Part shown: piece after piece, positions 1 through 64,000 of the stretch
How the letters are laid out: the number at the start of each line of letters is the position of its first letter
Position numbering within the stretch: the stretch's first letter is position 1
Program-made: the position numbers and the translations under genes
Origin: Mycoplana rhizolycopersici
GTDB taxonomy: Bacteria; Pseudomonadota; Alphaproteobacteria; Rhizobiales; Rhizobiaceae
NCBI RefSeq assembly: GCF_013378445.1
Contig: NZ_JABXYK010000017.1
Span: 1-64,000, forward strand
Reading direction: 5' to 3'
Length of the DNA stretch: 64,000 nucleotides
The notes under the pieces: model-generated
Databases searched by the model: none
Told to the model about the DNA's origin: nothing
The model's input: the letters and a program-made list of their open reading frames with translations, nothing else

Positions 1-2140
1 ACTTCACGCCAGCCAGCGTGTGCCCGTCCGCCTTGTCGGTGAAGCCGAAGTCGACGGCCTTGAATTTGTAGGCGCTGTCTTCCAGCAGACCGACCGTCTT
101 GTCAGTACCCGAAGGAGCGTCGTTGACGGGCTTGATCGAAAAGCGGAACGCATTCGGCGTCGGATCGGTGTTGATCCCGCCATTGGCCGTTCCGCCATTG
201 TCGATGACCTGGAAGGTGAAGGAGACGGTGGCATTGGCATTGGCAGCCGGCGTATAGACCAGCTTGCCGAGATCGGCTGCGGTGACGATCTGGCCGGCCT
301 TGAGCGCCTTGCCGGACAGCGTCAGGCTTCCAGCGGACGGCAGCGTCGCGAATTTCACGCCTGCCAGCGCATGGCCGTCCGCCTTGTCGGTGAAGCCGAA
401 GTCGGCAGTTTTGAAGGTATAGGTCCTGTCTTCGAGAAGATCGATCATGCGGTCCGTTCCGGACGGAGCGTCGTTGACCGGCGAAATCTCGAACCGGAAG
501 GTCTTCGGCACGGGATCGATATTGTTGCTTGTCCCCTGGTCGATGACCTGAAAGGTGAAGCTGGCGATCCCGGAAGCGTCTGCCGCCGGCATGTAGACAA
601 GCTTCGCGATGTCGCCATAAGCGATCCTCTCTCCCGCCGAAACCGACCGGCCTTCCAGCAGCAGCAGGCCGGGCGGAAGGCTGGTGACCTGCAACATCGC
701 AAAGGATTGGCCGTCGGCGTCGCTGAAGCCGAAGTCGGAGGCTGTAAAGCCGTAAGGCTCGTCCTCCAGAACCACCACCGTCTTGTCCTTGCCGGTGGGG
801 ATGTCATCTACCGCGGTGACATCGAAGGTGATCGTGTTGGCCTCGTCGTCCTTGTTGCGAGATCCGTCCGAGCCATATGCGCCGGCATCGATGATCTTGA
901 AGTCTATCGACGCATAATCTGTGCCGTGCTGATCCGGACCCGGCCGGTAGACGAGCAGGCCGATATCATCGGCATCGATGAACCGCCCCACGGCGACCTG
1001 CGCGCCGTCGAACAGAAGTGTCCCCTGCTCCGGCAGTGCGGTGATTTCGATTGCGGCCAGCCCATCGTTGTTTGCGTCCGAAAACTGGAAATCATCGGCT
1101 GCGAAGACATGCACTCCGTCTTCCAAAAGCGTGATCGTTGCGTCGAGGCCTTCCGGAGCATCCCCGACGTAGTCGACGGAAAGCTGGCGGACCTGCTTTG
1201 ATCCACCGTCGCTGGTGAGAAATGCGATCGAGAAGTCGCCATCCGGCAGGGCGGTTACGGTGGCCGGCGTGGTGGTATGAAGGTCCGGCAGGGCTGCAAT
1301 ATCGAAGACCGCCCCGTCCAGGCTGCCATCTGCATTGATCCGCAGACCCTGCAGCACGGGCGTTTCGCCCTGGGGTGCCCGGGTCCAGGTAGCCAATATG
1401 TCGCCGTCACTCAGTTGCGTGAGGCTCAGAGTCATGTTTCGGACGGATGAGGGCAGGTCGAAAATGGAGGCGTTCGTCGCTTCGCCGGCGTGAAGATCGA
1501 TGAACGTGACGAAAAGCTGGTTCGATTCCACATAGGCGGTCACACTCTCGCCCGGGCCGATAGGTGTTGCGATGGAAGCGTAATTCGTAACCCATAACCG
1601 CTCGAACGACAGCAATTGCAGCTGGGCATCGTAGTGATAGGCAAAATAGACACTATCGTAGCCCTCATAGTCGAAGCCCAGCAGGAAGACGCCGCCTTCA
1701 CCGTCGGGAATTGCCGTGTATTCGTAGATGAACTGGGGCGCTACGACCGGGTCGCCGACGGGGTCGCCGACGCTGTCGACCATCTGCAACATCAAGCCGT
1801 CCCAATGCTCGTAGGAGGCGAGCCAGTTGCCGTTCGAAAGCGGGCTCAGGGAGGCATTGAGGAACGGGATCGCCCCGTTGTCGTCCTGGAACATCTCCAC
1901 GTCGCCGACCGGCTGGCCGCTGGCATCGAGCACTTGCTGGAAGAGGCCGGCGCCCTTGTTTGCCGCCCACATCAGGACATAGCCGGTTTCGCCTTCACCC
2001 GGTTTCGGAATGAGCCACAGTCGCACCGGCGCGGCATTGACCTCCAATGTGAAGCGCTGACTGTCGCCGTCGGGGCCGAAGCCGTGGATGACGATGCTCG
2101 CTCCCGTCCCTGCCTGGGCCAGGACATGGCTGGCTGCCAT
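1..2140 (-). CDS. Large secreted cadherin-like repeat protein (adhesin type), C-terminal part beyond the window edge
   Basis: The minus-strand frame is open for 713 codons from an ATG at 2140 to the left edge, so the 3' end is missing. A TGA lies nine codons upstream in frame and an AGGA box precedes the ATG. The first ~320 residues are beta-rich and acidic, with many G-D and W motifs. From about residues 325, 442, 557 and 673 a unit of ~115 residues repeats: it opens with D-x-P-x-G-x-D, contains a DF-x-FSDADG-like stretch, and ends with SFTFQVID and a P-V-N-D-type boundary. Such units belong to the cadherin-like/VCBS superfamily of giant type I-secreted surface proteins. There is no N-terminal signal peptide, as expected for type I export. 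The family assignment is inference; adhesion is not shown. Confidence 0.8.
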   Translation of the reverse strand, partial: MAASHVLAQAGTGASIVIHGFGPDGDSQRFTLEVNAAPVRLWLIPKPGEGETGYVLMWAANKGAGLFQQVLDASGQPVGDVEMFQDDNGAIPFLNASLSPLSNGNWLASYEHWDGLMLQMVDSVGDPVGDPVVAPQFIYEYTAIPDGEGGVFLLGFDYEGYDSVYFAYHYDAQLQLLSFERLWVTNYASIATPIGPGESVTAYVESNQLFVTFIDLHAGEATNASIFDLPSSVRNMTLSLTQLSDGDILATWTRAPQGETPVLQGLRINADGSLDGAVFDIAALPDLHTTTPATVTALPDGDFSIAFLTSDGGSKQVRQLSVDYVGDAPEGLDATITLLEDGVHVFAADDFQFSDANNDGLAAIEITALPEQGTLLFDGAQVAVGRFIDADDIGLLVYRPGPDQHGTDYASIDFKIIDAGAYGSDGSRNKDDEANTITFDVTAVDDIPTGKDKTVVVLEDEPYGFTASDFGFSDADGQSFAMLQVTSLPPGLLLLEGRSVSAGERIAYGDIAKLVYMPAADASGIASFTFQVIDQGTSNNIDPVPKTFRFEISPVNDAPSGTDRMIDLLEDRTYTFKTADFGFTDKADGHALAGVKFATLPSAGSLTLSGKALKAGQIVTAADLGKLVYTPAANANATVSFTFQVIDNGGTANGGINTDPTPNAFRFSIKPVNDAPSGTDKTVGLLEDSAYKFKAVDFGFTDKADGHTLAGVK

Positions 2141-2573
2141 CCGGAGATCCTGCTGAGGCGGGCCTTGTCAGAAGTGACGAAAGATCAAGAACGTCGACGG
2201 TTCCGCTGATGTGGCTCACGGCATATCCCTCGCCCAAGCGCGCGGCACACGGAGGCCCGTTCGCGCGAACGTTGTGCTCGCGCGTTAGATCCCTCGCGGA
2301 TCGCGTCGGTTTGCTGCTAAATTCCCCGGGGCTAAATTATGACACAATTCAACGTTGCGCAATCGGCGCGCGCAATTTTCTTCTTGCGGGTTGTGCTCGA
2401 TATGCTAGTGGCGCGGCGAATGTGATTCGGCGTGGTTGCATCGGGATGTGCCAATCGTGCCCGACCCGCCGCATGAAGTGGGGTGACGCGCAGGATTCGA
2501 CGCGCGCAATTTTGCGGCGCCGATCAGTTGCAAGCCATCACTAATGGCGAGGATGCGAGCGCTGTGCCGCCGT
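2141..2573. other. Intergenic region between prs and the repeat-protein gene
   Basis: 433 bp without a convincing gene. It must hold the promoter of the repeat-protein gene and the prs 3' end. The middle (about 2325-2390) is AT-richer than its surroundings. A short direct repeat with core GCGCGCAATTTT occurs near 2368 and 2503. No clear terminator hairpin was found. Confidence 0.4.
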
Positions 2574-3506
2574 TCAGTCGAACAGGCTGGAGACGGACTC
2601 TTCCGCTGCGGTCCGGTTGATGGCTTCACCAAGCAGGCCGGCGGTGGTGATGACGCGGATGTTGTGGGCGGACTGCACCGCCGTCGTCGGCTGGATCGAG
2701 TCGGTGATCACCAGTTCCTTGAGCTTGGACGAGGTGACGCGGGTGACGGCGCCGCCGGACAGGACACCGTGCGTGATATAGGCGGTGACGCTTGTTGCGC
2801 CGTTCTTCAGCAGGGCTTCTGCCGCGTTGCAGAGCGTGCCGCCGGAATCGACGATGTCGTCGATCAGCAGGCAGTCCTTGCCGGAGACATCGCCGATGAC
2901 GTTCATGACCTCGGACTCACCCGGCCGGTCGCGGCGCTTGTCGACGATCGCCAGCAGACAGTCCAGCCGCTTGGCGAGCGCGCGGGCGCGTACCACGCCG
3001 CCGACGTCGGGCGAGACGACCATGACGTTCTTCAGGTCGTAATTGTCCTTCACGTCGCGGGCGAGGATCGGAATGGCGTAGAGATTGTCGGTGGGGATAT
3101 CGAAGAAGCCCTGGATCTGGCCGGCATGCAGGTCGAGCGTGAGGACACGGTCGGCGCCGGCTTCGGTGATCAGGTTTGCAACCAGCTTGGCCGAGATCGG
3201 CGTGCGCGGACCGGGTTTGCGGTCCTGTCGGGCGTAGCCGAAGTAGGGGAGGACGGCGGTGATGCGGCGGGCGGAAGAGCGCCGCATCGCATCGATCATG
3301 ATCAGGAGTTCCATCAGATGGTCGTTGGTGGGGAACGACGTCGACTGGACGACGAAGACATCCTCACCACGCACGTTTTCCTGGATCTCGACGAAGATCT
3401 CCTGGTCTGCGAAGCGGCGCACACTGGCGCGGCCTAGGGGGACATTGAGATAGTTGCAGATCGCTTCGGCCAGCAGCCGGTTCGAGTTGCCCGCGAAAAC
3501 CTTCAT
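2574..3506 (-). CDS. prs: Ribose-phosphate pyrophosphokinase (PRPP synthetase)
   Basis: This 310-residue cytosolic enzyme transfers pyrophosphate from ATP to ribose 5-phosphate. The product, PRPP, feeds purine, pyrimidine, histidine, tryptophan and NAD synthesis. Class I hallmarks are visible: N-terminal [13 protein letters not shown], the YARQDRK loop near residues 91-97, [12 protein letters not shown] at 124-135 and the PRPP-binding loop DDIVDSGGT at 216-224. Length is normal for the family. It stands alone between two genes for type I-secreted repeat proteins, and nothing suggests a functional link with them. Confidence 0.97.
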
Positions 3507-3936
3507 CTATGGTCCGCCTGTTTGATGGCCTACGAGAATGCTGATGGGCTGCCTTTTAGCGTTCCCGGGCGTGAATGCAAGTCCCGTGCCGCAGGGTTTG
3601 CGCTCTTTCCTCCACCGTGTTGCTTGTCGGAATGCGCTCGCTGCGCCGGCAGACTGCGGTTAGCAGCCGGCAATGGACAGGATTGTGGCCTTCGGGCGGT
3701 GTCTCGCCGCAGCGCTACGGTGGTCCGTGCGTTGCAGCACTCGTGCCCACCGTAAGTCTTTCGGTCTAGTTTGTTTCGTTTCGTTCTCATGATTTTGGAG
3801 GCGTGGACAAAATTACAAAGTAAGAACAACATGATTGTGCGGCGAAATCTGTCATTTTTTTCACTACCTTCCGGCCATGGTCTCCCCATGCCGCGAAAAC
3901 TCTTTGGAATACTTACGTCATTGCAAGGAGGATGAA
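3507..3936. other. Divergent intergenic region between prs and the RTX-type gene
   Basis: 430 bp with no supported gene. The half next to prs is GC-rich. The part from about 3755 to 3870 is AT-rich, with GTTTCGTTTCG-like and TTTTTT tracts, and is the likeliest place for the promoter of the plus-strand RTX-type gene. An AAGGAGG ribosome-binding site at 3925-3931 fixes that gene's start at 3937. Confidence 0.45.
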
Positions 3937-5526
3937 ATGGCAATGTTCGGGAAAGTGCACAATCTGGCTGTAAAGCTTGGAAAATCCGCCTACCACCATG
4001 CCCAGGAGCTCAAGTCGCTCGAATGGCTCTTGCTCATCGATCCTGTGGAACACGTGATCCTCGGAACGAGACGCAGCGACGTCCTTGCGACGAAGTCGGA
4101 AGGCGACATCGTGTTCGGTCTCGGCGCCGGCGACTGGCTGAGCAGCAGCCACAATCGCACCGCGCTCGTCGGCGGCAGCGGCGACGACAAGCTGAAGACG
4201 ACGGTGGTGGTCCCTATGCAGGGCGACGATCCGGTCAAGGGGCTCGCCATACAGATGGGCGGGTCCGGCAGAGACAAACTCGAGGCGACAATTACTCTTC
4301 AAGGGGGATTGCTTACATTTCCGGAGCGTCAGCTTTCGGCAGAGATCCGGCAGGACGGGGGCAGGGGTGATGACATCATCAAGGCCACTGCGAACCTGGC
4401 ACAGCCTATCGTCGCAGATTTCACGGCGAAAATTCATATTCTCGGCGGATCCGGCGACGACAAGATCGATGCGTTTGCGGATACGCGCGGCGCTCTCGGC
4501 GACCTCCTGGCGGAAAACTTTGTCGCTGGCGGCTCTGGCGACGACTACGTGAAGGCGCGTGCGGAGACCGAACTGGTGGGCTTTCTGGCCACAGCGCGTA
4601 ACGTTCTCTACGGCGGGTCCGGTGACGATGTTCTCGATGCCACCGCGATAGGACGTTCCAACGTTACCACACTGGTGTCAAACTCGCTGCATGGCGGTCA
4701 CGGGAACGACTTTCTGCGTGCCTACAATTATACGAACTCCAATTCGAAGGCCCCGGTCGGCGTCAATGAGCTGTGGGGCGGTCAGGGCAATGATCGGCTT
4801 GAAGTCGAGCAGATCGACACAGGCAATACCTTCACAGATGTAACGAGCAGATTGTATGGCGGGACGGGCAACGATCGTCTGAAGGCGGAAACGAGCGCGG
4901 GGAGCCAGCACGTCAAGGCGTTGAACCATCTTGACGGCGGAGACGGCAGGGACGTGCTGGAAGCTTCGCTCGATGTCCGCGGCGGTTCCTACGAGGTTGC
5001 GAATGTTCTTGTTGGCGGGTGGGGAGACGACCGCCTCGAGACCACGATTTCCGCCACTCCGGGGTTGTCGCCAACGGGCACGTCCAGCGTCGAAAACCGG
5101 CTCGACGGGGGCTGGGGCGACGATGTGCTGATTGCGACGGTGACTGCGGGCTCGCTCGGGTCGAGCTTCCTGAAGGGCGGCTTCGGCGACGACAAGCTGA
5201 CCGTGGTCGGCGGCACCGGCAACGTGCTGGACGGCGGCGCCGGGCGGGACTGGCTGATCGGCGGGACCGGCGACGATCACATGATCGGCAGGGCGGGCGC
5301 GGACCGCTTCGTGTTCGCGCCGCAGAACGGGCACGACAAGGTCGACTTCGACAAGGGCTGGGACAAGATCGACCTAGAGGCCTTCGCCGCGGTCGGCATT
5401 CACGCCTTCACGGATCTGGACATCGATGTCGGCGGTGGCGACAGCATCGTTCGCTTCGATGCCGCAAACGACATCACCGTGGCCGGCGTGACCGATCTCA
5501 GCGCGGAGGATTTTCTGTTCGCGTGA
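3937..5526 (+). CDS. RTX-type calcium-binding protein with a 28-residue repeat, probable type I secretion substrate
   Basis: The product has 529 residues. The start is the ATG at 3937, five bases after AAGGAGG; the frame is open further upstream but without a ribosome-binding site. After ~75 non-repetitive residues, a G-G-x-G-D/N-D-x-L motif recurs at residues 79, 108, 141, 170, 198, 226, 253, 281, 308, 334, 360, 391 and 414, at first every ~28 residues. The last copies (433, 442, 451) close up to the canonical nine-residue RTX spacing. The C-terminus reads DLSAEDFLFA, the kind of acidic-hydrophobic tail used as a type I secretion signal. Calcium binding and export follow from the family; the biological role is unknown. 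Confidence 0.85.
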   Translation: MAMFGKVHNLAVKLGKSAYHHAQELKSLEWLLLIDPVEHVILGTRRSDVLATKSEGDIVFGLGAGDWLSSSHNRTALVGGSGDDKLKTTVVVPMQGDDPVKGLAIQMGGSGRDKLEATITLQGGLLTFPERQLSAEIRQDGGRGDDIIKATANLAQPIVADFTAKIHILGGSGDDKIDAFADTRGALGDLLAENFVAGGSGDDYVKARAETELVGFLATARNVLYGGSGDDVLDATAIGRSNVTTLVSNSLHGGHGNDFLRAYNYTNSNSKAPVGVNELWGGQGNDRLEVEQIDTGNTFTDVTSRLYGGTGNDRLKAETSAGSQHVKALNHLDGGDGRDVLEASLDVRGGSYEVANVLVGGWGDDRLETTISATPGLSPTGTSSVENRLDGGWGDDVLIATVTAGSLGSSFLKGGFGDDKLTVVGGTGNVLDGGAGRDWLIGGTGDDHMIGRAGADRFVFAPQNGHDKVDFDKGWDKIDLEAFAAVGIHAFTDLDIDVGGGDSIVRFDAANDITVAGVTDLSAEDFLFA

Positions 5527-5704
5527 CCGGAGAGCGGCTGCATGGCGCATTCCAGTGGGGCAGGATTGCCTTGACAGGCATGTGCCACGCGGCGACCGCG
5601 TGAGGGATCGCAAGTCGCCTGCGTCGGGAAGGGGGGGCGGCTTGCGTCGGGAGGTGGCGTGGAGCTTCATACCGTGCTCTCATGCCGTGCTTCGAGCGGT
5701 TGTC

Positions 5705-6529
5705 TCAGCCGCCCGACTGACTCTTCCAGCTGACATATTCCTGGATCGTGCGCTGCGCGATCGCCTCCATCGTGGCGGCCGGCACTGCGGCCCAGGGGTC
5801 TTTTGCGGTGGCGTTCACGCTGTCCTGGCCCTGGATGCGATGAAGCCGGGCGCCGGAGCTGTCGAGCACGTCCCAGACATACACCACGTTGGTCTTGCCG
5901 CCGTCCTGCATGGCCGAGAAATATCCCTTCAGGATATATCGGCTGCTATTGTCGGAGGAACTCTTGATCGTCAGGCCGCTGGCACGGGCCTGCGCGCCGA
6001 GTTGGCGGGAGAGCGGAGTCACGGCTTCGACCGGCGCGCCGATGATGGGCAGGAAGCGGATGCTGTCGCCGCCGGCGGCCGGTGCGAGGGCGGCGGTCTC
6101 GGTCTGTTGGGTGGAAGGCTGCGGCTGGCGCTGACTGTTTTGGTCCTGGGGCTGCTGTGCGGCCAGCGACTGCTGTCCGCCCGGATCGATGACGGTGCCG
6201 CCAGCGCCGCTTGCGACCGGGTTTTGCTGGCTGCGCGAAAGGGCGTCGGCCTGCGCCTCCAGCGTCCCCGAGCCGGCTGCCTGGCCAGATCCTGCCGGCG
6301 AACCGGTCATCGCGGTCGCCTGTGTGTTTCCGACCGGTGGGTTTTCCGCACTCATCTGGTCGAGATCACGCTGGGTGACGGGCGGAGAGCGCATCGTGCC
6401 GCCGCCGACATCGACCTGCGGGGTGAGCGCATCCGTGCTGTTGCATCCCGCAAGGAGAAGAAGGCCGACCAGGGTGACCCGTTGCATCAACTCACGCATC
6501 CGTTTCCGTTCGCCGTTTGCGAAGTGCAT
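5705..6529 (-). CDS. Proline/glutamine-rich lipoprotein
   Basis: A 274-residue protein whose N-terminus carries a lipobox (LLLLAGC, Cys29), predicting lipidation and membrane anchoring. Residues ~35-150 are low-complexity and rich in S, Q, P, A and G. The rest (~155-274) looks like one folded alpha/beta domain with FLPIIGAPVEAV and YVWDVLDSSGARLHRI. The start at 6529 follows GGAGGG by four bases; the in-frame Met11 lacks a comparable site. I do not recognise a named family, and an assembly or cell-envelope role is only a guess. Confidence 0.8.
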   Translation of the reverse strand: MHFANGERKRMRELMQRVTLVGLLLLAGCNSTDALTPQVDVGGGTMRSPPVTQRDLDQMSAENPPVGNTQATAMTGSPAGSGQAAGSGTLEAQADALSRSQQNPVASGAGGTVIDPGGQQSLAAQQPQDQNSQRQPQPSTQQTETAALAPAAGGDSIRFLPIIGAPVEAVTPLSRQLGAQARASGLTIKSSSDNSSRYILKGYFSAMQDGGKTNVVYVWDVLDSSGARLHRIQGQDSVNATAKDPWAAVPAATMEAIAQRTIQEYVSWKSQSGG

Positions 6530-6608
6530 CGTCCCTCCATTCCACGGACGGATTTATGCTGTGCGGTGCGGTAGCGTGTCAATTCCGGATTTGTCCGCCG
6601 GCGGGCGC

Positions 6609-7760
6609 TCATACCTCGATGAAATCGAGCCCGTAGCGCGACAGCGGCTTCGGAGCGTCCGGGGTAGTCAGGTAAGTCTGGCCCAGCGTCATGGCCGTTC
6701 CGGTGTCGGAATCCATGATGATCATGTGCACGAAGAGCGACATGTCGGGCAGGATTTCCTGTGGATTGCCGACGTGGAACATCTGATGCTCCATCCAGGA
6801 CGGCGAGAAGCGAGCGCCTAGCGAATAGCCGCAGGCGTTCAGCCGGTGGCGGGCGAGGCCGCGCTCTTCCATGATCCGGGCGTGCGTTTCGAAGACGGTG
6901 CCGAAGGTGTTGCCGGGCCGCAGCACCATTTCGATGGACTGGATGGCTTCGCGGCAGGCGCTGTAGAGCTCGCGGTGACGGTTGGTGGCCTCGCCGATGA
7001 TCACGGTGCGCATCATCGCGGCGTGATAATGCGCGCTCACGCCCGCCCATTCGAGGGTCAGCTGGTCGTTCGCATCGAGCCGGCGCCGCCCCGACTTGTA
7101 GCGGCAGAGGAGGGCGTCCGCGCCCGAGCCGATAATGAACTCGTTGGCCGGATAGTCGCCGCCGCCGGCCAGCACCGCACCCTGCATGGCCGCGAGGATC
7201 GCAGCCTCGTCACCGCCGGGCGCAATCAGGGGTAGCGCCGCTTCGAGCGCATCGTCGGCAAGGGCGGCGGCCTTCTCGACGTAGGCGATCTCTGCCGCGC
7301 TCTTGATGAGGCGCAGCCGGCTGACGACATGGGAGGCATCCACAAGCTCGCCGAAACTCTGGAGCTGGTTGTCGAGCAGCCGCGTATTCCTGCCCGTCAG
7401 GCCATGGGTGTCGTACTCCACGCCGATCCGGCAGCCGAGCAGGTCCATCTCGGAAAGCAGGTTTTTCAGGTCCATGGCCGGATCAGCATTGGCGCGGTCG
7501 ACCCAGATTTCGATCTTCTCGATGTTCGAGGTCTGGCGCGCCTGCCTGAGATCCGCCGAGCGGGTGAGCAGCACCATGTCGCCGTCGGACTTCACCACCA
7601 GGCACTGGAAGAAGCAGTAGCCGAAGGTGTCGTAGCCGGTCAGCCAGTACATACTCTCCTGCGCGAAAAGCAGCATGGCGTCCAGCTTCTCCTCGCGCAT
7701 CCTCGCCGTCAGGCGCTGCAGCCGGTTGGCATATTCCTCAGTGTCGAATTGCAGGGCCAT
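6609..7760 (-). CDS. M24-fold (creatinase/aminopeptidase P-like) protein lacking the metal ligands
   Basis: A 383-residue protein with a creatinase N-terminal domain (roughly 1-150, MYWLTGYDTFGYCFF) and a pita-bread C-terminal domain. All five usual dinuclear metal positions look substituted: D-x-G is read as LEWAG, the second Asp region is HYHAAMMRT, the His position is GYSLG, and the two Glu positions are FVHMI and LGQTYL. Creatinase and ectoine hydrolase are metal-free members of this fold, so a non-peptidase hydrolase is the best guess. The start is preceded by GGGGAG. It lies 19 bp downstream of pgeF on the same strand, so the two are probably co-transcribed. Confidence 0.85.
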   Translation of the reverse strand: MALQFDTEEYANRLQRLTARMREEKLDAMLLFAQESMYWLTGYDTFGYCFFQCLVVKSDGDMVLLTRSADLRQARQTSNIEKIEIWVDRANADPAMDLKNLLSEMDLLGCRIGVEYDTHGLTGRNTRLLDNQLQSFGELVDASHVVSRLRLIKSAAEIAYVEKAAALADDALEAALPLIAPGGDEAAILAAMQGAVLAGGGDYPANEFIIGSGADALLCRYKSGRRRLDANDQLTLEWAGVSAHYHAAMMRTVIIGEATNRHRELYSACREAIQSIEMVLRPGNTFGTVFETHARIMEERGLARHRLNACGYSLGARFSPSWMEHQMFHVGNPQEILPDMSLFVHMIIMDSDTGTAMTLGQTYLTTPDAPKPLSRYGLDFIEV

Positions 7761-7779
7761 GCTTCGCTCCCCGGTCTGC

Positions 7780-8556
7780 TCAGTCGTTGATCATGATCGC
7801 CGAAATCTGCCGTCCGTAGTCGGGTTCCTTGCGGTGGACGGTCCGGCGATAGGAGAAATAGTTCGCCGCTTCGGGATAGGTGCAGATGTCGAGATTTTCC
7901 GCCTTAACCCCGGCATCGGCCAGCCGCTTCAGTGTGAGCGCCGGCAGGTCGAACATGGAATGGCCGTCCCGTTCGGACCTTGAAAAGAATTCGCCGTAGC
8001 CGGGATTTGTTCCGATAAAGCGCTCGACGAACTCAGGCCCGACCTCGTAGTTGCGTCCGCTGATCGACGGGCCGAGGCAGGCGACGATGTTTTCCCGCGT
8101 CGCGCCAAGCGCTTCCATCGCATCGATGGTGTTTTCCAGTACGCCCGTAAGCGCGCCTTTCCAGCCGGCATGCGCTGCGCCGACGACGCGTGCTTCCGGG
8201 TCTGCAAAGAGGATCGGGCCGCAATCGGCGGTGAGGACGCCGATGACGAGGCCGGGGGTGGCCGTGACGAGCGCATCGGCCTGCGGACGTTCTCCGGCAT
8301 AGGTGGTGTCCACCGTGAACACGTCCGGCGAATGGACCTGGTGGACGGTGGCGAGCCGGCCGTGATCGGCGCCGAACCACCGGCCGACCCGAGTGCGGTT
8401 TTCGACGACGCTTTCACGCTCGTCGTTGGAGCCGAGTCCGACGTTCAGGCCGGCATAGATCCCTTCGGAGACGCCGCCGGCGCGGGTGAAATAGCCGTGG
8501 CGGACACTTGCGCCGGCCGCGCTTTCGATCAGGGGACTCTGGACAGGGGAAAGCAC
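7780..8556 (-). CDS. pgeF: Peptidoglycan editing factor PgeF (YfiH/laccase-domain family)
   Basis: A 258-residue cytosolic protein of the multicopper-polyphenol-oxidase-like (YfiH) family. Members are reported to remove wrongly incorporated residues from peptidoglycan precursors or to act as purine nucleoside phosphorylases. The zinc site is intact: HQVHS with His72 and His75, TADC with Cys112 and HAGWKG with His129. The C-terminal motif C-T-Y-P-E-x-x-x-Y-F-S-Y-R-R is also typical. It lies downstream of lgt and the midA-like gene on the same strand, separated from them by the palindromic element at 8666-8927, and may share their transcript. Confidence 0.92.
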   Translation of the reverse strand: MLSPVQSPLIESAAGASVRHGYFTRAGGVSEGIYAGLNVGLGSNDERESVVENRTRVGRWFGADHGRLATVHQVHSPDVFTVDTTYAGERPQADALVTATPGLVIGVLTADCGPILFADPEARVVGAAHAGWKGALTGVLENTIDAMEALGATRENIVACLGPSISGRNYEVGPEFVERFIGTNPGYGEFFSRSERDGHSMFDLPALTLKRLADAGVKAENLDICTYPEAANYFSYRRTVHRKEPDYGRQISAIMIND

Positions 8557-8665
8557 GGCATCATCCTCATCGCTTCGATGCGGCCCCGCGAACGGGACCT
8601 CTGGCGGGCTGCGGACAAGGCGGTGTCCGATTCAAATCGCGGCGATGCTGATCGCCGGGGGCAAG

Positions 8666-8927
8666 GGTCAGGACCTATTAAATTCATTCATTCTGCGTGG
8701 CGGATTTCGCGTCTGGCCAGGAGGGGAGATGCAGGAAATGCCCATCATTTTCAGATCTTTCCGACGCTGTCCAGACGCGAAATCCGTCACGCCCGAAGGG
8801 TTGGGCTGCATGAGCCGCCTGATCGAAAGCAATGCTCGACAAGGCTGAAAGCCTTGCCTTGCGCTTGCTTTCTTCCATCCAATCTCATGCAGCCGAACAG
8901 AATGAATGAATTTAATAGGTCCTGACC
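8666..8927. repeat. 262-bp nested palindromic element, copy 1 (MITE- or BIME-like)
   Basis: The element is bounded by perfect 30-bp inverted repeats at 8666-8695 and 8898-8927. Inside are two further stems: A at 8696-8716 with 8771-8791 (20 of 21 bases pair, 54-nt loop) and B at 8804-8814 with 8884-8894. Stem B encloses smaller hairpins (8825-8832 with 8865-8872; 8840-8845 with 8851-8856). Stem A starts directly where the outer stem ends, giving a three-way junction. It holds no coding capacity and no obvious target duplication. It begins 8 bp after the midA-like stop codon and lies between that gene and pgeF. Compare the element at 23294-23554. Confidence 0.85.
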
Positions 8928-8935
8928 GTAAGCTG

Positions 8936-10036
8936 TCAATCCGAAGGCCGGAACGGGGCGAGCGGCACATCGGCGCTGGCGACGGCGATCACCTTGAAGA
9001 GATCGCCCATGTTTCCGGCGCCCGATCCCGCCAGGCGCTCCACATCGGCGATGATCTGCCGTTGCAATTCCTCGTCGCGTCCGCGGCCGAGCGCGGATGC
9101 CCGGTCCGCCAGGCCGAGCCCCATGAGAAAGTCGCCCTGGTGCAGCGGGCCGTGAACGCGCAGGCCACTGTCGCGGGCAACGATCGACAGCCGTTCGAAA
9201 TCGACGTGACTGGTCAGATCCGCCTGCCCGGGATGAGCCAGCGGTGGATCGAAGGCGTGCTGAAGGACGGCCTGCAGCGTGTCGCCGAAACCGGTCACGA
9301 CGTAGCCGTAGTCGATGACGAGCGCGGCCCCCCCATGCGCGCGCAGTCGCTCGCAAATGGCCGCCATGACCGCTTCTCGCGCCGGGGCGATCTCGAAGAT
9401 CGTGCCGGGTGGCTCCGTCTTGTGCCCCTTGGGCAAAAGGTCCGGATCGATGCCCGCTGTGCCCGCGGCAAACATCAGCTCGCCGTCCGCGTCAAGCCCA
9501 ACCATGCGTTCGCGAAACCCGGTGGGAGTGCGGACGAATTGGCGGATCGGAATCGCATCGAACAGCTCGTTGGCGGCAAGCAGCAGGAAGCCGGGCGGCA
9601 CTTCGTCGAAACTGTCGTGCCAGGAGACGCGCTGCGCGTGCTTTTCCAGCGTCTTCTTCTGCACGTCTCTCAGGCGCGGGCTGGTCTCCACCAGATGGAA
9701 GGTTGCCCCGTCGTAGAGCGCCGGTGCGAGCCTCGATACGACCCGCAGCATGTCGGCCATCATCGTGCCGCGGCCGGGTCCGATCTCGGCGAAGCGCACG
9801 GCCTGCGGCGAGCCGTGGCGCTGCCAGGCGTGCACCATGAAGACGCCGAGCATCTCCCCGAAGAGCTGGCTGATTTCCGGGGCGGTGATGAAGTCGCCTT
9901 CGGTGCCGAATGGTTCGCGCGTGCGATAGTAGCCGTGTTCCGGGTCGGCCAGGCACAGGGAGAAATAATCGGTGACGCTGATCGGCCCGTTGGTGCGGAT
10001 CAGCGCCTTGATCTTCTGGGCGAGCGGGGTCGGCAT
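8936..10036 (-). CDS. SAM-dependent methyltransferase of the MidA/NDUFAF7 family
   Basis: A 366-residue protein. The N-terminus (PISVTDYFSLCLADPEHGYY) and the SAM-binding loop EIGPGRG at residues 84-90 define the DUF185/MidA family. The mitochondrial homologue NDUFAF7 methylates an arginine of a complex I subunit, so a complex I assembly role is plausible here but not shown. It starts 15 bp downstream of lgt on the same strand, an arrangement that suggests one operon. The element at 8666-8927 follows its stop codon after 8 bp. Confidence 0.9.
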   Translation of the reverse strand: MPTPLAQKIKALIRTNGPISVTDYFSLCLADPEHGYYRTREPFGTEGDFITAPEISQLFGEMLGVFMVHAWQRHGSPQAVRFAEIGPGRGTMMADMLRVVSRLAPALYDGATFHLVETSPRLRDVQKKTLEKHAQRVSWHDSFDEVPPGFLLLAANELFDAIPIRQFVRTPTGFRERMVGLDADGELMFAAGTAGIDPDLLPKGHKTEPPGTIFEIAPAREAVMAAICERLRAHGGAALVIDYGYVVTGFGDTLQAVLQHAFDPPLAHPGQADLTSHVDFERLSIVARDSGLRVHGPLHQGDFLMGLGLADRASALGRGRDEELQRQIIADVERLAGSGAGNMGDLFKVIAVASADVPLAPFRPSD

Positions 10037-10051
10037 GGCCGGTCTCCGGGT

Positions 10052-10888
10052 TCAGATCGCGGCACGACGGGCGCGCAGCATCGCCCAGATGCCAAGCGCC
10101 AGCATCGGCAGCGAAAGCAGCATGCCCATGGTGAGCCAGCCGCCGAAAAGGTAGCCGAGCTGCGCATCCGGCTCGCGGAAGAATTCCACGAAGATGCGGC
10201 TGATCGCATAGCCGGCGACGAACATGCCGGTCACGAAGCCCGGCCGCTTCAGCGCCTTGAAGGCGTAGACGGCGACGGCGAGCAGGCCAAGCAGGACGAT
10301 GCCTTCCAGTGCGGCTTCGTAAAGCTGGCTCGGATGGCGGGCAAACGGGCCGGCATTCGGGAAGACGAAGGCCCAGGGTGCGCCGGACAGCCGGCCCCAG
10401 AGCTCACCGTTGACGAAGTTGGCGATACGGCCGAAGAAAAGCCCGATCGGCACGACGGCGGCGACGATGTCGAACAGGCTCCAGAGCGCAATCTTGTTCT
10501 TGCGGGCAAACAGGAACATGGCGATCGCCGTTCCGGTGAAGCCGCCATGAAAGGACATGCCGCCGTTCCAGATCTCGAAAGCGCGCAGCGGATTAGCTGC
10601 AATCGCGGCGAAATCGTAGAAGAGGATGTAGCCGATCCGGCCGCCGAGAATGACGCCGAGCGCTGCCCAGACGAGGAAGTCGTCGAGCTGGGCGACTGTC
10701 ATCGGTGGCGTATCCCTGGTCCACAGATCGGCGCGCGTCACCAGCCGGCGGGCATAGAACCAGCCCAGCAGAATGCCGGCGACATAGGCTAGGCCGTACC
10801 AATGAACGGCGATGGGGCCGATGGAGAACGCGATCGGGTCGATATTCGGGAATGCCAGGACGGCAAGAAGTTCGGCAGCTGGGATCAA
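10052..10888 (-). CDS. lgt: Prolipoprotein diacylglyceryl transferase
   Basis: An inner-membrane enzyme that transfers diacylglycerol from phosphatidylglycerol to the lipobox cysteine of prolipoproteins. About seven hydrophobic segments are visible, together with [20 protein letters not shown] and the signature [14 protein letters not shown]. The frame is open upstream to 11311 but would then overlap ubiK. I chose the TTG at 10888 (278 aa), which gives a normal N-terminus before [13 protein letters not shown]. An ATG at 10921 would add eleven hydrophilic residues, and neither start has a strong ribosome-binding site. It leads the lgt/midA-like cluster. Confidence 0.93.
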
Positions 10889-11090
10889 GGGTTTACGGTC
10901 CGGTTGACGTGCGCGGAACATGGCGTTCGCATGCGGCACGGTCAAGCCGCTTTCGCCGAAATGGTGGCAGACGCCCCAGCTTATGCAGGCGTGCGGGTGA
11001 TTCCGCTTGCATACCGGCGCGCCAGCTCCTACCTCAGAAACGGATGCGGCTGCAGCCGCGAATTGAGACTTGAAGCCGAGGAGGCGCGCC

Positions 11091-11351
11091 ATGACGACCG
11101 GAACCAGTCGAATTCTCGACGACTTCGCCAAGCTGATGACCGATGCCGCAGGGGCCGCCCAGGGCGTGCGGCAGGAGATGGAGACGGTGTTTCGCGCCCA
11201 GGCAGAGCGGTTCCTGAACGGCATGGATCTCGTCAAGCGCGAGGAATTCGAGGCGGTGCGCGAAATGGCCGTCAAGGCGCGCGACGAAAACGACGCGTTG
11301 CTGAAGCGCATCGAGGCGCTCGAGGCGCAGCTGGCAGCAAAGAAAAAGTAG
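11091..11351 (+). CDS. ubiK: Ubiquinone biosynthesis accessory factor UbiK (BMFP family)
   Basis: An 86-residue helical protein. UbiK/YqiC binds membranes and helps the soluble ubiquinone biosynthesis complex. The C-terminal half is a trimeric coiled coil rich in E, K and A ([20 protein letters not shown]), matching the membrane-fusogenic-like BMFP family. The start is the ATG at 11091 after GAGGAGG; an upstream TTG is poorer. It is divergent from lgt and is followed by a strong terminator. Confidence 0.88.
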
Positions 11352-11378
11352 TTCCGGCTTCTTCACTTACGTTACGGC

Positions 11379-11417
11379 AGGCCGGCGCGATACAGATCGC
11401 GCCGGCCTCTTTTTTTC
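11379..11417 (+). terminator. Rho-independent terminator of ubiK
   Basis: A perfect 13-bp stem (11379-11391 with 11396-11408) with a four-base loop, followed by a run of seven T. It lies 27 bp after the ubiK stop codon. Confidence 0.9.
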
Positions 11418-11735
11418 GCAGAAATTTTGGGTCCTGTGGACATCATTAAAAAAGCCTTATCGCAGAGTCGTTTAAGGTCCCGGGCTGAATCGTTTTGGGA
11501 ACCTCTGTCCACAACGCCGGCGATAAAATGCGCCCGGGGGGCTGGTCTGCGGACTCTGCCGTTATAGACTGATTTTAAATGATGATTCGAAACGGCGGCG
11601 CCAGCTTGGGGCAGGGTTAGTAAGTCAGGGTACTGGTCGCGCCGCGCAATCATTCAGTGTTGTTTCCGGGTAGGTTGCCGCGTTCGTGTGAGTGATCGCG
11701 AAGACGTTTGCCTTTCCGGGCCTAAAGGGTGACGC
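11418..11735. other. Leader/promoter region of the ybjN-like gene
   Basis: About 318 bp between the ubiK terminator and the ybjN-like start, with no supported gene. It is AT-richer than its neighbours around 11440-11480 and 11560-11585, where a promoter is most likely. I could not identify a convincing -35/-10 pair or operator. Confidence 0.35.
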
Positions 11736-12236
11736 ATGAACCTGATGGAATTGGATGTCGTACGCCAGTCGAACCCGGTCGACATGATCGAGTTCGTCGC
11801 TGCGAATAATGACTGGTCGTTCGAACGGTCGGGCGAAGACGAAATCGCGATGACGGTCGAAGGCAAGTGGGCTGACTACCACGTCTCCTTTTCCTGGATG
11901 GAAGAGTTCGAAGCGCTGCATCTCGCCTGCGCCTTTGACATCAAGGTGCCGGAAAGCCGTGTCAATGAAGTGATCAGGCTCCTGTCGCACGTCAACGGTC
12001 AGGTCCTGATGGGACATTTCGACCTGTGGCGGCACGAGGACGTGGTGATCTTCCGCCAGTCGCTCCTGCTCGCAGGCGGTGCGGAGCCGACGAACCGGCA
12101 GGTCGAGGTGCTGCTCTCCAGCGCGCTCGAAACATGCGAAGCGTACTTTCAGGCATTCCAGTTCGTCGTCTGGTCGGGTATGGAAGCGCAGGCCGCGGTC
12201 GACGCGGTCATGTTCGAGACAGTCGGAGTGGCGTAG
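11736..12236 (+). CDS. YbjN domain-containing protein
   Basis: A 166-residue soluble protein of the YbjN family, which has a fold related to type III secretion chaperones; its molecular role in alphaproteobacteria is not established. Visible features are the N-terminal DMIEFVAANNDWSFER, the central WADYHVSFSWMEE and a helical C-terminus. Its stop codon is two bases before the proC start, so the two genes are almost certainly co-transcribed. Confidence 0.85.
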   Translation: MNLMELDVVRQSNPVDMIEFVAANNDWSFERSGEDEIAMTVEGKWADYHVSFSWMEEFEALHLACAFDIKVPESRVNEVIRLLSHVNGQVLMGHFDLWRHEDVVIFRQSLLLAGGAEPTNRQVEVLLSSALETCEAYFQAFQFVVWSGMEAQAAVDAVMFETVGVA

Positions 12237-12238
12237 TT

Positions 12239-13057
12239 ATGAGTGTAGATGCAGCAGGCCCCATCGTTTTGGTCGGAGCTGGAAACATGGGCGGGGCCAT
12301 GCTCTCGGGCTGGCTGAAGAGCGGCGTGCCCGGTTCTTCCTTTCTCGTTCTGGATCCCGGCCCGTCGCCGGCCATGCAGTCCCTTCTTGCCGAAAAAGGC
12401 GTGCGTCACGAGACGTCTGCGCCTGCCGGCGTCCAGGCATCGATCCTGTTCGTCGCGGTGAAGCCGCAGTTGATCGACGCCGTGCTTCCGCCGCTGAAGG
12501 GCCTCGTCGGTCCCGGCACCGTCGTCGTCTCGGTCGCCGCGGGCAAGACGCTCGCCAACCTGGAAGCGCATCTCGGCAAGGCGGGCATGGTTCGTGCAAT
12601 GCCCAACACGCCGGCAATGGTCGGCCGGGGCGTTACCGGCGCTTATGCCAATGAGGGTGTAACCGCGGAGCAGCGCGCAGAGGTCGAAACGCTCCTGAAA
12701 GTCAGCGGCCCCGTCGAGTGGGTGGCGACGGAAGCCGATATCGACGCCGTGACCGCCGTTTCCGGCAGTGGACCGGCTTATGTCTTCTATCTCGTGGAGT
12801 GCATGGCTGAGGCGGGTCGCAAAGCTGGCCTGCCGGCGGACCTTGCCATGCGCCTCGCACGGGAAACTGTCTCGGGGGCTGGCGAACTTCTTCACCAGTC
12901 CCCCGATGACGCTTCGAAGCTGCGCCAGAACGTGACCTCTCCCGGCGGTACGACAGCAGCAGCGCTGTCCGTGCTGATGGCCGAGGACGGCATGCAGCCG
13001 CTGTTCGACCGGGCGATCGCCGCTGCCCGCAAACGCGCCGAAGAACTCGCCGGTTGA
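12239..13057 (+). CDS. proC: Pyrroline-5-carboxylate reductase
   Basis: A 272-residue enzyme catalysing the last step of proline synthesis, NAD(P)H-dependent reduction of pyrroline-5-carboxylate. The Rossmann motif GAGNMG (13-18) is intact, as are RAMPNTPAMVG and the family signature around AVSGSGPAYVFYLVE and the C-terminal VTSPGGTTAAAL. The start is the ATG at 12239, two bases after the ybjN-like stop, with GGAG upstream. The same frame is open upstream inside the ybjN-like gene, but that part is not homologous to ProC. Confidence 0.96.
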   Translation: MSVDAAGPIVLVGAGNMGGAMLSGWLKSGVPGSSFLVLDPGPSPAMQSLLAEKGVRHETSAPAGVQASILFVAVKPQLIDAVLPPLKGLVGPGTVVVSVAAGKTLANLEAHLGKAGMVRAMPNTPAMVGRGVTGAYANEGVTAEQRAEVETLLKVSGPVEWVATEADIDAVTAVSGSGPAYVFYLVECMAEAGRKAGLPADLAMRLARETVSGAGELLHQSPDDASKLRQNVTSPGGTTAAALSVLMAEDGMQPLFDRAIAAARKRAEELAG

Positions 13058-13174
13058 CGCCGTACCGTCGAACCGGCTTCGACGGCTGCCCGTCCGTTCA
13101 ATGAGTGTCGTCCCGCGCGCCTGACCGGCGAGGCGGGACGGATCCGTTTACCGTCTGCATTCGGGGAGCGCTCC

Positions 13175-13516
13175 ATGTCCGATACCATCTCCTTTTCCGA
13201 TTTCGAGCGGGTCGATATTCGTGTCGGCACGATTGTCGAGGCCTCCGAGTTTCCCGAGGCGCGCAAGCCGGCCTACAAGCTGACGATCGACTTCGGGCCG
13301 GAAATCGGGATCAAGAAGTCGTCCGCGCAGATCACAGTGCACTACGATGCCGATCGGCTGGTGGGGCGGCAGGTGCTGGGCGTGGTCAACTTTCCGCCGC
13401 GACAGATCGGGCCGGTTCGCTCCGAGGTGCTGACGCTCGGCTTTGCCGACGAGGCGGGCGAGATCGTGCTGGCTGCCACTGAGCGCCCGGTCCCGAACGG
13501 CGCGCGGCTCTGCTGA
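13175..13516 (+). CDS. CsaA-like tRNA-binding (EMAP II-type OB-fold) protein
   Basis: A 113-residue single-domain protein. FERVDIRVGTIVEASEFPEARKPAYKL and the terminal ATERPVPNGARL are typical of CsaA, an EMAP II-like OB fold related to the C-terminal domain of methionyl-tRNA synthetase. Bacillus CsaA has chaperone-like activity and binds tRNA-like molecules. The ATG at 13175 follows GGGGAG. It may be read from its own promoter in the 117-bp gap after proC. Confidence 0.9.
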   Translation: MSDTISFSDFERVDIRVGTIVEASEFPEARKPAYKLTIDFGPEIGIKKSSAQITVHYDADRLVGRQVLGVVNFPPRQIGPVRSEVLTLGFADEAGEIVLAATERPVPNGARLC

Positions 13517-13708
13517 CGGGCTGCTCAGGCTTCTGTTCTGAGATTTTTCACGGCGTTTTCTTCGATACGGCCACCTGAAATTGGCAGCTGCGATTGCTGT
13601 CTTGCGGACTGATGGGGCATCGCCAGCGGGCTGTGTGCTGTGCGCTCGATTTGCCCTCCGGAACGCCCCACCGCCGCAATATTGCGCCTGCTTTTGCGGC
13701 AAGCCTCT

Positions 13709-15094
13709 TCAAGCCGGAATGCGGATCGTGGCCCTGAGGCCGCCGAGCGGACTGTCGGAGAGTGTGACGTTGCCGCCGTGGCTGCGGGCGATGTCTCGGG
13801 CGATCGCCAGGCCGAGGCCGGTGCCGGACGAATCCAGATTGCGCGCCTCGTCAAGACGGAAGAACGGCTTGAACACGTCGTCGCGCGAACGCTCGGGAAT
13901 GCCCGGGCCGTCATCGTCGACGACTATCGTCAGCCATTTGGCGCTGTGGCGGGCCTGGATGTCCACCTTGTTGGCGTAACGCAGCGCATTGGAGACGATG
14001 TTGCCGACCAGACGCGAGAAGGCGTTCGGCCGCACGAGCACCTCGTCCTCGCCCTCGATCGAGCTTGTCAGTTCCTTGCCGTTCAGTTCCGCCTCGATTT
14101 CAAACTTCTCGAACAGGTTCGTCAGGCGAAGCTGTCCCACGTCTTCCTCCGCTTCACCACGGGCGAAGGAAAGATAGCCCTCGAGCATGCTCTGCATGTC
14201 CTCGACGTCCTGGTTGAGGCCTTCGAGGTCGGGGTTCTTGCCAGCCAGCGCCAGTTGCAGCTTGAAGCGGGTCAGGATGGTGCGAAGGTCGTGGCTGACG
14301 CCTGTCAGCATCGCGGTGCGCTGCTCCATCTGGCGTTCGATCCGCTCGCGCATGAGCATGAAGGCGAGGCCGGCGCGGCGCACCTCGTCGGCGCCGCGCG
14401 GGGCAAAGTCCTCGGGCATCTTCTGCCCCTTGCCGAAACTTTCGGCCGCCTGCGCGAGCGTCAGGATCGGACGGATCTGGCCGCGCAGGAACAGGATCGA
14501 GATGGCGAGCAGCACCAGCGACGTGCCGACCATCCAGATCAGGAAGATATGGGTATTCGACGCATAGGTATGGTTGCGGCGGGCATAAACGCGCAGAATC
14601 CTGTCCTCGTCGACCTGGATACGGATCTCGACCAGATTGCTGTCGCCCAGCGTATCGATCCAGAACGGCAGCTTCACCTGGCGCGTGATCTGTTCGCTGA
14701 GGATGTTGTCAAGGATGTTGAAGAAGGGTTTCGGGCGCGGAGGGGGAAGCTGGTCGCCCCTTTCGATCGCGATGTTCAGGTTCAGCCGGTCGCGGGCGAT
14801 GCGCATGATCTCCGCATCGGCGCCGTCATTCGGAAACGTGTCGATGAGGTCGATGAGCGCCGCGATATCGCGGGTGACGGCCATGGAGAGGCGCTCCGTC
14901 ACGAGCTGCCAGTGGCGCTCCATGAAGACGAAGGCGACGACGGACTGCAGCAGCACCATCGGGATGATGATGATCAGCAGCGAGCGCGTGTAGAGGCCGG
15001 TCGGCAATTGCCGGCGCAGCCATTTCGCGACCCTGCGCCAGCCGCCCAGTGGCCGTCGCTCGATCTCGCGCTTGAACGTCTCGAAAGTCGTCAT
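13709..15094 (-). CDS. EnvZ-like sensor histidine kinase
   Basis: A 461-residue inner-membrane kinase. Two membrane segments (about 38-58 and 184-204) flank a ~125-residue periplasmic sensor. A HAMP domain (~205-255), the H box GVSHDLRTILTR with His268, and an ATPase domain with N (NIVSNALRY), G1 (DDDGPGIP) and G2 (GTGLGLAI) boxes follow. Ile replaces the usual Pro in the H box. The kinase starts 34 bp after the response regulator and probably phosphorylates it. The signal is unknown. Confidence 0.93.
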   Translation of the reverse strand: MTTFETFKREIERRPLGGWRRVAKWLRRQLPTGLYTRSLLIIIIPMVLLQSVVAFVFMERHWQLVTERLSMAVTRDIAALIDLIDTFPNDGADAEIMRIARDRLNLNIAIERGDQLPPPRPKPFFNILDNILSEQITRQVKLPFWIDTLGDSNLVEIRIQVDEDRILRVYARRNHTYASNTHIFLIWMVGTSLVLLAISILFLRGQIRPILTLAQAAESFGKGQKMPEDFAPRGADEVRRAGLAFMLMRERIERQMEQRTAMLTGVSHDLRTILTRFKLQLALAGKNPDLEGLNQDVEDMQSMLEGYLSFARGEAEEDVGQLRLTNLFEKFEIEAELNGKELTSSIEGEDEVLVRPNAFSRLVGNIVSNALRYANKVDIQARHSAKWLTIVVDDDGPGIPERSRDDVFKPFFRLDEARNLDSSGTGLGLAIARDIARSHGGNVTLSDSPLGGLRATIRIPA

Positions 15095-15128
15095 ATCGGC
15101 GCTTCGCCTTCCGCCGCCATCCGGCGGT

Positions 15129-15830
15129 CTACTCTATACTCAGCCTGTAGCCGATGCCGCGAACCGTCTGAAGCCAGACGGGGTTGGTCGGGTCGTCCTC
15201 GATCTTGCGCCGCAGCCGGTTGATCTGCACGTCGATCGTCCGTTCGCCCACATCCGTCTCCTCGCCGATCAGTTCGTGGCGCGGGATGGTCTCGCCCGCC
15301 CGCAGCGAAAAGAGCAGCATGATCTCCTGCTCGCGGTCGGTCAGCCTGATGGGATCGCCGCCGCGCTTGAGCTCCTTGCGCACGATAGAAAAGGTGTATG
15401 GCCCGAACATGACCTGTTCGATCTTCGGGGCGGCGGGCTGTGCGTTGCGCTTGAGGATGTTGTTGACGCGCAGCACGAGTTCGCGCGGCTCGAACGGCTT
15501 TGCCAGATAGTCGTCGGCCCCCGCCTCGAGCCCCTCGATGCGTGCGGTGGTTTCCGTCAGCGCCGTCAGCATGATGATCGGGATGCTGCGGATGGCGCGC
15601 AGGCTCTGCGTCAGCTGCAGGCCGGTTTCGCCGGGCATCATCACGTCCATGACGATGAGGTCGAAATCGAGCCCCTGCAACTTGCGGCGCGCTTCGTCGG
15701 CATCGCCGGCCACGGTCACGCGGAAACCTTCACCGGTGAGGTAGCGGCTCAAAAGTTCGCGGATGCGTTTGTCGTCATCGACGATCAATAGATGCGCTGC
15801 GTCGTCGGATGGCCTGTCCATGGTCGTCAT
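15129..15830 (-). CDS. OmpR-family response regulator (PetR-like)
   Basis: A 233-residue regulator. The receiver domain has the acidic pocket DDD at 18-20, phosphoacceptor Asp62, Thr89 and Lys111. The C-terminal winged helix ends with GERTIDVQINRLRRKIED. Its ATG overlaps the stop of the MarR gene by four bases (ATGA), indicating translational coupling, and the histidine kinase follows. The pairing of a MarR-type and an OmpR-type gene resembles petP-petR of Rhodobacter; that name is an inference from context. Confidence 0.93.
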   Translation of the reverse strand: MTTMDRPSDDAAHLLIVDDDKRIRELLSRYLTGEGFRVTVAGDADEARRKLQGLDFDLIVMDVMMPGETGLQLTQSLRAIRSIPIIMLTALTETTARIEGLEAGADDYLAKPFEPRELVLRVNNILKRNAQPAAPKIEQVMFGPYTFSIVRKELKRGGDPIRLTDREQEIMLLFSLRAGETIPRHELIGEETDVGERTIDVQINRLRRKIEDDPTNPVWLQTVRGIGYRLSIE

Positions 15831-16351
15831 TGCCGTTCGTCCCGGTTAGCGTCGCGCGCATTCTGCATACCGGTCAGGAAGCGGGTGATCGCCCGGCGAT
15901 CGTCCGCGCTCATGCCGTCGAAAGCGCGCTTGATGCGCTGATGCTGCGGTTCGGCCAGCGCCAGCGCCAGCTCGCGGCCGGCCCGCGTCGGGTAAAGCTT
16001 GCGCTGCCGGCGATCTTCGGGGCCTGCGAGTTGGCAAATATAGCCCGAGTCGATCAGCTGCTTCAAAACCCGCGCCAGGCTCTGCTTGGTAATCTTCAGC
16101 GTATCGAGCAGATCGGCCACTGTCAGTCCCGGTTCGCGGTTGACGAAATGCACGACGCGGTGATGCGCGCGGCCGAAGCCGCTGCGTTCAAGAATCGCGT
16201 CAGGGTCGGAAATGAAATCGCGATAGGCGAAGAAGAACCCCTCGATAATCTCGAAATCTATGCCGCCCTCGTCGGTCAAGGGCTGGTCGAAGAACTCGAT
16301 CGCGCCCTTGCGTTCCGGTGTCTGTCGTACCACGCGGTCATTTCCTTTCAT
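15827..16351 (-). CDS. MarR-family regulator (PetP-like)
   Basis: A 174-residue protein with a winged-helix domain at roughly 65-145: GLTVADLLDTLKITKQSLARVL recognition region and a wing with AGPEDRRQRKLYPT. It opens a three-gene operon with the response regulator (4-bp ATGA overlap) and histidine kinase. A TTGACA-containing, AT-rich region upstream (16375-16410) is shared with the divergent aminotransferase gene and has a GTCA-N7-TGAC inverted repeat at 16387-16401 that could be an operator; this is weak evidence. Confidence 0.9.
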   Translation of the reverse strand: MKGNDRVVRQTPERKGAIEFFDQPLTDEGGIDFEIIEGFFFAYRDFISDPDAILERSGFGRAHHRVVHFVNREPGLTVADLLDTLKITKQSLARVLKQLIDSGYICQLAGPEDRRQRKLYPTRAGRELALALAEPQHQRIKRAFDGMSADDRRAITRFLTGMQNARDANRDERQ

Positions 16352-16597
16352 TGCATCGATACTCGGCGCAACATTCGCAAAAATACGTCAGCGTTATTGA
16401 CATAATTTTACCTCCTTGTTACCCCATGTCCACAGCTTGCCGACGCAATCCCCATCGCATGCGCCAGGTGACGACGCCGGCGCCTGCCGGTATTCGGCCG
16501 TGTTGGCAAGGCAGTATCATGCCTGTGTCTGGTTTGACCGTATCGGGCGGAGAAATCAACATCAAGAACGGTCCTCAAGGGCCGGGAGGAGATCATC

Positions 16598-17485
16598 ATG
16601 GCGGTTCCCTTTGATCAGCTGGAAGGGCAGATCTGGTTCAATGGCGAGTTCGTGGACTGGAAGGACGCCAAGATCCACGTCCTCACGCACGGGCTGCACT
16701 ATGCAAGCGCGGTCTTCGAGGGCGAGCGCGCCTATGGCGGCCGCATCTTCAAGCTCACCGAGCACAATCGCCGCCTGCACCGCTCCGCCGAAGTCCTCGG
16801 CTTCAAGATCCCGTATTCGGTCGAGGAACTGGATGCGGCGAGCATCGAGCTTTTGAAGCGGCAGGGCTTCTCCGAAGCCTATGTGCGCCCGATCGCCTGG
16901 CGCGGTTCGGAAATGATGGGCGTCTCGGCACAGAGCAACCGCATCAACGTCGCCATCGCCATCTGGCAGTGGGGCAGCTATTTCAATCCGGCGGAAAAGC
17001 TGAAGGGCATCCGGCTCGATATCGCCGAGTACCGCCGCCCCGATCCGCGCACGGCCCCGTGCGAATCCAAGGCTGCCGGCCTCTACATGATCTGCACGAT
17101 CTCCAAGCACGCCGCAGAGGCGAAGGGCTATGCCGATGCGATGATGCTGGACTATCGCGGCCAGGTGGCCGAGGCGACCGGCGCCAACATCTTCTTCGTC
17201 AAGGACGGCGTGCTGCATACGCCGACGCCGGACTGCTTCCTCAACGGGCTCACGCGCCAGACGGTGATCGAGCTGGCCAAGCGCCGCGGCTATCAGGTCG
17301 TCGAGCGGGCGATCATGCCCGAGGAGCTTTCGAGCTTCAGCGAATGCTTCCTGACGGGTTCGGCTGCGGAAGTGACGCCGGTTTCGGAGATCGGCCCCTA
17401 CCGGTTCACGCCGGCGGCGATCACCGAGACGCTGATGAACGACTACATGAAGGAAGTCCAGCCGCTCGCGACCGCGGCGGAGTAA
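16598..17485 (+). CDS. ilvE: Branched-chain amino acid aminotransferase
   Basis: A 295-residue class IV PLP enzyme that interconverts leucine, isoleucine and valine with their 2-oxo acids. The N-terminal THGLHYASAVFEGERAYGG is characteristic, catalytic Lys158 lies in CESKAAGLYM, and the cofactor motif EATGANIFFVKDG is present. GGGAGGAGATCATC precedes the ATG. It is divergent from the MarR/two-component operon and followed by a hairpin. D-amino-acid aminotransferases share the fold, but the residues here fit IlvE. Confidence 0.93.
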   Translation: MAVPFDQLEGQIWFNGEFVDWKDAKIHVLTHGLHYASAVFEGERAYGGRIFKLTEHNRRLHRSAEVLGFKIPYSVEELDAASIELLKRQGFSEAYVRPIAWRGSEMMGVSAQSNRINVAIAIWQWGSYFNPAEKLKGIRLDIAEYRRPDPRTAPCESKAAGLYMICTISKHAAEAKGYADAMMLDYRGQVAEATGANIFFVKDGVLHTPTPDCFLNGLTRQTVIELAKRRGYQVVERAIMPEELSSFSECFLTGSAAEVTPVSEIGPYRFTPAAITETLMNDYMKEVQPLATAAE

Positions 17486-17496
17486 CGGACAGATCA

Positions 17497-17531
17497 TGGG
17501 AAAGGCGGCGTTCCATGCGCCGCCTTTCCCA
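17497..17531. terminator. Hairpin between ilvE and the convergent small gene
   Basis: A perfect 14-bp stem (17497-17510 with 17518-17531) and 7-base loop located 11 bp after the ilvE stop and 10 bp before the stop of the convergent gene. There is no T-tract on either side, so it is a terminator or 3' stabiliser by position only. Confidence 0.55.
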
Positions 17532-17540
17532 AATGTGCGT

Positions 17541-17810
17541 TCAGGCCGATTTGCGGCCGAGCAGGCTTCCGGCGATCGCCTGCAGCACGCCGCCGCCGAT
17601 CAGGCCGCCGATGCCGTTGGCGACGAGATTGGAAAGGCCGGCCTCACCGCCCAGCGCCTGCAGGAGCAGGCCTCCGCCGATGCCGCCGATCGCGCCGACG
17701 ATGGTACGCACGATGACATTGGTCGCCTGCTGTTTGAGGACGGCTGCAACGGCATTGCCGCCGATGGCCCCGCTGATGAGCTGCGTGATGAGTGGCATCA
17801 AAGCTTCCAT
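17541..17810 (-). CDS. Small glycine-rich hydrophobic protein
   Basis: An 89-residue protein made almost entirely of G, A, L, I and V: GAIGGNAVAAVL, GAIGGIGGGLLLQALGG and NGIGGLIGGGVLQAIAG. The GG-spaced hydrophobic helices resemble small membrane-inserting proteins. The ATG at 17810 follows GGGGGAA; an in-frame GTG six bases upstream is less likely. I do not recognise a named function. It ends convergently with ilvE at a shared hairpin. Confidence 0.75.
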   Translation of the reverse strand: MEALMPLITQLISGAIGGNAVAAVLKQQATNVIVRTIVGAIGGIGGGLLLQALGGEAGLSNLVANGIGGLIGGGVLQAIAGSLLGRKSA

Positions 17811-18112
17811 GTGCACTTCCCCCGATTAGGTCGTGCCGGAAGCGCGTCCACGCCGTCCGGCATCGAACACGTGAACCTGGCAGCTGCCGTCCCATGCGGC
17901 CGACTCGCCAGTCGCCGATACTTTCGGCATCTCTAAAGTGGTTGCAAATTGTGCAACTGTCAATTTCACCGGGAAGTTGGCCGAGGGAGCGGACGTTCAA
18001 GCCGTGCCGCGTGCGCCTAAGTCGGCATAGACGGGGTTCTTCTGTGCTGAAAAAGGAGCAGCCGCCCCTGAGGGCGGCGGCCGTGCTTGGCGGGAGGGAC
18101 TGGGGAGTGCCG
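17811..18112. other. Intergenic region after hppD
   Basis: 302 bp without a supported gene. A GC stem around 18061-18078 (GCCGCCC with GGGCGGC), followed on the minus strand by T5 near 18048-18052, probably terminates hppD. The promoter of the small glycine-rich gene should lie at 17830-17960, where sequence is AT-richer. Confidence 0.45.
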
Positions 18113-19222
18113 CTATTCGGCCGCGTCGTTGAAGACGCCGCGACGGATCTGGTCCTGCTCGATCGATTCGAACAGCGCCTTGAAGTTGCCTTCGCCGAAG
18201 CCTTCGTCGCCCTTGCGCTGGATGAACTCGAAGAAGATCGGCCCGATGACGGTCTTGGAGAAGATCTGCAGCAGGATCTTCGTCGTGCCGCCGTTCACCA
18301 CGCCTTCGCCGTCAATCAGGATGCCGTGCTTCTTCAGCCGCTCGATCGGTTCCTCATGGTCGTGTACCCGCCCATGTGACGCCTCGTAATAAGTCTCCGG
18401 CGGGCCGGGCATGAATTTCAGGCCGTTTTCGGCAAGCTTGTCGGTGGCGTCGTAGATCGCGTCGGTGCCGACGGCGATGTGCTGGATGCCTTCGCCCTTG
18501 TACTTGCGCAGATACTCCTCGATCTGGCTCCTGTCGTCGGTTGATTCGTTCAGGGGAATGCGGATCTTGCCGCAGGGCGAGGTGATGGCGCGCGACACCA
18601 GCCCGCTCATCTTGCCGGCGATGTCGAAGAAGTGGATCTGCCGGAAATTGAAGAGTTCGCGGTAGAAGGCCCACCATTTGTCCATGTTTCCGCGGAAGAC
18701 GTTGTGGGTCAGGTGGTCGAGATAGTAGAAGCCCACCCCCGCCGGCTTGGGATTGCGCTCCGCGACCCATTCGAACTCGGCGTCGTAGGCGGAACCCTTC
18801 TCGCCATAGCGATCGACGAAATAGAGGAGCGAGCCGCCGATGCCCACGATGGCGGGGACGTCGATACACTTGTCGGTGCCGGTATATTCCTCGGCGCCCA
18901 TCGATACCGCGTGCTTCAGCGCATGCTGCGCATCGACGACGCGCCAGGCCATGGAAGGCGCGCAGGGACCGTGCTTTTCGACGAAGTGATCGGCAAAGGA
19001 GCCCTTCTCGGCATTCAGGATGTAGTTGATGTCCCCCTGCCGCCAGACGGAAATGTCCTTCGTCCGGTGGCGGGCGACTTCGCTATAGCCCATGCGGGCG
19101 AACAGTTCGCGGAGCTTTTCCGGTTCGGGATGTGCGAACTCGACGAATTCGAAGCCGTCGGTGCCGGCCGGATTTTCGGCCGTGATTTCAGCGGGTGGTG
19201 CATCGTGCGGGAAAGGTCCCAT
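18113..19222 (-). CDS. hppD: 4-hydroxyphenylpyruvate dioxygenase
   Basis: A 369-residue non-heme iron dioxygenase that converts 4-hydroxyphenylpyruvate to homogentisate in tyrosine degradation. The iron ligands are visible: His170 (LDHLTHNV), His248 (IQHIAVGT) and Glu332 (GPIFFEFIQRKG). I chose the ATG at 19222, preceded at eight bases by GGAGG; the frame is open further upstream but enters the shared promoter region. A divergent Lrp-type gene starts 134 bp away and is the likely regulator. Confidence 0.96.
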   Translation of the reverse strand: MGPFPHDAPPAEITAENPAGTDGFEFVEFAHPEPEKLRELFARMGYSEVARHRTKDISVWRQGDINYILNAEKGSFADHFVEKHGPCAPSMAWRVVDAQHALKHAVSMGAEEYTGTDKCIDVPAIVGIGGSLLYFVDRYGEKGSAYDAEFEWVAERNPKPAGVGFYYLDHLTHNVFRGNMDKWWAFYRELFNFRQIHFFDIAGKMSGLVSRAITSPCGKIRIPLNESTDDRSQIEEYLRKYKGEGIQHIAVGTDAIYDATDKLAENGLKFMPGPPETYYEASHGRVHDHEEPIERLKKHGILIDGEGVVNGGTTKILLQIFSKTVIGPIFFEFIQRKGDEGFGEGNFKALFESIEQDQIRRGVFNDAAE

Positions 19223-19251
19223 GGCTTGTCCTCCGTCAATTCCGTTACCCG

Positions 19252-19330
19252 ATGCAAGTATGCGCCGAGATCGCCGCATGAAGTTTGCAAAGTGTGTGGG
19301 CAATCCGGTGGGAATGACGTATTCTTGCAT
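19252..19330. promoter_or_regulatory. hppD/lrp divergent promoter region with a separated inverted repeat
   Basis: Between hppD and the Lrp-type gene the heptamer ATGCAAG (19252-19258) recurs in inverted form as CTTGCAT (19324-19330). Paired sites spaced by several helical turns suit an oligomeric Lrp protein that wraps DNA. Chance cannot be excluded for seven bases. Confidence 0.35.
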
Positions 19331-19355
19331 GAATTAATCTCGCGGAGACGAAATC

Positions 19356-19814
19356 GTGCATCTTGACGCATTCGACCGGAAATTGCTGGCGCTCCTGCAG
19401 CAGGATGCGCGCCTGACGAACAACGAGCTCTCGGAGCGGATCAATCTCTCGGCCTCGCAATGCTCGCGGCGGAGGTCGCGCCTGGAGGGGGAGGGGATCA
19501 TCCGTGCCTACCGGGCCGAACTTGACCGCGAGAAGCTCGATCTCGGCATCGTCATCATCGTCACGGTGACGCTGGCCACGCACAATCGCGACAATGCGCA
19601 GCGCTTCGCCCGCCTGATATCGAGCCTGCCGGAGGTTCTGGAGGCGTTCTCGCTGACGGGCGAGATGGACTACATCATCAAGGTGGTCGTGCCGAACCTG
19701 AAGGCGCTCTCGGCGTTCGTGAACGACGTGCTGCTGCCGCACGAATCCGTTTCGCACGTCAAGACGGCGATCGTGCTCGATACCTTGAAGGAGACCACGG
19801 CGCTGCCGGTGTAG
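19356..19814 (+). CDS. Lrp/AsnC-family regulator, probable regulator of hppD
   Basis: A 152-residue protein with the Lrp layout: N-terminal HTH (FDRKLLALLQQDARLTNNELSERINLS) and a C-terminal RAM ligand-binding domain (VLEAFSLTGEMDYIIKVVV). The start is a GTG at 19356 after GGAG. Divergent transcription from hppD suggests local control by an aromatic amino acid or its metabolite; the effector is unknown. Confidence 0.9.
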   Translation: MHLDAFDRKLLALLQQDARLTNNELSERINLSASQCSRRRSRLEGEGIIRAYRAELDREKLDLGIVIIVTVTLATHNRDNAQRFARLISSLPEVLEAFSLTGEMDYIIKVVVPNLKALSAFVNDVLLPHESVSHVKTAIVLDTLKETTALPV

Positions 19815-19969
19815 CGGCCGCTTTCGGCGGTCGGTCTGGCATGAACGTTACAGACGGCGAATGAATTGTCCGCATCGAACGTGTACCTCTCGGAACAGAA
19901 TGGCCGACATCGCCGTTGTAGGTTGCATTCGAGAAAGCGTTCATGCCTGAGAGGTAAGGGGACAGGTCG

Positions 19970-20143
19970 ATGGAAAGCCAGATGATGGAGACGGGCTCGG
20001 TTGCGAGCCGCCTGCGGGCGGTGGTCTATACGTATTTTGCAGCAAATATCGCCGTCGCAGCCCTGCTGTTGACGACGGTGACATCCGACCCGGCGGCACA
20101 GGCCGGGCACATGCATTCCCAGGAAATCGCCAGCGCCAGATAG
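19970..20143 (+). CDS. Small membrane or secreted protein, 57 residues
   Basis: A 58-codon frame starting MESQMMETGSVASRL with one hydrophobic segment (about residues 20-39, VYTYFAANIAVAALLLTTV) and a short polar tail containing PAAQAGHMHSQE. AAGGGGACAGG precedes the ATG at a suitable distance. GC-rich third positions fit local coding. I recognise no family. It fills part of the gap between lrp and the MBL gene. Confidence 0.55.
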   Translation: MESQMMETGSVASRLRAVVYTYFAANIAVAALLLTTVTSDPAAQAGHMHSQEIASAR

Positions 20144-20245
20144 CCTCAGGCGTCGCCGCCCGACGCGGACTTGCGCATTGAAGAATGGAACCGGAGGCGT
20201 GGAACCTCTATATGCGTGGCAGCCACAAACTCACGCGAGGACACC

Positions 20246-20893
20246 ATGGGCATGCTTCAGGCGGGCGTCATCCCCGTCACCCCTTTCCAGCAGAACTGCA
20301 CGATCCTCTTCGACATGGATACCAAGGAAGGCGTGATCGTCGATCCCGGCGGTGACGTCGATGCGATCCTGGACGTCATCCGCAAGAACGGAATCACGCT
20401 GAAGGCGATCTGGCTGACACATGGTCACCTCGATCATGCGGGCGGCGCGAAGGAGCTGAAGGAAGCGCTGGGGCTCGACATCGTCGGGCCGCACAAGGAC
20501 GATCTGCCGCTGCTACAGCGCATGGAGACGCAGGCGGAGAAGTTCGGCGTGGCCATGAAAGTGCAGAACGTCGTTCCCGATCGCTGGCTCGAGGATGGCG
20601 ACCGGGTGTCCTTCGGCGAACACGAATTCGAGGTCTACCATACGCCCGGCCATGCGCCGGGGCATGTGATCTTCTTCAACCGGCAGCAGAACTTCGCCCA
20701 TCTCGGCGACGTGCTCTTTCGCGGATCGGTCGGCCGGACCGACCTTCCGGGCGGCGACGAGAAGGTGCTGCTGGAATCGATCCGCACGAAGGTGCTTCCC
20801 CTCGGAGACGAGGTCGGCTTCATCTGCGGCCATGGTCCGGGCGGCCGGATCGGCGAGGAACGGCTGACCAATCCCTTTCTCAGGGGCATCTGA
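20246..20893 (+). CDS. MBL-fold (glyoxalase II-like) hydrolase
   Basis: A 215-residue metallo-beta-lactamase-fold protein. The binuclear metal motif THGHLDHAGG is intact, followed by HTPGHAPGHV, a metal Asp in HLGDVLFRGSVGRTD and the terminal His in ICGHGPGG. Members hydrolyse thioesters such as S-lactoylglutathione or related substrates; the exact substrate cannot be read from sequence. The ATG at 20246 follows GAGG; a longer frame upstream lacks similarity. Confidence 0.92.
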   Translation: MGMLQAGVIPVTPFQQNCTILFDMDTKEGVIVDPGGDVDAILDVIRKNGITLKAIWLTHGHLDHAGGAKELKEALGLDIVGPHKDDLPLLQRMETQAEKFGVAMKVQNVVPDRWLEDGDRVSFGEHEFEVYHTPGHAPGHVIFFNRQQNFAHLGDVLFRGSVGRTDLPGGDEKVLLESIRTKVLPLGDEVGFICGHGPGGRIGEERLTNPFLRGI

Positions 20894-20927
20894 TCGCCGG
20901 GTGAAAACGCCCGGGTGGAAAATGCGA

Positions 20928-20952
20928 AAGGCGGATGGGATCCATCCGCCTT
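20928..20952 (+). terminator. Hairpin between the MBL gene and BA14K gene
   Basis: An 11-bp perfect stem (20928-20938 with 20942-20952) with a 3-base loop in the convergent gap. T-content after the stem is modest (TTCTTC), so it could serve both genes. Confidence 0.5.
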
Positions 20953-20977
20953 CTTCAAGTCAGGCTGTCGACCGGTA

Positions 20978-21382
20978 TCAGCCGGCGACGCAGAAATGTT
21001 CCAGCCCGTCATAGCCGACGAACGTGCCGCTGCGCGGATTGAACGAACGGTAGGTGCCCTCGCAGTAGCGGTACCATTCCGGGGTCCAGGGCTCGAAGGT
21101 GCGCACAGCGACCGGAGCCGGGCGATAGACGCGACGCTCCGGATAGTATTCGGGCTCGACATAGACGCGGCGCGGCGCGGCACGATAGTAGCCGCCGTCA
21201 TTGGCAATCGCGCTGCCGACGATGACGCCGGTGACAAGGCCTGCGGCTCCCGCCGCCCAGGCGGCGTCGTTGTTGTGGTGATGACGGCGCCAGCGGTCGC
21301 CTGCTTCGGCGACGCCGAAGGAGGCTGCGGTGGTCGCAGCGACTGCGGCTGCCAGCACAATTGTCTTCAAGAACCTTTTCAT
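20978..21382 (-). CDS. BA14K family exported protein
   Basis: A 134-residue protein with a signal peptide (MKRFLKTIVLAAAVAATTAA..., cleavage likely after AEA near residue 27). A glycine-zipper-like membrane stretch follows (AAWAAGAAGLVTGVIVGSA), then a Y/R/P-rich linker. The C-terminal BA14K motif is W-x-x-Y-C-x-x-x-Y-R-S-F-N-P-R-S-G-T and GYDGLEHFC. Brucella BA14K is an immunoreactive envelope protein. I use ATG 21382; an upstream TTG is weaker. Confidence 0.88.
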   Translation of the reverse strand: MKRFLKTIVLAAAVAATTAASFGVAEAGDRWRRHHHNNDAAWAAGAAGLVTGVIVGSAIANDGGYYRAAPRRVYVEPEYYPERRVYRPAPVAVRTFEPWTPEWYRYCEGTYRSFNPRSGTFVGYDGLEHFCVAG

Positions 21383-21461
21383 TTCGCTCGTCCCTGACAA
21401 GGCCGACTATCGGCTTCCATGTCATCGAGAGTAGGGGCGGGCGCATGAATGTGCGCTGAAC

Positions 21462-21488
21462 AAAAAAAACCCGGCAAGAATGCCGGGC
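21462..21488 (-). terminator. Rho-independent terminator of cspA
   Basis: On the minus strand a CCCGGCA/TGCCGGG stem (21481-21487 with 21470-21476) is followed by eight T (complement of 21462-21469). It lies 26 bp after the cspA stop codon. Confidence 0.88.
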
Positions 21489-21513
21489 CACAACAGTTCT
21501 TTTGCAGTGCGCC

Positions 21514-21729
21514 TTAGCCGGCGACCTGCAGATTGACCGCCTTCGGTCCCTTGCCGCGACGATCCGGCTCGGTCTCGAAGCTCACTTTCTGGTTTTCAGA
21601 AAGGCCGTTCAGGCCAGATGCCTGTACAGCGGAGATGTGTACGAAGATATCCGCACCACCATTGTCGGGCTTGATGAATCCGAAGCCCTTTTCGGTGTTG
21701 AAGAATTTTACGGTGCCAGTTTCGGCCAT
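21514..21729 (-). CDS. cspA: Cold-shock protein
   Basis: A 71-residue single cold-shock domain that binds single-stranded nucleic acid and acts as an RNA chaperone. RNP1 (KGFGFI) and RNP2 (DIFVHI) are present, followed by GLSENQKVSFE. It is a single gene with its own terminator. The 450-bp AT-rich stretch upstream could include a long 5' UTR, which is common for csp genes and often gives temperature control. Confidence 0.95.
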   Translation of the reverse strand: MAETGTVKFFNTEKGFGFIKPDNGGADIFVHISAVQASGLNGLSENQKVSFETEPDRRGKGPKAVNLQVAG

Positions 21730-22182
21730 GCGTCAGGTCCTTTTCTCTCTGCCCGATATTGTGGCGGCGGGCAGCATTTCGATTTGCCCCGATAGGGGCG
21801 TGAGGCAGGCAGTTTCGATGTGAGGAAAGGGTCCTGTTTTACCGCAGCCAGCCAAGCGTCGTTCCAAAAGAACATATCAGCACGGCTGCCCGGATTTTCT
21901 CGCGTCTCCGGCGCGCTTTTATTCTAAGGTCTTCCCGTGTTCGCAAATTGCCCGAACGGACGAAGAGTGCTGTGTTTATCATGAATTGGCAAGCAAAAGT
22001 TTCATACTTCTGATATGTAGCCTCAATTTGGCCGATTTCCATCGCGCGCCGTAATAGTGTTGCAACATTCTGGCACAATCCCCAAGCAGCGCGGAAAAAT
22101 ATATTCGGATTGCCGCGCTATAAACGCAGATGATGAAGCATTGCGTGCCAGCGTTCATTTACATGTGTAATAACGGGGCGGT
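21730..22182. other. AT-rich intergenic region upstream of cspA
   Basis: 453 bp, clearly AT-richer than flanking genes between about 21890 and 22110. It probably holds the cspA promoter and leader. A minus-strand frame at 21839-22078 (79 codons from a TTG) is open, but its third positions are only about half G/C, unlike neighbouring genes, so I do not call it. Confidence 0.4.
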
Positions 22183-23082
22183 CTAAGCCGTCGCGGCCCC
22201 GCGTTCCTTGGCCTTGGAGAATTCCGGCACGAGTTCCGTCGCCAACATCGCCACGAAGATGATCGCGCAGCCGGCATACCCGGCCGCACCGATGCTGTCG
22301 CCCATGATGAGCACGCCGAAGATGGCAGCGAACAGGGCTTCGCTGGAAAGGAAGATCGCTGCCTGCGGCGCGGTCGTGTAGCGCTGGGCGACGTTCTGGC
22401 ACATGAAGGCGAGGCCGCTGGAGAAGAAGCCGGAAAACAGGATCTCCGGCAGCGCTCCTCTGATCGCCGAAAGACTGATGGGCTCGATGGCCGCGGCTAC
22501 GGTGCAGCCCAGGATCGCGCAGACGGCAAACTGGACCGCTGAAAGCGCCAGCGGACGTTGCGAGCGCCCGGCAAAGGTGCCGACGCAGATCATCTGCACC
22601 GACCACAGGAAGGCGCAGGCGATCGTGAGCATGTCGCCGACTGTCAGTCGCGAGAAGGCTCCACCGCTCAGCAGGAAGATGCCGACCGTCGCCATCAGAG
22701 CCGCCGGCCAGATCACCCAGTGGGGCTGCTTGCGCAGGACGAGCGTGGTCAGGATCGGCGTGAAGACGACGTACAGCCCCGTCAAAAAGCCGGAATTGGT
22801 AACCGTCGTGGTCAGCAGTCCGACCTGTTGGGTGGCAGCGGCGGCAAAGAGGGCGAGCCCCGTGGCGACAAAACCGAGCCAGTCGCCGCGCGTGGCCGGC
22901 TTGCTGACGCGTTTGTCTTCGGCCAGCGCAAAGGGAAGGGCCACGAAGGTGGCGACGGCGAATCGCAGGCCGATGAACCAGATCGGGCCCAGCGTTTCCA
23001 TGGCGGTTGCTTGAGTGATGAATCCCGCGCCCCAGATGGCGCCTGTCAGCAGCAGAAGGAGATTCGCCTGAAGACGGGACAC
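22183..23082 (-). CDS. EamA/DMT-family transporter
   Basis: A 299-residue inner-membrane protein with ten predicted hydrophobic helices arranged as two EamA repeats (GAIWGAGFITQATAM... and ACAFLWSVQMICVGTF...). Such drug/metabolite transporters export amino acids or small metabolites; the substrate is unknown. The GTG at 23082 follows GAGGA. It is downstream of the sugar dehydrogenase on the same strand, with the 261-bp palindromic element between them. Confidence 0.88.
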   Translation of the reverse strand: MSRLQANLLLLLTGAIWGAGFITQATAMETLGPIWFIGLRFAVATFVALPFALAEDKRVSKPATRGDWLGFVATGLALFAAAATQQVGLLTTTVTNSGFLTGLYVVFTPILTTLVLRKQPHWVIWPAALMATVGIFLLSGGAFSRLTVGDMLTIACAFLWSVQMICVGTFAGRSQRPLALSAVQFAVCAILGCTVAAAIEPISLSAIRGALPEILFSGFFSSGLAFMCQNVAQRYTTAPQAAIFLSSEALFAAIFGVLIMGDSIGAAGYAGCAIIFVAMLATELVPEFSKAKERGAATA

Positions 23083-23293
23083 GACGGATCCTCGATTGTC
23101 GGGATTGATTTGCGCTTGCGGTTAGCATTTGCCTTCAAAACAGGCAAGCGGATGCCCGGATGCGTCGTTGTTGTTCAGTATTCTTGATAGATCGCGGATG
23201 TAACTTGCTGGCGCCTTGGAGGCCCATGCCAAGTACTACAAGGGAATTCGGAGGCCGGGACGGATGCCGGCTGGAGCTGTTGGGAACCGGTTA

Positions 23294-23554
23294 TACCAAG
23301 TCTCGATGATAGGAACCGATAGGACCGGCTCGATCGGGTTTTCTGGCCAGGAGAGGTCCGCGGAGCGATGCTGTTGCATCGGTCAAGGACCTCGACGACG
23401 CCAGAAAGCCGAGAAGCCGGCCGCAGTCGGCTTATGGCTAGTCTCCGGCGTCGTTGCGACGCTTGGCCGATGCGACAGCATCGCCCTGCGCGCCGCGCCT
23501 AGTCGGCGACCAGCCATAAGCCATCCTATCGGTTCCTATCATCGAGACTTGGTA
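23294..23554. repeat. 261-bp nested palindromic element, copy 2 (MITE- or BIME-like), with a TTA duplication
   Basis: The outer inverted repeats are 31 bp and perfect (23294-23324 with 23524-23554), flanked by TTA on both sides (23291-23293 and 23555-23557). The right TTA is the complement of the sugar dehydrogenase TAA stop codon. Inside are stem A (23325-23346 with 23401-23420, imperfect, 54-nt loop) and stem B (23429-23439 with 23512-23522, perfect). A further complementarity links the two loops (23365-23387 with 23462-23484, two mismatches). Geometry matches the element at 8666-8927 within a few bases. Confidence 0.85.
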
Positions 23555-24733
23555 TTAGTGGGACGAGGGGGCGCGGTGGAGGCGCAGCAGTTGTCCGTCT
23601 TCGCCGTCCGTCAGGAGCAGTACGGAGCCGTCGGGCGCGACCTTGACATCGCGCAGCCGCCCATATTCTCCGTCGAGCAGGCGCTCTTCGCTCAAGATCT
23701 CACCGGCATCGTCGCGTTCCAGCCGTGCGAGCAACTGGTATTTCAGCGCGGCGACGAGCAGGTTGCCGTCCCATTCCGGAAACATCGCGCCGCGATAGAC
23801 GGCGATCGCGCTGGGTGCGATGGAAGGATCCCAGTAGTAGGCGGGTTGCTCGTGGCCGTCCTTCGAGGTGCCGTCACCGATCTCCGCCCCGGAATAGTGC
23901 TTTCCGTAGCTGATGATCGGCCAGCCGTAGTTCTTGCCCGGCTGCGGATAGTTTACTTCGTCGCCGCCGCGCGCGCCGTGCTCGACGGTCACGAGCGTCC
24001 CGTCTTTCGGATCGATGTCGATCCCCTGCGGGTTGCGATGGCCTTTCGACCAGATTTCCGGCAGGCCGCCATTGAGGTCGGCGTAGGGGTTGTTTCCCGG
24101 AATGGTTCCATCCGGATTGATGTGGAGAATGGATCCGGCGTGGTCGCGCGGATTTTGCGCCCGGGCCTGCTGACCCCGGTCTCCGATGCCGAGGAAGAGG
24201 CTGCCGTCGGCGGCGATCGCGATGCGGGAGCCGAAGTGCTGCCGCCGGCCGGTCAGCCGGTTCATGACGAAGATCTGCCGAACCTCTTCCAGGCTTTTCT
24301 CGTCGTCGGACAATCGGGCCCGGGCGACGGCTGTTCCGGCCCCGCCGCGTCCGGGTGCGCTGTAGGTGAGAAAGAGGATCCGGCTGGTCGAAAAGTCGCG
24401 GGCCAGTGCCACATCGAGCAGTCCGCCCTGGCCTGTGGCAGCCACGCGCGGAACGCCCCGGATCGGCTCGGAGGCCTCGCCGTTTCGCACGATGCGCAGG
24501 GCGCCGCGCTTCTCGGTGACGATATAGGCGCCGTCGGGCAGGACCTCGACCGCCCAGGGGCTGGCCAGGCCGGTTGCGACGGGCTCTACCAGCAGGCTCG
24601 CCTTCTTGCTCGGTACTTCCCGGACGTCCGCCGAGGCCGGCGCGAGCATGCACGACAGCAGCAGGAGCGACGTGCCCCAAAGGCGGCCGATCGCTGCAAG
24701 TCGTTTGCCGGGTCGGAAATCGGTAGACGTCAT
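23555..24733 (-). CDS. PQQ-dependent aldose sugar dehydrogenase-like protein
   Basis: A 392-residue exported protein: signal peptide (LWGTSLLLLSCMLAPASA) then a six-bladed propeller of the soluble glucose/sorbosone dehydrogenase family. Diagnostic motifs are GLASPWAVEVLPDG, GQGGLLDVAL, GRRQHFGSRI, GHRNPQGI and HGARGGDEVN. Such enzymes (E. coli YliI) oxidise aldoses in the periplasm using PQQ. The ATG at 24733 has AAGGAG at nine bases; an ATG eight codons upstream lacks spacing. Its stop codon coincides with the edge of the palindromic element. Confidence 0.92.
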   Translation of the reverse strand: MTSTDFRPGKRLAAIGRLWGTSLLLLSCMLAPASADVREVPSKKASLLVEPVATGLASPWAVEVLPDGAYIVTEKRGALRIVRNGEASEPIRGVPRVAATGQGGLLDVALARDFSTSRILFLTYSAPGRGGAGTAVARARLSDDEKSLEEVRQIFVMNRLTGRRQHFGSRIAIAADGSLFLGIGDRGQQARAQNPRDHAGSILHINPDGTIPGNNPYADLNGGLPEIWSKGHRNPQGIDIDPKDGTLVTVEHGARGGDEVNYPQPGKNYGWPIISYGKHYSGAEIGDGTSKDGHEQPAYYWDPSIAPSAIAVYRGAMFPEWDGNLLVAALKYQLLARLERDDAGEILSEERLLDGEYGRLRDVKVAPDGSVLLLTDGEDGQLLRLHRAPSSH

Positions 24734-24865
24734 ATGCGCTTGCTCCTTCGCTTTCATCCTAACTGCAGGGATCGGTAAGCGTTTTCAAGATGCCTTCACG
24801 AAAGGATGATTGCGGAGCGCTTGCGCTGCCCCTCGGTACCGGAAAGCGCCGAGGGCGGCATGTGT

Positions 24866-25318
24866 TCATGCTTCGCTGTGCCAGGTGACGTTCGGCGAGG
24901 GGTTGCCGTTCGAACTGCGGCCGGCGATCTGGCTGAGGCCGGCAAGCGTGATGAGGCCGCTCAGCCCGATTGCGGTTGCCAGGCGCCGGTCGACGGAGGA
25001 AGCCTCGTCTCTTGTGGCTTTGTCGTCACTGGTCTTCGTGCTTGCCGTCGTCATCCTGTCGATGCCGTCGACGGCAAGCAGGTCCGCACCCGCGTCGAAG
25101 GTCGGTCCGGAACGGTGCAGGTCGAGTGCGAGACGTGTTTCGCCGAACTGGCCCTGCAGGATCGAGCGTTCGTCGTCGAAGGTCGCTGCGGAAGCGACAT
25201 TCATGAGGCCTACGATCATCAGCACGCAGGCTGCGAGTGCCGTGACGGTGATGTAGACTACCGCACGGCTTTCGCGCCTGCGGCCATCCCTGACCATCTT
25301 CTCGTCGTCTATGAACAT
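24866..25318 (-). CDS. Hypothetical membrane protein
   Basis: A 150-residue protein with a basic N-terminus, a hydrophobic segment at about 20-43 (VVYITVTALAACVLMIVGLMNVASA), a hydrophilic middle of ~70 residues and a second weak hydrophobic segment near 115-135. No family was recognised. It lies upstream of the sugar dehydrogenase on the same strand with a 132-bp gap, so it may have its own promoter. Confidence 0.65.
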   Translation of the reverse strand: MFIDDEKMVRDGRRRESRAVVYITVTALAACVLMIVGLMNVASAATFDDERSILQGQFGETRLALDLHRSGPTFDAGADLLAVDGIDRMTTASTKTSDDKATRDEASSVDRRLATAIGLSGLITLAGLSQIAGRSSNGNPSPNVTWHSEA

Positions 25319-25535
25319 CTTCTTCTCCCGTCAGATTTGGCTTGGCGCCTTGTTGAGGGGTAGAAGGCACGCCGAAATCGGCGTCAGGGGGACTGAAATA
25401 GGGCGTCCCTCGACCGATGTTGTGGTGATATCGTGGCGTGCAGAAAAAGCTGGGTACTCGCCGAATTTCTGCGAATAGAACGCTTGTCGTGCCCGTCAAG
25501 GTCAGCTGGCGCAGGGTGGTACTTATGAGGCTACT

Positions 25536-26432
25536 TCAGCCGGTGCGCCGCCCGAAGGTACGGCGACTGCGCGTCGGGGCTATCGCATCGTTCGGCGGGC
25601 TGGCTGCCCCGTACACGGCCAGGTCGTCCGGATCGGGAAAATCGAGGCCGAAGGAGGTCGGCGCCAGTTGAGGCCGGGCGAGCAGGTATCCCTGCATCAG
25701 CGGCATGCCGATCTCCCGGCAAAGCTCCATCTGCCAGGCCTCCTCGATGTTGGCAACGATGGGACGGATGCCCTCGCGCTCGAGTTGGGCGACGATGACC
25801 CGCAGGAGGGCCGCGGCCGTTGGCTGCCGGCCGAAGCGCTGTAACCAGATCGGATCGAACTTCAGGAGATCGGGCGCCAGCCGCGCAAGGCGCGCAAGAT
25901 CGCCGTCTCCGGCGGCATATTCGTCGATGGCGACGAGAAAACCCGCATCGTGCAGTTGCCCGGACAGATCCGCCGCCGCGTCGGTCTCGTCGTCCGGCAA
26001 GTCGCGAATTTCGCAGGCGATCGACGAAGAGGGGAGGGCTGCCTCATATGCGGCGAGCCGCATCCGATCGACTTCCTGACGGATCGCATGCGCGGACTGG
26101 AAAAGGCCGGGCTGCGAATTGACCAACAGGACGGCGTCGGGTCGGCTGAGATGGCCGGCATTGAGGATATGCAGGCTGCGGCACAGGCTGTCGACCATCG
26201 GCCGGTCGTCCTGCGGGACAAGGGCAAAGAAGTCTGCCGGCGAGACGAGCGCGCCATCGCATTCGACGCGGACGAGCCCCTCGATTGCTTCCAGCGAGAA
26301 GATACCCTCGGACGTTTCGCGCAGGATCGGCTGGAAGGCGGATTTGAGGGTATAGGGGCCGTAGCAGGCAGTGGCGATGCCGTCGGCGTCGCGGTTCAGA
26401 TTGGCGAATATGCTGCGTTCTGTCATTGGCAT
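25536..26432 (-). CDS. Degenerate EAL-domain protein
   Basis: A protein of ~298 residues matching the EAL (c-di-GMP phosphodiesterase) domain along most of its length: LEAIEGLVR for EALLR, VNSQPG for the N-L-S region, CEI, IDEYAAGDGDL for DDFGTGYSSL, LKFDP for KID, VANIEEAW for AEGVE and QGYLLARP. The second Asp of DDFG is Glu, and the first Glu of the AEGVE loop is Asn. This suggests weak or no catalysis and possibly a c-di-GMP receptor or protein-interaction role. Starts at 26444 (GTG), 26432 and 26426 are all possible. Confidence 0.8.
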   Translation of the reverse strand: MPMTERSIFANLNRDADGIATACYGPYTLKSAFQPILRETSEGIFSLEAIEGLVRVECDGALVSPADFFALVPQDDRPMVDSLCRSLHILNAGHLSRPDAVLLVNSQPGLFQSAHAIRQEVDRMRLAAYEAALPSSSIACEIRDLPDDETDAAADLSGQLHDAGFLVAIDEYAAGDGDLARLARLAPDLLKFDPIWLQRFGRQPTAAALLRVIVAQLEREGIRPIVANIEEAWQMELCREIGMPLMQGYLLARPQLAPTSFGLDFPDPDDLAVYGAASPPNDAIAPTRSRRTFGRRTG

Positions 26433-26576
26433 CGTCCGGCGCACCCTGAACGTCAGGTAGCCTCACGGATACTATACCGGCAGCATTAACCCTGCCTGAA
26501 CATTTCCCGTCAAATGCGGTGGGAAGCTGCCGCAGAAGGGCGCGCGATCCATCTGAGCTGGTGATGGTGTTCATGA

Positions 26577-27941
<1,365 letters not shown>

Positions 27942-27969
27942 TCAGCCGGTACGACGACGGCCAGAACGA

Positions 27970-27996
27970 AACCCGCCAGCAATGGCGGGTTTTTTC
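27970..27996 (+). terminator. Rho-independent terminator of aspC
   Basis: A 7-bp stem ACCCGCC/GGCGGGT (27971-27977 with 27984-27990) runs into six T. It lies 30 bp after the aspC stop. Confidence 0.9.
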
Positions 27997-28176
27997 GTGG
28001 GGGCTGGCCTGCTCCGAAAGCGATTCAAGTCGCTACGGATGCGATTCCGGAATTCGGTCTAACTGTCTGAAATCATTTGCTTAGTGTCTATCTGATAGTA
28101 TCGGGCGGCGGCCACTGTGATTGGTGGTTGCCGCATCCCCTGCCCATTGACGGCGCATGGTTATGCGATTTAAATG

Positions 28177-28191
28177 GTTGCATGATGCAAC
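28177..28191 (+). promoter_or_regulatory. 15-bp palindrome upstream of the MarR-GNAT gene, candidate operator
   Basis: A perfect 7-1-7 inverted repeat, GTTGCAT-G-ATGCAAC, ends 21 bp before the ATG and sits just after TTTAAAT, which could be a -10 element. MarR proteins commonly bind such palindromes in their own promoters, so autoregulation is likely. Confidence 0.6.
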
Positions 28192-28212
28192 TTTATTGAG
28201 GCCACGTCGATC

Positions 28213-29199
28213 ATGTCCGATGAGAATGCGCATGTCTCCGTCGACGCCATCCGGGCCGTCTCCCGCCAACTCGTTCGCGAACTGGGCTTTATGGGAGGAG
28301 ACTTCGCCGGGACCGATCTGCCGCCATCGGCCGTCCATGCGCTGATCGAGATCGAGGGCGGTTGCGTCACTGCGCGTGACCTTGCTGTGCGCCTCCTCCT
28401 GGAAAAGTCGAGCATCAGCCGCATGCTGCGGAAGCTTGTCGAGGCGGGTGCGGTGCAGGAAGAGGCAGGGGAAGAAGACGGCCGCGTCAAGCGACTGTCC
28501 CTGACTGCGTCCGGCAGGAAACGTGTTGCGGCCATCAACGCCTTCGCCCGCGCCCGGGTGTCCGGTGCGCTCGGACGGCTGAAGCCAGGTCAGGACCTTG
28601 CCGTTCTGGAGGGACTGCAACTCTATGTGGACGCGCTGGCGGCGCCGTCGGCCGTTCACCCAGCCGCCCCGGCTGCAGCGATCGTCCGCGGATATCGTCC
28701 GGGCCTGATCGCGCGCATTACGGCGATGCATGCGCTCTACTATGCCCGGACGTCGGGCTTCGGGCAGCGTTTCGAGTCCGTCGTGGCTGCCGGCCTTGCG
28801 GAGTTCTGCAACCGTCTCGGCAATCCTGGCAACGAAATCTGTGCGGCGATGCAGGGAAAAGAAATCGTCGGTTCGGTCGCAATCGACGGCGAGGACATCG
28901 GGGCGGGAACAGCCCATCTGCGATGGTTCATCGTGGATGATGCCATGCGCGGCTCAGGCAGCGGCAAGAGGCTGCTCGATGGGGCGCTGGCGTTTGCCGA
29001 CGAGACGGGCTTTGCCGAGACGCATCTTTGGACCTTTTCGGGGCTCGATGCGGCGCGCCATCTCTATGAAACGCGGGGTTTCGTTCTGGCGGAGGAACGC
29101 CCCGGCACCCAATGGGGCAGCGAGGTGCTCGAGCAGCGCTTTGTGCGGTTCCGTCAAGGAGGGAGCGCCGAGCGGTTGAGCGTCGTCTCGGATACCTAA
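28213..29199 (+). CDS. MarR-GNAT fusion protein
   Basis: A 328-residue two-domain protein. Residues ~15-140 form a MarR winged helix (CVTARDLAVRLLLEKSSISRMLRKL and EEDGRVKRLSLTASG). Residues ~158-320 form a GNAT acetyltransferase with the acetyl-CoA loop MRGSGSGKRLLDGAL. Such fusions are known in rhizobia and streptomycetes, usually with unknown substrates. It is a single gene with its own palindromic operator candidate. Confidence 0.88.
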   Translation: MSDENAHVSVDAIRAVSRQLVRELGFMGGDFAGTDLPPSAVHALIEIEGGCVTARDLAVRLLLEKSSISRMLRKLVEAGAVQEEAGEEDGRVKRLSLTASGRKRVAAINAFARARVSGALGRLKPGQDLAVLEGLQLYVDALAAPSAVHPAAPAAAIVRGYRPGLIARITAMHALYYARTSGFGQRFESVVAAGLAEFCNRLGNPGNEICAAMQGKEIVGSVAIDGEDIGAGTAHLRWFIVDDAMRGSGSGKRLLDGALAFADETGFAETHLWTFSGLDAARHLYETRGFVLAEERPGTQWGSEVLEQRFVRFRQGGSAERLSVVSDT

Positions 29200-29296
29200 G
29201 CCGTCTCGCATGAGAAAGATTCACGCGAGACGATTCAGGTCTATGTTTTGCGCAGTCGTTGTCGCAAAACCGCGGCACACTTTTGCGCGGCTTGCT
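29200..29296. repeat. Rhizobial intergenic repeat with two hairpins between convergent genes
   Basis: Two perfect 8-bp stems lie in tandem: CGTCTCGC/GCGAGACG (29202-29209 with 29225-29232) and GTTTTGCG/CGCAAAAC (29245-29252 with 29263-29270). The stretch from 29245 to the antiporter stop at 29297 resembles a widespread Rhizobiaceae palindromic repeat with CGCAAAACCG and CACACTTTTGCG blocks. It probably terminates both convergent transcripts. Confidence 0.6.
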
Positions 29297-30397
29297 TTAG
29301 AGCCCGATCACCGTCAGCATCACGAAGGTCGAAAAAAGAATGAAGTGGGTCATGCCCTCGATGGCGTTGGTCATGCCGTCGTTGAGGTTGATTGCGGCGA
29401 CGATGAGGGTGATCGCCACCATCACCGTCTGCGCCGGGCTCATCGCCATGATGAACGGCTGTCCGGTATAGAGCGCGATCGTCTCCATCACCGGCACGGT
29501 CAGGATGACCGTCGACAGCGACGCACCCATGGCGATGTTGACCACGGACTGCATGCGGTTTGCCAGGGCGGCGCGCATGGCGGTCAGAATCTCGGGGGCA
29601 GCCGAGATCGCAGCGACAATGACGGCCATCAGCGCCACCGGCGCGCCGGTGCCTTCCAGTCCGGCGCTCAACGTCGTTGACATCACCTCCGCGAGCGCAC
29701 CGATGATGACGACGCCGGCGATGATGACGAGAATCGAAGGCAGGGCGGGCTCGTCGTCCTTTTCGGCATGCCCGCTATGTTGCCCCGCCTGTGCGGCGCG
29801 GGGATAGGCATAGCTGAAGAAGTAGCTGTGCTGGCCGACCTGCAGGCGCAGGAAGAGCGTGTAGAGCGCAATCATGGCCAGGATCGTGAACATGGAATAG
29901 AGCTGCCAGCTCTCGCGCGGAACGAATTCCGGTACGATCATCGAAATGCCCATGGCGGTCAGGATCATGACGCTGTAGGTGCGGCTGGAGTCGTCATTAT
30001 AGGGTTGCTCGCCGTGGCGCAGGCCACCGAGCAGGGCTGCGAGCCCGATGATGCCGTTGATGTCGAGCATGACGGCTGCGTAGATGGTGTCGCGCACGAG
30101 GGTCGGCGAGGTCGCCTCCTGCATCATGATCGCCAGCACCACGACTTCCACCAGCACCGCCGACAGCGTCAGGATCATCGTTCCGTAGGGATCGCCGACC
30201 TTGGCGGCAAGCACCTCGGCATGGTGCGCCACCCGGGTCGAGGCGAGAATGATGGTGGCGACGAGTGCGAAGGCGATGACGAGGGTCAGCGCGCGACCCG
30301 CGGCCAGCACCTCATGTTCCGCCGCATAGGCCGCGATCGCCACGACCAGGGCGACGATGAGGTTTTTTTCCTCTCGGAGACGGCGAAGGTTTATCAA
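29297..30397 (-). CDS. ChaA/Cax-type calcium (sodium)/proton antiporter
   Basis: A 366-residue inner-membrane protein with ~11 helices in two inverted CaCA halves. The paired signatures are visible: AHHAEVLAAKVGDPYGTMIL...VEVVVL in the first half and IIGALAEVMSTTL...AISAAPEILTAMRAAL in the second. Such proteins export Ca2+, Na+ or K+ against protons. The best start is a TTG at 30397 (MINLRRLREEKNL); no better start was seen and it may be wrong by a few codons. Confidence 0.88.
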   Translation of the reverse strand: MINLRRLREEKNLIVALVVAIAAYAAEHEVLAAGRALTLVIAFALVATIILASTRVAHHAEVLAAKVGDPYGTMILTLSAVLVEVVVLAIMMQEATSPTLVRDTIYAAVMLDINGIIGLAALLGGLRHGEQPYNDDSSRTYSVMILTAMGISMIVPEFVPRESWQLYSMFTILAMIALYTLFLRLQVGQHSYFFSYAYPRAAQAGQHSGHAEKDDEPALPSILVIIAGVVIIGALAEVMSTTLSAGLEGTGAPVALMAVIVAAISAAPEILTAMRAALANRMQSVVNIAMGASLSTVILTVPVMETIALYTGQPFIMAMSPAQTVMVAITLIVAAINLNDGMTNAIEGMTHFILFSTFVMLTVIGL

Positions 30398-30542
30398 GAT
30401 GAATACCCGTGGCTGGTCCTTCGTGTGCGATGCCGGCGTAACCTGCTGGAGTCAAAGGAAAACGCCGCTCCGGCAAGATAGCGCGGAGATGGGGCTTGGC
30501 AACTCGGCGATGATATTGTTCGTCGATCGCGTTCCGGCAGCT

Positions 30543-31496
30543 TCAGTTGCGAAAGACGATGCAGGCGCCGCCGGCGGTGCGGATGCGGTTGCAGAGCGCG
30601 TCGGCCTCTTTTCGCGACTGGCGAGCGATGCGGGCGGTATAGCGCGGTCTCGCGCCAAAGCGGGCCTGGCGCTCGCGCTGGATCAACGGCTTCTCGGCAT
30701 TCAGCGGCGGCGGTAGCCGCTCTACGGCCATCGTGAAGAGGCGGTAGGCGGCCGGCTTGTTAAAATGGGCGGCGAGCTGCACGCCCCAGGGCGCCCACTC
30801 ACCCTCGTCTGGAAAATCGAAATCCTTCAGCCTGCGGCTGTCGGCAAGCGCGACGCAGGCCTGCTGGAAGGGAATGTTCTTGTCGAGGGCCAGTTCGAGC
30901 TTTTCGGGCGGCGCCTCCTTCCATTGTTCGGCCGTGTGCGCCGTGATCGCGATGACATAGGCGCGCGTTTCGAGCGGAAGCTCGCCGGTCGCGATGAAGT
31001 TGGACAGGCCCCCTTCGCCGGCATTGTAGGCGGCGGCGGCAAGCCCGAGATTACCGAAGCGGTCGCGCAGGTCGGCCAGATATTCCGCCGATTTTCCAAG
31101 GGCTTCGAGCGGGTGAAAACTGTCCTTCAGCCCGCGCAGCCTGGCCGTGCCCGGCATGAACTGGGCGATGCCTTCGGCGCCTTTCGGGCTGACGGCATCG
31201 GGGCGGAACAGGCTTTCGCGCCAGATCAGGCGGGCAAAATAGTCGGCCGGCAGCGCATTGATGCGGGCGTAGCTCTCGATCGCGCGGCAGATGTCGCGAT
31301 TATACGTCTGCTGCCGGATGCAGAGCCGGGTGCCGTCGGAAAGATCCGTTGCAAACAGGCAGGGCGGCGGGGCGCGGAACTCAGGCTGGGCCCTGACGGG
31401 AAAGGGGACGGTGGCGGCAATGGCGAGGGAAAAGGCGAGCGACAGCAGGACCCTGACAGGGCGCTTCAGTGCCGACCGCCATGTGCCTGCGAACAT
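30543..31496 (-). CDS. Lytic murein transglycosylase with SPOR-like tail
   Basis: A 317-residue exported enzyme. A signal peptide (VRVLLSLAFSLAIAATVPFPVRA) precedes an SLT domain with catalytic Glu in IWRESLFRPDAVSPKGAEG, then GIAQFMPGTA and AAAYNAGEGG. The last ~40 residues (KEADALCNRIRTAGGACIVF) resemble a degenerate SPOR end, which would aid peptidoglycan binding. The ATG at 31496 follows GAGGAACGGGG; the longer frame upstream is not signal-peptide-like. Confidence 0.88.
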   Translation of the reverse strand: MFAGTWRSALKRPVRVLLSLAFSLAIAATVPFPVRAQPEFRAPPPCLFATDLSDGTRLCIRQQTYNRDICRAIESYARINALPADYFARLIWRESLFRPDAVSPKGAEGIAQFMPGTARLRGLKDSFHPLEALGKSAEYLADLRDRFGNLGLAAAAYNAGEGGLSNFIATGELPLETRAYVIAITAHTAEQWKEAPPEKLELALDKNIPFQQACVALADSRRLKDFDFPDEGEWAPWGVQLAAHFNKPAAYRLFTMAVERLPPPLNAEKPLIQRERQARFGARPRYTARIARQSRKEADALCNRIRTAGGACIVFRN

Positions 31497-31854
31497 CGCC
31501 CCGTTCCTCGTGCCGTTGGCGCGCCTGCCTTGATAGCATCGCCGGGGCTGCGCGAGAAGTGGAGCCGCATATCGCGGCCGGCCGTTCGCTGATGACATGG
31601 CGATCGCTATGACAGGCCCCTCTGACCTGCCGGCCTTCTCCCCCCACAGGAGGAGCGAATCTGCCGTGCTTGCCTGCCAAAAGGGGGCGTGGCTGGGGAG
31701 GCTGGATTAAGCTCTTCCCCACGTGGGAAGGGTGGTGAAGGGCCTCTCTCGCCAGTGCGGCTGCCCTGCGTGCCGCGCGGGAGGGTGTCGCAGATGCCAT
31801 CTCCCCGCCGGACGGGGAGATGGCGATGTTGAAGGCAGTCCGTGCCGGTTTCGC
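31497..31854. other. Intergenic region with REP-like palindrome
   Basis: 358 bp without a supported gene. It contains a perfect 12-bp stem, GCCATCTCCCCG with CGGGGAGATGGC (31796-31807 with 31813-31824), of the kind found in rhizobial REP/RIME elements, and a GC-rich purine/pyrimidine block at 31640-31740. The palindrome may terminate the OYE gene. Confidence 0.5.
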
Positions 31855-32973
31855 TCAGGCGACCTTGGGCTGCGCGGGATAGTCGGTATAGCCCTTTGCG
31901 CCGCCGCCGTAGAAGGTGGCCTGGTCCGGCGCGTTCAGCGGCGCGTCGGCACGAAGCCGCCCGACGAGATCGGGATTGGAGATGAAAAGCTTGCCGAACG
32001 CGACGAGGTCCGCATTGCCGCTTTCCACTGCTTCGATCGCCATCTGGCGGTCATAGCCGTTGTTGACCATCCAGGCCGCCTTGCCGCCCTTGTCGCGATA
32101 GGCGGCCTTCAGCGCGGCATAGTCGAAGGGAATGTCGCCCTGCAGATAGTCGCGCGGGCCGCCGGTGGCGCCCTCGATGATGTGGACATAGGAGAGATCG
32201 TCGGGCAGGCCCGCGACTACATGCTCGAACAGTGGCTGCGGCTCGGGATCGAAGACGTCGTTTGCCGGAGTGACCGGGGAGAGGCGGATCGCCGTGCGGC
32301 CGGCGCCGATCTCGGCGGTTATCGCGGCGACAACCTCGAAGAGGAAGCGCGCCCGGTTCTCGATGGAACCGCCATAGGAATCCGTGCGCTTGTTGCTGCC
32401 CGAACGCAGGAACTGGTCGAGAAGGTAGCCGTTGGCGGCATGGATCTCGACGCCGTCGAAGCCGGCTTCGATCGCGGCGCGCGCGGCCTTGCGATAGTCC
32501 TCGACGATGCCCGCAATCTCTGCGGTCTCGAGCGCGCGGGGCTCGGAGGTCGGGGCGAAGGCGCCGGTGCCGTCCGGGTTCATGATGTAGGTCTTGGACT
32601 GCGCGGTGATCGCCGACGGCGCCACGGGCTGGCCGCCGTTCGGTTGCAGGCTCGTGTGGGACACGCGACCGACGTGCCACATCTGCACGACGATCTTGCC
32701 GCCGGCCTTGTGAACCGCGTCGGTCACATGCTTCCAGCCGGCCAGTGCCTCCGGTGTGTAGAGGCCGGGAACGTCGGCGTAGCCCTGGCCCTGCTGGGTG
32801 ATGGCCGTGCCCTCGGTGATCAGCAGTCCGGCGCTGGCGCGCTGCTCGTAGTAGGTCGTGTTCAGCGTGTTGGGAACAGCCTTGGGGGAGCGGTTGCGCG
32901 TCAGCGGCGCCATGACGATGCGGTTTGAGAGATGCAGGTCACCGGCGTCGGTGGGATCGAACAGGCTGGTCAT
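31855..32973 (-). CDS. nemA: Old yellow enzyme-family alkene reductase
   Basis: A 372-residue FMN enzyme of the NemA/OYE class that reduces activated C=C bonds and some nitro or nitrate esters with NAD(P)H. Visible features are RIVMAPLTRNRS, QMWHVGRVSH, the substrate pair His/Asn in EIHAANGYLLDQF and RTDSYGGSIENRARF. The ATG at 32973 gives the family length. An ArsR-type gene lies 74 bp upstream on the same strand and probably controls it. Confidence 0.93.
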   Translation of the reverse strand: MTSLFDPTDAGDLHLSNRIVMAPLTRNRSPKAVPNTLNTTYYEQRASAGLLITEGTAITQQGQGYADVPGLYTPEALAGWKHVTDAVHKAGGKIVVQMWHVGRVSHTSLQPNGGQPVAPSAITAQSKTYIMNPDGTGAFAPTSEPRALETAEIAGIVEDYRKAARAAIEAGFDGVEIHAANGYLLDQFLRSGSNKRTDSYGGSIENRARFLFEVVAAITAEIGAGRTAIRLSPVTPANDVFDPEPQPLFEHVVAGLPDDLSYVHIIEGATGGPRDYLQGDIPFDYAALKAAYRDKGGKAAWMVNNGYDRQMAIEAVESGNADLVAFGKLFISNPDLVGRLRADAPLNAPDQATFYGGGAKGYTDYPAQPKVA

Positions 32974-33047
32974 GGGATGTCTCTTTCGGTTCTGGTCTGG
33001 GGATGGGCGTCGGGCTGGCCGCGGGAGGTGCGGCCAGCGGTAAGCAG

Positions 33048-33341
33048 TCAGAGGGTTTCGTTCACATGCTTCAGGAATGCGGCGATGGTTTCCTCGTTTC
33101 GCTTGTAGAAGATCCACTGGCCGATGCGCTTCGTGGTGACGAGATCGGCCCGGTGAAGGGTGGCGAGATGGGCCGACACGGTCGACTGCGAAAGCCCGCA
33201 ACGCTCGAACTGGCTGGCGCAGACCCCCATGTCGAGCGGATGCTCCTGGCTTGCGAAGTGCTTTTCGGGCTCGCGCAGCCAGTTGAGAATTTCGACCCGG
33301 ACCGGATGGGCCAATGCCTTGAAGATTTCCTCGGCTTCCAT
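33048..33341 (-). CDS. ArsR-family regulator, probable regulator of the OYE gene
   Basis: A 97-residue winged-helix protein: KALAHPVRVEILNWLREPEKHF, recognition helix SQSTVSAHLATLHRADLV and wing RIGQWIFYKRNEE. Two cysteines (MGVCASQFERC, residues 41 and 48) precede the recognition helix and could sense electrophiles or oxidants. In Sinorhizobium an ArsR gene occupies the same place next to the AbcR sRNAs and lsrB. It probably forms an operon with nemA. Confidence 0.9.
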   Translation of the reverse strand: MEAEEIFKALAHPVRVEILNWLREPEKHFASQEHPLDMGVCASQFERCGLSQSTVSAHLATLHRADLVTTKRIGQWIFYKRNEETIAAFLKHVNETL

Positions 33342-33432
33342 TGTTGCCTCGTTTCGCTAAATCGCGATTTACCGATATATCGATCGCCGATTTTCGATAT
33401 TCAAGGGAGCGGCCAAAAAGATTTCACGAGGC

Positions 33433-33550
33433 AAAAAAAAGGGGCCGCAAGCAAAAGCCAGGGCCCTGTAGGTGTGAAGGTCTGAACCTCCAGAGGGGAA
33501 CAGCCGATGCGGCGGCACTGGGAGGAAAAAACCGCCAAAACGCATCGACT
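33433..33550 (-). ncRNA. AbcR/alpha-r15-family small RNA, downstream copy
   Basis: About 118 nt on the minus strand. The 5' hairpin pairs CGATGCG and GGCGG with CCGCC and GCATCG, leaving a loop with UUCCUCCCAG, the anti-Shine-Dalgarno-like motif by which AbcR RNAs block mRNAs of ABC transporters and others. A second unpaired CUGUUCCCCUC follows. The 3' end is a GGGCC/GGCCC terminator with eight U. The core from AACCTCC to GGCACTGGGAGGAAAA is shared with the neighbouring copy. Position between arsR and lsrB matches AbcR1/AbcR2 in Sinorhizobium. Which of the two it is cannot be decided here. Confidence 0.85.
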
Positions 33551-33556
33551 GACACG

Positions 33557-33585
33557 GATATGGAGCAAACGCGGCACCGTTTCAA
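33557..33585 (-). promoter_or_regulatory. Promoter of the downstream AbcR-like sRNA
   Basis: On the minus strand TTGAAA (33580-33585) and CATATC (33557-33562) are separated by exactly 17 bp. The start would be an A at about 33550, seven bases after the -10 element. The same arrangement precedes the other copy. Confidence 0.75.
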
Positions 33586-33649
33586 GGGAACGAATTGTCG
33601 ACACATTGCCGCAGTCGGAAATAAATTTGCAAAGCGCAAGATTCAGGGC

Positions 33650-33768
33650 AAAAAAAGAGGGCCACAAGATGAACTTGGGCCCTTTATAGTTTTGAAGGTA
33701 AAAACCTCCAGAGGGGAACAGCTGCTGCGGGTGGCACTGGGAGGAAAACCACCGCAAATGCATCAGCT
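33650..33768 (-). ncRNA. AbcR/alpha-r15-family small RNA, upstream copy
   Basis: About 119 nt on the minus strand, in tandem with the copy at 33433-33550. Its 5' hairpin (AGCTG and GCGGTGG with CCACCCGC and CAGCT) exposes UUUUCCUCCCAGUG. CUGUUCCCCUCUGGAGG follows, and the end is an AGGGCC/GGCCCT terminator with seven U (complement of 33650-33656). Stems differ from the first copy by compensating changes while the loop is conserved, as expected for duplicated Hfq-dependent trans-acting RNAs. It lies downstream of lsrB and is read in the same direction. Confidence 0.85.
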
Positions 33769-33774
33769 GCGCGC

Positions 33775-33803
33775 TGTATGCTGGTTTTTTGGGCAGCGGG
33801 CAA
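33775..33803 (-). promoter_or_regulatory. Promoter of the upstream AbcR-like sRNA
   Basis: On the minus strand TTGCCC (33798-33803) and CATACA (33775-33780) are 17 bp apart. The predicted start is an A at 33768. Confidence 0.7.
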
Positions 33804-34081
33804 TCATTTAATGTGCATGTCAGCCATGTCCTGGATGCAGGCCTGTGCCGGAAGCCGCGCACCAGGCGAAATCGCTTCGGAATCGATGGATTTAATCGAT
33901 TTTATTGCAAACGGGCAGCACAGCTCTGGGGCCGTCGTATCAACCTCGCGCGGGGAGGGGCGCGTCCGCGCAAGGAAAAGGCGTGCGCGGTGCTTCTTTT
34001 TGTAAAGAGATGGACATGGCTTCAGTTCGCCCGCGGCCCGGGCGCAGCACGAATCGAAGCCGCCGGCGACGCCGATTGCCG

Positions 34082-34978
34082 TCAGAAGTTCCAGTTGCGC
34101 GCTTTCGAGACGATGAAGTCGCGGAAGACCTTGAGCTTCGCGGCATTCTTCATCTCGTGCGGATAGCAGAAATAGGTATCGAACGACGGCACGTCGGCAT
34201 TCGTCACCAGCTGCAGCAGGCCCGGATCGCGGCCGACGATGTAGTCCGGCAGCATGGCGATGCCGATGCCGAGCAGGCAGGCCCGCTTGATCGAGGTCAG
34301 GCTGTTGATCTGCAGGACGGAGGGGCGGGGGTTGTCCGAATCGCGCCCGGCGATCTGCAGCCAGTTGACGTCGAGCAGGTAGTTCGGCGCCGGCTCGCCG
34401 AAGGTGATGATCTTGTGGTGGTCGAGGTCGTCGATCGACTGCGGCTCGCCGTAGCGGTTGATGTAGGAGGGCGCGGCATAGACGTGCATGTGCACGGTGA
34501 AGAGCTTGCGCTGGATGAGGTCGGACTGCTGCGGCTCGCGCAGGCGGATGGCGCAGTCGGCGTGGCGCATGTTGACGTCCAGTTCCTCGTTGTCGAGGAT
34601 CAGCTGGACCTGCATGTCCGGATAAAGGGCCAGGAATTCCTGGACCTTGTCTGTGAGCCACCCCTGGCCGAGGCCGACGGTCGTGGTAATGCGCAGCTTG
34701 CCGCTTGGCTTTTCCGTCGTCTCGGTCAGCTGGACGCGGACACTCTCGAGCTTCATCAGCACGTCGTGGGCGGTGCGATAGAGGATTTCGCCCTGTTCGG
34801 TCAGGATCAGCCCGCGGGCATGCCGATGGAACAGCTTGATGCCGACATCCTGCTCCAGCGCGCTGACCTGGCGGCTGATGGCGGATTGCGACAGGTGAAG
34901 CTTGTCCGCTGCGTGTGTGAACGAACCGGCCTCGGCTGCGGCATGAAATATCCGCAGCTTGTCCCAGTCGAGCGCCAT
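34082..34978 (-). CDS. lsrB: LysR-type regulator LsrB
   Basis: A 298-residue LysR protein: N-terminal HTH (AGSFTHAADKLHLSQSAISRQVSALEQDVGIKLFHR) and an effector domain. Cysteines are at 142, 234 and 271; LsrB of Sinorhizobium meliloti is described as a redox-responsive regulator needed for symbiosis, glutathione synthesis and LPS, so they may be sensors. The ATG at 34978 follows GGGGGA. The neighbours (trxB upstream, AbcR-like sRNAs and ArsR downstream) match the lsrB locus, which supports the name. Confidence 0.85.
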   Translation of the reverse strand: MALDWDKLRIFHAAAEAGSFTHAADKLHLSQSAISRQVSALEQDVGIKLFHRHARGLILTEQGEILYRTAHDVLMKLESVRVQLTETTEKPSGKLRITTTVGLGQGWLTDKVQEFLALYPDMQVQLILDNEELDVNMRHADCAIRLREPQQSDLIQRKLFTVHMHVYAAPSYINRYGEPQSIDDLDHHKIITFGEPAPNYLLDVNWLQIAGRDSDNPRPSVLQINSLTSIKRACLLGIGIAMLPDYIVGRDPGLLQLVTNADVPSFDTYFCYPHEMKNAAKLKVFRDFIVSKARNWNF

Positions 34979-35093
34979 TACGTCCCCCATATCTTCAGGG
35001 CGGGGAACGTCGACCGTTTCCCGCCCGTTGCTGACAATCTGTTCCCACTCCCGCGTGTGCGGGACGCGGCCCGCCTCGCGTTATTGGCGGCTT

Positions 35094-36068
35094 CTACTCG
35101 GCCGCAATTGCGACAGGCATATGACCGGCGAGATATCTTTCCGTCTCGAGCGCGGCCATGCAGCCCATGCCGGCCGCGGTGACGGCTTGGCGATAGATGT
35201 CGTCGGTGACGTCGCCCGCGGCGAAAACGCCGGGCACGTCGGTTGCCGTCGAATCGGCGGCGGTCCACAGATAGCCGTTCGGCTTCTGCTTCAGCTTGCC
35301 GACAAACAGTTCGACGGCGGGCGCGTGGCCGATCGCTACGAATACCCCGTCGGTCTGCATGTCGGTGACCGCGCCGGTCTTGGTGTTCTTCAGCCGGACG
35401 CCGTTGACCGAGGCCGGCATCGGCGGCTTCGCCTCGCTGCCGAGATACTCTATCACCTCGTGGTCCCAGATCACCTTCACGTTATCCTTGGCGAACAGCC
35501 GCTCCTGCAGGATCTTTTCGGAGCGGAAGGAATCGCGACGGTGGACGACCGTGACGGTCTTTGCCAGGTTCGACAGGTAGAGCGCTTCCTCGACGGCCGA
35601 ATTGCCGCCGCCGACGACGATCACGTCCTTGTTGCGATAAAAGAAACCGTCGCAGGTGGCGCAGGCCGAAACGCCGAAGCCCTGGAACTTGTGCTCGGTT
35701 TCGATGCCGAGCCACTTGGCCTTGGCGCCGGTCGCGATGATCAGGGCATCAGCGGTCCAGACCTTGCCGCTGTCGGTATGGATGCGGAAGGGGCGCACGT
35801 CGAGATCGACGGCGGTGACGAGATCGTTGACGATCTCCGCGCCGACGTGCTGGGCCTGCTTGAGCATCTGCTCCATCATCCACGGCCCCTGCACAGGTTC
35901 GGCGTAGCCTGGATAGTTCTCGACGTCGGTGGTGATCATGAGCTGGCCGCCCTGTTCCATGCCGGCGATCAGTACCGGTTCCAGCATGGCGCGCGCCGTG
36001 TAGATGGCGGCCGTGTAGCCGGCCGGGCCGGAGCCGATGATCAGGACTTTGACGTGACGGGCAGACAT
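35094..36068 (-). CDS. trxB: Thioredoxin-disulfide reductase
   Basis: A 324-residue FAD enzyme that reduces thioredoxin with NADPH. The FAD motif GSGPAGYTAA starts at residue 12, the redox-active CATC is at 136-139, the NADPH motif GGGNSAVEEA follows, and the C-terminal GVFAAGDVTD is present. The ATG at 36068 follows GGGAG; upstream starts in the same frame are unlikely. It lies 115 bp upstream of lsrB on the same strand, linking a redox enzyme with a redox-responsive regulator. Confidence 0.96.
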   Translation of the reverse strand: MSARHVKVLIIGSGPAGYTAAIYTARAMLEPVLIAGMEQGGQLMITTDVENYPGYAEPVQGPWMMEQMLKQAQHVGAEIVNDLVTAVDLDVRPFRIHTDSGKVWTADALIIATGAKAKWLGIETEHKFQGFGVSACATCDGFFYRNKDVIVVGGGNSAVEEALYLSNLAKTVTVVHRRDSFRSEKILQERLFAKDNVKVIWDHEVIEYLGSEAKPPMPASVNGVRLKNTKTGAVTDMQTDGVFVAIGHAPAVELFVGKLKQKPNGYLWTAADSTATDVPGVFAAGDVTDDIYRQAVTAAGMGCMAALETERYLAGHMPVAIAAE

Positions 36069-36299
36069 GGCTGCACTCCCTGGCATTGCTCGCCCGTCCA
36101 TCAAACAAAGATGCGGGGCGACTGAAGAATTTTGTCGTTCATTTATGAGTGCGGGGGGCCAAGATTCAAGGGCGTGGAACCAATTGCCAACAGACTTGGC
36201 GTCCGGCGTGACATTTTTGTTCTTGCCGCTGCAATTATCTTACGTCAGCGGGCGGTTTCTGGTAATCCGCCAGCCAAACAAAATCAGGGAAGACCAGCC

Positions 36300-36767
36300 G
36301 TGTTTCGCGCCGAACTCGATGCCATCGACATCAAGATACTCAAGGAGCTTCAGGCCGATGGCCGCATGACCAATGTGGAGCTGGCCGCCAAGGCCGGAAT
36401 TTCCGCGCCGCCCTGCCTGCGGCGGGTCCGCAAGCTGGAGGAGGCTGGCATCATCGAGGGCTATCATGCGATGCTGAACGCGCCGGCGCTCGGCTTCGAC
36501 CTGGTCGCCTTCTGCATGGTGGGCCTGAAACACCAGTCCGAGGCGAACCTGAAGGCCTTTGCCGCGGCCACCGCCGAATGGCCATTGGTCCGCCAGGCAT
36601 GGATGGTTTCCGGCGACAGCGACTTCCTGCTGCATTGCGTGGCCGAAAACCTGACCCGTTTCCAGGACTTCGTGATCGAGGTGCTGACCGCAAATGAGCA
36701 CGTCGACACCGTTCGCACCATGCTGACCATCCGCCAGGTCAAGAAGCTCGGGCTGGTGGAGGTCTGA
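36300..36767 (+). CDS. Lrp/AsnC-family regulator
   Basis: A 155-residue Lrp protein: HTH (IDIKILKELQADGRMTNVELAAKAGISAPPCLRRVRKLEEAGII) and RAM domain (VRQAWMVSGDSDFLLHCVAENL). The start is a GTG at 36300 after AGGGAAG; the frame is open further upstream without homology. It is divergent from trxB and ends four bases before the next gene, so the two are probably co-transcribed. Confidence 0.9.
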   Translation: MFRAELDAIDIKILKELQADGRMTNVELAAKAGISAPPCLRRVRKLEEAGIIEGYHAMLNAPALGFDLVAFCMVGLKHQSEANLKAFAAATAEWPLVRQAWMVSGDSDFLLHCVAENLTRFQDFVIEVLTANEHVDTVRTMLTIRQVKKLGLVEV

Positions 36768-36771
36768 GGCG

Positions 36772-37674
36772 ATGGCGCGCTCGGACCGACCTTTCTCCCG
36801 CTCGCTGATCAAGCTCGGCGCCCGGCTCTTTCTCGGCCGGAACCTCGCCCATGCGCAGGACTGGTTCCCGGGGCTTTCGATCGACGGGAAGCGGGTGCTG
36901 CACTATCGCAGCCAGCCGGTGGTCGGGCTCGAGGGGACGGACATTCTTCTCGATGGTTCGCGCGAGTGGATCCATATCATAGGCTCCGGGCCGTCCGTCG
37001 CCGGCGCAGATCTCTCCCGCCTCGATCCGCGCGGTGCGATACTTCTGAACGGTGCCATTCATCTCGCCGGCGGCCCGGTTGCCTCGCCGCTCGCCATTGC
37101 GGTGGAGGACGAACGCTTCGTCCATCGGCATTTCGACCTGATGCGGGAGAAGATCGCGGCAGGCCAGGCCTGCCTGTTCTCGGTCGCAGCCTTAAGGGCG
37201 ATCTGCGAGCACGATCGCGGCTGGCTCGCCGACAAGCGCGTGGTCCTGATCAACGATATTCGCAAGCCCTACGGTCTGCCGCGCCGCACGCCCGCACAGA
37301 TCGGCGGGCTGGATTTCGTGCGGCTGGATCCGACCGGTGAATACGGCTTTTCGCTTCAGCCCGATCGCGGCGTGTTCCAGGGCGGATCGGTGGCCGTATC
37401 AGTGCTGCAGTTCGCGGTGGCGTTGCGCCCGATGATGATCGGCTTCGTCGGTATCGATATCCGCAACGCCAGGCAGCCGCGGTTCTATGAAGAGAAGGGC
37501 ACATCGGCATTTTCCGGCGTGGCCGATGCCGAAGGCCGCATTCTCGGACACATCGCTCTGGCAAAGGCCGTGGCCGAAGAGCAGGGCATCGGGTTAGTCA
37601 ACTTTTCACCGGTCTCGGCGCTGGCCGACATCGCAATCGCCTATGACGACCGGCTGGTGCGAACCGGCGTCTGA
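36772..37674 (+). CDS. LPS-locus protein of unknown function (MptE/DUF115-like fold)
   Basis: A 300-residue soluble protein. WIHIIGSGPSVAGADLSRLD and GAILLNGAIHLAG followed by SPLAIAVEDERFV resemble proteins with a Rossmann-like GxGxS start found in DUF115/MptE families and polysaccharide loci. The C-terminal MMIGFVGIDIRNARQPRFYE fits the same fold. It sits where Sinorhizobium has LPS core genes, next to an lpsB-like glycosyltransferase, so a role in LPS core or surface sugars is plausible. It ends convergently with lpsB, 10 bp apart. Confidence 0.75.
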   Translation: MARSDRPFSRSLIKLGARLFLGRNLAHAQDWFPGLSIDGKRVLHYRSQPVVGLEGTDILLDGSREWIHIIGSGPSVAGADLSRLDPRGAILLNGAIHLAGGPVASPLAIAVEDERFVHRHFDLMREKIAAGQACLFSVAALRAICEHDRGWLADKRVVLINDIRKPYGLPRRTPAQIGGLDFVRLDPTGEYGFSLQPDRGVFQGGSVAVSVLQFAVALRPMMIGFVGIDIRNARQPRFYEEKGTSAFSGVADAEGRILGHIALAKAVAEEQGIGLVNFSPVSALADIAIAYDDRLVRTGV

Positions 37675-37684
37675 CCGCTGGCCG

Positions 37685-38761
37685 TCAGGACAGCAGCCGC
37701 CGGTAGACTTCCCCGATGGCGCGGGCTTCCTTTTCGAGCGCAAATTTGGCGCGCACGTGGTCCAGCGCCTTGCGTCCCGCCGCAAGCGTTGCATCCGGGT
37801 CGGCCATGTAGCGGCCGATCGCGTTCGTCATGGCGGTGCCGTCGCCTGCCGGAACGACCGCGCCGGTCACGCCTTCGATGGTCATTTCCGCATAGGCGCC
37901 GGCATCGGAGGTGACGACGGCCGTCTGCGAGGCCATGGCTTCGAGCGGGGTGAGGCCGAAGCCTTCGTTGCGGGAGGGCGCCACGTAGAGCGCCAGTCGC
38001 CGGTACCAGGGCTTGATGTCGTCGACCTCGCCGAGAAAGACAATGCGGGACGAAAGGCCGGCGGCTGCGATCTGCGCCTTCAGGTCGTCCGCAAACCCCT
38101 TGTGTTCGGGCGTGATTCGACCGGAAATAACGGCCGTCCATTCCGGATGGTGCGGCAGGAGCTCGATCATCGCGCGGACGAACAGGTCCGTGCCCTTCTG
38201 GTGACGCACGCGGCCGAAGCAGCCGACCAGATATTTTCCCGGCAGCCCGGCAGCCTCAATCGTGTCTTCGGCGCCCTGCGGCGGATGGAAGCGCTCCAGA
38301 TCGACGCCGTGCTGGATGACGGTATGCGGCACCTCGAGATAGGAGCCGGAGCGTTCGCTGGTGGCGATCACCGCGTCCATGCGGCTGATCAGGAACTTTG
38401 TATAGCGGCTGTGGCGACGCTGGGCGGCGGAGGTGAAGAGAAGCTTCAGCGGCATGCGCAGCACGTCGCGCAGCAGGATCCCCGGCAGCATTTCGGTGTT
38501 GCGGCGCGCATGCCAGACGCGATGGCTGCGGCCGGCAGGAGGGCGCCAGAGCGAAACCAGATCGCGGAAACGCATGTGCGGCAGGTCGCGCGGCAGGCCG
38601 GGACCGAGCGTGGCGACGCGCTGGCCGAGCAAGCGCTGCATCGGTACCAGCTGGATGATCGTTGAGGTGACGCCGGAAAGGCGGCGCTTGAAATTCGGCG
38701 CGATGGCGTCGACATCGGCAATGTCGACGCCGCCTTCGTTATCTGGCAGCCTGCCTGTCAT
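37685..38761 (-). CDS. lpsB: LPS core glycosyltransferase, LpsB/LpcC-like (GT4)
   Basis: A 358-residue GT-B enzyme. The C-terminal half has KYLVGCFGRVRHQKGTDLFV and the GT4 E-x7-E motif in SRNEGFGLTPLEAMA, and the N-terminal half has RVWHARRNTEMLPG. LpsB/LpcC of rhizobia is a mannosyltransferase of the LPS core. The ATG at 38761 is taken because the longer frame would run into greA. It starts 10 bp after the greA stop, an order also seen in Sinorhizobium. Confidence 0.85.
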   Translation of the reverse strand: MTGRLPDNEGGVDIADVDAIAPNFKRRLSGVTSTIIQLVPMQRLLGQRVATLGPGLPRDLPHMRFRDLVSLWRPPAGRSHRVWHARRNTEMLPGILLRDVLRMPLKLLFTSAAQRRHSRYTKFLISRMDAVIATSERSGSYLEVPHTVIQHGVDLERFHPPQGAEDTIEAAGLPGKYLVGCFGRVRHQKGTDLFVRAMIELLPHHPEWTAVISGRITPEHKGFADDLKAQIAAAGLSSRIVFLGEVDDIKPWYRRLALYVAPSRNEGFGLTPLEAMASQTAVVTSDAGAYAEMTIEGVTGAVVPAGDGTAMTNAIGRYMADPDATLAAGRKALDHVRAKFALEKEARAIGEVYRRLLS

Positions 38762-38771
38762 GCTGACGGCA

Positions 38772-39248
38772 TCAACCCCAGCTGATCGAGAGGATCTCGT
38801 AGGCCTTGGAGCCGCCGGGCGCGTTGACCTCGATCGATTCACCGACCTCCTTGCCGATCAGCGCACGCGCGATCGGGGACGAGATCGAGATGCGGCCGGC
38901 CTTCACGTCAGCTTCCTGGTCGCCGACGATCTGGTAGACCTTCTCTTCCTCGGTGTCCTCGTCGACGAGCTTCACCTTGGCGCCGAACTTGACCGTGTCG
39001 CCGGACATCTTGGAGAGGTCGATCACCTCGGCGCGCGCGGTCAGGTCCTCGAGCTCGGTGATCCGGCCTTCGTTGTGGCTCTGCGCTTCCTTGGCGGCAT
39101 GGTATTCGGCGTTCTCCGAAAGGTCGCCATGGGCGCGGGCTTCGGAAATTGCCTCGATGATTCGCGGGCGCTCCTCCTGCTGGCGCCAGCGCAGTTCTTC
39201 CTGCAGCTTGACGAAACCGCCCTGAGTCATCGGTACCTTTTCGACCAT
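38772..39248 (-). CDS. greA: Transcription elongation factor GreA
   Basis: A 158-residue factor that stimulates transcript cleavage by backtracked RNA polymerase. The N-terminal coiled coil is visible ([19 protein letters not shown] and the acidic tip [18 protein letters not shown]), as is the FKBP-like C-terminus ([25 protein letters not shown]). The ATG at 39248 follows AAAGGAAA. It leads the greA-lpsB pair. Confidence 0.96.
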
Positions 39249-39606
39249 TTTCCTTTGTCCTTTCGCCGTGCCCGCCTTGTGGCAGACACAAAACAAAACA
39301 GGTCCCGAAGGCAAACTTCGGAACCATGTTCAGATCTAACTTCGGTGCTTATAGCAGATCGTCATGATCGATGGCCAGATAATTCGCACCACGCAAGTTG
39401 TGTGCCGGATAATCGGCGTCTCCTGCGGGAGAAACGGCCGGAGGGCATCCGCCGGGCGACGGGCGATCTGCGCCTGACGATCGAGGAAGCCGCCGAAGCG
39501 ACATTGATGGCGGATTGCTAGCTCGACAACATACCGCGACACCCTCTCACCATGTGTGCCGATCGGTGCTATGAGCCTGCCAAATCGTATCCTGGAGACC
39601 CAATCC
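39249..39606. other. Intergenic region upstream of greA
   Basis: 358 bp containing the greA promoter region and no strongly supported gene. A plus-strand frame at 39402-39521 (39 codons from a GTG, ending in an EEAAEATLMADC-like tail) has coding-like composition but no recognisable family; it might be a remnant. Confidence 0.35.
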
Positions 39607-39852
39607 GTGAGCAACAACTGGAACAAGGCCGTGACTTTGGCGCTGGAAGCACCGGGCAAATTCACGACCATAAGCAACATTCAACAGGCCTCATGGGCGC
39701 TCATCGAGGATTGGCCGCTTGAAGAGGGCGAGGCGCTGGACCGGGCCCTGCTCGTCATCGAGGCGGCGATGAAGGGTAAGAAGACGCCCGAAGAAGCCAG
39801 GTTCGCATTCATCGCCGCGGCGCATGAGGCCGGGATCGAGATCAGAGAGTGA
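39607..39852 (+). CDS. DUF982 family protein
   Basis: An 81-residue protein with the layout of the rhizobial DUF982 family: W near the start, TISNIQQASWALIEDWP, then RALLVIEAAMKGKKTPEEARFAFIAAAHEAG. Members are numerous in Rhizobiales and their function is unknown. The GTG at 39607 follows TGGAG; an in-frame ATG at 39571 is an alternative. Confidence 0.8.
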   Translation: MSNNWNKAVTLALEAPGKFTTISNIQQASWALIEDWPLEEGEALDRALLVIEAAMKGKKTPEEARFAFIAAAHEAGIEIRE

Positions 39853-39969
39853 ACATGTAGGAAAGTGCGGTTGCAGATTGCGGCCGGTGCCAGTGGCAGG
39901 CTAGGTCGTCATTCGTGACTGTGTGCCGCCATGTTCAGTCGCGGCGTACCCGGAAAAAGCGCCGGCACT

Positions 39970-41166
39970 CTATTGGAGGCAGCTTCCAGCATTGCTCTTT
40001 GTAGCCGGCGCCAGCAGATATAGCCCTTCTGTGCTTGAGACGAGCAGACCTCGTGAATTCGGCATTGCGCCTTGGCTCGTGACGCGGCCGGTGAGTTCCT
40101 TGCTCCGCGGTATGAGCTTCCAGGCACCTTGCGGCTCGAGGGTGAATATACCGGCCGACGAGAACAGCACCAGATTTTGGTCGGGCGGATATTCTTGGAC
40201 ATCAGTGAGCTCAACGTGGGCCGCGTCAAACGGGAGTTCAAAGGGGATGCTGGCTTCCTCGTGCTGGCGCCAGAGACCTGAGGATCGCCAGGCGAATCGA
40301 TTTTCGCCTATCTCAGGTCCGGGATGAAGTTTGGGTACCTTTGTCGGAGCGGGGCGTTGTCGAACGATGTGCGCATCTTCCACTGGCGAAAAGCGGCCGG
40401 AAGCGTCCTTGCCTGGCGGCGAAACCGTGAACTCGTTCCAGTACGTCTTTATATGGATTTTCCCGTCCCGGCTGCGGCCGACCTTCACGACATAGTCCCA
40501 TTCTTCCAAGGTGGCCAGCAGGACGGTGTGTCCGCTATCGTCCCGCAGAAATACTTTTTCTCGCGGGTTCAGGATAAGAGCGCTGAACTCGGGTAAATCG
40601 AACACTTTCCCCGGCCTGCCTACGGCATCTAGCGGCAGGTCCGTCAGGCGCAACTGGCTATCGAGGAGATAAATTCCAGTTCGATCGGACACTACAAATC
40701 CGCCGAGACGAGGCACATAGGTGACGGCATGCGGGGCTTGCAGGGGGCCATCATCTGCGGCGTAAAGAGGCGTGAACTGCGTCCCTCCGGCGCGGATCAT
40801 AAATACGCCCTCGGAGGAGTTAATTCCGATGACATTTCCCGTAGATGGATCTGCTGCGTAGCTGTCGTGAACCAGGTTTCGCGGGAATTCACCGCCGAAG
40901 CGTATGAACCGGTTGCTTTCGTCAATCGTCCATACGCCTCCTCGATTCATTGCATAGACGATAGGCCTTGATATGCCGTCGAAAGCAAGAAACCTGGACA
41001 CCATTCGCCAAGTTTCTCCGATATCCTGCTGCGTTGGCTGCCCGTCTTCGACGGGAATGAGACAGAGTTCCCCTGATTGCACATCCGATGCAGCAGCCGA
41101 CTGCGGCAACAGCAGCGAAAAGAGCGACGTCGAGAAAATTGATGTTGCCAACAATATGCGGAGCAT
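39970..41166 (-). CDS. Secreted beta-propeller-like protein of unknown function
   Basis: A 398-residue protein with a signal peptide (ILLATSIFSTSLFSLLLPQSAAA). The mature part is beta-rich with propeller-like strokes such as NRGGVWTIDESNRFIRF, SSEGVFMIRAGG, SDRTGIYLLDSQL and SSTEGLYLLAPAT. The ATG at 41166 follows GAGG and begins the signal peptide; upstream starts do not fit. Codon use is less GC-rich than in neighbouring genes, which suggests acquisition from elsewhere. No named family was recognised. Confidence 0.78.
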   Translation of the reverse strand: MLRILLATSIFSTSLFSLLLPQSAAASDVQSGELCLIPVEDGQPTQQDIGETWRMVSRFLAFDGISRPIVYAMNRGGVWTIDESNRFIRFGGEFPRNLVHDSYAADPSTGNVIGINSSEGVFMIRAGGTQFTPLYAADDGPLQAPHAVTYVPRLGGFVVSDRTGIYLLDSQLRLTDLPLDAVGRPGKVFDLPEFSALILNPREKVFLRDDSGHTVLLATLEEWDYVVKVGRSRDGKIHIKTYWNEFTVSPPGKDASGRFSPVEDAHIVRQRPAPTKVPKLHPGPEIGENRFAWRSSGLWRQHEEASIPFELPFDAAHVELTDVQEYPPDQNLVLFSSAGIFTLEPQGAWKLIPRSKELTGRVTSQGAMPNSRGLLVSSTEGLYLLAPATKSNAGSCLQ

Positions 41167-41244
41167 CTGACACCTCTTCAGCGGCCGATACATAAGGAAG
41201 TCCAATATTCTTACCACAGGTTGCGCCTGCGCTGAGCTACTTCC

Positions 41245-42813
41245 TCAATGCGCCGCGGCGATGGCTTTCTCGTCGATATGCGCGCGGGCATAGATTCCGC
41301 GTGCCACCGCGGCAAGCGCGAGCAGCGTGACGGAGGCCAGCAGGCAGCTTGCGGCAAAGCCGTTGGAGAAGGACTGGCGCGCAGCCTCCAGCCAGGCGGG
41401 CACGGCGGCTTCCCCAAGCACGTCCACACCCAGTGTCCTCGCGGTATCGACCGCACCGCCGATCGTCGCCTTCACCGCCGCCGCCTCAGCGGGGGCGAGG
41501 CCTGCGACGTCCACGCCGCCCATCAGCATGCGGTAGATCAACGTGCCGAAACTGCCGAGCAGGGCGATGCCGAGCGCGCCGCCGAATTCGGCGCTGGTCT
41601 CCGAGATCGCCGAAGCTGAGCCGGATCGTTCCGGCGGTGCGGTGCCGACGATCAGCCCCGTGGTCGTCAGCACCACCGGCACGAAGCCGACGGCGATGAT
41701 CATCGTCGCGCCGAGCACGCCGTAGATGTTCTCGAACCAGGCGGCGACCGCCATCACCAGCGTTCCCGCGGCGTTGACGACCAGCCCCAGCAAGACGGTC
41801 CTGACGGGTCCGAAGCGGTTGGTGAAGCGATAGGCCTGGAGCGACATGACCGTAAAGACGATCGACGACGGTACGGACCAGAGCGCGGCTTCCAGCGGGG
41901 AAAGGCCGAGCACGAACTGGAGAAACAGGTTCTGGTAGAGAAAGACGCCGAAGACGAAGAACATGCCGGCAAGGTTCACCAGCAGGGAGGCGGTGAAGGC
42001 CGGGATGTGGAAGAGTTTCAGGTCGATCAGCGGGTGGGACAGGGTCTGCTGGCGGCGGGCAAACAGCCATCCGAACGCAAACCCGGCCGCGATCGGCAGC
42101 AGATGGCGCAGATGGAACCCGTCTGCCGCCATGTGCTTCAGGCCGTAGATGATCGGCAGAACGGTTGCCAGTGACAGGAACACGCTCGGCAGATCAAGCC
42201 GGGCGCCGTCCGGGCTCTTGTATTCCGGCAACAGCCGCGGGGCGACGAGTAGCAGGACCAGCATGACCGGGATATTGATGAGAAACACCGCCCCCCAATG
42301 GAAATGCTGAAGCAGGAAGCCGCCCAGCAACGGCCCGATGAGACCGCCAAGCGAGAAAGCCGTTCCCCAGACGCCGATGGCGCGGTTTCGCTCCGCGTCG
42401 TTCCTGAAAAGGTTGACGATCAGCGACAGGGTCGACGGCGCGATCGTGGCACCGGCAATGCCGAGCAGCGCGCGCGACACGATGAGCTGCTGTGCGGTGG
42501 AGGAGAAGGCTGCAAGCGCCGAGGCCACCCCGAAGGCGAAGGCCCCGATCAGCAGCACCCGCCGGCGGCCGATCCGGTCTCCCAGCGTCCCCATGGTAAC
42601 CAGGAAGCCCGCGACCATGAAACCGTAGATGTCGTTGATCCAGAGCAGCTGCGATGCGGACGGGTCGAGATCGGCGACGATGGCAGGCGTCGCCAGGAAC
42701 AGGATGGACAGGTCCATCGAGTAGATCAGGCAGGCAATCGACAGCACGCCGAGGCCGATCCACTCCCGGCGGCCGGCAAGGGGCTGTCCCGCGTCCTGCG
42801 ATGGCGTCTGCAT
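41245..42813 (-). CDS. DHA2-family multidrug efflux MFS transporter (SmvA/QacA-like)
   Basis: A 522-residue inner-membrane protein with 14 predicted helices. Motif A (GTLGDRIGRRRVL), the TM1 motif SMDLSILFLATPAI and motif C (GTAFSLGGLIGPLLGG) place it in DHA2 proton-coupled drug exporters near SmvA and QacA, which export quaternary ammonium compounds, dyes and antiseptics. GGGAGGACC precedes the ATG. No linked regulator was seen. Confidence 0.92.
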   Translation of the reverse strand: MQTPSQDAGQPLAGRREWIGLGVLSIACLIYSMDLSILFLATPAIVADLDPSASQLLWINDIYGFMVAGFLVTMGTLGDRIGRRRVLLIGAFAFGVASALAAFSSTAQQLIVSRALLGIAGATIAPSTLSLIVNLFRNDAERNRAIGVWGTAFSLGGLIGPLLGGFLLQHFHWGAVFLINIPVMLVLLLVAPRLLPEYKSPDGARLDLPSVFLSLATVLPIIYGLKHMAADGFHLRHLLPIAAGFAFGWLFARRQQTLSHPLIDLKLFHIPAFTASLLVNLAGMFFVFGVFLYQNLFLQFVLGLSPLEAALWSVPSSIVFTVMSLQAYRFTNRFGPVRTVLLGLVVNAAGTLVMAVAAWFENIYGVLGATMIIAVGFVPVVLTTTGLIVGTAPPERSGSASAISETSAEFGGALGIALLGSFGTLIYRMLMGGVDVAGLAPAEAAAVKATIGGAVDTARTLGVDVLGEAAVPAWLEAARQSFSNGFAASCLLASVTLLALAAVARGIYARAHIDEKAIAAAH

Positions 42814-43174
42814 GATGGTCCTCCCGGCCCGAGACAGGCGATGTAAGCCGCTGCCGGGGTTTGGTAACCGGCCGGCCCCCGAAAAACAACCGGCGTCGGA
42901 AATAGAACGCGCGTCGAAGCGCCCCCATCGTCATTGACAATGGGCTCGACCGAAACGAATGCAATCCTGTCCGTCATGCCGGGCTCGATCCGGCATCCCG
43001 TAGCGCGATGTCTATCGCGCGAAAGAAACTTTTCCGATCGATGGCTTGATTGTTCTGGATCCCGGCTCAAGGCAGGGAAGGCGGTGGTGAATGCGGTCCG
43101 GTCGGATCACACGTATCGGCCCGGCAACTTTTTTTGGCAATCTGGCGGGCGCCCGGAGCGCCCGCCATTGTTTG
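42814..43174. other. Intergenic region with rhizobial palindromic repeat and carB hairpin
   Basis: 361 bp without a gene. Around 42960-43080 are short palindromic blocks typical of rhizobial repeats (TGCCGGGCTCGATCCGGCAT, then a GGATCCCGGCTCAAGGC-like block). At 43143-43167 a perfect 10-bp stem lies eight bases after the carB stop and probably ends or stabilises that transcript, though no T-run follows. Confidence 0.5.
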
Positions 43175-46660
<3,486 letters not shown>

Positions 46661-46993
46661 GGCTCTATCCGTTCTTTAGCCTGCGCGAAAAACCGGCCAG
46701 GGTGGGAAGGTCACCGGCCGGGGCGCGAAAGCTTGGTCTTTAAAGGCTAGAAGCGGCTTATAGGCAAATGCGTTGCGGAGCGAAACCCCGAAAATTCCAG
46801 AATCGACAGAATAGAGAAGCGTGCGCGATCGCGCGTGCGGTCAGGGGATTTGCCCCATCGGTACTCGAGCACCGCCGGGTGGAAGACGGAGCGCAATTCG
46901 TTTTGCAACCGTCGCGTCCCGCCCTATAAGTGAATTGTCTGGAACGAAACCCGGTCTGCGGCGTTCCGGCGGGGCGCAAGAGAGGGAACGGTC
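46661..46993. other. Divergent intergenic region between carB and the metallopeptidase gene
   Basis: 333 bp with promoters of both genes and no supported gene. A GCGCGATCGCGC palindrome lies near 46825-46836. I found no ArgR- or PyrR-type signal. Confidence 0.35.
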
Positions 46994-47929
46994 ATGGAGT
47001 GGAAGGGACGCCGTCAGTCCGGCAACGTCGAGGATCAGCGCGGGGCCGGGGGGGCGCGCAGCAATCCCTTCGGCCGCGGCGGCGGTTTCCGTATTCCCAT
47101 GGGCGGTGGCCCTCGTCGGACCGGCGGTTTCAGCTTCGGCACGATCATCTTTCTCGTCGTGATCTATTTCGTCCTCAGGATGATGGGCGTCGATCTCTTG
47201 CAGGTGCTGGGCGAGGGCGGTGGCGGACAGACGAACCTGCCGGGCTTCGAACAGACCGAAAGTGGTTCGCGCGCGAATTCGCCAGCGCAGGAGGAGACCA
47301 AGCAGTTCATGGCGACGGTCCTTGCCGAGACGGAGGACGTCTGGAACGGCATCTTCCAGGCCAGCGGCGAAAACTACCAGGAGCCGAAGCTCGTGCTGTT
47401 TTCCGGCAGCATCCAGTCGGCCTGCGGCTTCGCTTCGGCGGCCTCCGGACCGTTCTACTGCCCCGGCGACCGCAAGGTCTATCTGGACATGAGCTTCTTC
47501 GACGAACTGGCCAACCGCTTCGATGCGGCCGGCGATTTCGCCCAGGCCTATGTCGTCGCCCATGAGGTCGGCCATCACGTCCAGAACCTGACGGGTGTCC
47601 TGCCGCAGTTCAATCGCGCCCGGCAGAGCATGAGCGAAGCCGAGGCCAACCAGATGTCGATCCGCGTCGAGCTACAGGCCGATTGCTATGCCGGCATCTG
47701 GGGCAAGTACACCGAGCAGAAGGGGCTGCTGGATACCGGCGACTTGCAGGAGGCGCTGAACGCCGCCGTGCAGATCGGCGACGACACGATCCAGAAGCGC
47801 ATGCAGGGCTATGTCGTGCCGGAAAGCTTCAACCACGGCACCTCCGAACAGCGCATGCGCTGGTTCAAGCGCGGCTTCGACAGCGGCCGCGTCCAGGATT
47901 GCGACACGTTTCGCGTCGCCGACCCTTGA
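46994..47929 (+). CDS. YpfJ-type neutral zinc metallopeptidase
   Basis: A 311-residue membrane-anchored protein: glycine/arginine-rich N-terminus, one membrane segment (about 48-64) and a zinc peptidase-like domain with HEVGHH at 190-195 and a conserved downstream ELQADCYAGIW that supplies a third ligand region. The family (YpfJ/KPN_02809) is annotated as putative neutral zinc metallopeptidase; substrates are unknown. GAGGGAACGGTC precedes the ATG. Confidence 0.9.
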   Translation: MEWKGRRQSGNVEDQRGAGGARSNPFGRGGGFRIPMGGGPRRTGGFSFGTIIFLVVIYFVLRMMGVDLLQVLGEGGGGQTNLPGFEQTESGSRANSPAQEETKQFMATVLAETEDVWNGIFQASGENYQEPKLVLFSGSIQSACGFASAASGPFYCPGDRKVYLDMSFFDELANRFDAAGDFAQAYVVAHEVGHHVQNLTGVLPQFNRARQSMSEAEANQMSIRVELQADCYAGIWGKYTEQKGLLDTGDLQEALNAAVQIGDDTIQKRMQGYVVPESFNHGTSEQRMRWFKRGFDSGRVQDCDTFRVADP

Positions 47930-48007
47930 TGGCGCCGAAGGCAGGGGCAGTCAGCATAGCCCCTGCCACTGCACGTCAAAACCCGGCATGGTGATTGAAG
48001 GATATAC

Positions 48008-48023
48008 TTAATCGCTAATTAAC
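48008..48023 (+). promoter_or_regulatory. CtrA-binding box upstream of the chemoreceptor gene
   Basis: TTAA-N7-TTAAC matches the full consensus of the alphaproteobacterial cell-cycle regulator CtrA. It lies 92 bp upstream of the chemoreceptor start, a normal promoter distance. CtrA controls motility and chemotaxis genes in many alphaproteobacteria, so activation of this gene is plausible. Confidence 0.65.
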
Positions 48024-48115
48024 GGTGTCCCACTAGTTTGCCTGCAGCGCGCGGCCATGCCTCTTCATCGAAGGTGCCCCGACCGAGACGCGCGTTGTCG
48101 TGGGAGTCCAACGAA

Positions 48116-49852
48116 ATGTCTCGCTTTCCGAAATTCGGCCTGGATGCCTCGGCCGTGCTTGAGGCCCTGAGCCGGTCGCAGGCCATCATCGAGTTCGATC
48201 TGGCTGGCAACATCCTGACGGCGAATGAAAATTTCTGCAGGGCAGTGGGCTATCAGCGATCCGAGATCGTCGGCCGCCACCACAGCATGTTCGTGCTTTC
48301 GGACGAGGCCGCTTCGCCTGAATACCGGGCGTTCTGGGCAAAGCTGGCGCGCGGCGAATATGACCAGTGCCAGTACCAGCGCCGGGCGAAGAACGGCCAG
48401 GAGATCTGGATCGAAGCTTCGTACAACCCCGTCTTCCGCCGCGGCAAGCCCTACAAGGTAATCAAGATCGCCACGGACATAAGCGCGGTCAAGCGCAAGA
48501 GCGTCGAGGACGAGGGCAAGCTGGCAGCGCTTTCGCGTGCACAGGCCGTGATCGAATTCAGCCCCGACGGAAAGATTCTTGGGGCCAACGAGAATTTCCT
48601 GGCCGCGCTCGGCTATGACGCCGAGGAAATCGTCGGGAAGCATCATTCGATGTTCTGCGAAGACGGATATGCGCATTCGCAGGAATATCGCGAATTCTGG
48701 GAAGAGCTTCGGGCGGGGCGGTTTTCGACCGGGCAGTTCATGCGGCTTGCAAAGGGCGGCAGGCGCGTCTTCATCCAGGCATCCTACAATCCGATCATCG
48801 ATGAGAAGGGGCGGGTCTGCAAAGTCGTCAAGTTCGCCCTCGACGTGACGGACCGCATGCATGCGGTGGAAGAACTCGGCGCGGCGCTGGAGCGGCTTTC
48901 TCACTGCAATATCCGCATCACGCTGGACGAGCCGTTCGTCGGCGAATTCGAAAGGCTGCGAAGGGATTTCAACAAGTCGATCGGCGAGTTCCAGAAGACG
49001 CTGGTCCACGTGCTCGGCCAGACCGGCGACCTCAGCAGAAGCAGCCAGGAAGTCCGCGAGGCCTCCGAGCTTCTGGCTGAACGCTCCCGGGAGCAGGCGG
49101 CGGCGCTTGAGGAGACGTCCGCAGCCCTTGGCGAGATCACTCGGACGGTCCACTCGTCGACCGAGAACACGAAGGAAACACGCCAGCTCGTCCAGAGGGC
49201 GCGGGCATCGACGGCTGCATCGACGGAGGTCGTTCAGCAGACGGTTGATGCCATGCAACGTATCGAAACTGCGTCCCGCGAGATAAGCCAGATCATCGGC
49301 GTCATCGACGAGATTGCATTCCAGACGAACCTTCTGGCTTTGAATGCGGGTGTGGAAGCCGCACGTGCGGGCGACGCGGGCAAGGGATTTGCCGTGGTCG
49401 CCCAGGAAGTGCGGGAGCTTGCCCAACGCTCCGCAAACGCCGCAAAGGAAATCAAGACGCTCATCAACAACTCGGGTGCGGGAGTTCTGGAAGGGGTGAG
49501 ACTGGTCGGCAAGACCGGCGAGGCGCTGAAGGAAATCGACGTGCTGGTGAAGGACATCGACGGCAATGTCGACAAGATCGCCAAGGCTGCCGATGAACAG
49601 ACGACGGGCCTCGGCGAAATCAGCAAGGCGGTCGGCCGGCTCGACCAGATGACTCAGCAGAATGCCGCCATGAGTTCGCGGACGACGGCGATCAGCAGCA
49701 CGCTGGCACAGGGCGCCGACGCCCTGGCGCAGTTGGTCAGCCTCTTCAAGCTGAACCGCCGTGCCATCCAGCGCGAAGACGGATCGTCCGTCAAGTCGAA
49801 CTACTCGGCCGGCGGGCGTGGCGGTCAAGATACCGGACGCGCCGCAGCTTGA
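48116..49852 (+). CDS. Soluble methyl-accepting chemotaxis protein with two PAS domains
   Basis: A 578-residue chemoreceptor without membrane segments. Two similar PAS domains (about 15-125 and 137-250) each contain A-x-x-E-F, N-x-N-F and Y-N-P motifs (EASYNPVF, QASYNPII). They are followed by a coiled coil and the signalling domain with the conserved hairpin EIAFQTNLLALNAGVEAARAG (about 398-420). Such proteins sense internal redox or metabolic state. The ATG at 48116 has GGGAG upstream; the longer frame lacks conservation. Confidence 0.93.
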   Translation: MSRFPKFGLDASAVLEALSRSQAIIEFDLAGNILTANENFCRAVGYQRSEIVGRHHSMFVLSDEAASPEYRAFWAKLARGEYDQCQYQRRAKNGQEIWIEASYNPVFRRGKPYKVIKIATDISAVKRKSVEDEGKLAALSRAQAVIEFSPDGKILGANENFLAALGYDAEEIVGKHHSMFCEDGYAHSQEYREFWEELRAGRFSTGQFMRLAKGGRRVFIQASYNPIIDEKGRVCKVVKFALDVTDRMHAVEELGAALERLSHCNIRITLDEPFVGEFERLRRDFNKSIGEFQKTLVHVLGQTGDLSRSSQEVREASELLAERSREQAAALEETSAALGEITRTVHSSTENTKETRQLVQRARASTAASTEVVQQTVDAMQRIETASREISQIIGVIDEIAFQTNLLALNAGVEAARAGDAGKGFAVVAQEVRELAQRSANAAKEIKTLINNSGAGVLEGVRLVGKTGEALKEIDVLVKDIDGNVDKIAKAADEQTTGLGEISKAVGRLDQMTQQNAAMSSRTTAISSTLAQGADALAQLVSLFKLNRRAIQREDGSSVKSNYSAGGRGGQDTGRAAA

Positions 49853-49927
49853 AGCTGCGATGCTCCGGCCTTGCGGCGACCCTCGTCCAGACCGAGGATC
49901 GCCAAAATCCCTTAAGACTGGTGCGCC

Positions 49928-50929
49928 TCAGCGGTTTTTCTCGCTGTCCATATGCGCCAGCAGCGCCTCGGGGTAACGGGCGCCGGCGGCGGCGCCCTTC
50001 GGGACGGCTTTTTCAATCGTGACGAGGTCGTCATTCGACAGCGTGAGTTGCAGCGCGCCGAGGGCTTCTTCAAGGCGGTCCCTCCGCCTTGCCCCCACGA
50101 GCGGTACGATGTCCTCGCCCTGGGCCGTCACCCAGGCGATCGCGACCTGGGCTACCGTCGCGCCGGTGTTGCCTGCAATCGCGCGCAGCGCCTCCACGAG
50201 TTCCAGGTTGCGCTCGACATTGCCCTCCTGGAAGCGCGGACTCATCGTCCGGAAATCGCCCTTTGCGGTGGCGGTGTCCTTCTGCCAGTGACCGCTGATC
50301 AGGCCGCGGGAGAGCACGCCATAGGCCGTGATGCCGATGCCGAGCGCGCGGCAGGCGGGCAGGATCTCGTCCTCGATGCCGCGCGAGATCAGCGAATACT
50401 CGATCTGCAGGTCAGAGATCGGATGCACGGCGGCGGCGCGGCGGATCGTCTCGGCGCCGACTTCGGAGAGGCCGACGTGGCGCACGTAGCCCTGCTTGAC
50501 GAGGTCGGCGATGGTGCCGATCGTGTCTTCGATCGGCACGTTCGGGTCGAGGCGGGAAGGGCGGTAGATATCGATGTGATCGACGCCCAGCCTCTGCAGC
50601 GAATAGGCGACGAAGTTGCGGATCGCCGCCGGGCGGGAATCGTAGCCGTTCCAGTTTCCGGCCGGGTCGCGCAGCGCGCCGAACTTGACGCTGATGATCG
50701 CCCGATCGCGGTTGCGGCCCTTCAGCGCCTCGCCGATGAGCATCTCGTTGTGGCCCATTCCATAGAAGTCGCCAGTATCCAGAAGCGTGACGCCGGCATC
50801 GAGGGCCGCATGGATCGTGGCGATGCTTTCCGTGCGATCGGCCGGTCCGTACATGCCGGACATGCCCATGCAGCCCAGTCCGAGGGCGGATACTTCGGGT
50901 CCCGTCTTGCCGAGGCGATAGGTCTTCAT
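49928..50929 (-). CDS. Aldo/keto reductase (AKR13-like)
   Basis: A 333-residue TIM-barrel oxidoreductase using NADPH. Catalytic Asp51 and Tyr56 (LLDTGDFYGMGHNE) and Lys82 (ISVKFG) are present; the usual His position reads YRPSRLDP, a variation seen in the AKR13 group. AAAAGGAGAAAGACC precedes the ATG. The frame continues upstream into an antisense region that is not part of the protein. A LysR-type gene is divergent, 118 bp away, and probably regulates it. Confidence 0.93.
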   Translation of the reverse strand: MKTYRLGKTGPEVSALGLGCMGMSGMYGPADRTESIATIHAALDAGVTLLDTGDFYGMGHNEMLIGEALKGRNRDRAIISVKFGALRDPAGNWNGYDSRPAAIRNFVAYSLQRLGVDHIDIYRPSRLDPNVPIEDTIGTIADLVKQGYVRHVGLSEVGAETIRRAAAVHPISDLQIEYSLISRGIEDEILPACRALGIGITAYGVLSRGLISGHWQKDTATAKGDFRTMSPRFQEGNVERNLELVEALRAIAGNTGATVAQVAIAWVTAQGEDIVPLVGARRRDRLEEALGALQLTLSNDDLVTIEKAVPKGAAAGARYPEALLAHMDSEKNR

Positions 50930-51046
50930 GGTCTTTCTCCTTTTGCTTCGTCGGGCATCGCCCGCGTCGTCGAGATCCGTTCTAACGCGGATCGTTTTGT
51001 GCGATAATCTGGCCTTTGGTGAACAGCTTATACGGAATTTTGCACA

Positions 51047-51952
51047 ATGGACGATCTGCCGCTTGGCGAACTCGATGCCTTCGTGGCCGTTGCGCGGGAG
51101 CGCAGCTTTCGTGCTGCCGCCCGCCGGCGCGGCGTATCCCCGTCGGCGTTGAGCGCCGCACTCCGGCGCCTGGAAGAGCGGCTCGGGGTGCGGCTTCTCA
51201 ACCGGACCACCCGCAGCGTGACGCCGACCGATGCCGGCTTGCGGCTGATGGAGCGCCTTGCCCCCGCGCTCGGCGAGATATCGACCGCACTCGACCAGTT
51301 GGAAAGCTCGCGCGACAGCCCCGCCGGCACCGTTCGCCTGAACGTGCCGACGATCGTTGCCCGCGCCGTGTTGCCGGACATCGCCACGCGCTTTCTCAAA
51401 GCCTATCCGAAAATCACGCTCGAAATCGTGGCGGAGGACAGCTTTATCGACGTTCTTGCCGCCGGCTACGACGCCGGCATCCGCTATGACGAACGGCTGG
51501 AGCGGGACATGATCGCGATTGCGATCGGCCCCCGCCGGCAGCGCTACGTCACGGCCGCTTCGCCCTCCTATCTCGAAGGCCGGGGTGTGCCGTCGCAGCC
51601 GGAGGAACTGCTCGAGCACGAATGCATCCGCCACCGCTTCACCAGCGGCCACGCGCTGCCGTGGGAGTTCGAGCGCGACGGCCGGTCGGTGACGATCAGC
51701 CCGTCCGGCCCGCTCGTCGCCAACGCGCTCGACATGGAGCTTGCAGCCGCCATCGCCGGCCTCGGCATCGTGCACACGTTCGAGGAGGCGCTGGCGCCCG
51801 CGCTGGGTTCCGGTGCGCTTGTTCGGATACTGGAAGACTGGTCGCCGGAATTTTCCGGGCCGTTCCTCTACTATGCCGGACGCCGGCACATGCCCGCGCC
51901 GCTCCGGGCCTTCATCGATTTCGTCAAGAGCGATCGGCGCAGCACCGGCTGA
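51047..51952 (+). CDS. LysR-family regulator
   Basis: A 301-residue LysR protein of the CrgA/DsdC-like group: HTH (RSFRAAARRRGVSPSALSAALRRLEERLGVRLLNRTTRSVT) and an effector domain (AAGYDAGIRYDERLERDMIAI). The divergent aldo/keto reductase is the obvious target. The effector is unknown. Confidence 0.92.
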   Translation: MDDLPLGELDAFVAVARERSFRAAARRRGVSPSALSAALRRLEERLGVRLLNRTTRSVTPTDAGLRLMERLAPALGEISTALDQLESSRDSPAGTVRLNVPTIVARAVLPDIATRFLKAYPKITLEIVAEDSFIDVLAAGYDAGIRYDERLERDMIAIAIGPRRQRYVTAASPSYLEGRGVPSQPEELLEHECIRHRFTSGHALPWEFERDGRSVTISPSGPLVANALDMELAAAIAGLGIVHTFEEALAPALGSGALVRILEDWSPEFSGPFLYYAGRRHMPAPLRAFIDFVKSDRRSTG

Positions 51953-52147
51953 GGTCTGGAAACGGATTTCTTCGTTTTGCGGCGATCTTTCAGGATTTCA
52001 GGCCGAATTTTGTCGCGAAACTTGTGAAATTCGGCGAAAAATCGTCCTGTTTCGCGCCAAATTCGCAATTTTGTTGGATGCATCAATTCTATTCGATTGA
52101 TTGCAGCTGCGCGTTGTGGTCGGAAGCAGCCGAAAGGCGGACGTTCG

Positions 52148-53533
52148 ATGCACATGACCGTAAGACGCGAAGAAAACAGTTGGGGCGCACATTTCCGGGC
52201 GACACTGGCGCTCGGCATCCCGCTGATCGGGGCGCAGCTGGCCCAGCTTGGCATCCATACGACAGATGTGGTCATTCTCGGCCGGCTGGGGGCGACGCAT
52301 CTGGCTGCAATCGTGCTCGCCGGCCAGTTCTTCTTCACCATCTTCATCTTCGGCTCGGGCTTCGCCACGGCCGTCATCCCGATGGTCGCGCAGGCCTACG
52401 GGCGCGGTGACGTCGTCTCCGTCCGCCGCGCGGTGCGGATGGGGATGTGGGTGGTGCTGCTCTATTCGATCGTCACCTTCCCGCTCTTTTCCTATTCGGG
52501 CGACATCCTGCTCTTTGCCGACCAGAAGCCGGAGGTGGCCGCACTTGCGCACGAGTACCTGGCGATCGCCCATTGGGGCATGCCGCCAGCGTTGCTGTTC
52601 ATGACGCTGCGCGGCCTTGTCAGTGCGCATGGCAAGGCGGGCATCATCATGACGATCACGCTCATAATCCTGGTCGTCAACGCCATCTTCGCCTATGCGC
52701 TGGTGCTTGGTCACTTCGGCCTGCCAGCACTTGGCATGAAGGGGGCGGCCTATGTCTCTGCCGGGGTGAACCTGCTGTCCTTCGTCCTGATGGTCACCTA
52801 TGTGCAGAGCCGGCCCGAACTGCGCCGGTACGAGCTGTTCGTGCGCTTCTGGCGACCGGACTGGCAGGCCTTCATCGAGGTGCTGCATCTGGGGCTGCCG
52901 ATCAGCCTCACCGTCATCGCGGAAGTGAGCCTCTTCACCGTGGCTTCTCTCTTGATGGGGGCGATCGGTACGATCGAGCTCGCCGCTCACGGGATCGCTC
53001 TGCAGCTTGCGTCCATCGCCTTCATGTTTCCCTATGGGCTCGCGCAGGCCGCGACCGTGCGGGTGGGCGTGGCGCACGGGCGTAACGATCATCTCGGCGT
53101 GGTACGCGCTTCGGTTGCGGTCCTCGTCATCGCCACGGCCATCGCCATCACCGGCACCACGCTTTTTGCGATCGCGCCCATGCAGCTTGCCGGCATCTTC
53201 CTCGACCGCCATTCGAGCGAGGCTGCTGCGGTGCTCGCCTATGCCGGGCCGCTCGTCATCATCGCCGGTATCTTTCAGCTGGTCGACGGGCTGCAGGCGA
53301 TTGCGGCGGGCCTCCTGCGCGGCCTGAAGGATACGCGCGTGCCAATGGTGCTGGCGATGATCGCCTATTGGCCGATCGGCTTCGGGTGCGCCTTGCTCTT
53401 CGCATTCCCGCTCGGCTTCGGCGGGATCGGCGTATGGTTCGGTTTCCTCGGCGGCCTTGCGGCCGCAGCCGTGATGCTGTGCTGGCGCTACTATGCGCTG
53501 CTGCGACGGGAAGGGCAGTCCGCGGCGGCGTGA
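52148..53533 (+). CDS. MATE-family efflux transporter (NorM-like)
   Basis: A 461-residue inner-membrane protein with 12 predicted helices in two MATE halves (ALGIPLIGAQLAQLGIHTTDVVILGRLG at the start, LHLGLPISLTVIAEVSLFTVASLLMG at the second repeat). It exports cationic drugs by sodium or proton exchange. The ATG at 52148 follows AAAGGCGGA. The AT-rich region upstream has an 8-bp inverted repeat (52003-52010 with 52027-52034). It ends convergently with carA at a shared terminator. Confidence 0.92.
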   Translation: MHMTVRREENSWGAHFRATLALGIPLIGAQLAQLGIHTTDVVILGRLGATHLAAIVLAGQFFFTIFIFGSGFATAVIPMVAQAYGRGDVVSVRRAVRMGMWVVLLYSIVTFPLFSYSGDILLFADQKPEVAALAHEYLAIAHWGMPPALLFMTLRGLVSAHGKAGIIMTITLIILVVNAIFAYALVLGHFGLPALGMKGAAYVSAGVNLLSFVLMVTYVQSRPELRRYELFVRFWRPDWQAFIEVLHLGLPISLTVIAEVSLFTVASLLMGAIGTIELAAHGIALQLASIAFMFPYGLAQAATVRVGVAHGRNDHLGVVRASVAVLVIATAIAITGTTLFAIAPMQLAGIFLDRHSSEAAAVLAYAGPLVIIAGIFQLVDGLQAIAAGLLRGLKDTRVPMVLAMIAYWPIGFGCALLFAFPLGFGGIGVWFGFLGGLAAAAVMLCWRYYALLRREGQSAAA

Positions 53534-53577
53534 GCCGGTCCGTGGTTGGGCCTTCAAGGACAGGGTGAGCAGACGAA

Positions 53578-53612
53578 AAAGGCCCGGAACGCGATCAGCG
53601 TCCGGGCCTTTG
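53578..53612. terminator. Bidirectional terminator between the MATE gene and carA
   Basis: An 11-bp perfect stem (53578-53588 with 53601-53611) with a 12-base loop. On the minus strand it ends in CCTTTTTCG, a good T-tract for carA; on the plus strand it ends in CCTTTGTAATT. Confidence 0.85.
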
Positions 53613-53632
53613 TAATTCCTTGCCGTGGCAGC

Positions 53633-54841
53633 TTATGCCCGCTCGGGGATCGCCTCTTCGCCCTTCTTCTCGCGCACCAGGTTGATGAAGCGGCGGAAGA
53701 GGTAGTGGCTGTCCTGCGGGCCGGGCGAGGCCTCGGGGTGATGCTGGACCGAGAAGACAGGCTTGCCGGCCAGACGCAGGCCGCAGTTGGAGCCGTCGAA
53801 CAGCGAGACGTGCGTTTCCTCGACGCCTTCGGGCAGGCTTTCGGAGGAGACGGCGAAGCCGTGGTTCATCGATACGATCTCCACCTTGCCGGTGGTGTGG
53901 TCCTTGACCGGATGATTGGCGCCGTGGTGGCCCTGATGCATCTTTTCGGTCTTGGCGCCGACGGCGAGGCCGAGCATCTGGTGGCCGAGGCAGATGCCGA
54001 ACAGCGGGATGTCGGTCTTGATCAGGTCCTGGATGACCGGAACCGCATATTTGCCGGTTGCCGCCGGATCGCCGGGGCCGTTCGAGAGGAAGATGCCGTC
54101 CGGCTTCTGGGCCAGCACTTCTTCGGTGCTGGAGGTCGCCGGCATGACGGTGACCTTGCAGCCGAGACCTGCGAACAGGCGCAGGATGTTGCGCTTCACG
54201 CCGAAGTCGAGGGCGACGATGTTGTACTTCGCGTCGCTCTCGGCGAGATCCTCGAACCCTTCGTTCCAGACCCAGGGCTCCTGGCTCCAGCGCGAGGACT
54301 GGCCGGACGATGCGACCTTGGCGAGGTCGAGGCCTTCCAGCCCGCTCCAGGCCTTTGCTTCGGCTTTCAGCGTCTCGATGTCGAAGACGCCGGCGGGGTC
54401 ATGGGCAATGACGGCATTGGGTGCGCCGTGTTCGCGGATCCATGCGGTGAGCGCGCGGGTGTCGATGCCGCACAGTCCGATGATGCCGCGCGCCTTCAGC
54501 CACTGGTCCAGGTGCTTGGCGGCACGGTAGTTCGAGGGATCGGTGATATCGGCCTTGAAGATCACGCCGACGGCGCCGTGGCGGGCGGCGGGCGTCAGGT
54601 CCTCGATGTCTTCGTCGTTGGTGCCGACATTGCCGATGTGGGGGAAGGTGAAGGTGACGATCTGGCCGAGATAGGAGGGGTCGGTGAGGATTTCCTCATA
54701 GCCGGTCAGAGCCGTGTTGAAGCAGACCTCGGCCTGAACCTTTCCGGTTGCGCCGATGCCCCTGCCTTCGATCACGGTGCCATCGGCGAGAACGAGCAGC
54801 GCGGTCGGCTTTTCGGTGGTCCAGGGGGCAGTCGAGGTCAT
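53633..54841 (-). CDS. carA: Carbamoyl-phosphate synthase small subunit
   Basis: A 402-residue glutamine amidotransferase subunit that supplies ammonia to CarB. The N-terminal domain begins WTTEKPTALLVLADGTVIEG. The class I GATase domain has the nucleophile Cys near residue 284 in FGICLGHQMLGLA and the His/Glu pair in VQHHPEASPGP. The ATG at 54841 follows AAGGGA; another ATG two codons upstream is nearly as likely. Confidence 0.97.
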   Translation of the reverse strand: MTSTAPWTTEKPTALLVLADGTVIEGRGIGATGKVQAEVCFNTALTGYEEILTDPSYLGQIVTFTFPHIGNVGTNDEDIEDLTPAARHGAVGVIFKADITDPSNYRAAKHLDQWLKARGIIGLCGIDTRALTAWIREHGAPNAVIAHDPAGVFDIETLKAEAKAWSGLEGLDLAKVASSGQSSRWSQEPWVWNEGFEDLAESDAKYNIVALDFGVKRNILRLFAGLGCKVTVMPATSSTEEVLAQKPDGIFLSNGPGDPAATGKYAVPVIQDLIKTDIPLFGICLGHQMLGLAVGAKTEKMHQGHHGANHPVKDHTTGKVEIVSMNHGFAVSSESLPEGVEETHVSLFDGSNCGLRLAGKPVFSVQHHPEASPGPQDSHYLFRRFINLVREKKGEEAIPERA

Positions 54842-55177
54842 GGTCATCCCTTTTCCGGCGCGCCTTGCCGTCCGCCTTGAAAGGCGATGGGTCAGCCGCC
54901 ATTTAATGTCGCAAACGTGGGCGCGCGGAGGTTCCGCGGCAAGGCCACCACATGCAAATTTCGTGCAGGTGCCGGAAAATAGACAAAGCACATGGCCGGG
55001 TCAACCGGAACGCTGTGGATTGGCCGGATTTATAGTCCGGCTAAATCAAGGTGTTAAGTAATCAATTTGATTGCAATGGCCTTGCCGGTCTATGAGAGCG
55101 CACGAAGAAACGTAAAAACATCGACGTCATCCGATCCGCCCCGGCCGGCGGCGGGGACGTCTGTCGGAGTAAGGACA
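54842..55177. other. Divergent intergenic region between carA and the yqeY-like gene
   Basis: 336 bp without a supported gene. It contains a GCCGGA/TCCGGC hairpin (55023-55028 with 55036-55041) and a 6-1-6 inverted repeat AATCAA-T-TTGATT (55060-55072), both possible regulatory sites. Confidence 0.4.
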
Positions 55178-55627
55178 ATGCGCGAGCAACTCGCAGAATG
55201 CCTCAAGGATTCGCTGAAGAACAAGGATACGCGCCGAACATCGACGGTGCGGCTGATCCAGGCCGCGATCAAGGATCGCGACATCGCCAACCGCGGAGCC
55301 GGCAAGGATCCCGTCGATGACGACGGTATCCGCCAGATCCTGGCGAAGATGATCAAGCAGCGCGAGGAATCGGCGCGGATCTACGAAGAGAACGGCCGTC
55401 CCGAGCTTGCCGCGCACGAGCGCGAGGAAATCACCGTGATCAACGGCTTCCTGCCGGAGCAACTGCCCGAGGACAAGGTCAGGTCGCTCTGTGCCGACGT
55501 CGTGCGCGACACCGGCGCACAGGGGCTGCGCGACATGGGCAAGTGCATGAACGCCCTGAAGGAGCGCTATCCCGGGCAGATGGATTTCGCCAAGGCGTCC
55601 GGTGTCGTGAAGGATCTGCTGAAATAG
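55178..55627 (+). CDS. YqeY-like GatB/YqeY domain protein
   Basis: A 149-residue helical protein with homology to the C-terminal domain of GatB; the N-terminal DSLKNKDTRRTSTVRLIQAAIKD and C-terminal DMGKCMNALKERYPGQMD are typical. YqeY proteins are thought to bind tRNA or support amidotransferases. AGTAAGGACA precedes the ATG. In many alphaproteobacteria it lies between carA and dnaG, as here. Confidence 0.9.
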   Translation: MREQLAECLKDSLKNKDTRRTSTVRLIQAAIKDRDIANRGAGKDPVDDDGIRQILAKMIKQREESARIYEENGRPELAAHEREEITVINGFLPEQLPEDKVRSLCADVVRDTGAQGLRDMGKCMNALKERYPGQMDFAKASGVVKDLLK

Positions 55628-55656
55628 GTTCAGTCGGTGCTTAGACGGAAGAATAG

Positions 55657-55682
55657 AACGCCGCGGCCTCGCCCGCGGCGTT
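55657..55682 (+). terminator. Terminator hairpin of the yqeY-like gene
   Basis: A 10-bp GC-rich stem (55657-55666 with 55673-55682) with a six-base loop, 29 bp after the stop codon. T-content after the stem is low. Confidence 0.55.
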
Positions 55683-55801
55683 GTCCGTCGTGCCTGCCTG
55701 CATCCATCTGGCGCATTGCCGGTGAAAGCGGCATTACCGGCCTTCGTCGGTCTTTCGGCAATTTGGGACGCAAAACCGCTTCGCGCCTTGCGGGAATTGC
55801 T

Positions 55802-56668
55802 CTAGCCGCCCGCCACTTCCTCGAAGGCTACGTCCACCAGCGCATGCTTGGCCGCCTGGTAACGGCTGTAGTCCTGCAGAAGCCGGTGCGAGATCCAGAC
55901 CGCGCTTTCGCCGCGGCTGCCGCTCCAGCCGATATCGCCGGCTTCCGCCGCCTTGTTGAAAAGGCGCATGACATGGGTGCGGGAGATCGAGAACCGGCGA
56001 GCGACCTCGTTGATGGAAAGGGTGCCGGCGGCGATCCGCTCAGCCTGAAGGCCCACGCCGTCCTCGCCGGGTTCGACCGCGCCGATCAAGAGATCCATGA
56101 GCAGGCCGCCGAAGTTGGCCCAGGTGAACAGGTTGAAGGTCGCTCCCTGGTACCGGACCTCTTTGTCGGTGAGAATGCGCCGGGTGATGCGCGGCTGCAG
56201 CCGGTAGAGCAGCGACGGATCGGCCCCGTAGGTTTCGGCCCTCCTGCCGCCGTCGAAGCTGTCGAGGCAGCCCAAGTGGAGTTCCAGCCATTGCGACATC
56301 GCCTGTTCCGGAAGGTCGCTCGGCATCAAGGGCTTGCGCCGGCGGTCCTCCTGGCCTGGTGCGACATGGATGAAGCCATGCCCCAGAAGTTCCTGAATGA
56401 AGTCCGCCGCGGTGTTCTTGCTGGCAACGGCGTGCTCCTGCACCACGCTGATGAAGCGCGCCGCGTAGAGGCCGCTTGCGGCGTCGTCGGGATCATGCGA
56501 GCAGGCGAGCGCAAAGGCGGCATGGCTCATCAGCCAGCGCTGCTGGGAGGAGAAGAGCCCGCCGAGCGCCGGGTTCTCGTCGTAGATCGCCAGAAGCACC
56601 CTCGTGCCGTGCCGGAAGGAGAAGAAGAAACGGGGATCGGCGAGAAGCGAGGCGGAATCGATCGACAT
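55802..56668 (-). CDS. HTH-containing regulatory protein of unknown function
   Basis: A 288-residue protein with a likely winged-helix near its C-terminus (LSINEVARRFSISRTHVMRLFNKAAEAGDIGW, about 217-248) and another possible one around residues 80-98. No ligand-binding domain was recognised. GGGAAATGAC precedes the ATG. It is divergent from dnaG with 270 bp between them. Confidence 0.78.
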   Translation of the reverse strand: MSIDSASLLADPRFFFSFRHGTRVLLAIYDENPALGGLFSSQQRWLMSHAAFALACSHDPDDAASGLYAARFISVVQEHAVASKNTAADFIQELLGHGFIHVAPGQEDRRRKPLMPSDLPEQAMSQWLELHLGCLDSFDGGRRAETYGADPSLLYRLQPRITRRILTDKEVRYQGATFNLFTWANFGGLLMDLLIGAVEPGEDGVGLQAERIAAGTLSINEVARRFSISRTHVMRLFNKAAEAGDIGWSGSRGESAVWISHRLLQDYSRYQAAKHALVDVAFEEVAGG

Positions 56669-56938
56669 GTCATTTCCCGACAGCGAATTGTCCCTCTCAT
56701 TGGCAATGATGGCTCCTGACTGTCAATTTCGAACTTAATTCAAATTGTCGTGTATGTGCAGCCATCCGCGAGGGGGATTTCCCGGACCTTTCTGCAGCGC
56801 CGGGGCGCTCCGCCGACTTGTCCCCTGTTGAATGCGCCTCGCATCCTCTTTAATGCCTGCCGATGATGGTACCTGCCTGCGGCCATCGCTATAGTGGCGG
56901 GCTCGCCTGATCGGAGGCGACGGAGACGACGTTTCAAG

Positions 56939-58945
56939 ATGCGCTTTTCCCCTTCTTTCCTCGACGAAGTACGCGATCGCGTGCCGATATCGGCCGTGGT
57001 GGGACGGCGCGTCACCTGGGACAAGAAGAAGACCAACGTCTCGCGCGGCGACTACTGGGCCTGCTGCCCGTTCCATGGCGAGAAATCGCCGAGCTTTCAC
57101 TGCGAGGATCGCAAGGGGCGTTATCACTGCTTCGGTTGCGGCGTTTCCGGCGACCATTTTCGTTTCTTGAGCGAACTGGAGGGGCTGAGCTTCCCGGAGG
57201 CCGTGCAGCAGCTTGCCGACATGGCCGGGATGGCGATGCCACAGCCCGACGCCCAGGCCGAACGGCGGGAGAAGGAGCGCACCTCGCTTCTCGATGTGAT
57301 GGAGATGGCGACGGCCTTCTTCCAGGACCAGTTGCAATCGGCAGCCGGAGCGCGTGCGCGCGCCTATCTGCGCGACCGCGGGCTGACCGGCCGCACGATA
57401 GAGACGTTCCGGCTCGGCTATGCTCCCGAGGGGCGCAACGTTCTGAAGGAGCACCTGGCGGGAAAGGGCGTTCCCAAGGAGCAGATAGAGGCCTGCGGGC
57501 TCGTGGTGCACGGGCCGGAGATCCCGGTCTCCTATGATCGCTTTCGCGACCGCATCATGTTTCCGATCCTGTCGTCGCGCGAGAAGGTGATTGCGTTCGG
57601 CGGACGGGCCATGTCGCCGGATGCACCGGCGAAGTACCTCAACTCCAACGAGACCGAGCTCTTCCACAAGGGCAACGTGCTCTACAATTTCGCCCGCGCG
57701 CGCAAGTCCGCGCAGGGCGGGGGACGCGGTGCCGCAGGCGACGACGGTGCGAATGCGACGGTGATCGCAGTCGAAGGCTATATGGATGTGATCGCGCTGC
57801 ACCAGGCAGGCATCGAGAACGCGGTCGCCCCCCTCGGTACCGCGCTGACGGAGAGCCAGCTCGAGCTTCTGTGGAAGATGACGCCCCAGCCGGTGCTCTG
57901 CTTCGACGGCGACGGTGCTGGCATCCGTGCCGCCAATCGTGCCGCCGAGCTGGCACTGCCGCATATCAAGCCCGGGCGCACGGTCCGTTTCGCGCTTCTG
58001 CCCGACGGCAAGGATCCGGACGACCTCGTCCGCCAAGAGGGGCGCGCGCCGTTCGACAAGGTGCTTGCCGGCGCAAAGCCGCTGGCGGAGATGATCTGGT
58101 TGCGCGAAGTCGGCGGCGGCAGCTACGACACGCCCGAGAGCCGGGCGGAACTGGAAGCGCGGTTGCGACAGCTCGTGTCCATCATTGCCGACGAGAACGT
58201 GCGCCGCCATTACCAGCAGGACGTGCGAGACCGCCTCAACGCCTTCTTCCAGCCGGCGGGCCGGCAGGGCGGCGAGCGGCGCAGCTTCGGCGCACGACAG
58301 GGGCGGCGGCAGGAGGGCGGCCGCAACGCCGTTGCCGGCAGTCAGTCGTCAACGCCGGCGACGATATCCGACCGGCTGGCGCAATCGACGCTCGTGCGCG
58401 GCGCGCAGGCGCTGCCGGCGCTTCGCGAGAGCGTTCTGGCGCTGACGATCGTCAATCAGCCGCAGCTTCTGTTCGAGGAGTATGACGAGGTCTCCGCCAT
58501 CGAGTTCGACAACCGCGACCTGCAGCGCTTCTGGTCGGCCGTGCTCGGGATCGCCGCCGGCATGGGCGAGCGGCTGTCGCGGGAACGGCTGGTGGAGGAA
58601 CTGGGGGCGGCCGGGTTCGAACCGATGCTGAAGATGCTCGACCAGCAGATCCGGAATTCCCGCCTGTGGATCGCGACGCAGGAGGCAGCACCCGCCGATG
58701 CCCGTGAGGCATTCCTGCAGGCGCTTGCGCTGCACAAGCGCACCCGCGCGCTTCTGTGGCAGCGGCGCGAGCTGGAGCGGGAACTCGCCGAGGCGACCGA
58801 GGAGGGCGACGGCGAGCGCGCCTACCAGATCACCCGCGCGCTGCAAGAGGTGCAGATGGAAACCAAACGGCTGGAGAACCAGGAAGCGATCATCGACGGC
58901 TTCGGCGTCATGTCCGGCCGGGTGAAGGGGCCCGCGAAGGGGTAG
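56939..58945 (+). CDS. dnaG: DNA primase
   Basis: A 668-residue primase. The CHC2 zinc ribbon is C43-x2-H46 and C64-x2-C67, the TOPRIM domain has VIAVEGYMDVIAL with CFDGDGAGIRAANRAAEL, and the C-terminal helical domain binds DnaB helicase. An Arg/Gly-rich linker lies at ~435-465. The ATG at 56939 has only a distant GGAG. In many alphaproteobacteria rpoD follows dnaG, but here recQ does. Confidence 0.96.
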   Translation: MRFSPSFLDEVRDRVPISAVVGRRVTWDKKKTNVSRGDYWACCPFHGEKSPSFHCEDRKGRYHCFGCGVSGDHFRFLSELEGLSFPEAVQQLADMAGMAMPQPDAQAERREKERTSLLDVMEMATAFFQDQLQSAAGARARAYLRDRGLTGRTIETFRLGYAPEGRNVLKEHLAGKGVPKEQIEACGLVVHGPEIPVSYDRFRDRIMFPILSSREKVIAFGGRAMSPDAPAKYLNSNETELFHKGNVLYNFARARKSAQGGGRGAAGDDGANATVIAVEGYMDVIALHQAGIENAVAPLGTALTESQLELLWKMTPQPVLCFDGDGAGIRAANRAAELALPHIKPGRTVRFALLPDGKDPDDLVRQEGRAPFDKVLAGAKPLAEMIWLREVGGGSYDTPESRAELEARLRQLVSIIADENVRRHYQQDVRDRLNAFFQPAGRQGGERRSFGARQGRRQEGGRNAVAGSQSSTPATISDRLAQSTLVRGAQALPALRESVLALTIVNQPQLLFEEYDEVSAIEFDNRDLQRFWSAVLGIAAGMGERLSRERLVEELGAAGFEPMLKMLDQQIRNSRLWIATQEAAPADAREAFLQALALHKRTRALLWQRRELERELAEATEEGDGERAYQITRALQEVQMETKRLENQEAIIDGFGVMSGRVKGPAKG

Positions 58946-59130
58946 GGCAAGCTTGCGCCGCCGTTCACGTTCTGCGTGAACGTTTCGGCAAAGCAGAGTC
59001 GTTTCAAGGTCTTGCCCGCAAGATATGAAGCATCGCCATCAGTCGCAGAGGATCGCGCATGCGGCGGCTGCGGCTTGCATCTTGGGGCGGGGTGGCCATG
59101 ATGCGCCGACGATTCCCTGAAAGAGGCCCG

Positions 59131-61005
59131 ATGCCGCATCCAGAACGACAGGACCCGCCCTTTTCCACCGACAGGCTCTTCGAGAACGCGCGGCGCCCCC
59201 TCGAAGTCCTCAAGCGCGTCTACGGCTATGATGCCTTTCGCGGCAAGCAGCAGGCGGTGGTCGAGCACGTGACGGATGGCGGCGACGCGGTCATGCTCTT
59301 TCCGACGGGTGCGGGAAAGTCCCTGTGCTTCCAGATTCCGGCGCTCTGCCGGGAAGGGGTCGGCATCGTCGTGTCGCCGCTGATCGCGCTGATGCGTGAC
59401 CAGGTCGAGGCGCTGAAGCAGCTCGGCGTTCGCGCCGCCGCACTCAATTCCTCACTGTCGCGCGAGGAGGCCGCAGCCCTCATGCGCGCGGTGCGCGCGG
59501 GCGAGCTGGATCTTCTGTACGTCACCCCCGAGCGTATCGTGACGGACAGTTTTGCCGAACTGATCGGCCATGCACGGATCGCGCTGTTTGCGATCGACGA
59601 GGCGCACTGCGTCTCCCAGTGGGGGCATGATTTCCGCCCGGAATATCGCACGCTCGACCGGCTGGCCGAACGCTATCCCGGCGTGCCGCGGATCGCGCTG
59701 ACGGCAACGGCCGATCCGCATACGCGCGACGATATCATCGAGCGGCTGTCGCTTCAGCAGGCGCGGGTGTTCACCACGTCGTTCGACCGGCCGAACATCT
59801 CCTACGATATCGTCGAGCGCGACCAGCCGCGCCAGCAGCTGTTGCGCTTTTTGTCGCGCCACAGAGGCGCGAGCGGCATCGTCTACTGCCTGTCGCGGGC
59901 CAAGGTGGAGGATACGGCCGCGTGGCTGGACGGGCAGGGGATCCGGGCGCTGCCCTATCACGCCGGTCTCGACAGGGCCGTGCGCGACGCCAATCAGGAC
60001 GCCTTCCTGAAGGAGGAAAACCTCTGCCTCGTCGCCACCGTTGCCTTCGGCATGGGGATCGACAAGCCGGACGTACGCTACGTGGCCCATCTCGACCTGC
60101 CCGGCTCCGTCGAGGCCTACTACCAGGAGACGGGCCGCGCCGGGCGTGACGGCCAGCCTTCCGAGGTGTGGATGGCCTACGGAATGGCCGACGTGTTGCA
60201 GCGCCGGCGCATGATCGACGAGGGGGAGGCTGCCGAAGAGGTCAAGCGCGTCGAGCGGGCGAAGCTGAACGCGCTGCTTGCGATCTGCGAGACCGCTTCC
60301 TGCCGGCGGCAGGCGATCCTCGCCCATTTCGGCGAAACGCATCCAGGTGGATGCGGCAATTGCGATACCTGCCGCAATCCCGTCGAGACCTGGGACGGTA
60401 CGGAGGCGGCGATCAAGGCGCTCGCCGCCGTCTATCGCACCGGCGAACGCTTCGGCTCCGGACACGTCATCGACGTGCTGCTGGGCACCGTCAACGAGAA
60501 GACTGAGCGTTTCGGCCATGTCGACATGCCGGTGTTCGGGGCGGGCAAGGACCTGCCCGGCCGTACCTGGCAGTCGGTGTTCCGGCAGCTTCTCGCCGCC
60601 GGGCTCATCCGCATCGATCATGCGGCCTTCGGCGCGATGAAGCTTGAGCCGGAATCCCGCACTGTCTTCCGCCGTGAGCGCGAGGTGCGCTTCCGCAAGG
60701 ATCGCCCAATGTCGGGCAGGGCCGCGAAGGGGCAGAAGTCGGCTGCCGCGCGCGAGCGTCACGATCTCGCCGGTTCGGATCGGGAGCTTTTCGAACGCCT
60801 GCGCGCCGAACGCCTTTCGATCGCCAAGGACCTGGACGTTCCGCCCTATGTGGTCTTTCCCGACGCGACCCTGATCGCGCTTGCGAAGGAACGGCCGCAG
60901 GACTGGGACGAACTGCTGGATATTCCCGGCATCGGCCAGAGCAAGCGCGAGCGCTTCGGCAAGGCGTTCCTGGCCGTGATCGAGGACTACGCCGAACTCG
61001 AATGA
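59131..61005 (+). CDS. recQ: ATP-dependent DNA helicase RecQ
   Basis: A 624-residue 3'-5' helicase for recombination repair. Walker A PTGAGKS is at 58-64, the DEAH motif is in [18 protein letters not shown], and motif VI is in [10 protein letters not shown]. The RQC zinc site ([17 protein letters not shown]...CGNCDTC) and a C-terminal HRDC domain ([29 protein letters not shown]) follow. The ATG at 59131 follows GAGG; four in-frame starts lie up to 72 bp upstream. Confidence 0.96.
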
Positions 61006-61050
61006 GGAGGCCTGGCGGAGCGTGCGTCGGGCAGCAAGGGAGGAGAGCAG

Positions 61051-61500
61051 ATGACGGACTGGAAACTGCCGTGGCACGGTGCCTGCCGATGCGGGCGCGT
61101 GAAGCTGAAGGTAACGGCACCGCCTCTGCTGACCATGGCCTGCCATTGCACCGGCTGCCAGCGGATGTCGGGCAGCGCCTATTCGCTCAGTGCCGCCATC
61201 CCGACCGAGGGATTTGCCGTGACGGAGGGCGAGCCGGTGGTCGCCGGCGCGAACGCCGAAGCCGGCCATCATTTCTGCCCGGACTGCATGACCTGGATGT
61301 TCACGCGACCGAACGGGATCGATTTCTTCGTCAACCTGCGGCCGACCATGCTGCAGGACACGCACTGGTTCACGCCGTTCATCGAGACCTATACGAGCGA
61401 GAAGCTCGCCTGGGCCGAGACGCCGGCGGTGCACAGCTTCGAGCGCTTTCCGCCCTTCGAGGCCTATGAAGGGCTAGTGGCCGAGTTTGCGGCCCGCTGA
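61051..61500 (+). CDS. GFA-family (glutathione-dependent formaldehyde-activating enzyme-like) protein
   Basis: A 149-residue protein with the zinc motifs of the Gfa family: CRCGRVKL, CHCTGCQRMSGSAYS and HHFCPDCMTWMF. Characterised members bind glutathione/formaldehyde, but many have other, unknown roles. GGGAGGAGAGCAG precedes the ATG, and it begins 45 bp after recQ. Confidence 0.9.
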   Translation: MTDWKLPWHGACRCGRVKLKVTAPPLLTMACHCTGCQRMSGSAYSLSAAIPTEGFAVTEGEPVVAGANAEAGHHFCPDCMTWMFTRPNGIDFFVNLRPTMLQDTHWFTPFIETYTSEKLAWAETPAVHSFERFPPFEAYEGLVAEFAAR

Positions 61501-61629
61501 CGGCGGGCTTTGGCGAGAATAACGCCGCGCTCCGGTGCCAAGCCGCCACCTCGCCGCGGGGACAGATGTGGCCATCCGTGCTACATCTTTCGCCGACCGG
61601 GTTTCGCTTCCTACCTGCAAGGGTTTCCC

Positions 61630-62817
61630 ATGAGCTCGACATTCCTCTCCCACCTGCGCACCGAACTCGAAGGTCTCAAGGCCGTCGGCCTCTACAAGTC
61701 GGAGCGCGTCATCACCTCCAAGCAGGCCGGCACGATCGAGGTGGCGTCCGGCGGGCGCGTCCTGAACTTCTGCGCCAACAACTATCTGGGACTTGCCGAT
61801 AGCGAGGAACTGGCGGAGGCCGCCAAGCAGGCGCTCGACCGCTACGGCTACGGCATGGCGTCGGTGCGCTTCATCTGCGGCACGCAGGAGGAGCACAAGC
61901 AACTGGAGGCGCGGATCTCGGCCTTCCTCGGCATGGAGGACACGATCCTCTATTCGTCCTGCTTCGATGCCAATGGCGGTCTGTTCGAGACGCTTCTGTC
62001 CGAGGAGGACGCGATCATCTCGGATGCGCTCAACCATGCCTCGATCATCGACGGCGTGCGGCTCTCCAAGGCCAGGCGCTTCCGCTACGCCAACAACGAC
62101 ATGAAGGCGCTGGAAGAGGAGCTGAAGAAGGCCGAAGGCAGCCGTTTCAAGCTGATCGCCACCGACGGCGTATTTTCCATGGATGGCATCATCGCCAATC
62201 TAAAGGGCGTCTGCGACCTGGCCGAAAAGTACGGCGCGATGGTGATGGTCGACGACAGCCATGCGGTCGGCTTCGTGGGCAGGCACGGCCGCGGCTCGGC
62301 CGAGCACTGCGGCGTCGAGGGGCGGATCGACATCATCACCGGTACGCTCGGCAAGGCGCTGGGCGGCGCGTCAGGCGGCTATACGTCCGCCAGCGCCGAG
62401 GTGGTCGACTGGCTGCGCCAGCGCTCGCGGCCCTATCTCTTCTCCAACACGCTGGCGCCGGTGATCGCGGCCGCCTCGCTGAAGGTGTTCGACCTGATCG
62501 AGAACGGCGACGCCCTGCGTGCCCGGCTCGCCGCCAACGCCGACCTCTTCCGTTCCGAGATGACAAGGCTCGGCTTCACGCTTGCGGGCGAGGGGCATCC
62601 GATTATCCCGGTGATGCTGGGGGATGCGGCACTCGCCCAGGAGATGGCGGCGCGTATGCTGGAAAAGGGTGTCTACGTGATCGGCTTCTCCTTCCCCGTC
62701 GTGCCCAAGGGGCAGGCCCGCATCCGCACGCAGATGTCGGCGGCGCATTGCCGGGCGGACGTGGAAAAGGCGATCGCGGTGTTTGCGGAAGTGGGACGTG
62801 AGCTGGGGGTGATCTGA
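61630..62817 (+). CDS. kbl: 2-amino-3-ketobutyrate coenzyme A ligase
   Basis: A 395-residue PLP enzyme of the alpha-oxoamine synthase family. It cleaves 2-amino-3-ketobutyrate with CoA into glycine and acetyl-CoA, the second step of threonine degradation. Features are [35 protein letters not shown] and the PLP lysine Lys242 in [13 protein letters not shown]. It is followed after 195 bp by tdh, which provides its substrate. Confidence 0.97.
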
Positions 62818-62846
62818 TGCGGGGCAAGTGGACAATTGTCGCGTTG

Positions 62847-62985
62847 CCTCTCACCCTAGCCCTCTCCCTGCAGGCGGGAAGAGAGGACGTGCCAGGCGCG
62901 GCCGTCGGAGTGGAGGAAGGACGTGCGGCGGTCGTCCTTCTCCCCGCTTGCGGGGAGAAGGTGCCGGCAGGCGGATGAGGGGCTC
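62847..62985. repeat. RIME-like rhizobial intergenic mosaic element between kbl and tdh
   Basis: Two palindromes ~60 bp apart: an imperfect one at 62862-62884 (CTCTCCCTGCAGGCGGGAAGAG) and a perfect 11-bp stem at 62936-62946 with 62951-62961. The latter is followed by GTGCCGGCAGGCGGATGAGG, a sequence typical of RIME repeats in Rhizobiaceae. It lies inside the kbl-tdh pair and might tune their relative expression. Confidence 0.75.
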
Positions 62986-63012
62986 TGTGGAGGCAGACAT
63001 GAGGAGCAAGCC

Positions 63013-64000
63013 ATGACCAACATGATGCGCGCGCTGGTCAAGTCGAAACCCGAAGTCGGGCTCTGGATGGAGAACGTGCCGGTGCCGGAGCCGGGGCCGA
63101 GCGACGTGCTGATCCGGGTGAAGAAGTCGGCGATCTGCGGCACCGACGTGCACATCTGGAACTGGGACCACTGGGCGCAGAAGACGATTCCCGTGCCGAT
63201 GGTGGTCGGCCACGAATTCGTCGGCGAGATCGCCGAGGTCGGCTCGGCGGTGACGAAGTATCACGTCGGTGAACGGGTCTCGGGCGAGGGGCACATCGTC
63301 TGCGGCAAGTGCCGCAACTGCCGCGCCGGACGCGGGCACCTCTGCCACTACACCAAGGGCGTCGGCGTCAACCGGCCGGGCTCGTTCGGCGAGTTCGTCT
63401 GCATCCCCGAGCACAATGTCGTTCCGATCCCGCCGGAAGTGCCGGACGAGGTGGCGGCGATCTTCGATCCGTTCGGCAATGCGGTGCACACCGCCCTGTC
63501 CTTCGATCTGGTGGGCGAGGACGTGCTCGTCACCGGCGCCGGCCCGATCGGCATCATGGGGGCGATGGTGGCCAGGCGCGTCGGCGCCCGCAAGGTTGTC
63601 ATCACCGACATCAACCCGGTGCGGCTCGAACTCGCCCGCAAGGTCGGGATCGAACATGTGGTGGACGCCTCGAAGGAGGACCTGAACGAGGTGATGGCTG
63701 CGATCGGCATGACGGAGGGTTTCGACGTCGGGCTGGAGATGTCTGGCGCGCCGCCGGCCTTCCGCTCGATGATCGACGCGATGAACAACGGCGGCAAGAT
63801 CGCCATCTTAGGGATCGCGCCCGATGGCTTCGGCATCGACTGGAACAAGGTGATCTTCAAGATGCTGACCCTGAAGGGCATTTACGGGCGCGAGATGTTC
63901 GAGACCTGGTACAAGATGATCGCCTTCGTCCAGGGCGGGCTCGACCTCTCGCCGATCATCACCCACCGCCTCGGTATCGACCAGTTCCGGGACGGTTTCG
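63013..64000 (+). CDS. tdh: L-threonine 3-dehydrogenase, C-terminus beyond the window edge
   Basis: The frame is open from the ATG at 63013 (GAGGAGCAAGCC upstream) to the right edge, 329 codons; about 15 residues should be missing. It is a zinc medium-chain dehydrogenase that oxidises threonine to 2-amino-3-ketobutyrate for Kbl. Catalytic zinc ligands are Cys42 and His67 with Glu68, structural zinc ligands are Cys97, 100, 103 and 111, and the NAD motif is [12 protein letters not shown]. Confidence 0.96.

Follow-up and report, generated by a model that had tools for sequence, protein, structure and literature searches.

The two long palindromes in the window, i.e. the stretch of 64,000 nucleotides from Mycoplana rhizolycopersici that was analysed, are likely to be non-autonomous elements of one superfamily that are mobilised in trans by IS5-family transposases and that keep the shape of their hairpins while the letters of the stems change, a pattern suggestive of a function for the fold. 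In the mechanism that we propose, the terminal inverted repeats of about 30 bp would serve as the transposition signal and would be recognised in trans by IS5-family DDE transposases; element 1 has ends resembling those of the IS427 group, and element 2 would depend on a transposase with a TNA target, a partner that is so far hypothetical. Insertion would take place at sites that are centred on TA or have the form TNA, stop codons being among them. The two inward-facing hairpin modules between the ends, A and B, probably once formed an inverted pair, of which the shape and some internal-loop letters would be kept while the stem letters change. The hairpins may be maintained as a folded single strand, where we place the RNA of a read-through transcript slightly ahead of DNA.

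Both palindromes described in the earlier note are real and their outer stems are perfect, with 30 bp in element 1 and 32 bp in element 2 (Table 1). The placement of element 2 at 23294-23554 with arms of 31 bp is exact if TTA is taken as the duplicated target: the palindrome as such extends from 23293 to 23555, one base further at either end, and these two bases are part of the target copies. The inner hairpins A and B were recovered in both elements. The supposed equality of the stem A loops at 54 nt was not, as loop length follows from the choice of stem boundary (46 and 52 nt lie between the arms in our analysis); likewise, the supposedly identical offsets for the right arm of stem B are soft as an exact equality, since the arms cover different offsets. 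Both elements do lie 3' of a minus-strand gene and between co-directional genes. The folding z-scores were -15.7, -16.6, -15.2 and -13.9 (both elements, both strands), and for each fold none of 200 dinucleotide shuffles was as stable; for the plus strand of element 2, the minimum-energy fold was a single long hairpin and the Y shape appeared in the centroid only. The shared sequence TCTGGCCAGGAG was found as described, starting at 8712 in element 1 and at 23342 in element 2, and is the longest substring common to both. Common substrings of 12 nt, at any offset, occurred in 3 of 400 pairs of dinucleotide shuffles, none of these 3 lying within 2 of the same offset; the offsets of TCTGGCCAGGAG in the two elements differ by 3 if element 2 is counted from 23293 and by 2 if it is counted from 23294. 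In an Rfam search of the window and 20 further loci, no element match reached the gathering score, and permissive thresholds added nothing but matches far short of it, the best score being 30.5 bits (cut-off 90) for hairpin B of locus L093 against a microRNA family. The window also carries two tandem ar15 sRNA genes on the minus strand (33436-33550 and 33653-33768; Rfam RF02345, 92.5 and 99.6 bits). A small ORF in hairpin A of element 1 (SD-like AGGAGG followed by ATG) was discarded, as neither its start codon nor its frame is kept in relatives.

Table 1 Coordinates of the two elements and their surroundings in the window. R1 is the covariance model of hairpin A.
Feature	Position	Strand	Remarks
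Element 1	8666..8927	+	262 bp; between two minus-strand genes
Element 1, left terminal inverted repeat	8666..8695		IS5-family-like end GGTCAGGACC
Element 1, right terminal inverted repeat	8898..8927		Perfect complement of the left one
Element 1, outer stem	8666-8695/8898-8927		30 bp, 100% paired
Element 1, hairpin A	8696..8791	+	Conserved internal-loop letters: AGGAG opposite GACGC; GCA opposite AA
Element 1, inner stem arms of A	8695-8720/8767-8792
Element 1, central mini-hairpin CCC-nnn-GGG	8792..8800	+	Centre of two-fold symmetry
Element 1, hairpin B	8800..8898	+
Element 1, inner stem arms of B	8800-8814/8884-8898
Element 1, left flank CAAG	8662..8665		Probably decayed target-site copy; relatives mostly have YTAR there
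Element 1, right flank GTAA	8928..8931		Probably decayed target-site copy
PF02636 methyltransferase gene, neighbour of element 1	8936-10036	-
PF02578 gene, neighbour of element 1	7780-8556	-
Element 2	23294..23554	+	261 bp between TTA copies; same superfamily, different ends (TACCAAG...CTTGGTA)
Element 2, outer stem	23293-23324/23524-23555		32 bp, 100% paired
Element 2, hairpin A	23325..23432	+	R1 match, 30.9 bits
Element 2, inner stem arms of A	23337-23347/23400-23410
Element 2, second hairpin	23414..23523	-	A-type module reversed; R1 match, 38.3 bits
Element 2, inner stem arms of B	23429-23447/23504-23522
Element 2, left target-site copy TTA	23291..23293
Element 2, right target-site copy TTA	23555..23557		Doubles as stop codon of the minus-strand GSDH gene 23555-24757

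The idea that these are mobile palindromic elements was borne out by empty sites and, at one locus, by target duplication. The site of element 1 is empty in all six other genomes of the genus that were searched, the joined flanks matching contiguously, and alignment with the empty site in one of them, G006 (95% identity), gave 266 extra bases in the window's genome, i.e. 262 + 4; element 1 either inserted once the two lineages had separated or has disappeared from that of G006. At the locus of a sister copy of element 2, the joined flanks are contiguous in five genomes of the genus and are split by a copy in G000 (the window's genome) and in G006. The junction, readable in three of the five empty loci (L227, L229 and L230), is ..TTATC, compared to TTA/TACC...GGTA/TTATC in G000 (slashes mark the ends of the element), and the target is thus duplicated at this one locus. 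Elsewhere in the window's genome, a second full copy of element 1 is present (89% identity), and element 2 is found at eight further places, as one full copy (92%), two copies of 160 bp, one of 140 bp, two of 59 bp and two truncated ones. The 3 bases outside TACC...GGTA, read by eye, are identical on both sides in 7/7 two-ended copies of this genome, element 2 included (TTA, TTA, TAA, TAA, TCA, TCA and TGA). In other genomes, the TNA copies match in two of the seven two-ended elements of the element 2 end class and mostly differ, and those flanking two copies in G006 (L034 and L035) do not match. Most relatives of element 1 have YTAR on both sides, in many cases CTAG; the flanks of element 1 itself do not match each other. 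A clean 4-bp duplication of CTAG was rejected because many copies have TTAG/CTAG or CTAA, and a 2-bp duplication of TA inside YTAR fits equally well.

The distinct elements were obtained from 209 matches to R1, from which antisense, second-module and repeated matches were left out by hand. A terminal inverted repeat was present, by a threshold of our own, in 119 of the 136 matches retained and examined (17 were without), and removal of 10 with the same flanks as another left 109 distinct elements, of which 95 are 260-279 bp long. The elements are short, have terminal inverted repeats and no transposase gene, and come with empty sites and, at one locus, target duplication, as MITEs do; both palindromes are, judging from these sequence features, MITE-like, non-autonomous insertion elements that were apparently moved in trans. 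The locus L010 (G000:C5:255100-255259) shares its insertion site with L034 of the other species (G006:C43:319090-319353), where the element is full-length; the copy in the window's genome has one hairpin left, and an entire hairpin can thus be lost without the element leaving its site. Two elements on Rhodobacterales plasmids (L104, 2502-2704, and L105, 2502-2853) have the same ends and hairpin A with a different or longer second half, and L066 has two opposite-facing hairpin A matches about 165 bp apart, i.e. an element with extra DNA beside or inside another copy.

The relatives of element 1 have ends, TAGGGTCAGGACCCATTAAT, that match those of insertion sequences of the IS5 family. A matching left end lies 65 bases before an annotated IS5 transposase gene in Paracoccus yeei, and both ends were found in four of five further IS copies that were inspected, with the ends CTAGGCTCCAGACCCATTGAT (ISPaes2-type) and CTAGGGTCAGGACCCATTGAT; the two reading frames of the IS copies have DUF4096 and DDE_Tnp_1 domains. 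One copy carries the name ISPaes2 in its record, an IS which PMC3281130 gives as a member of the IS427 group, its direct repeat being 2 bp long. The relatives of element 1 thus resemble the IS427 group of the IS5 family in that their ends (TAGGGTCAGGACCCATTRAT) match the inspected IS ends and their target is TA-centred, but the IS are about 850 bp long with a transposase gene, and no match to the models of hairpin A or B was obtained up to E 1 in eight IS loci. An IS5-family relic with the ends CTAGGGTCCGGACCCA and GAGCCCGGACCCTAA, close to those of element 1, is present in the window's genome (L244, G000:C24, ~40.5-41.2 kb); immediately beyond one of its ends lies TCTTGCCAGGAGAGG, a near-copy of the motif that the two palindromes share. 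No IS with the TACCAAG ends of element 2 was seen in a thin search that covered the end sequence against plasmids, where matches were not inspected for IS genes, and four loci of the own genome. From the ends, the target and the empty sites we infer transposition in trans.

For the hairpins, two covariance models were built from the relatives of element 1, R1 for hairpin A and R2 for hairpin B. The stems of the two elements, which the earlier note had called unrelated, do look so, but R1 matched both hairpins of element 2 (E 9.3e-8 and 8.6e-6), and therefore the two elements are related. By itself, the R1 score proves kinship only weakly: hairpin A of element 1 reaches 38.7 bits on its opposite strand, too. 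As a control, the opposite strands of the element 2 hairpins, which have the same stems, were absent among 34 R1 matches up to E 5, and in the R1 alignments of element 2 the loop letters AGG, CAA and ACG are in place. In the relatives L096, L218 and L196, the second hairpin is a reversed A-type module, which gives the element the appearance of two modules in inverted orientation on either side of CCC-nnn-GGG; in element 1, the reverse complement of hairpin B matched R1 weakly (E 0.012), the corresponding match being clear in several relatives.

The superfamily is widespread. Counting the window's genome each time, matches were obtained in 22 of 297 genomes of the family by DNA search, in 23 of 297 genomes of the order with R2, and in 31 of 387 genomes of the class (25 of 264 genera) with R1, the class being Alphaproteobacteria, judging from the relatives that have names. 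Of the 397 genomes of the phylum searched with R1, 29 had a match, 12 of them outside the class; the one of these 12 that was inspected (L237 in G1058) has a two-hairpin element keeping GCAGGAAATG...TTTTCAAG...AACGC, and the core is therefore not confined to the class of the window. The core sits between several types of ends, namely GGTCAGGACC, GGTCATGAACTC, TACCAAG, TAGAGCC, GGTCGTGGTGAGG, AGAACC and others. An R1 match in the window at 34351-34459 (19.4 bits) was taken as chance, the sequence looking coding by eye, and exact-pattern matches in Treponema, Chitinophaga and the like, which had no R1 or R2 match, were left out of the count of relatives.

The earlier note had expected a family of one architecture with changed but still paired stems; the covariance-model search and covariation test which it proposed gave many further copies and strong covariation, and the contrary outcomes it had named were absent. 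Of its two options, a structured element or a mobile palindrome, each is upheld. In hairpin A (107 sequences), 93.1% of the cells are paired compared to 66.7% in shuffled alignments, and 40 of 41 pairs changed on both sides, with a covariation score of 0.687 versus 0.196 (shuffled) and at most 0.110 (slid). In hairpin B (96 sequences), the paired cells amount to 91.7% versus 74.8%, and both sides changed in 29 of 33 pairs (score 0.426 versus 0.117 shuffled and at most 0.078 slid). These alignments were fitted to the model structures and include 2 and 8 antisense self-matches, respectively; a plain, unfitted MAFFT alignment of 20 relatives, with compensatory changes in 63 of 97 consensus pairs, agrees with them.

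What keeps the hairpins paired is a separate question, on which the kinds of exchange in the stems bear. If the acting strand is RNA, changes from Watson-Crick pairs to G-U are expected to outnumber those to A-C. For this count and for that of conservation, the antisense self-matches were dropped, leaving 105 and 88 sequences in the conservation count. The ratio of G-U to A-C changes was 71:30 in hairpin A (p 5.5e-5; 37 independent sequence pairs) and 22:37 in hairpin B (p 0.067; independent sequence pairs). With strand-neutral pairing, hairpin A gave 75:33 at thresholds of 0.5 and 0.6 and 42:33 at 0.7, and hairpin B 29:38, 29:36 and 28:27 at 0.5, 0.6 and 0.7, respectively. The excess of G-U in hairpin A is thus not significant at 0.7, nor when the Watson-Crick columns are chosen more strictly (36:22 at 75%, p 0.087; 22:20 at 85%), and hairpin B has no such excess or the reverse; RNA-level selection on hairpin A is suggested rather than shown by this threshold-dependent excess. 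A model of RNA acting from one strand, favoured by the first G-U counts, was given up as the minus-strand control was opposite for hairpin B and the later tests depended on the threshold, and there is no support for a single long transcript with both hairpins on it.

The hairpins could instead be DNA signals, i.e. single-stranded DNA or cruciforms folded for the transposition or replication of the element, which we regard as somewhat unlikely. The mirror symmetry of the two modules around the centre would fit a two-ended DNA complex, and hairpins A and B give contrary strand signals when the structures of both strands are pooled; yet neither R1 nor R2 matched any of the eight IS5-family loci whose ends match, the same core is found between several types of ends, and the 59-bp copies (on C9 and C14), which consist of the two terminal arms without hairpins, lie at two sites whose target copies differ (TCA and TGA). 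Since IS copies with the same ends lack the hairpins and arm-only copies lie at separate sites, the hairpins are probably dispensable for movement, with the caveat that the C9 and C14 copies could have lost theirs after insertion.

Quasi-palindromes are known to undergo arm-to-arm correction by template switching. Such correction during replication would keep stems paired without any selection on the fold, and it is the principal sceptical reading, if an unlikely source of the pattern seen here; the outer arms speak for it in being near-perfect whatever their sequence and in that their imperfect cells are strand-symmetric (98 elements; 80 G-U versus 83 A-C cells). The mean conservation of unpaired columns also does not exceed that of paired ones (0.68 versus 0.69 in A and 0.72 versus 0.79 in B). 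Correction would not keep unpaired letters, however, and 6 unpaired columns in hairpin A (105 sequences) and 15 in hairpin B (88 sequences) are at least 90% conserved.

With the elements taken as trans-mobilised passengers of one superfamily, a further and quite doubtful proposal is that the hairpins are an RNA cargo common to non-autonomous transposons with different ends, which may bind a conserved host factor (candidates would be RNA polymerase, the ribosome or an RNase) and make the insertion harmless to an operon, in the manner of put-type antitermination RNA. Given the two-fold symmetry of the element, transcription from either side would first produce an inward-facing A-type hairpin. 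Element 1 separates two co-directional genes that are contiguous in relatives, and these may need read-through.

The position relative to genes was compared with control sites, genes being ORFs picked by length, so that the figures are rough. Among intergenic sites of the same loci, a stop end lies within 120 bp of 65/109 elements, 39/69 CTAG sites and 154/331 YTAR sites, and a stop lies at the site itself in 34/109, 16/69 and 54/331 cases, respectively. A position after stop codons, for which the earlier note had proposed a test, was therefore found in mild excess over intergenic YTAR sites (p 0.02 within 120 bp, p 0.001 at the site) but not over intergenic CTAG sites (p 0.76 and p 0.31). Against unrestricted controls, gene ends within 120 bp were in clear excess (92/109 elements versus 360/533 YTAR and 83/116 CTAG sites), as is expected if insertions in genes are purged, and stops at the site were not clearly more frequent (0.358 for elements, 0.285 for YTAR, 0.353 for CTAG). 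Gene ends were found on the left side only in 21/109 and on the right side only in 36/109 elements (p 0.06). A 3'-UTR element of host genes, acting as terminator or mRNA stabiliser, is improbable and such a role, which the earlier note had considered, is not supported: the folds are stable, a target copy of element 2 is a stop codon, and gene ends lie near many copies, but proximity to stop ends is no greater than at intergenic CTAG sites, both tested positions are empty in other species of the genus, and no intrinsic terminator was found at element 1 or inside element 2, the one terminator-like site lying outside element 2.

Several described families of repeats are similar in part. RIME, Sm repeats and ABC motifs have a size near 110 bp. 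They are rhizobial, intergenic and palindromic with conserved secondary structure (Osteras 1995, as named in PMC2573895), and were compared by description only. Caulobacter and Brucella have CIR elements (Chen and Shapiro 2003; described in PMC2229807 and PMC10969869), which are likewise alphaproteobacterial and intergenic, with two arms joined by a linker and TA at the termini. According to these descriptions, CIR are about 110 bp long, have no terminal inverted repeat and carry a conserved GANTC in the loop, in contrast to the present elements of about 265 bp with 30-bp terminal repeats. GANTC is absent from elements 1 and 2, occurs at all in 36 of the 109 elements and is not enriched in these (1.55 per kb versus 1.37 per kb in the flanks). 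CIR are, by these descriptions, the nearest relatives in shape, but two of their defining features, GANTC and the absence of terminal repeats, fail here. MITE-like repeats that have their ends in common with a resident IS are already known, e.g. the short R0 and R2 repeats of Pseudomonas fluorescens, which according to PMC2718517 are 89 and 110 bp long with one stem and a variable core as loop; in contrast, the present elements have a conserved two-hairpin core common to different ends. No description of this core was found in a literature search of open-licence papers, most subscription papers and ISfinder lying outside it.

Free drift is what one usually assumes for the core of a bacterial MITE. 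The core with two hairpins described here has retained its shape and part of its loop letters in many genera of one class and in some other Pseudomonadota, and several sets of transposon ends carry it. Either a useful module of RNA or DNA is shared among mobile elements, or the correction of palindromes can mimic RNA covariation on a grand scale; both readings bear on the use of covariation as proof of RNA function, and the covariance models R1 and R2 make both of them testable.
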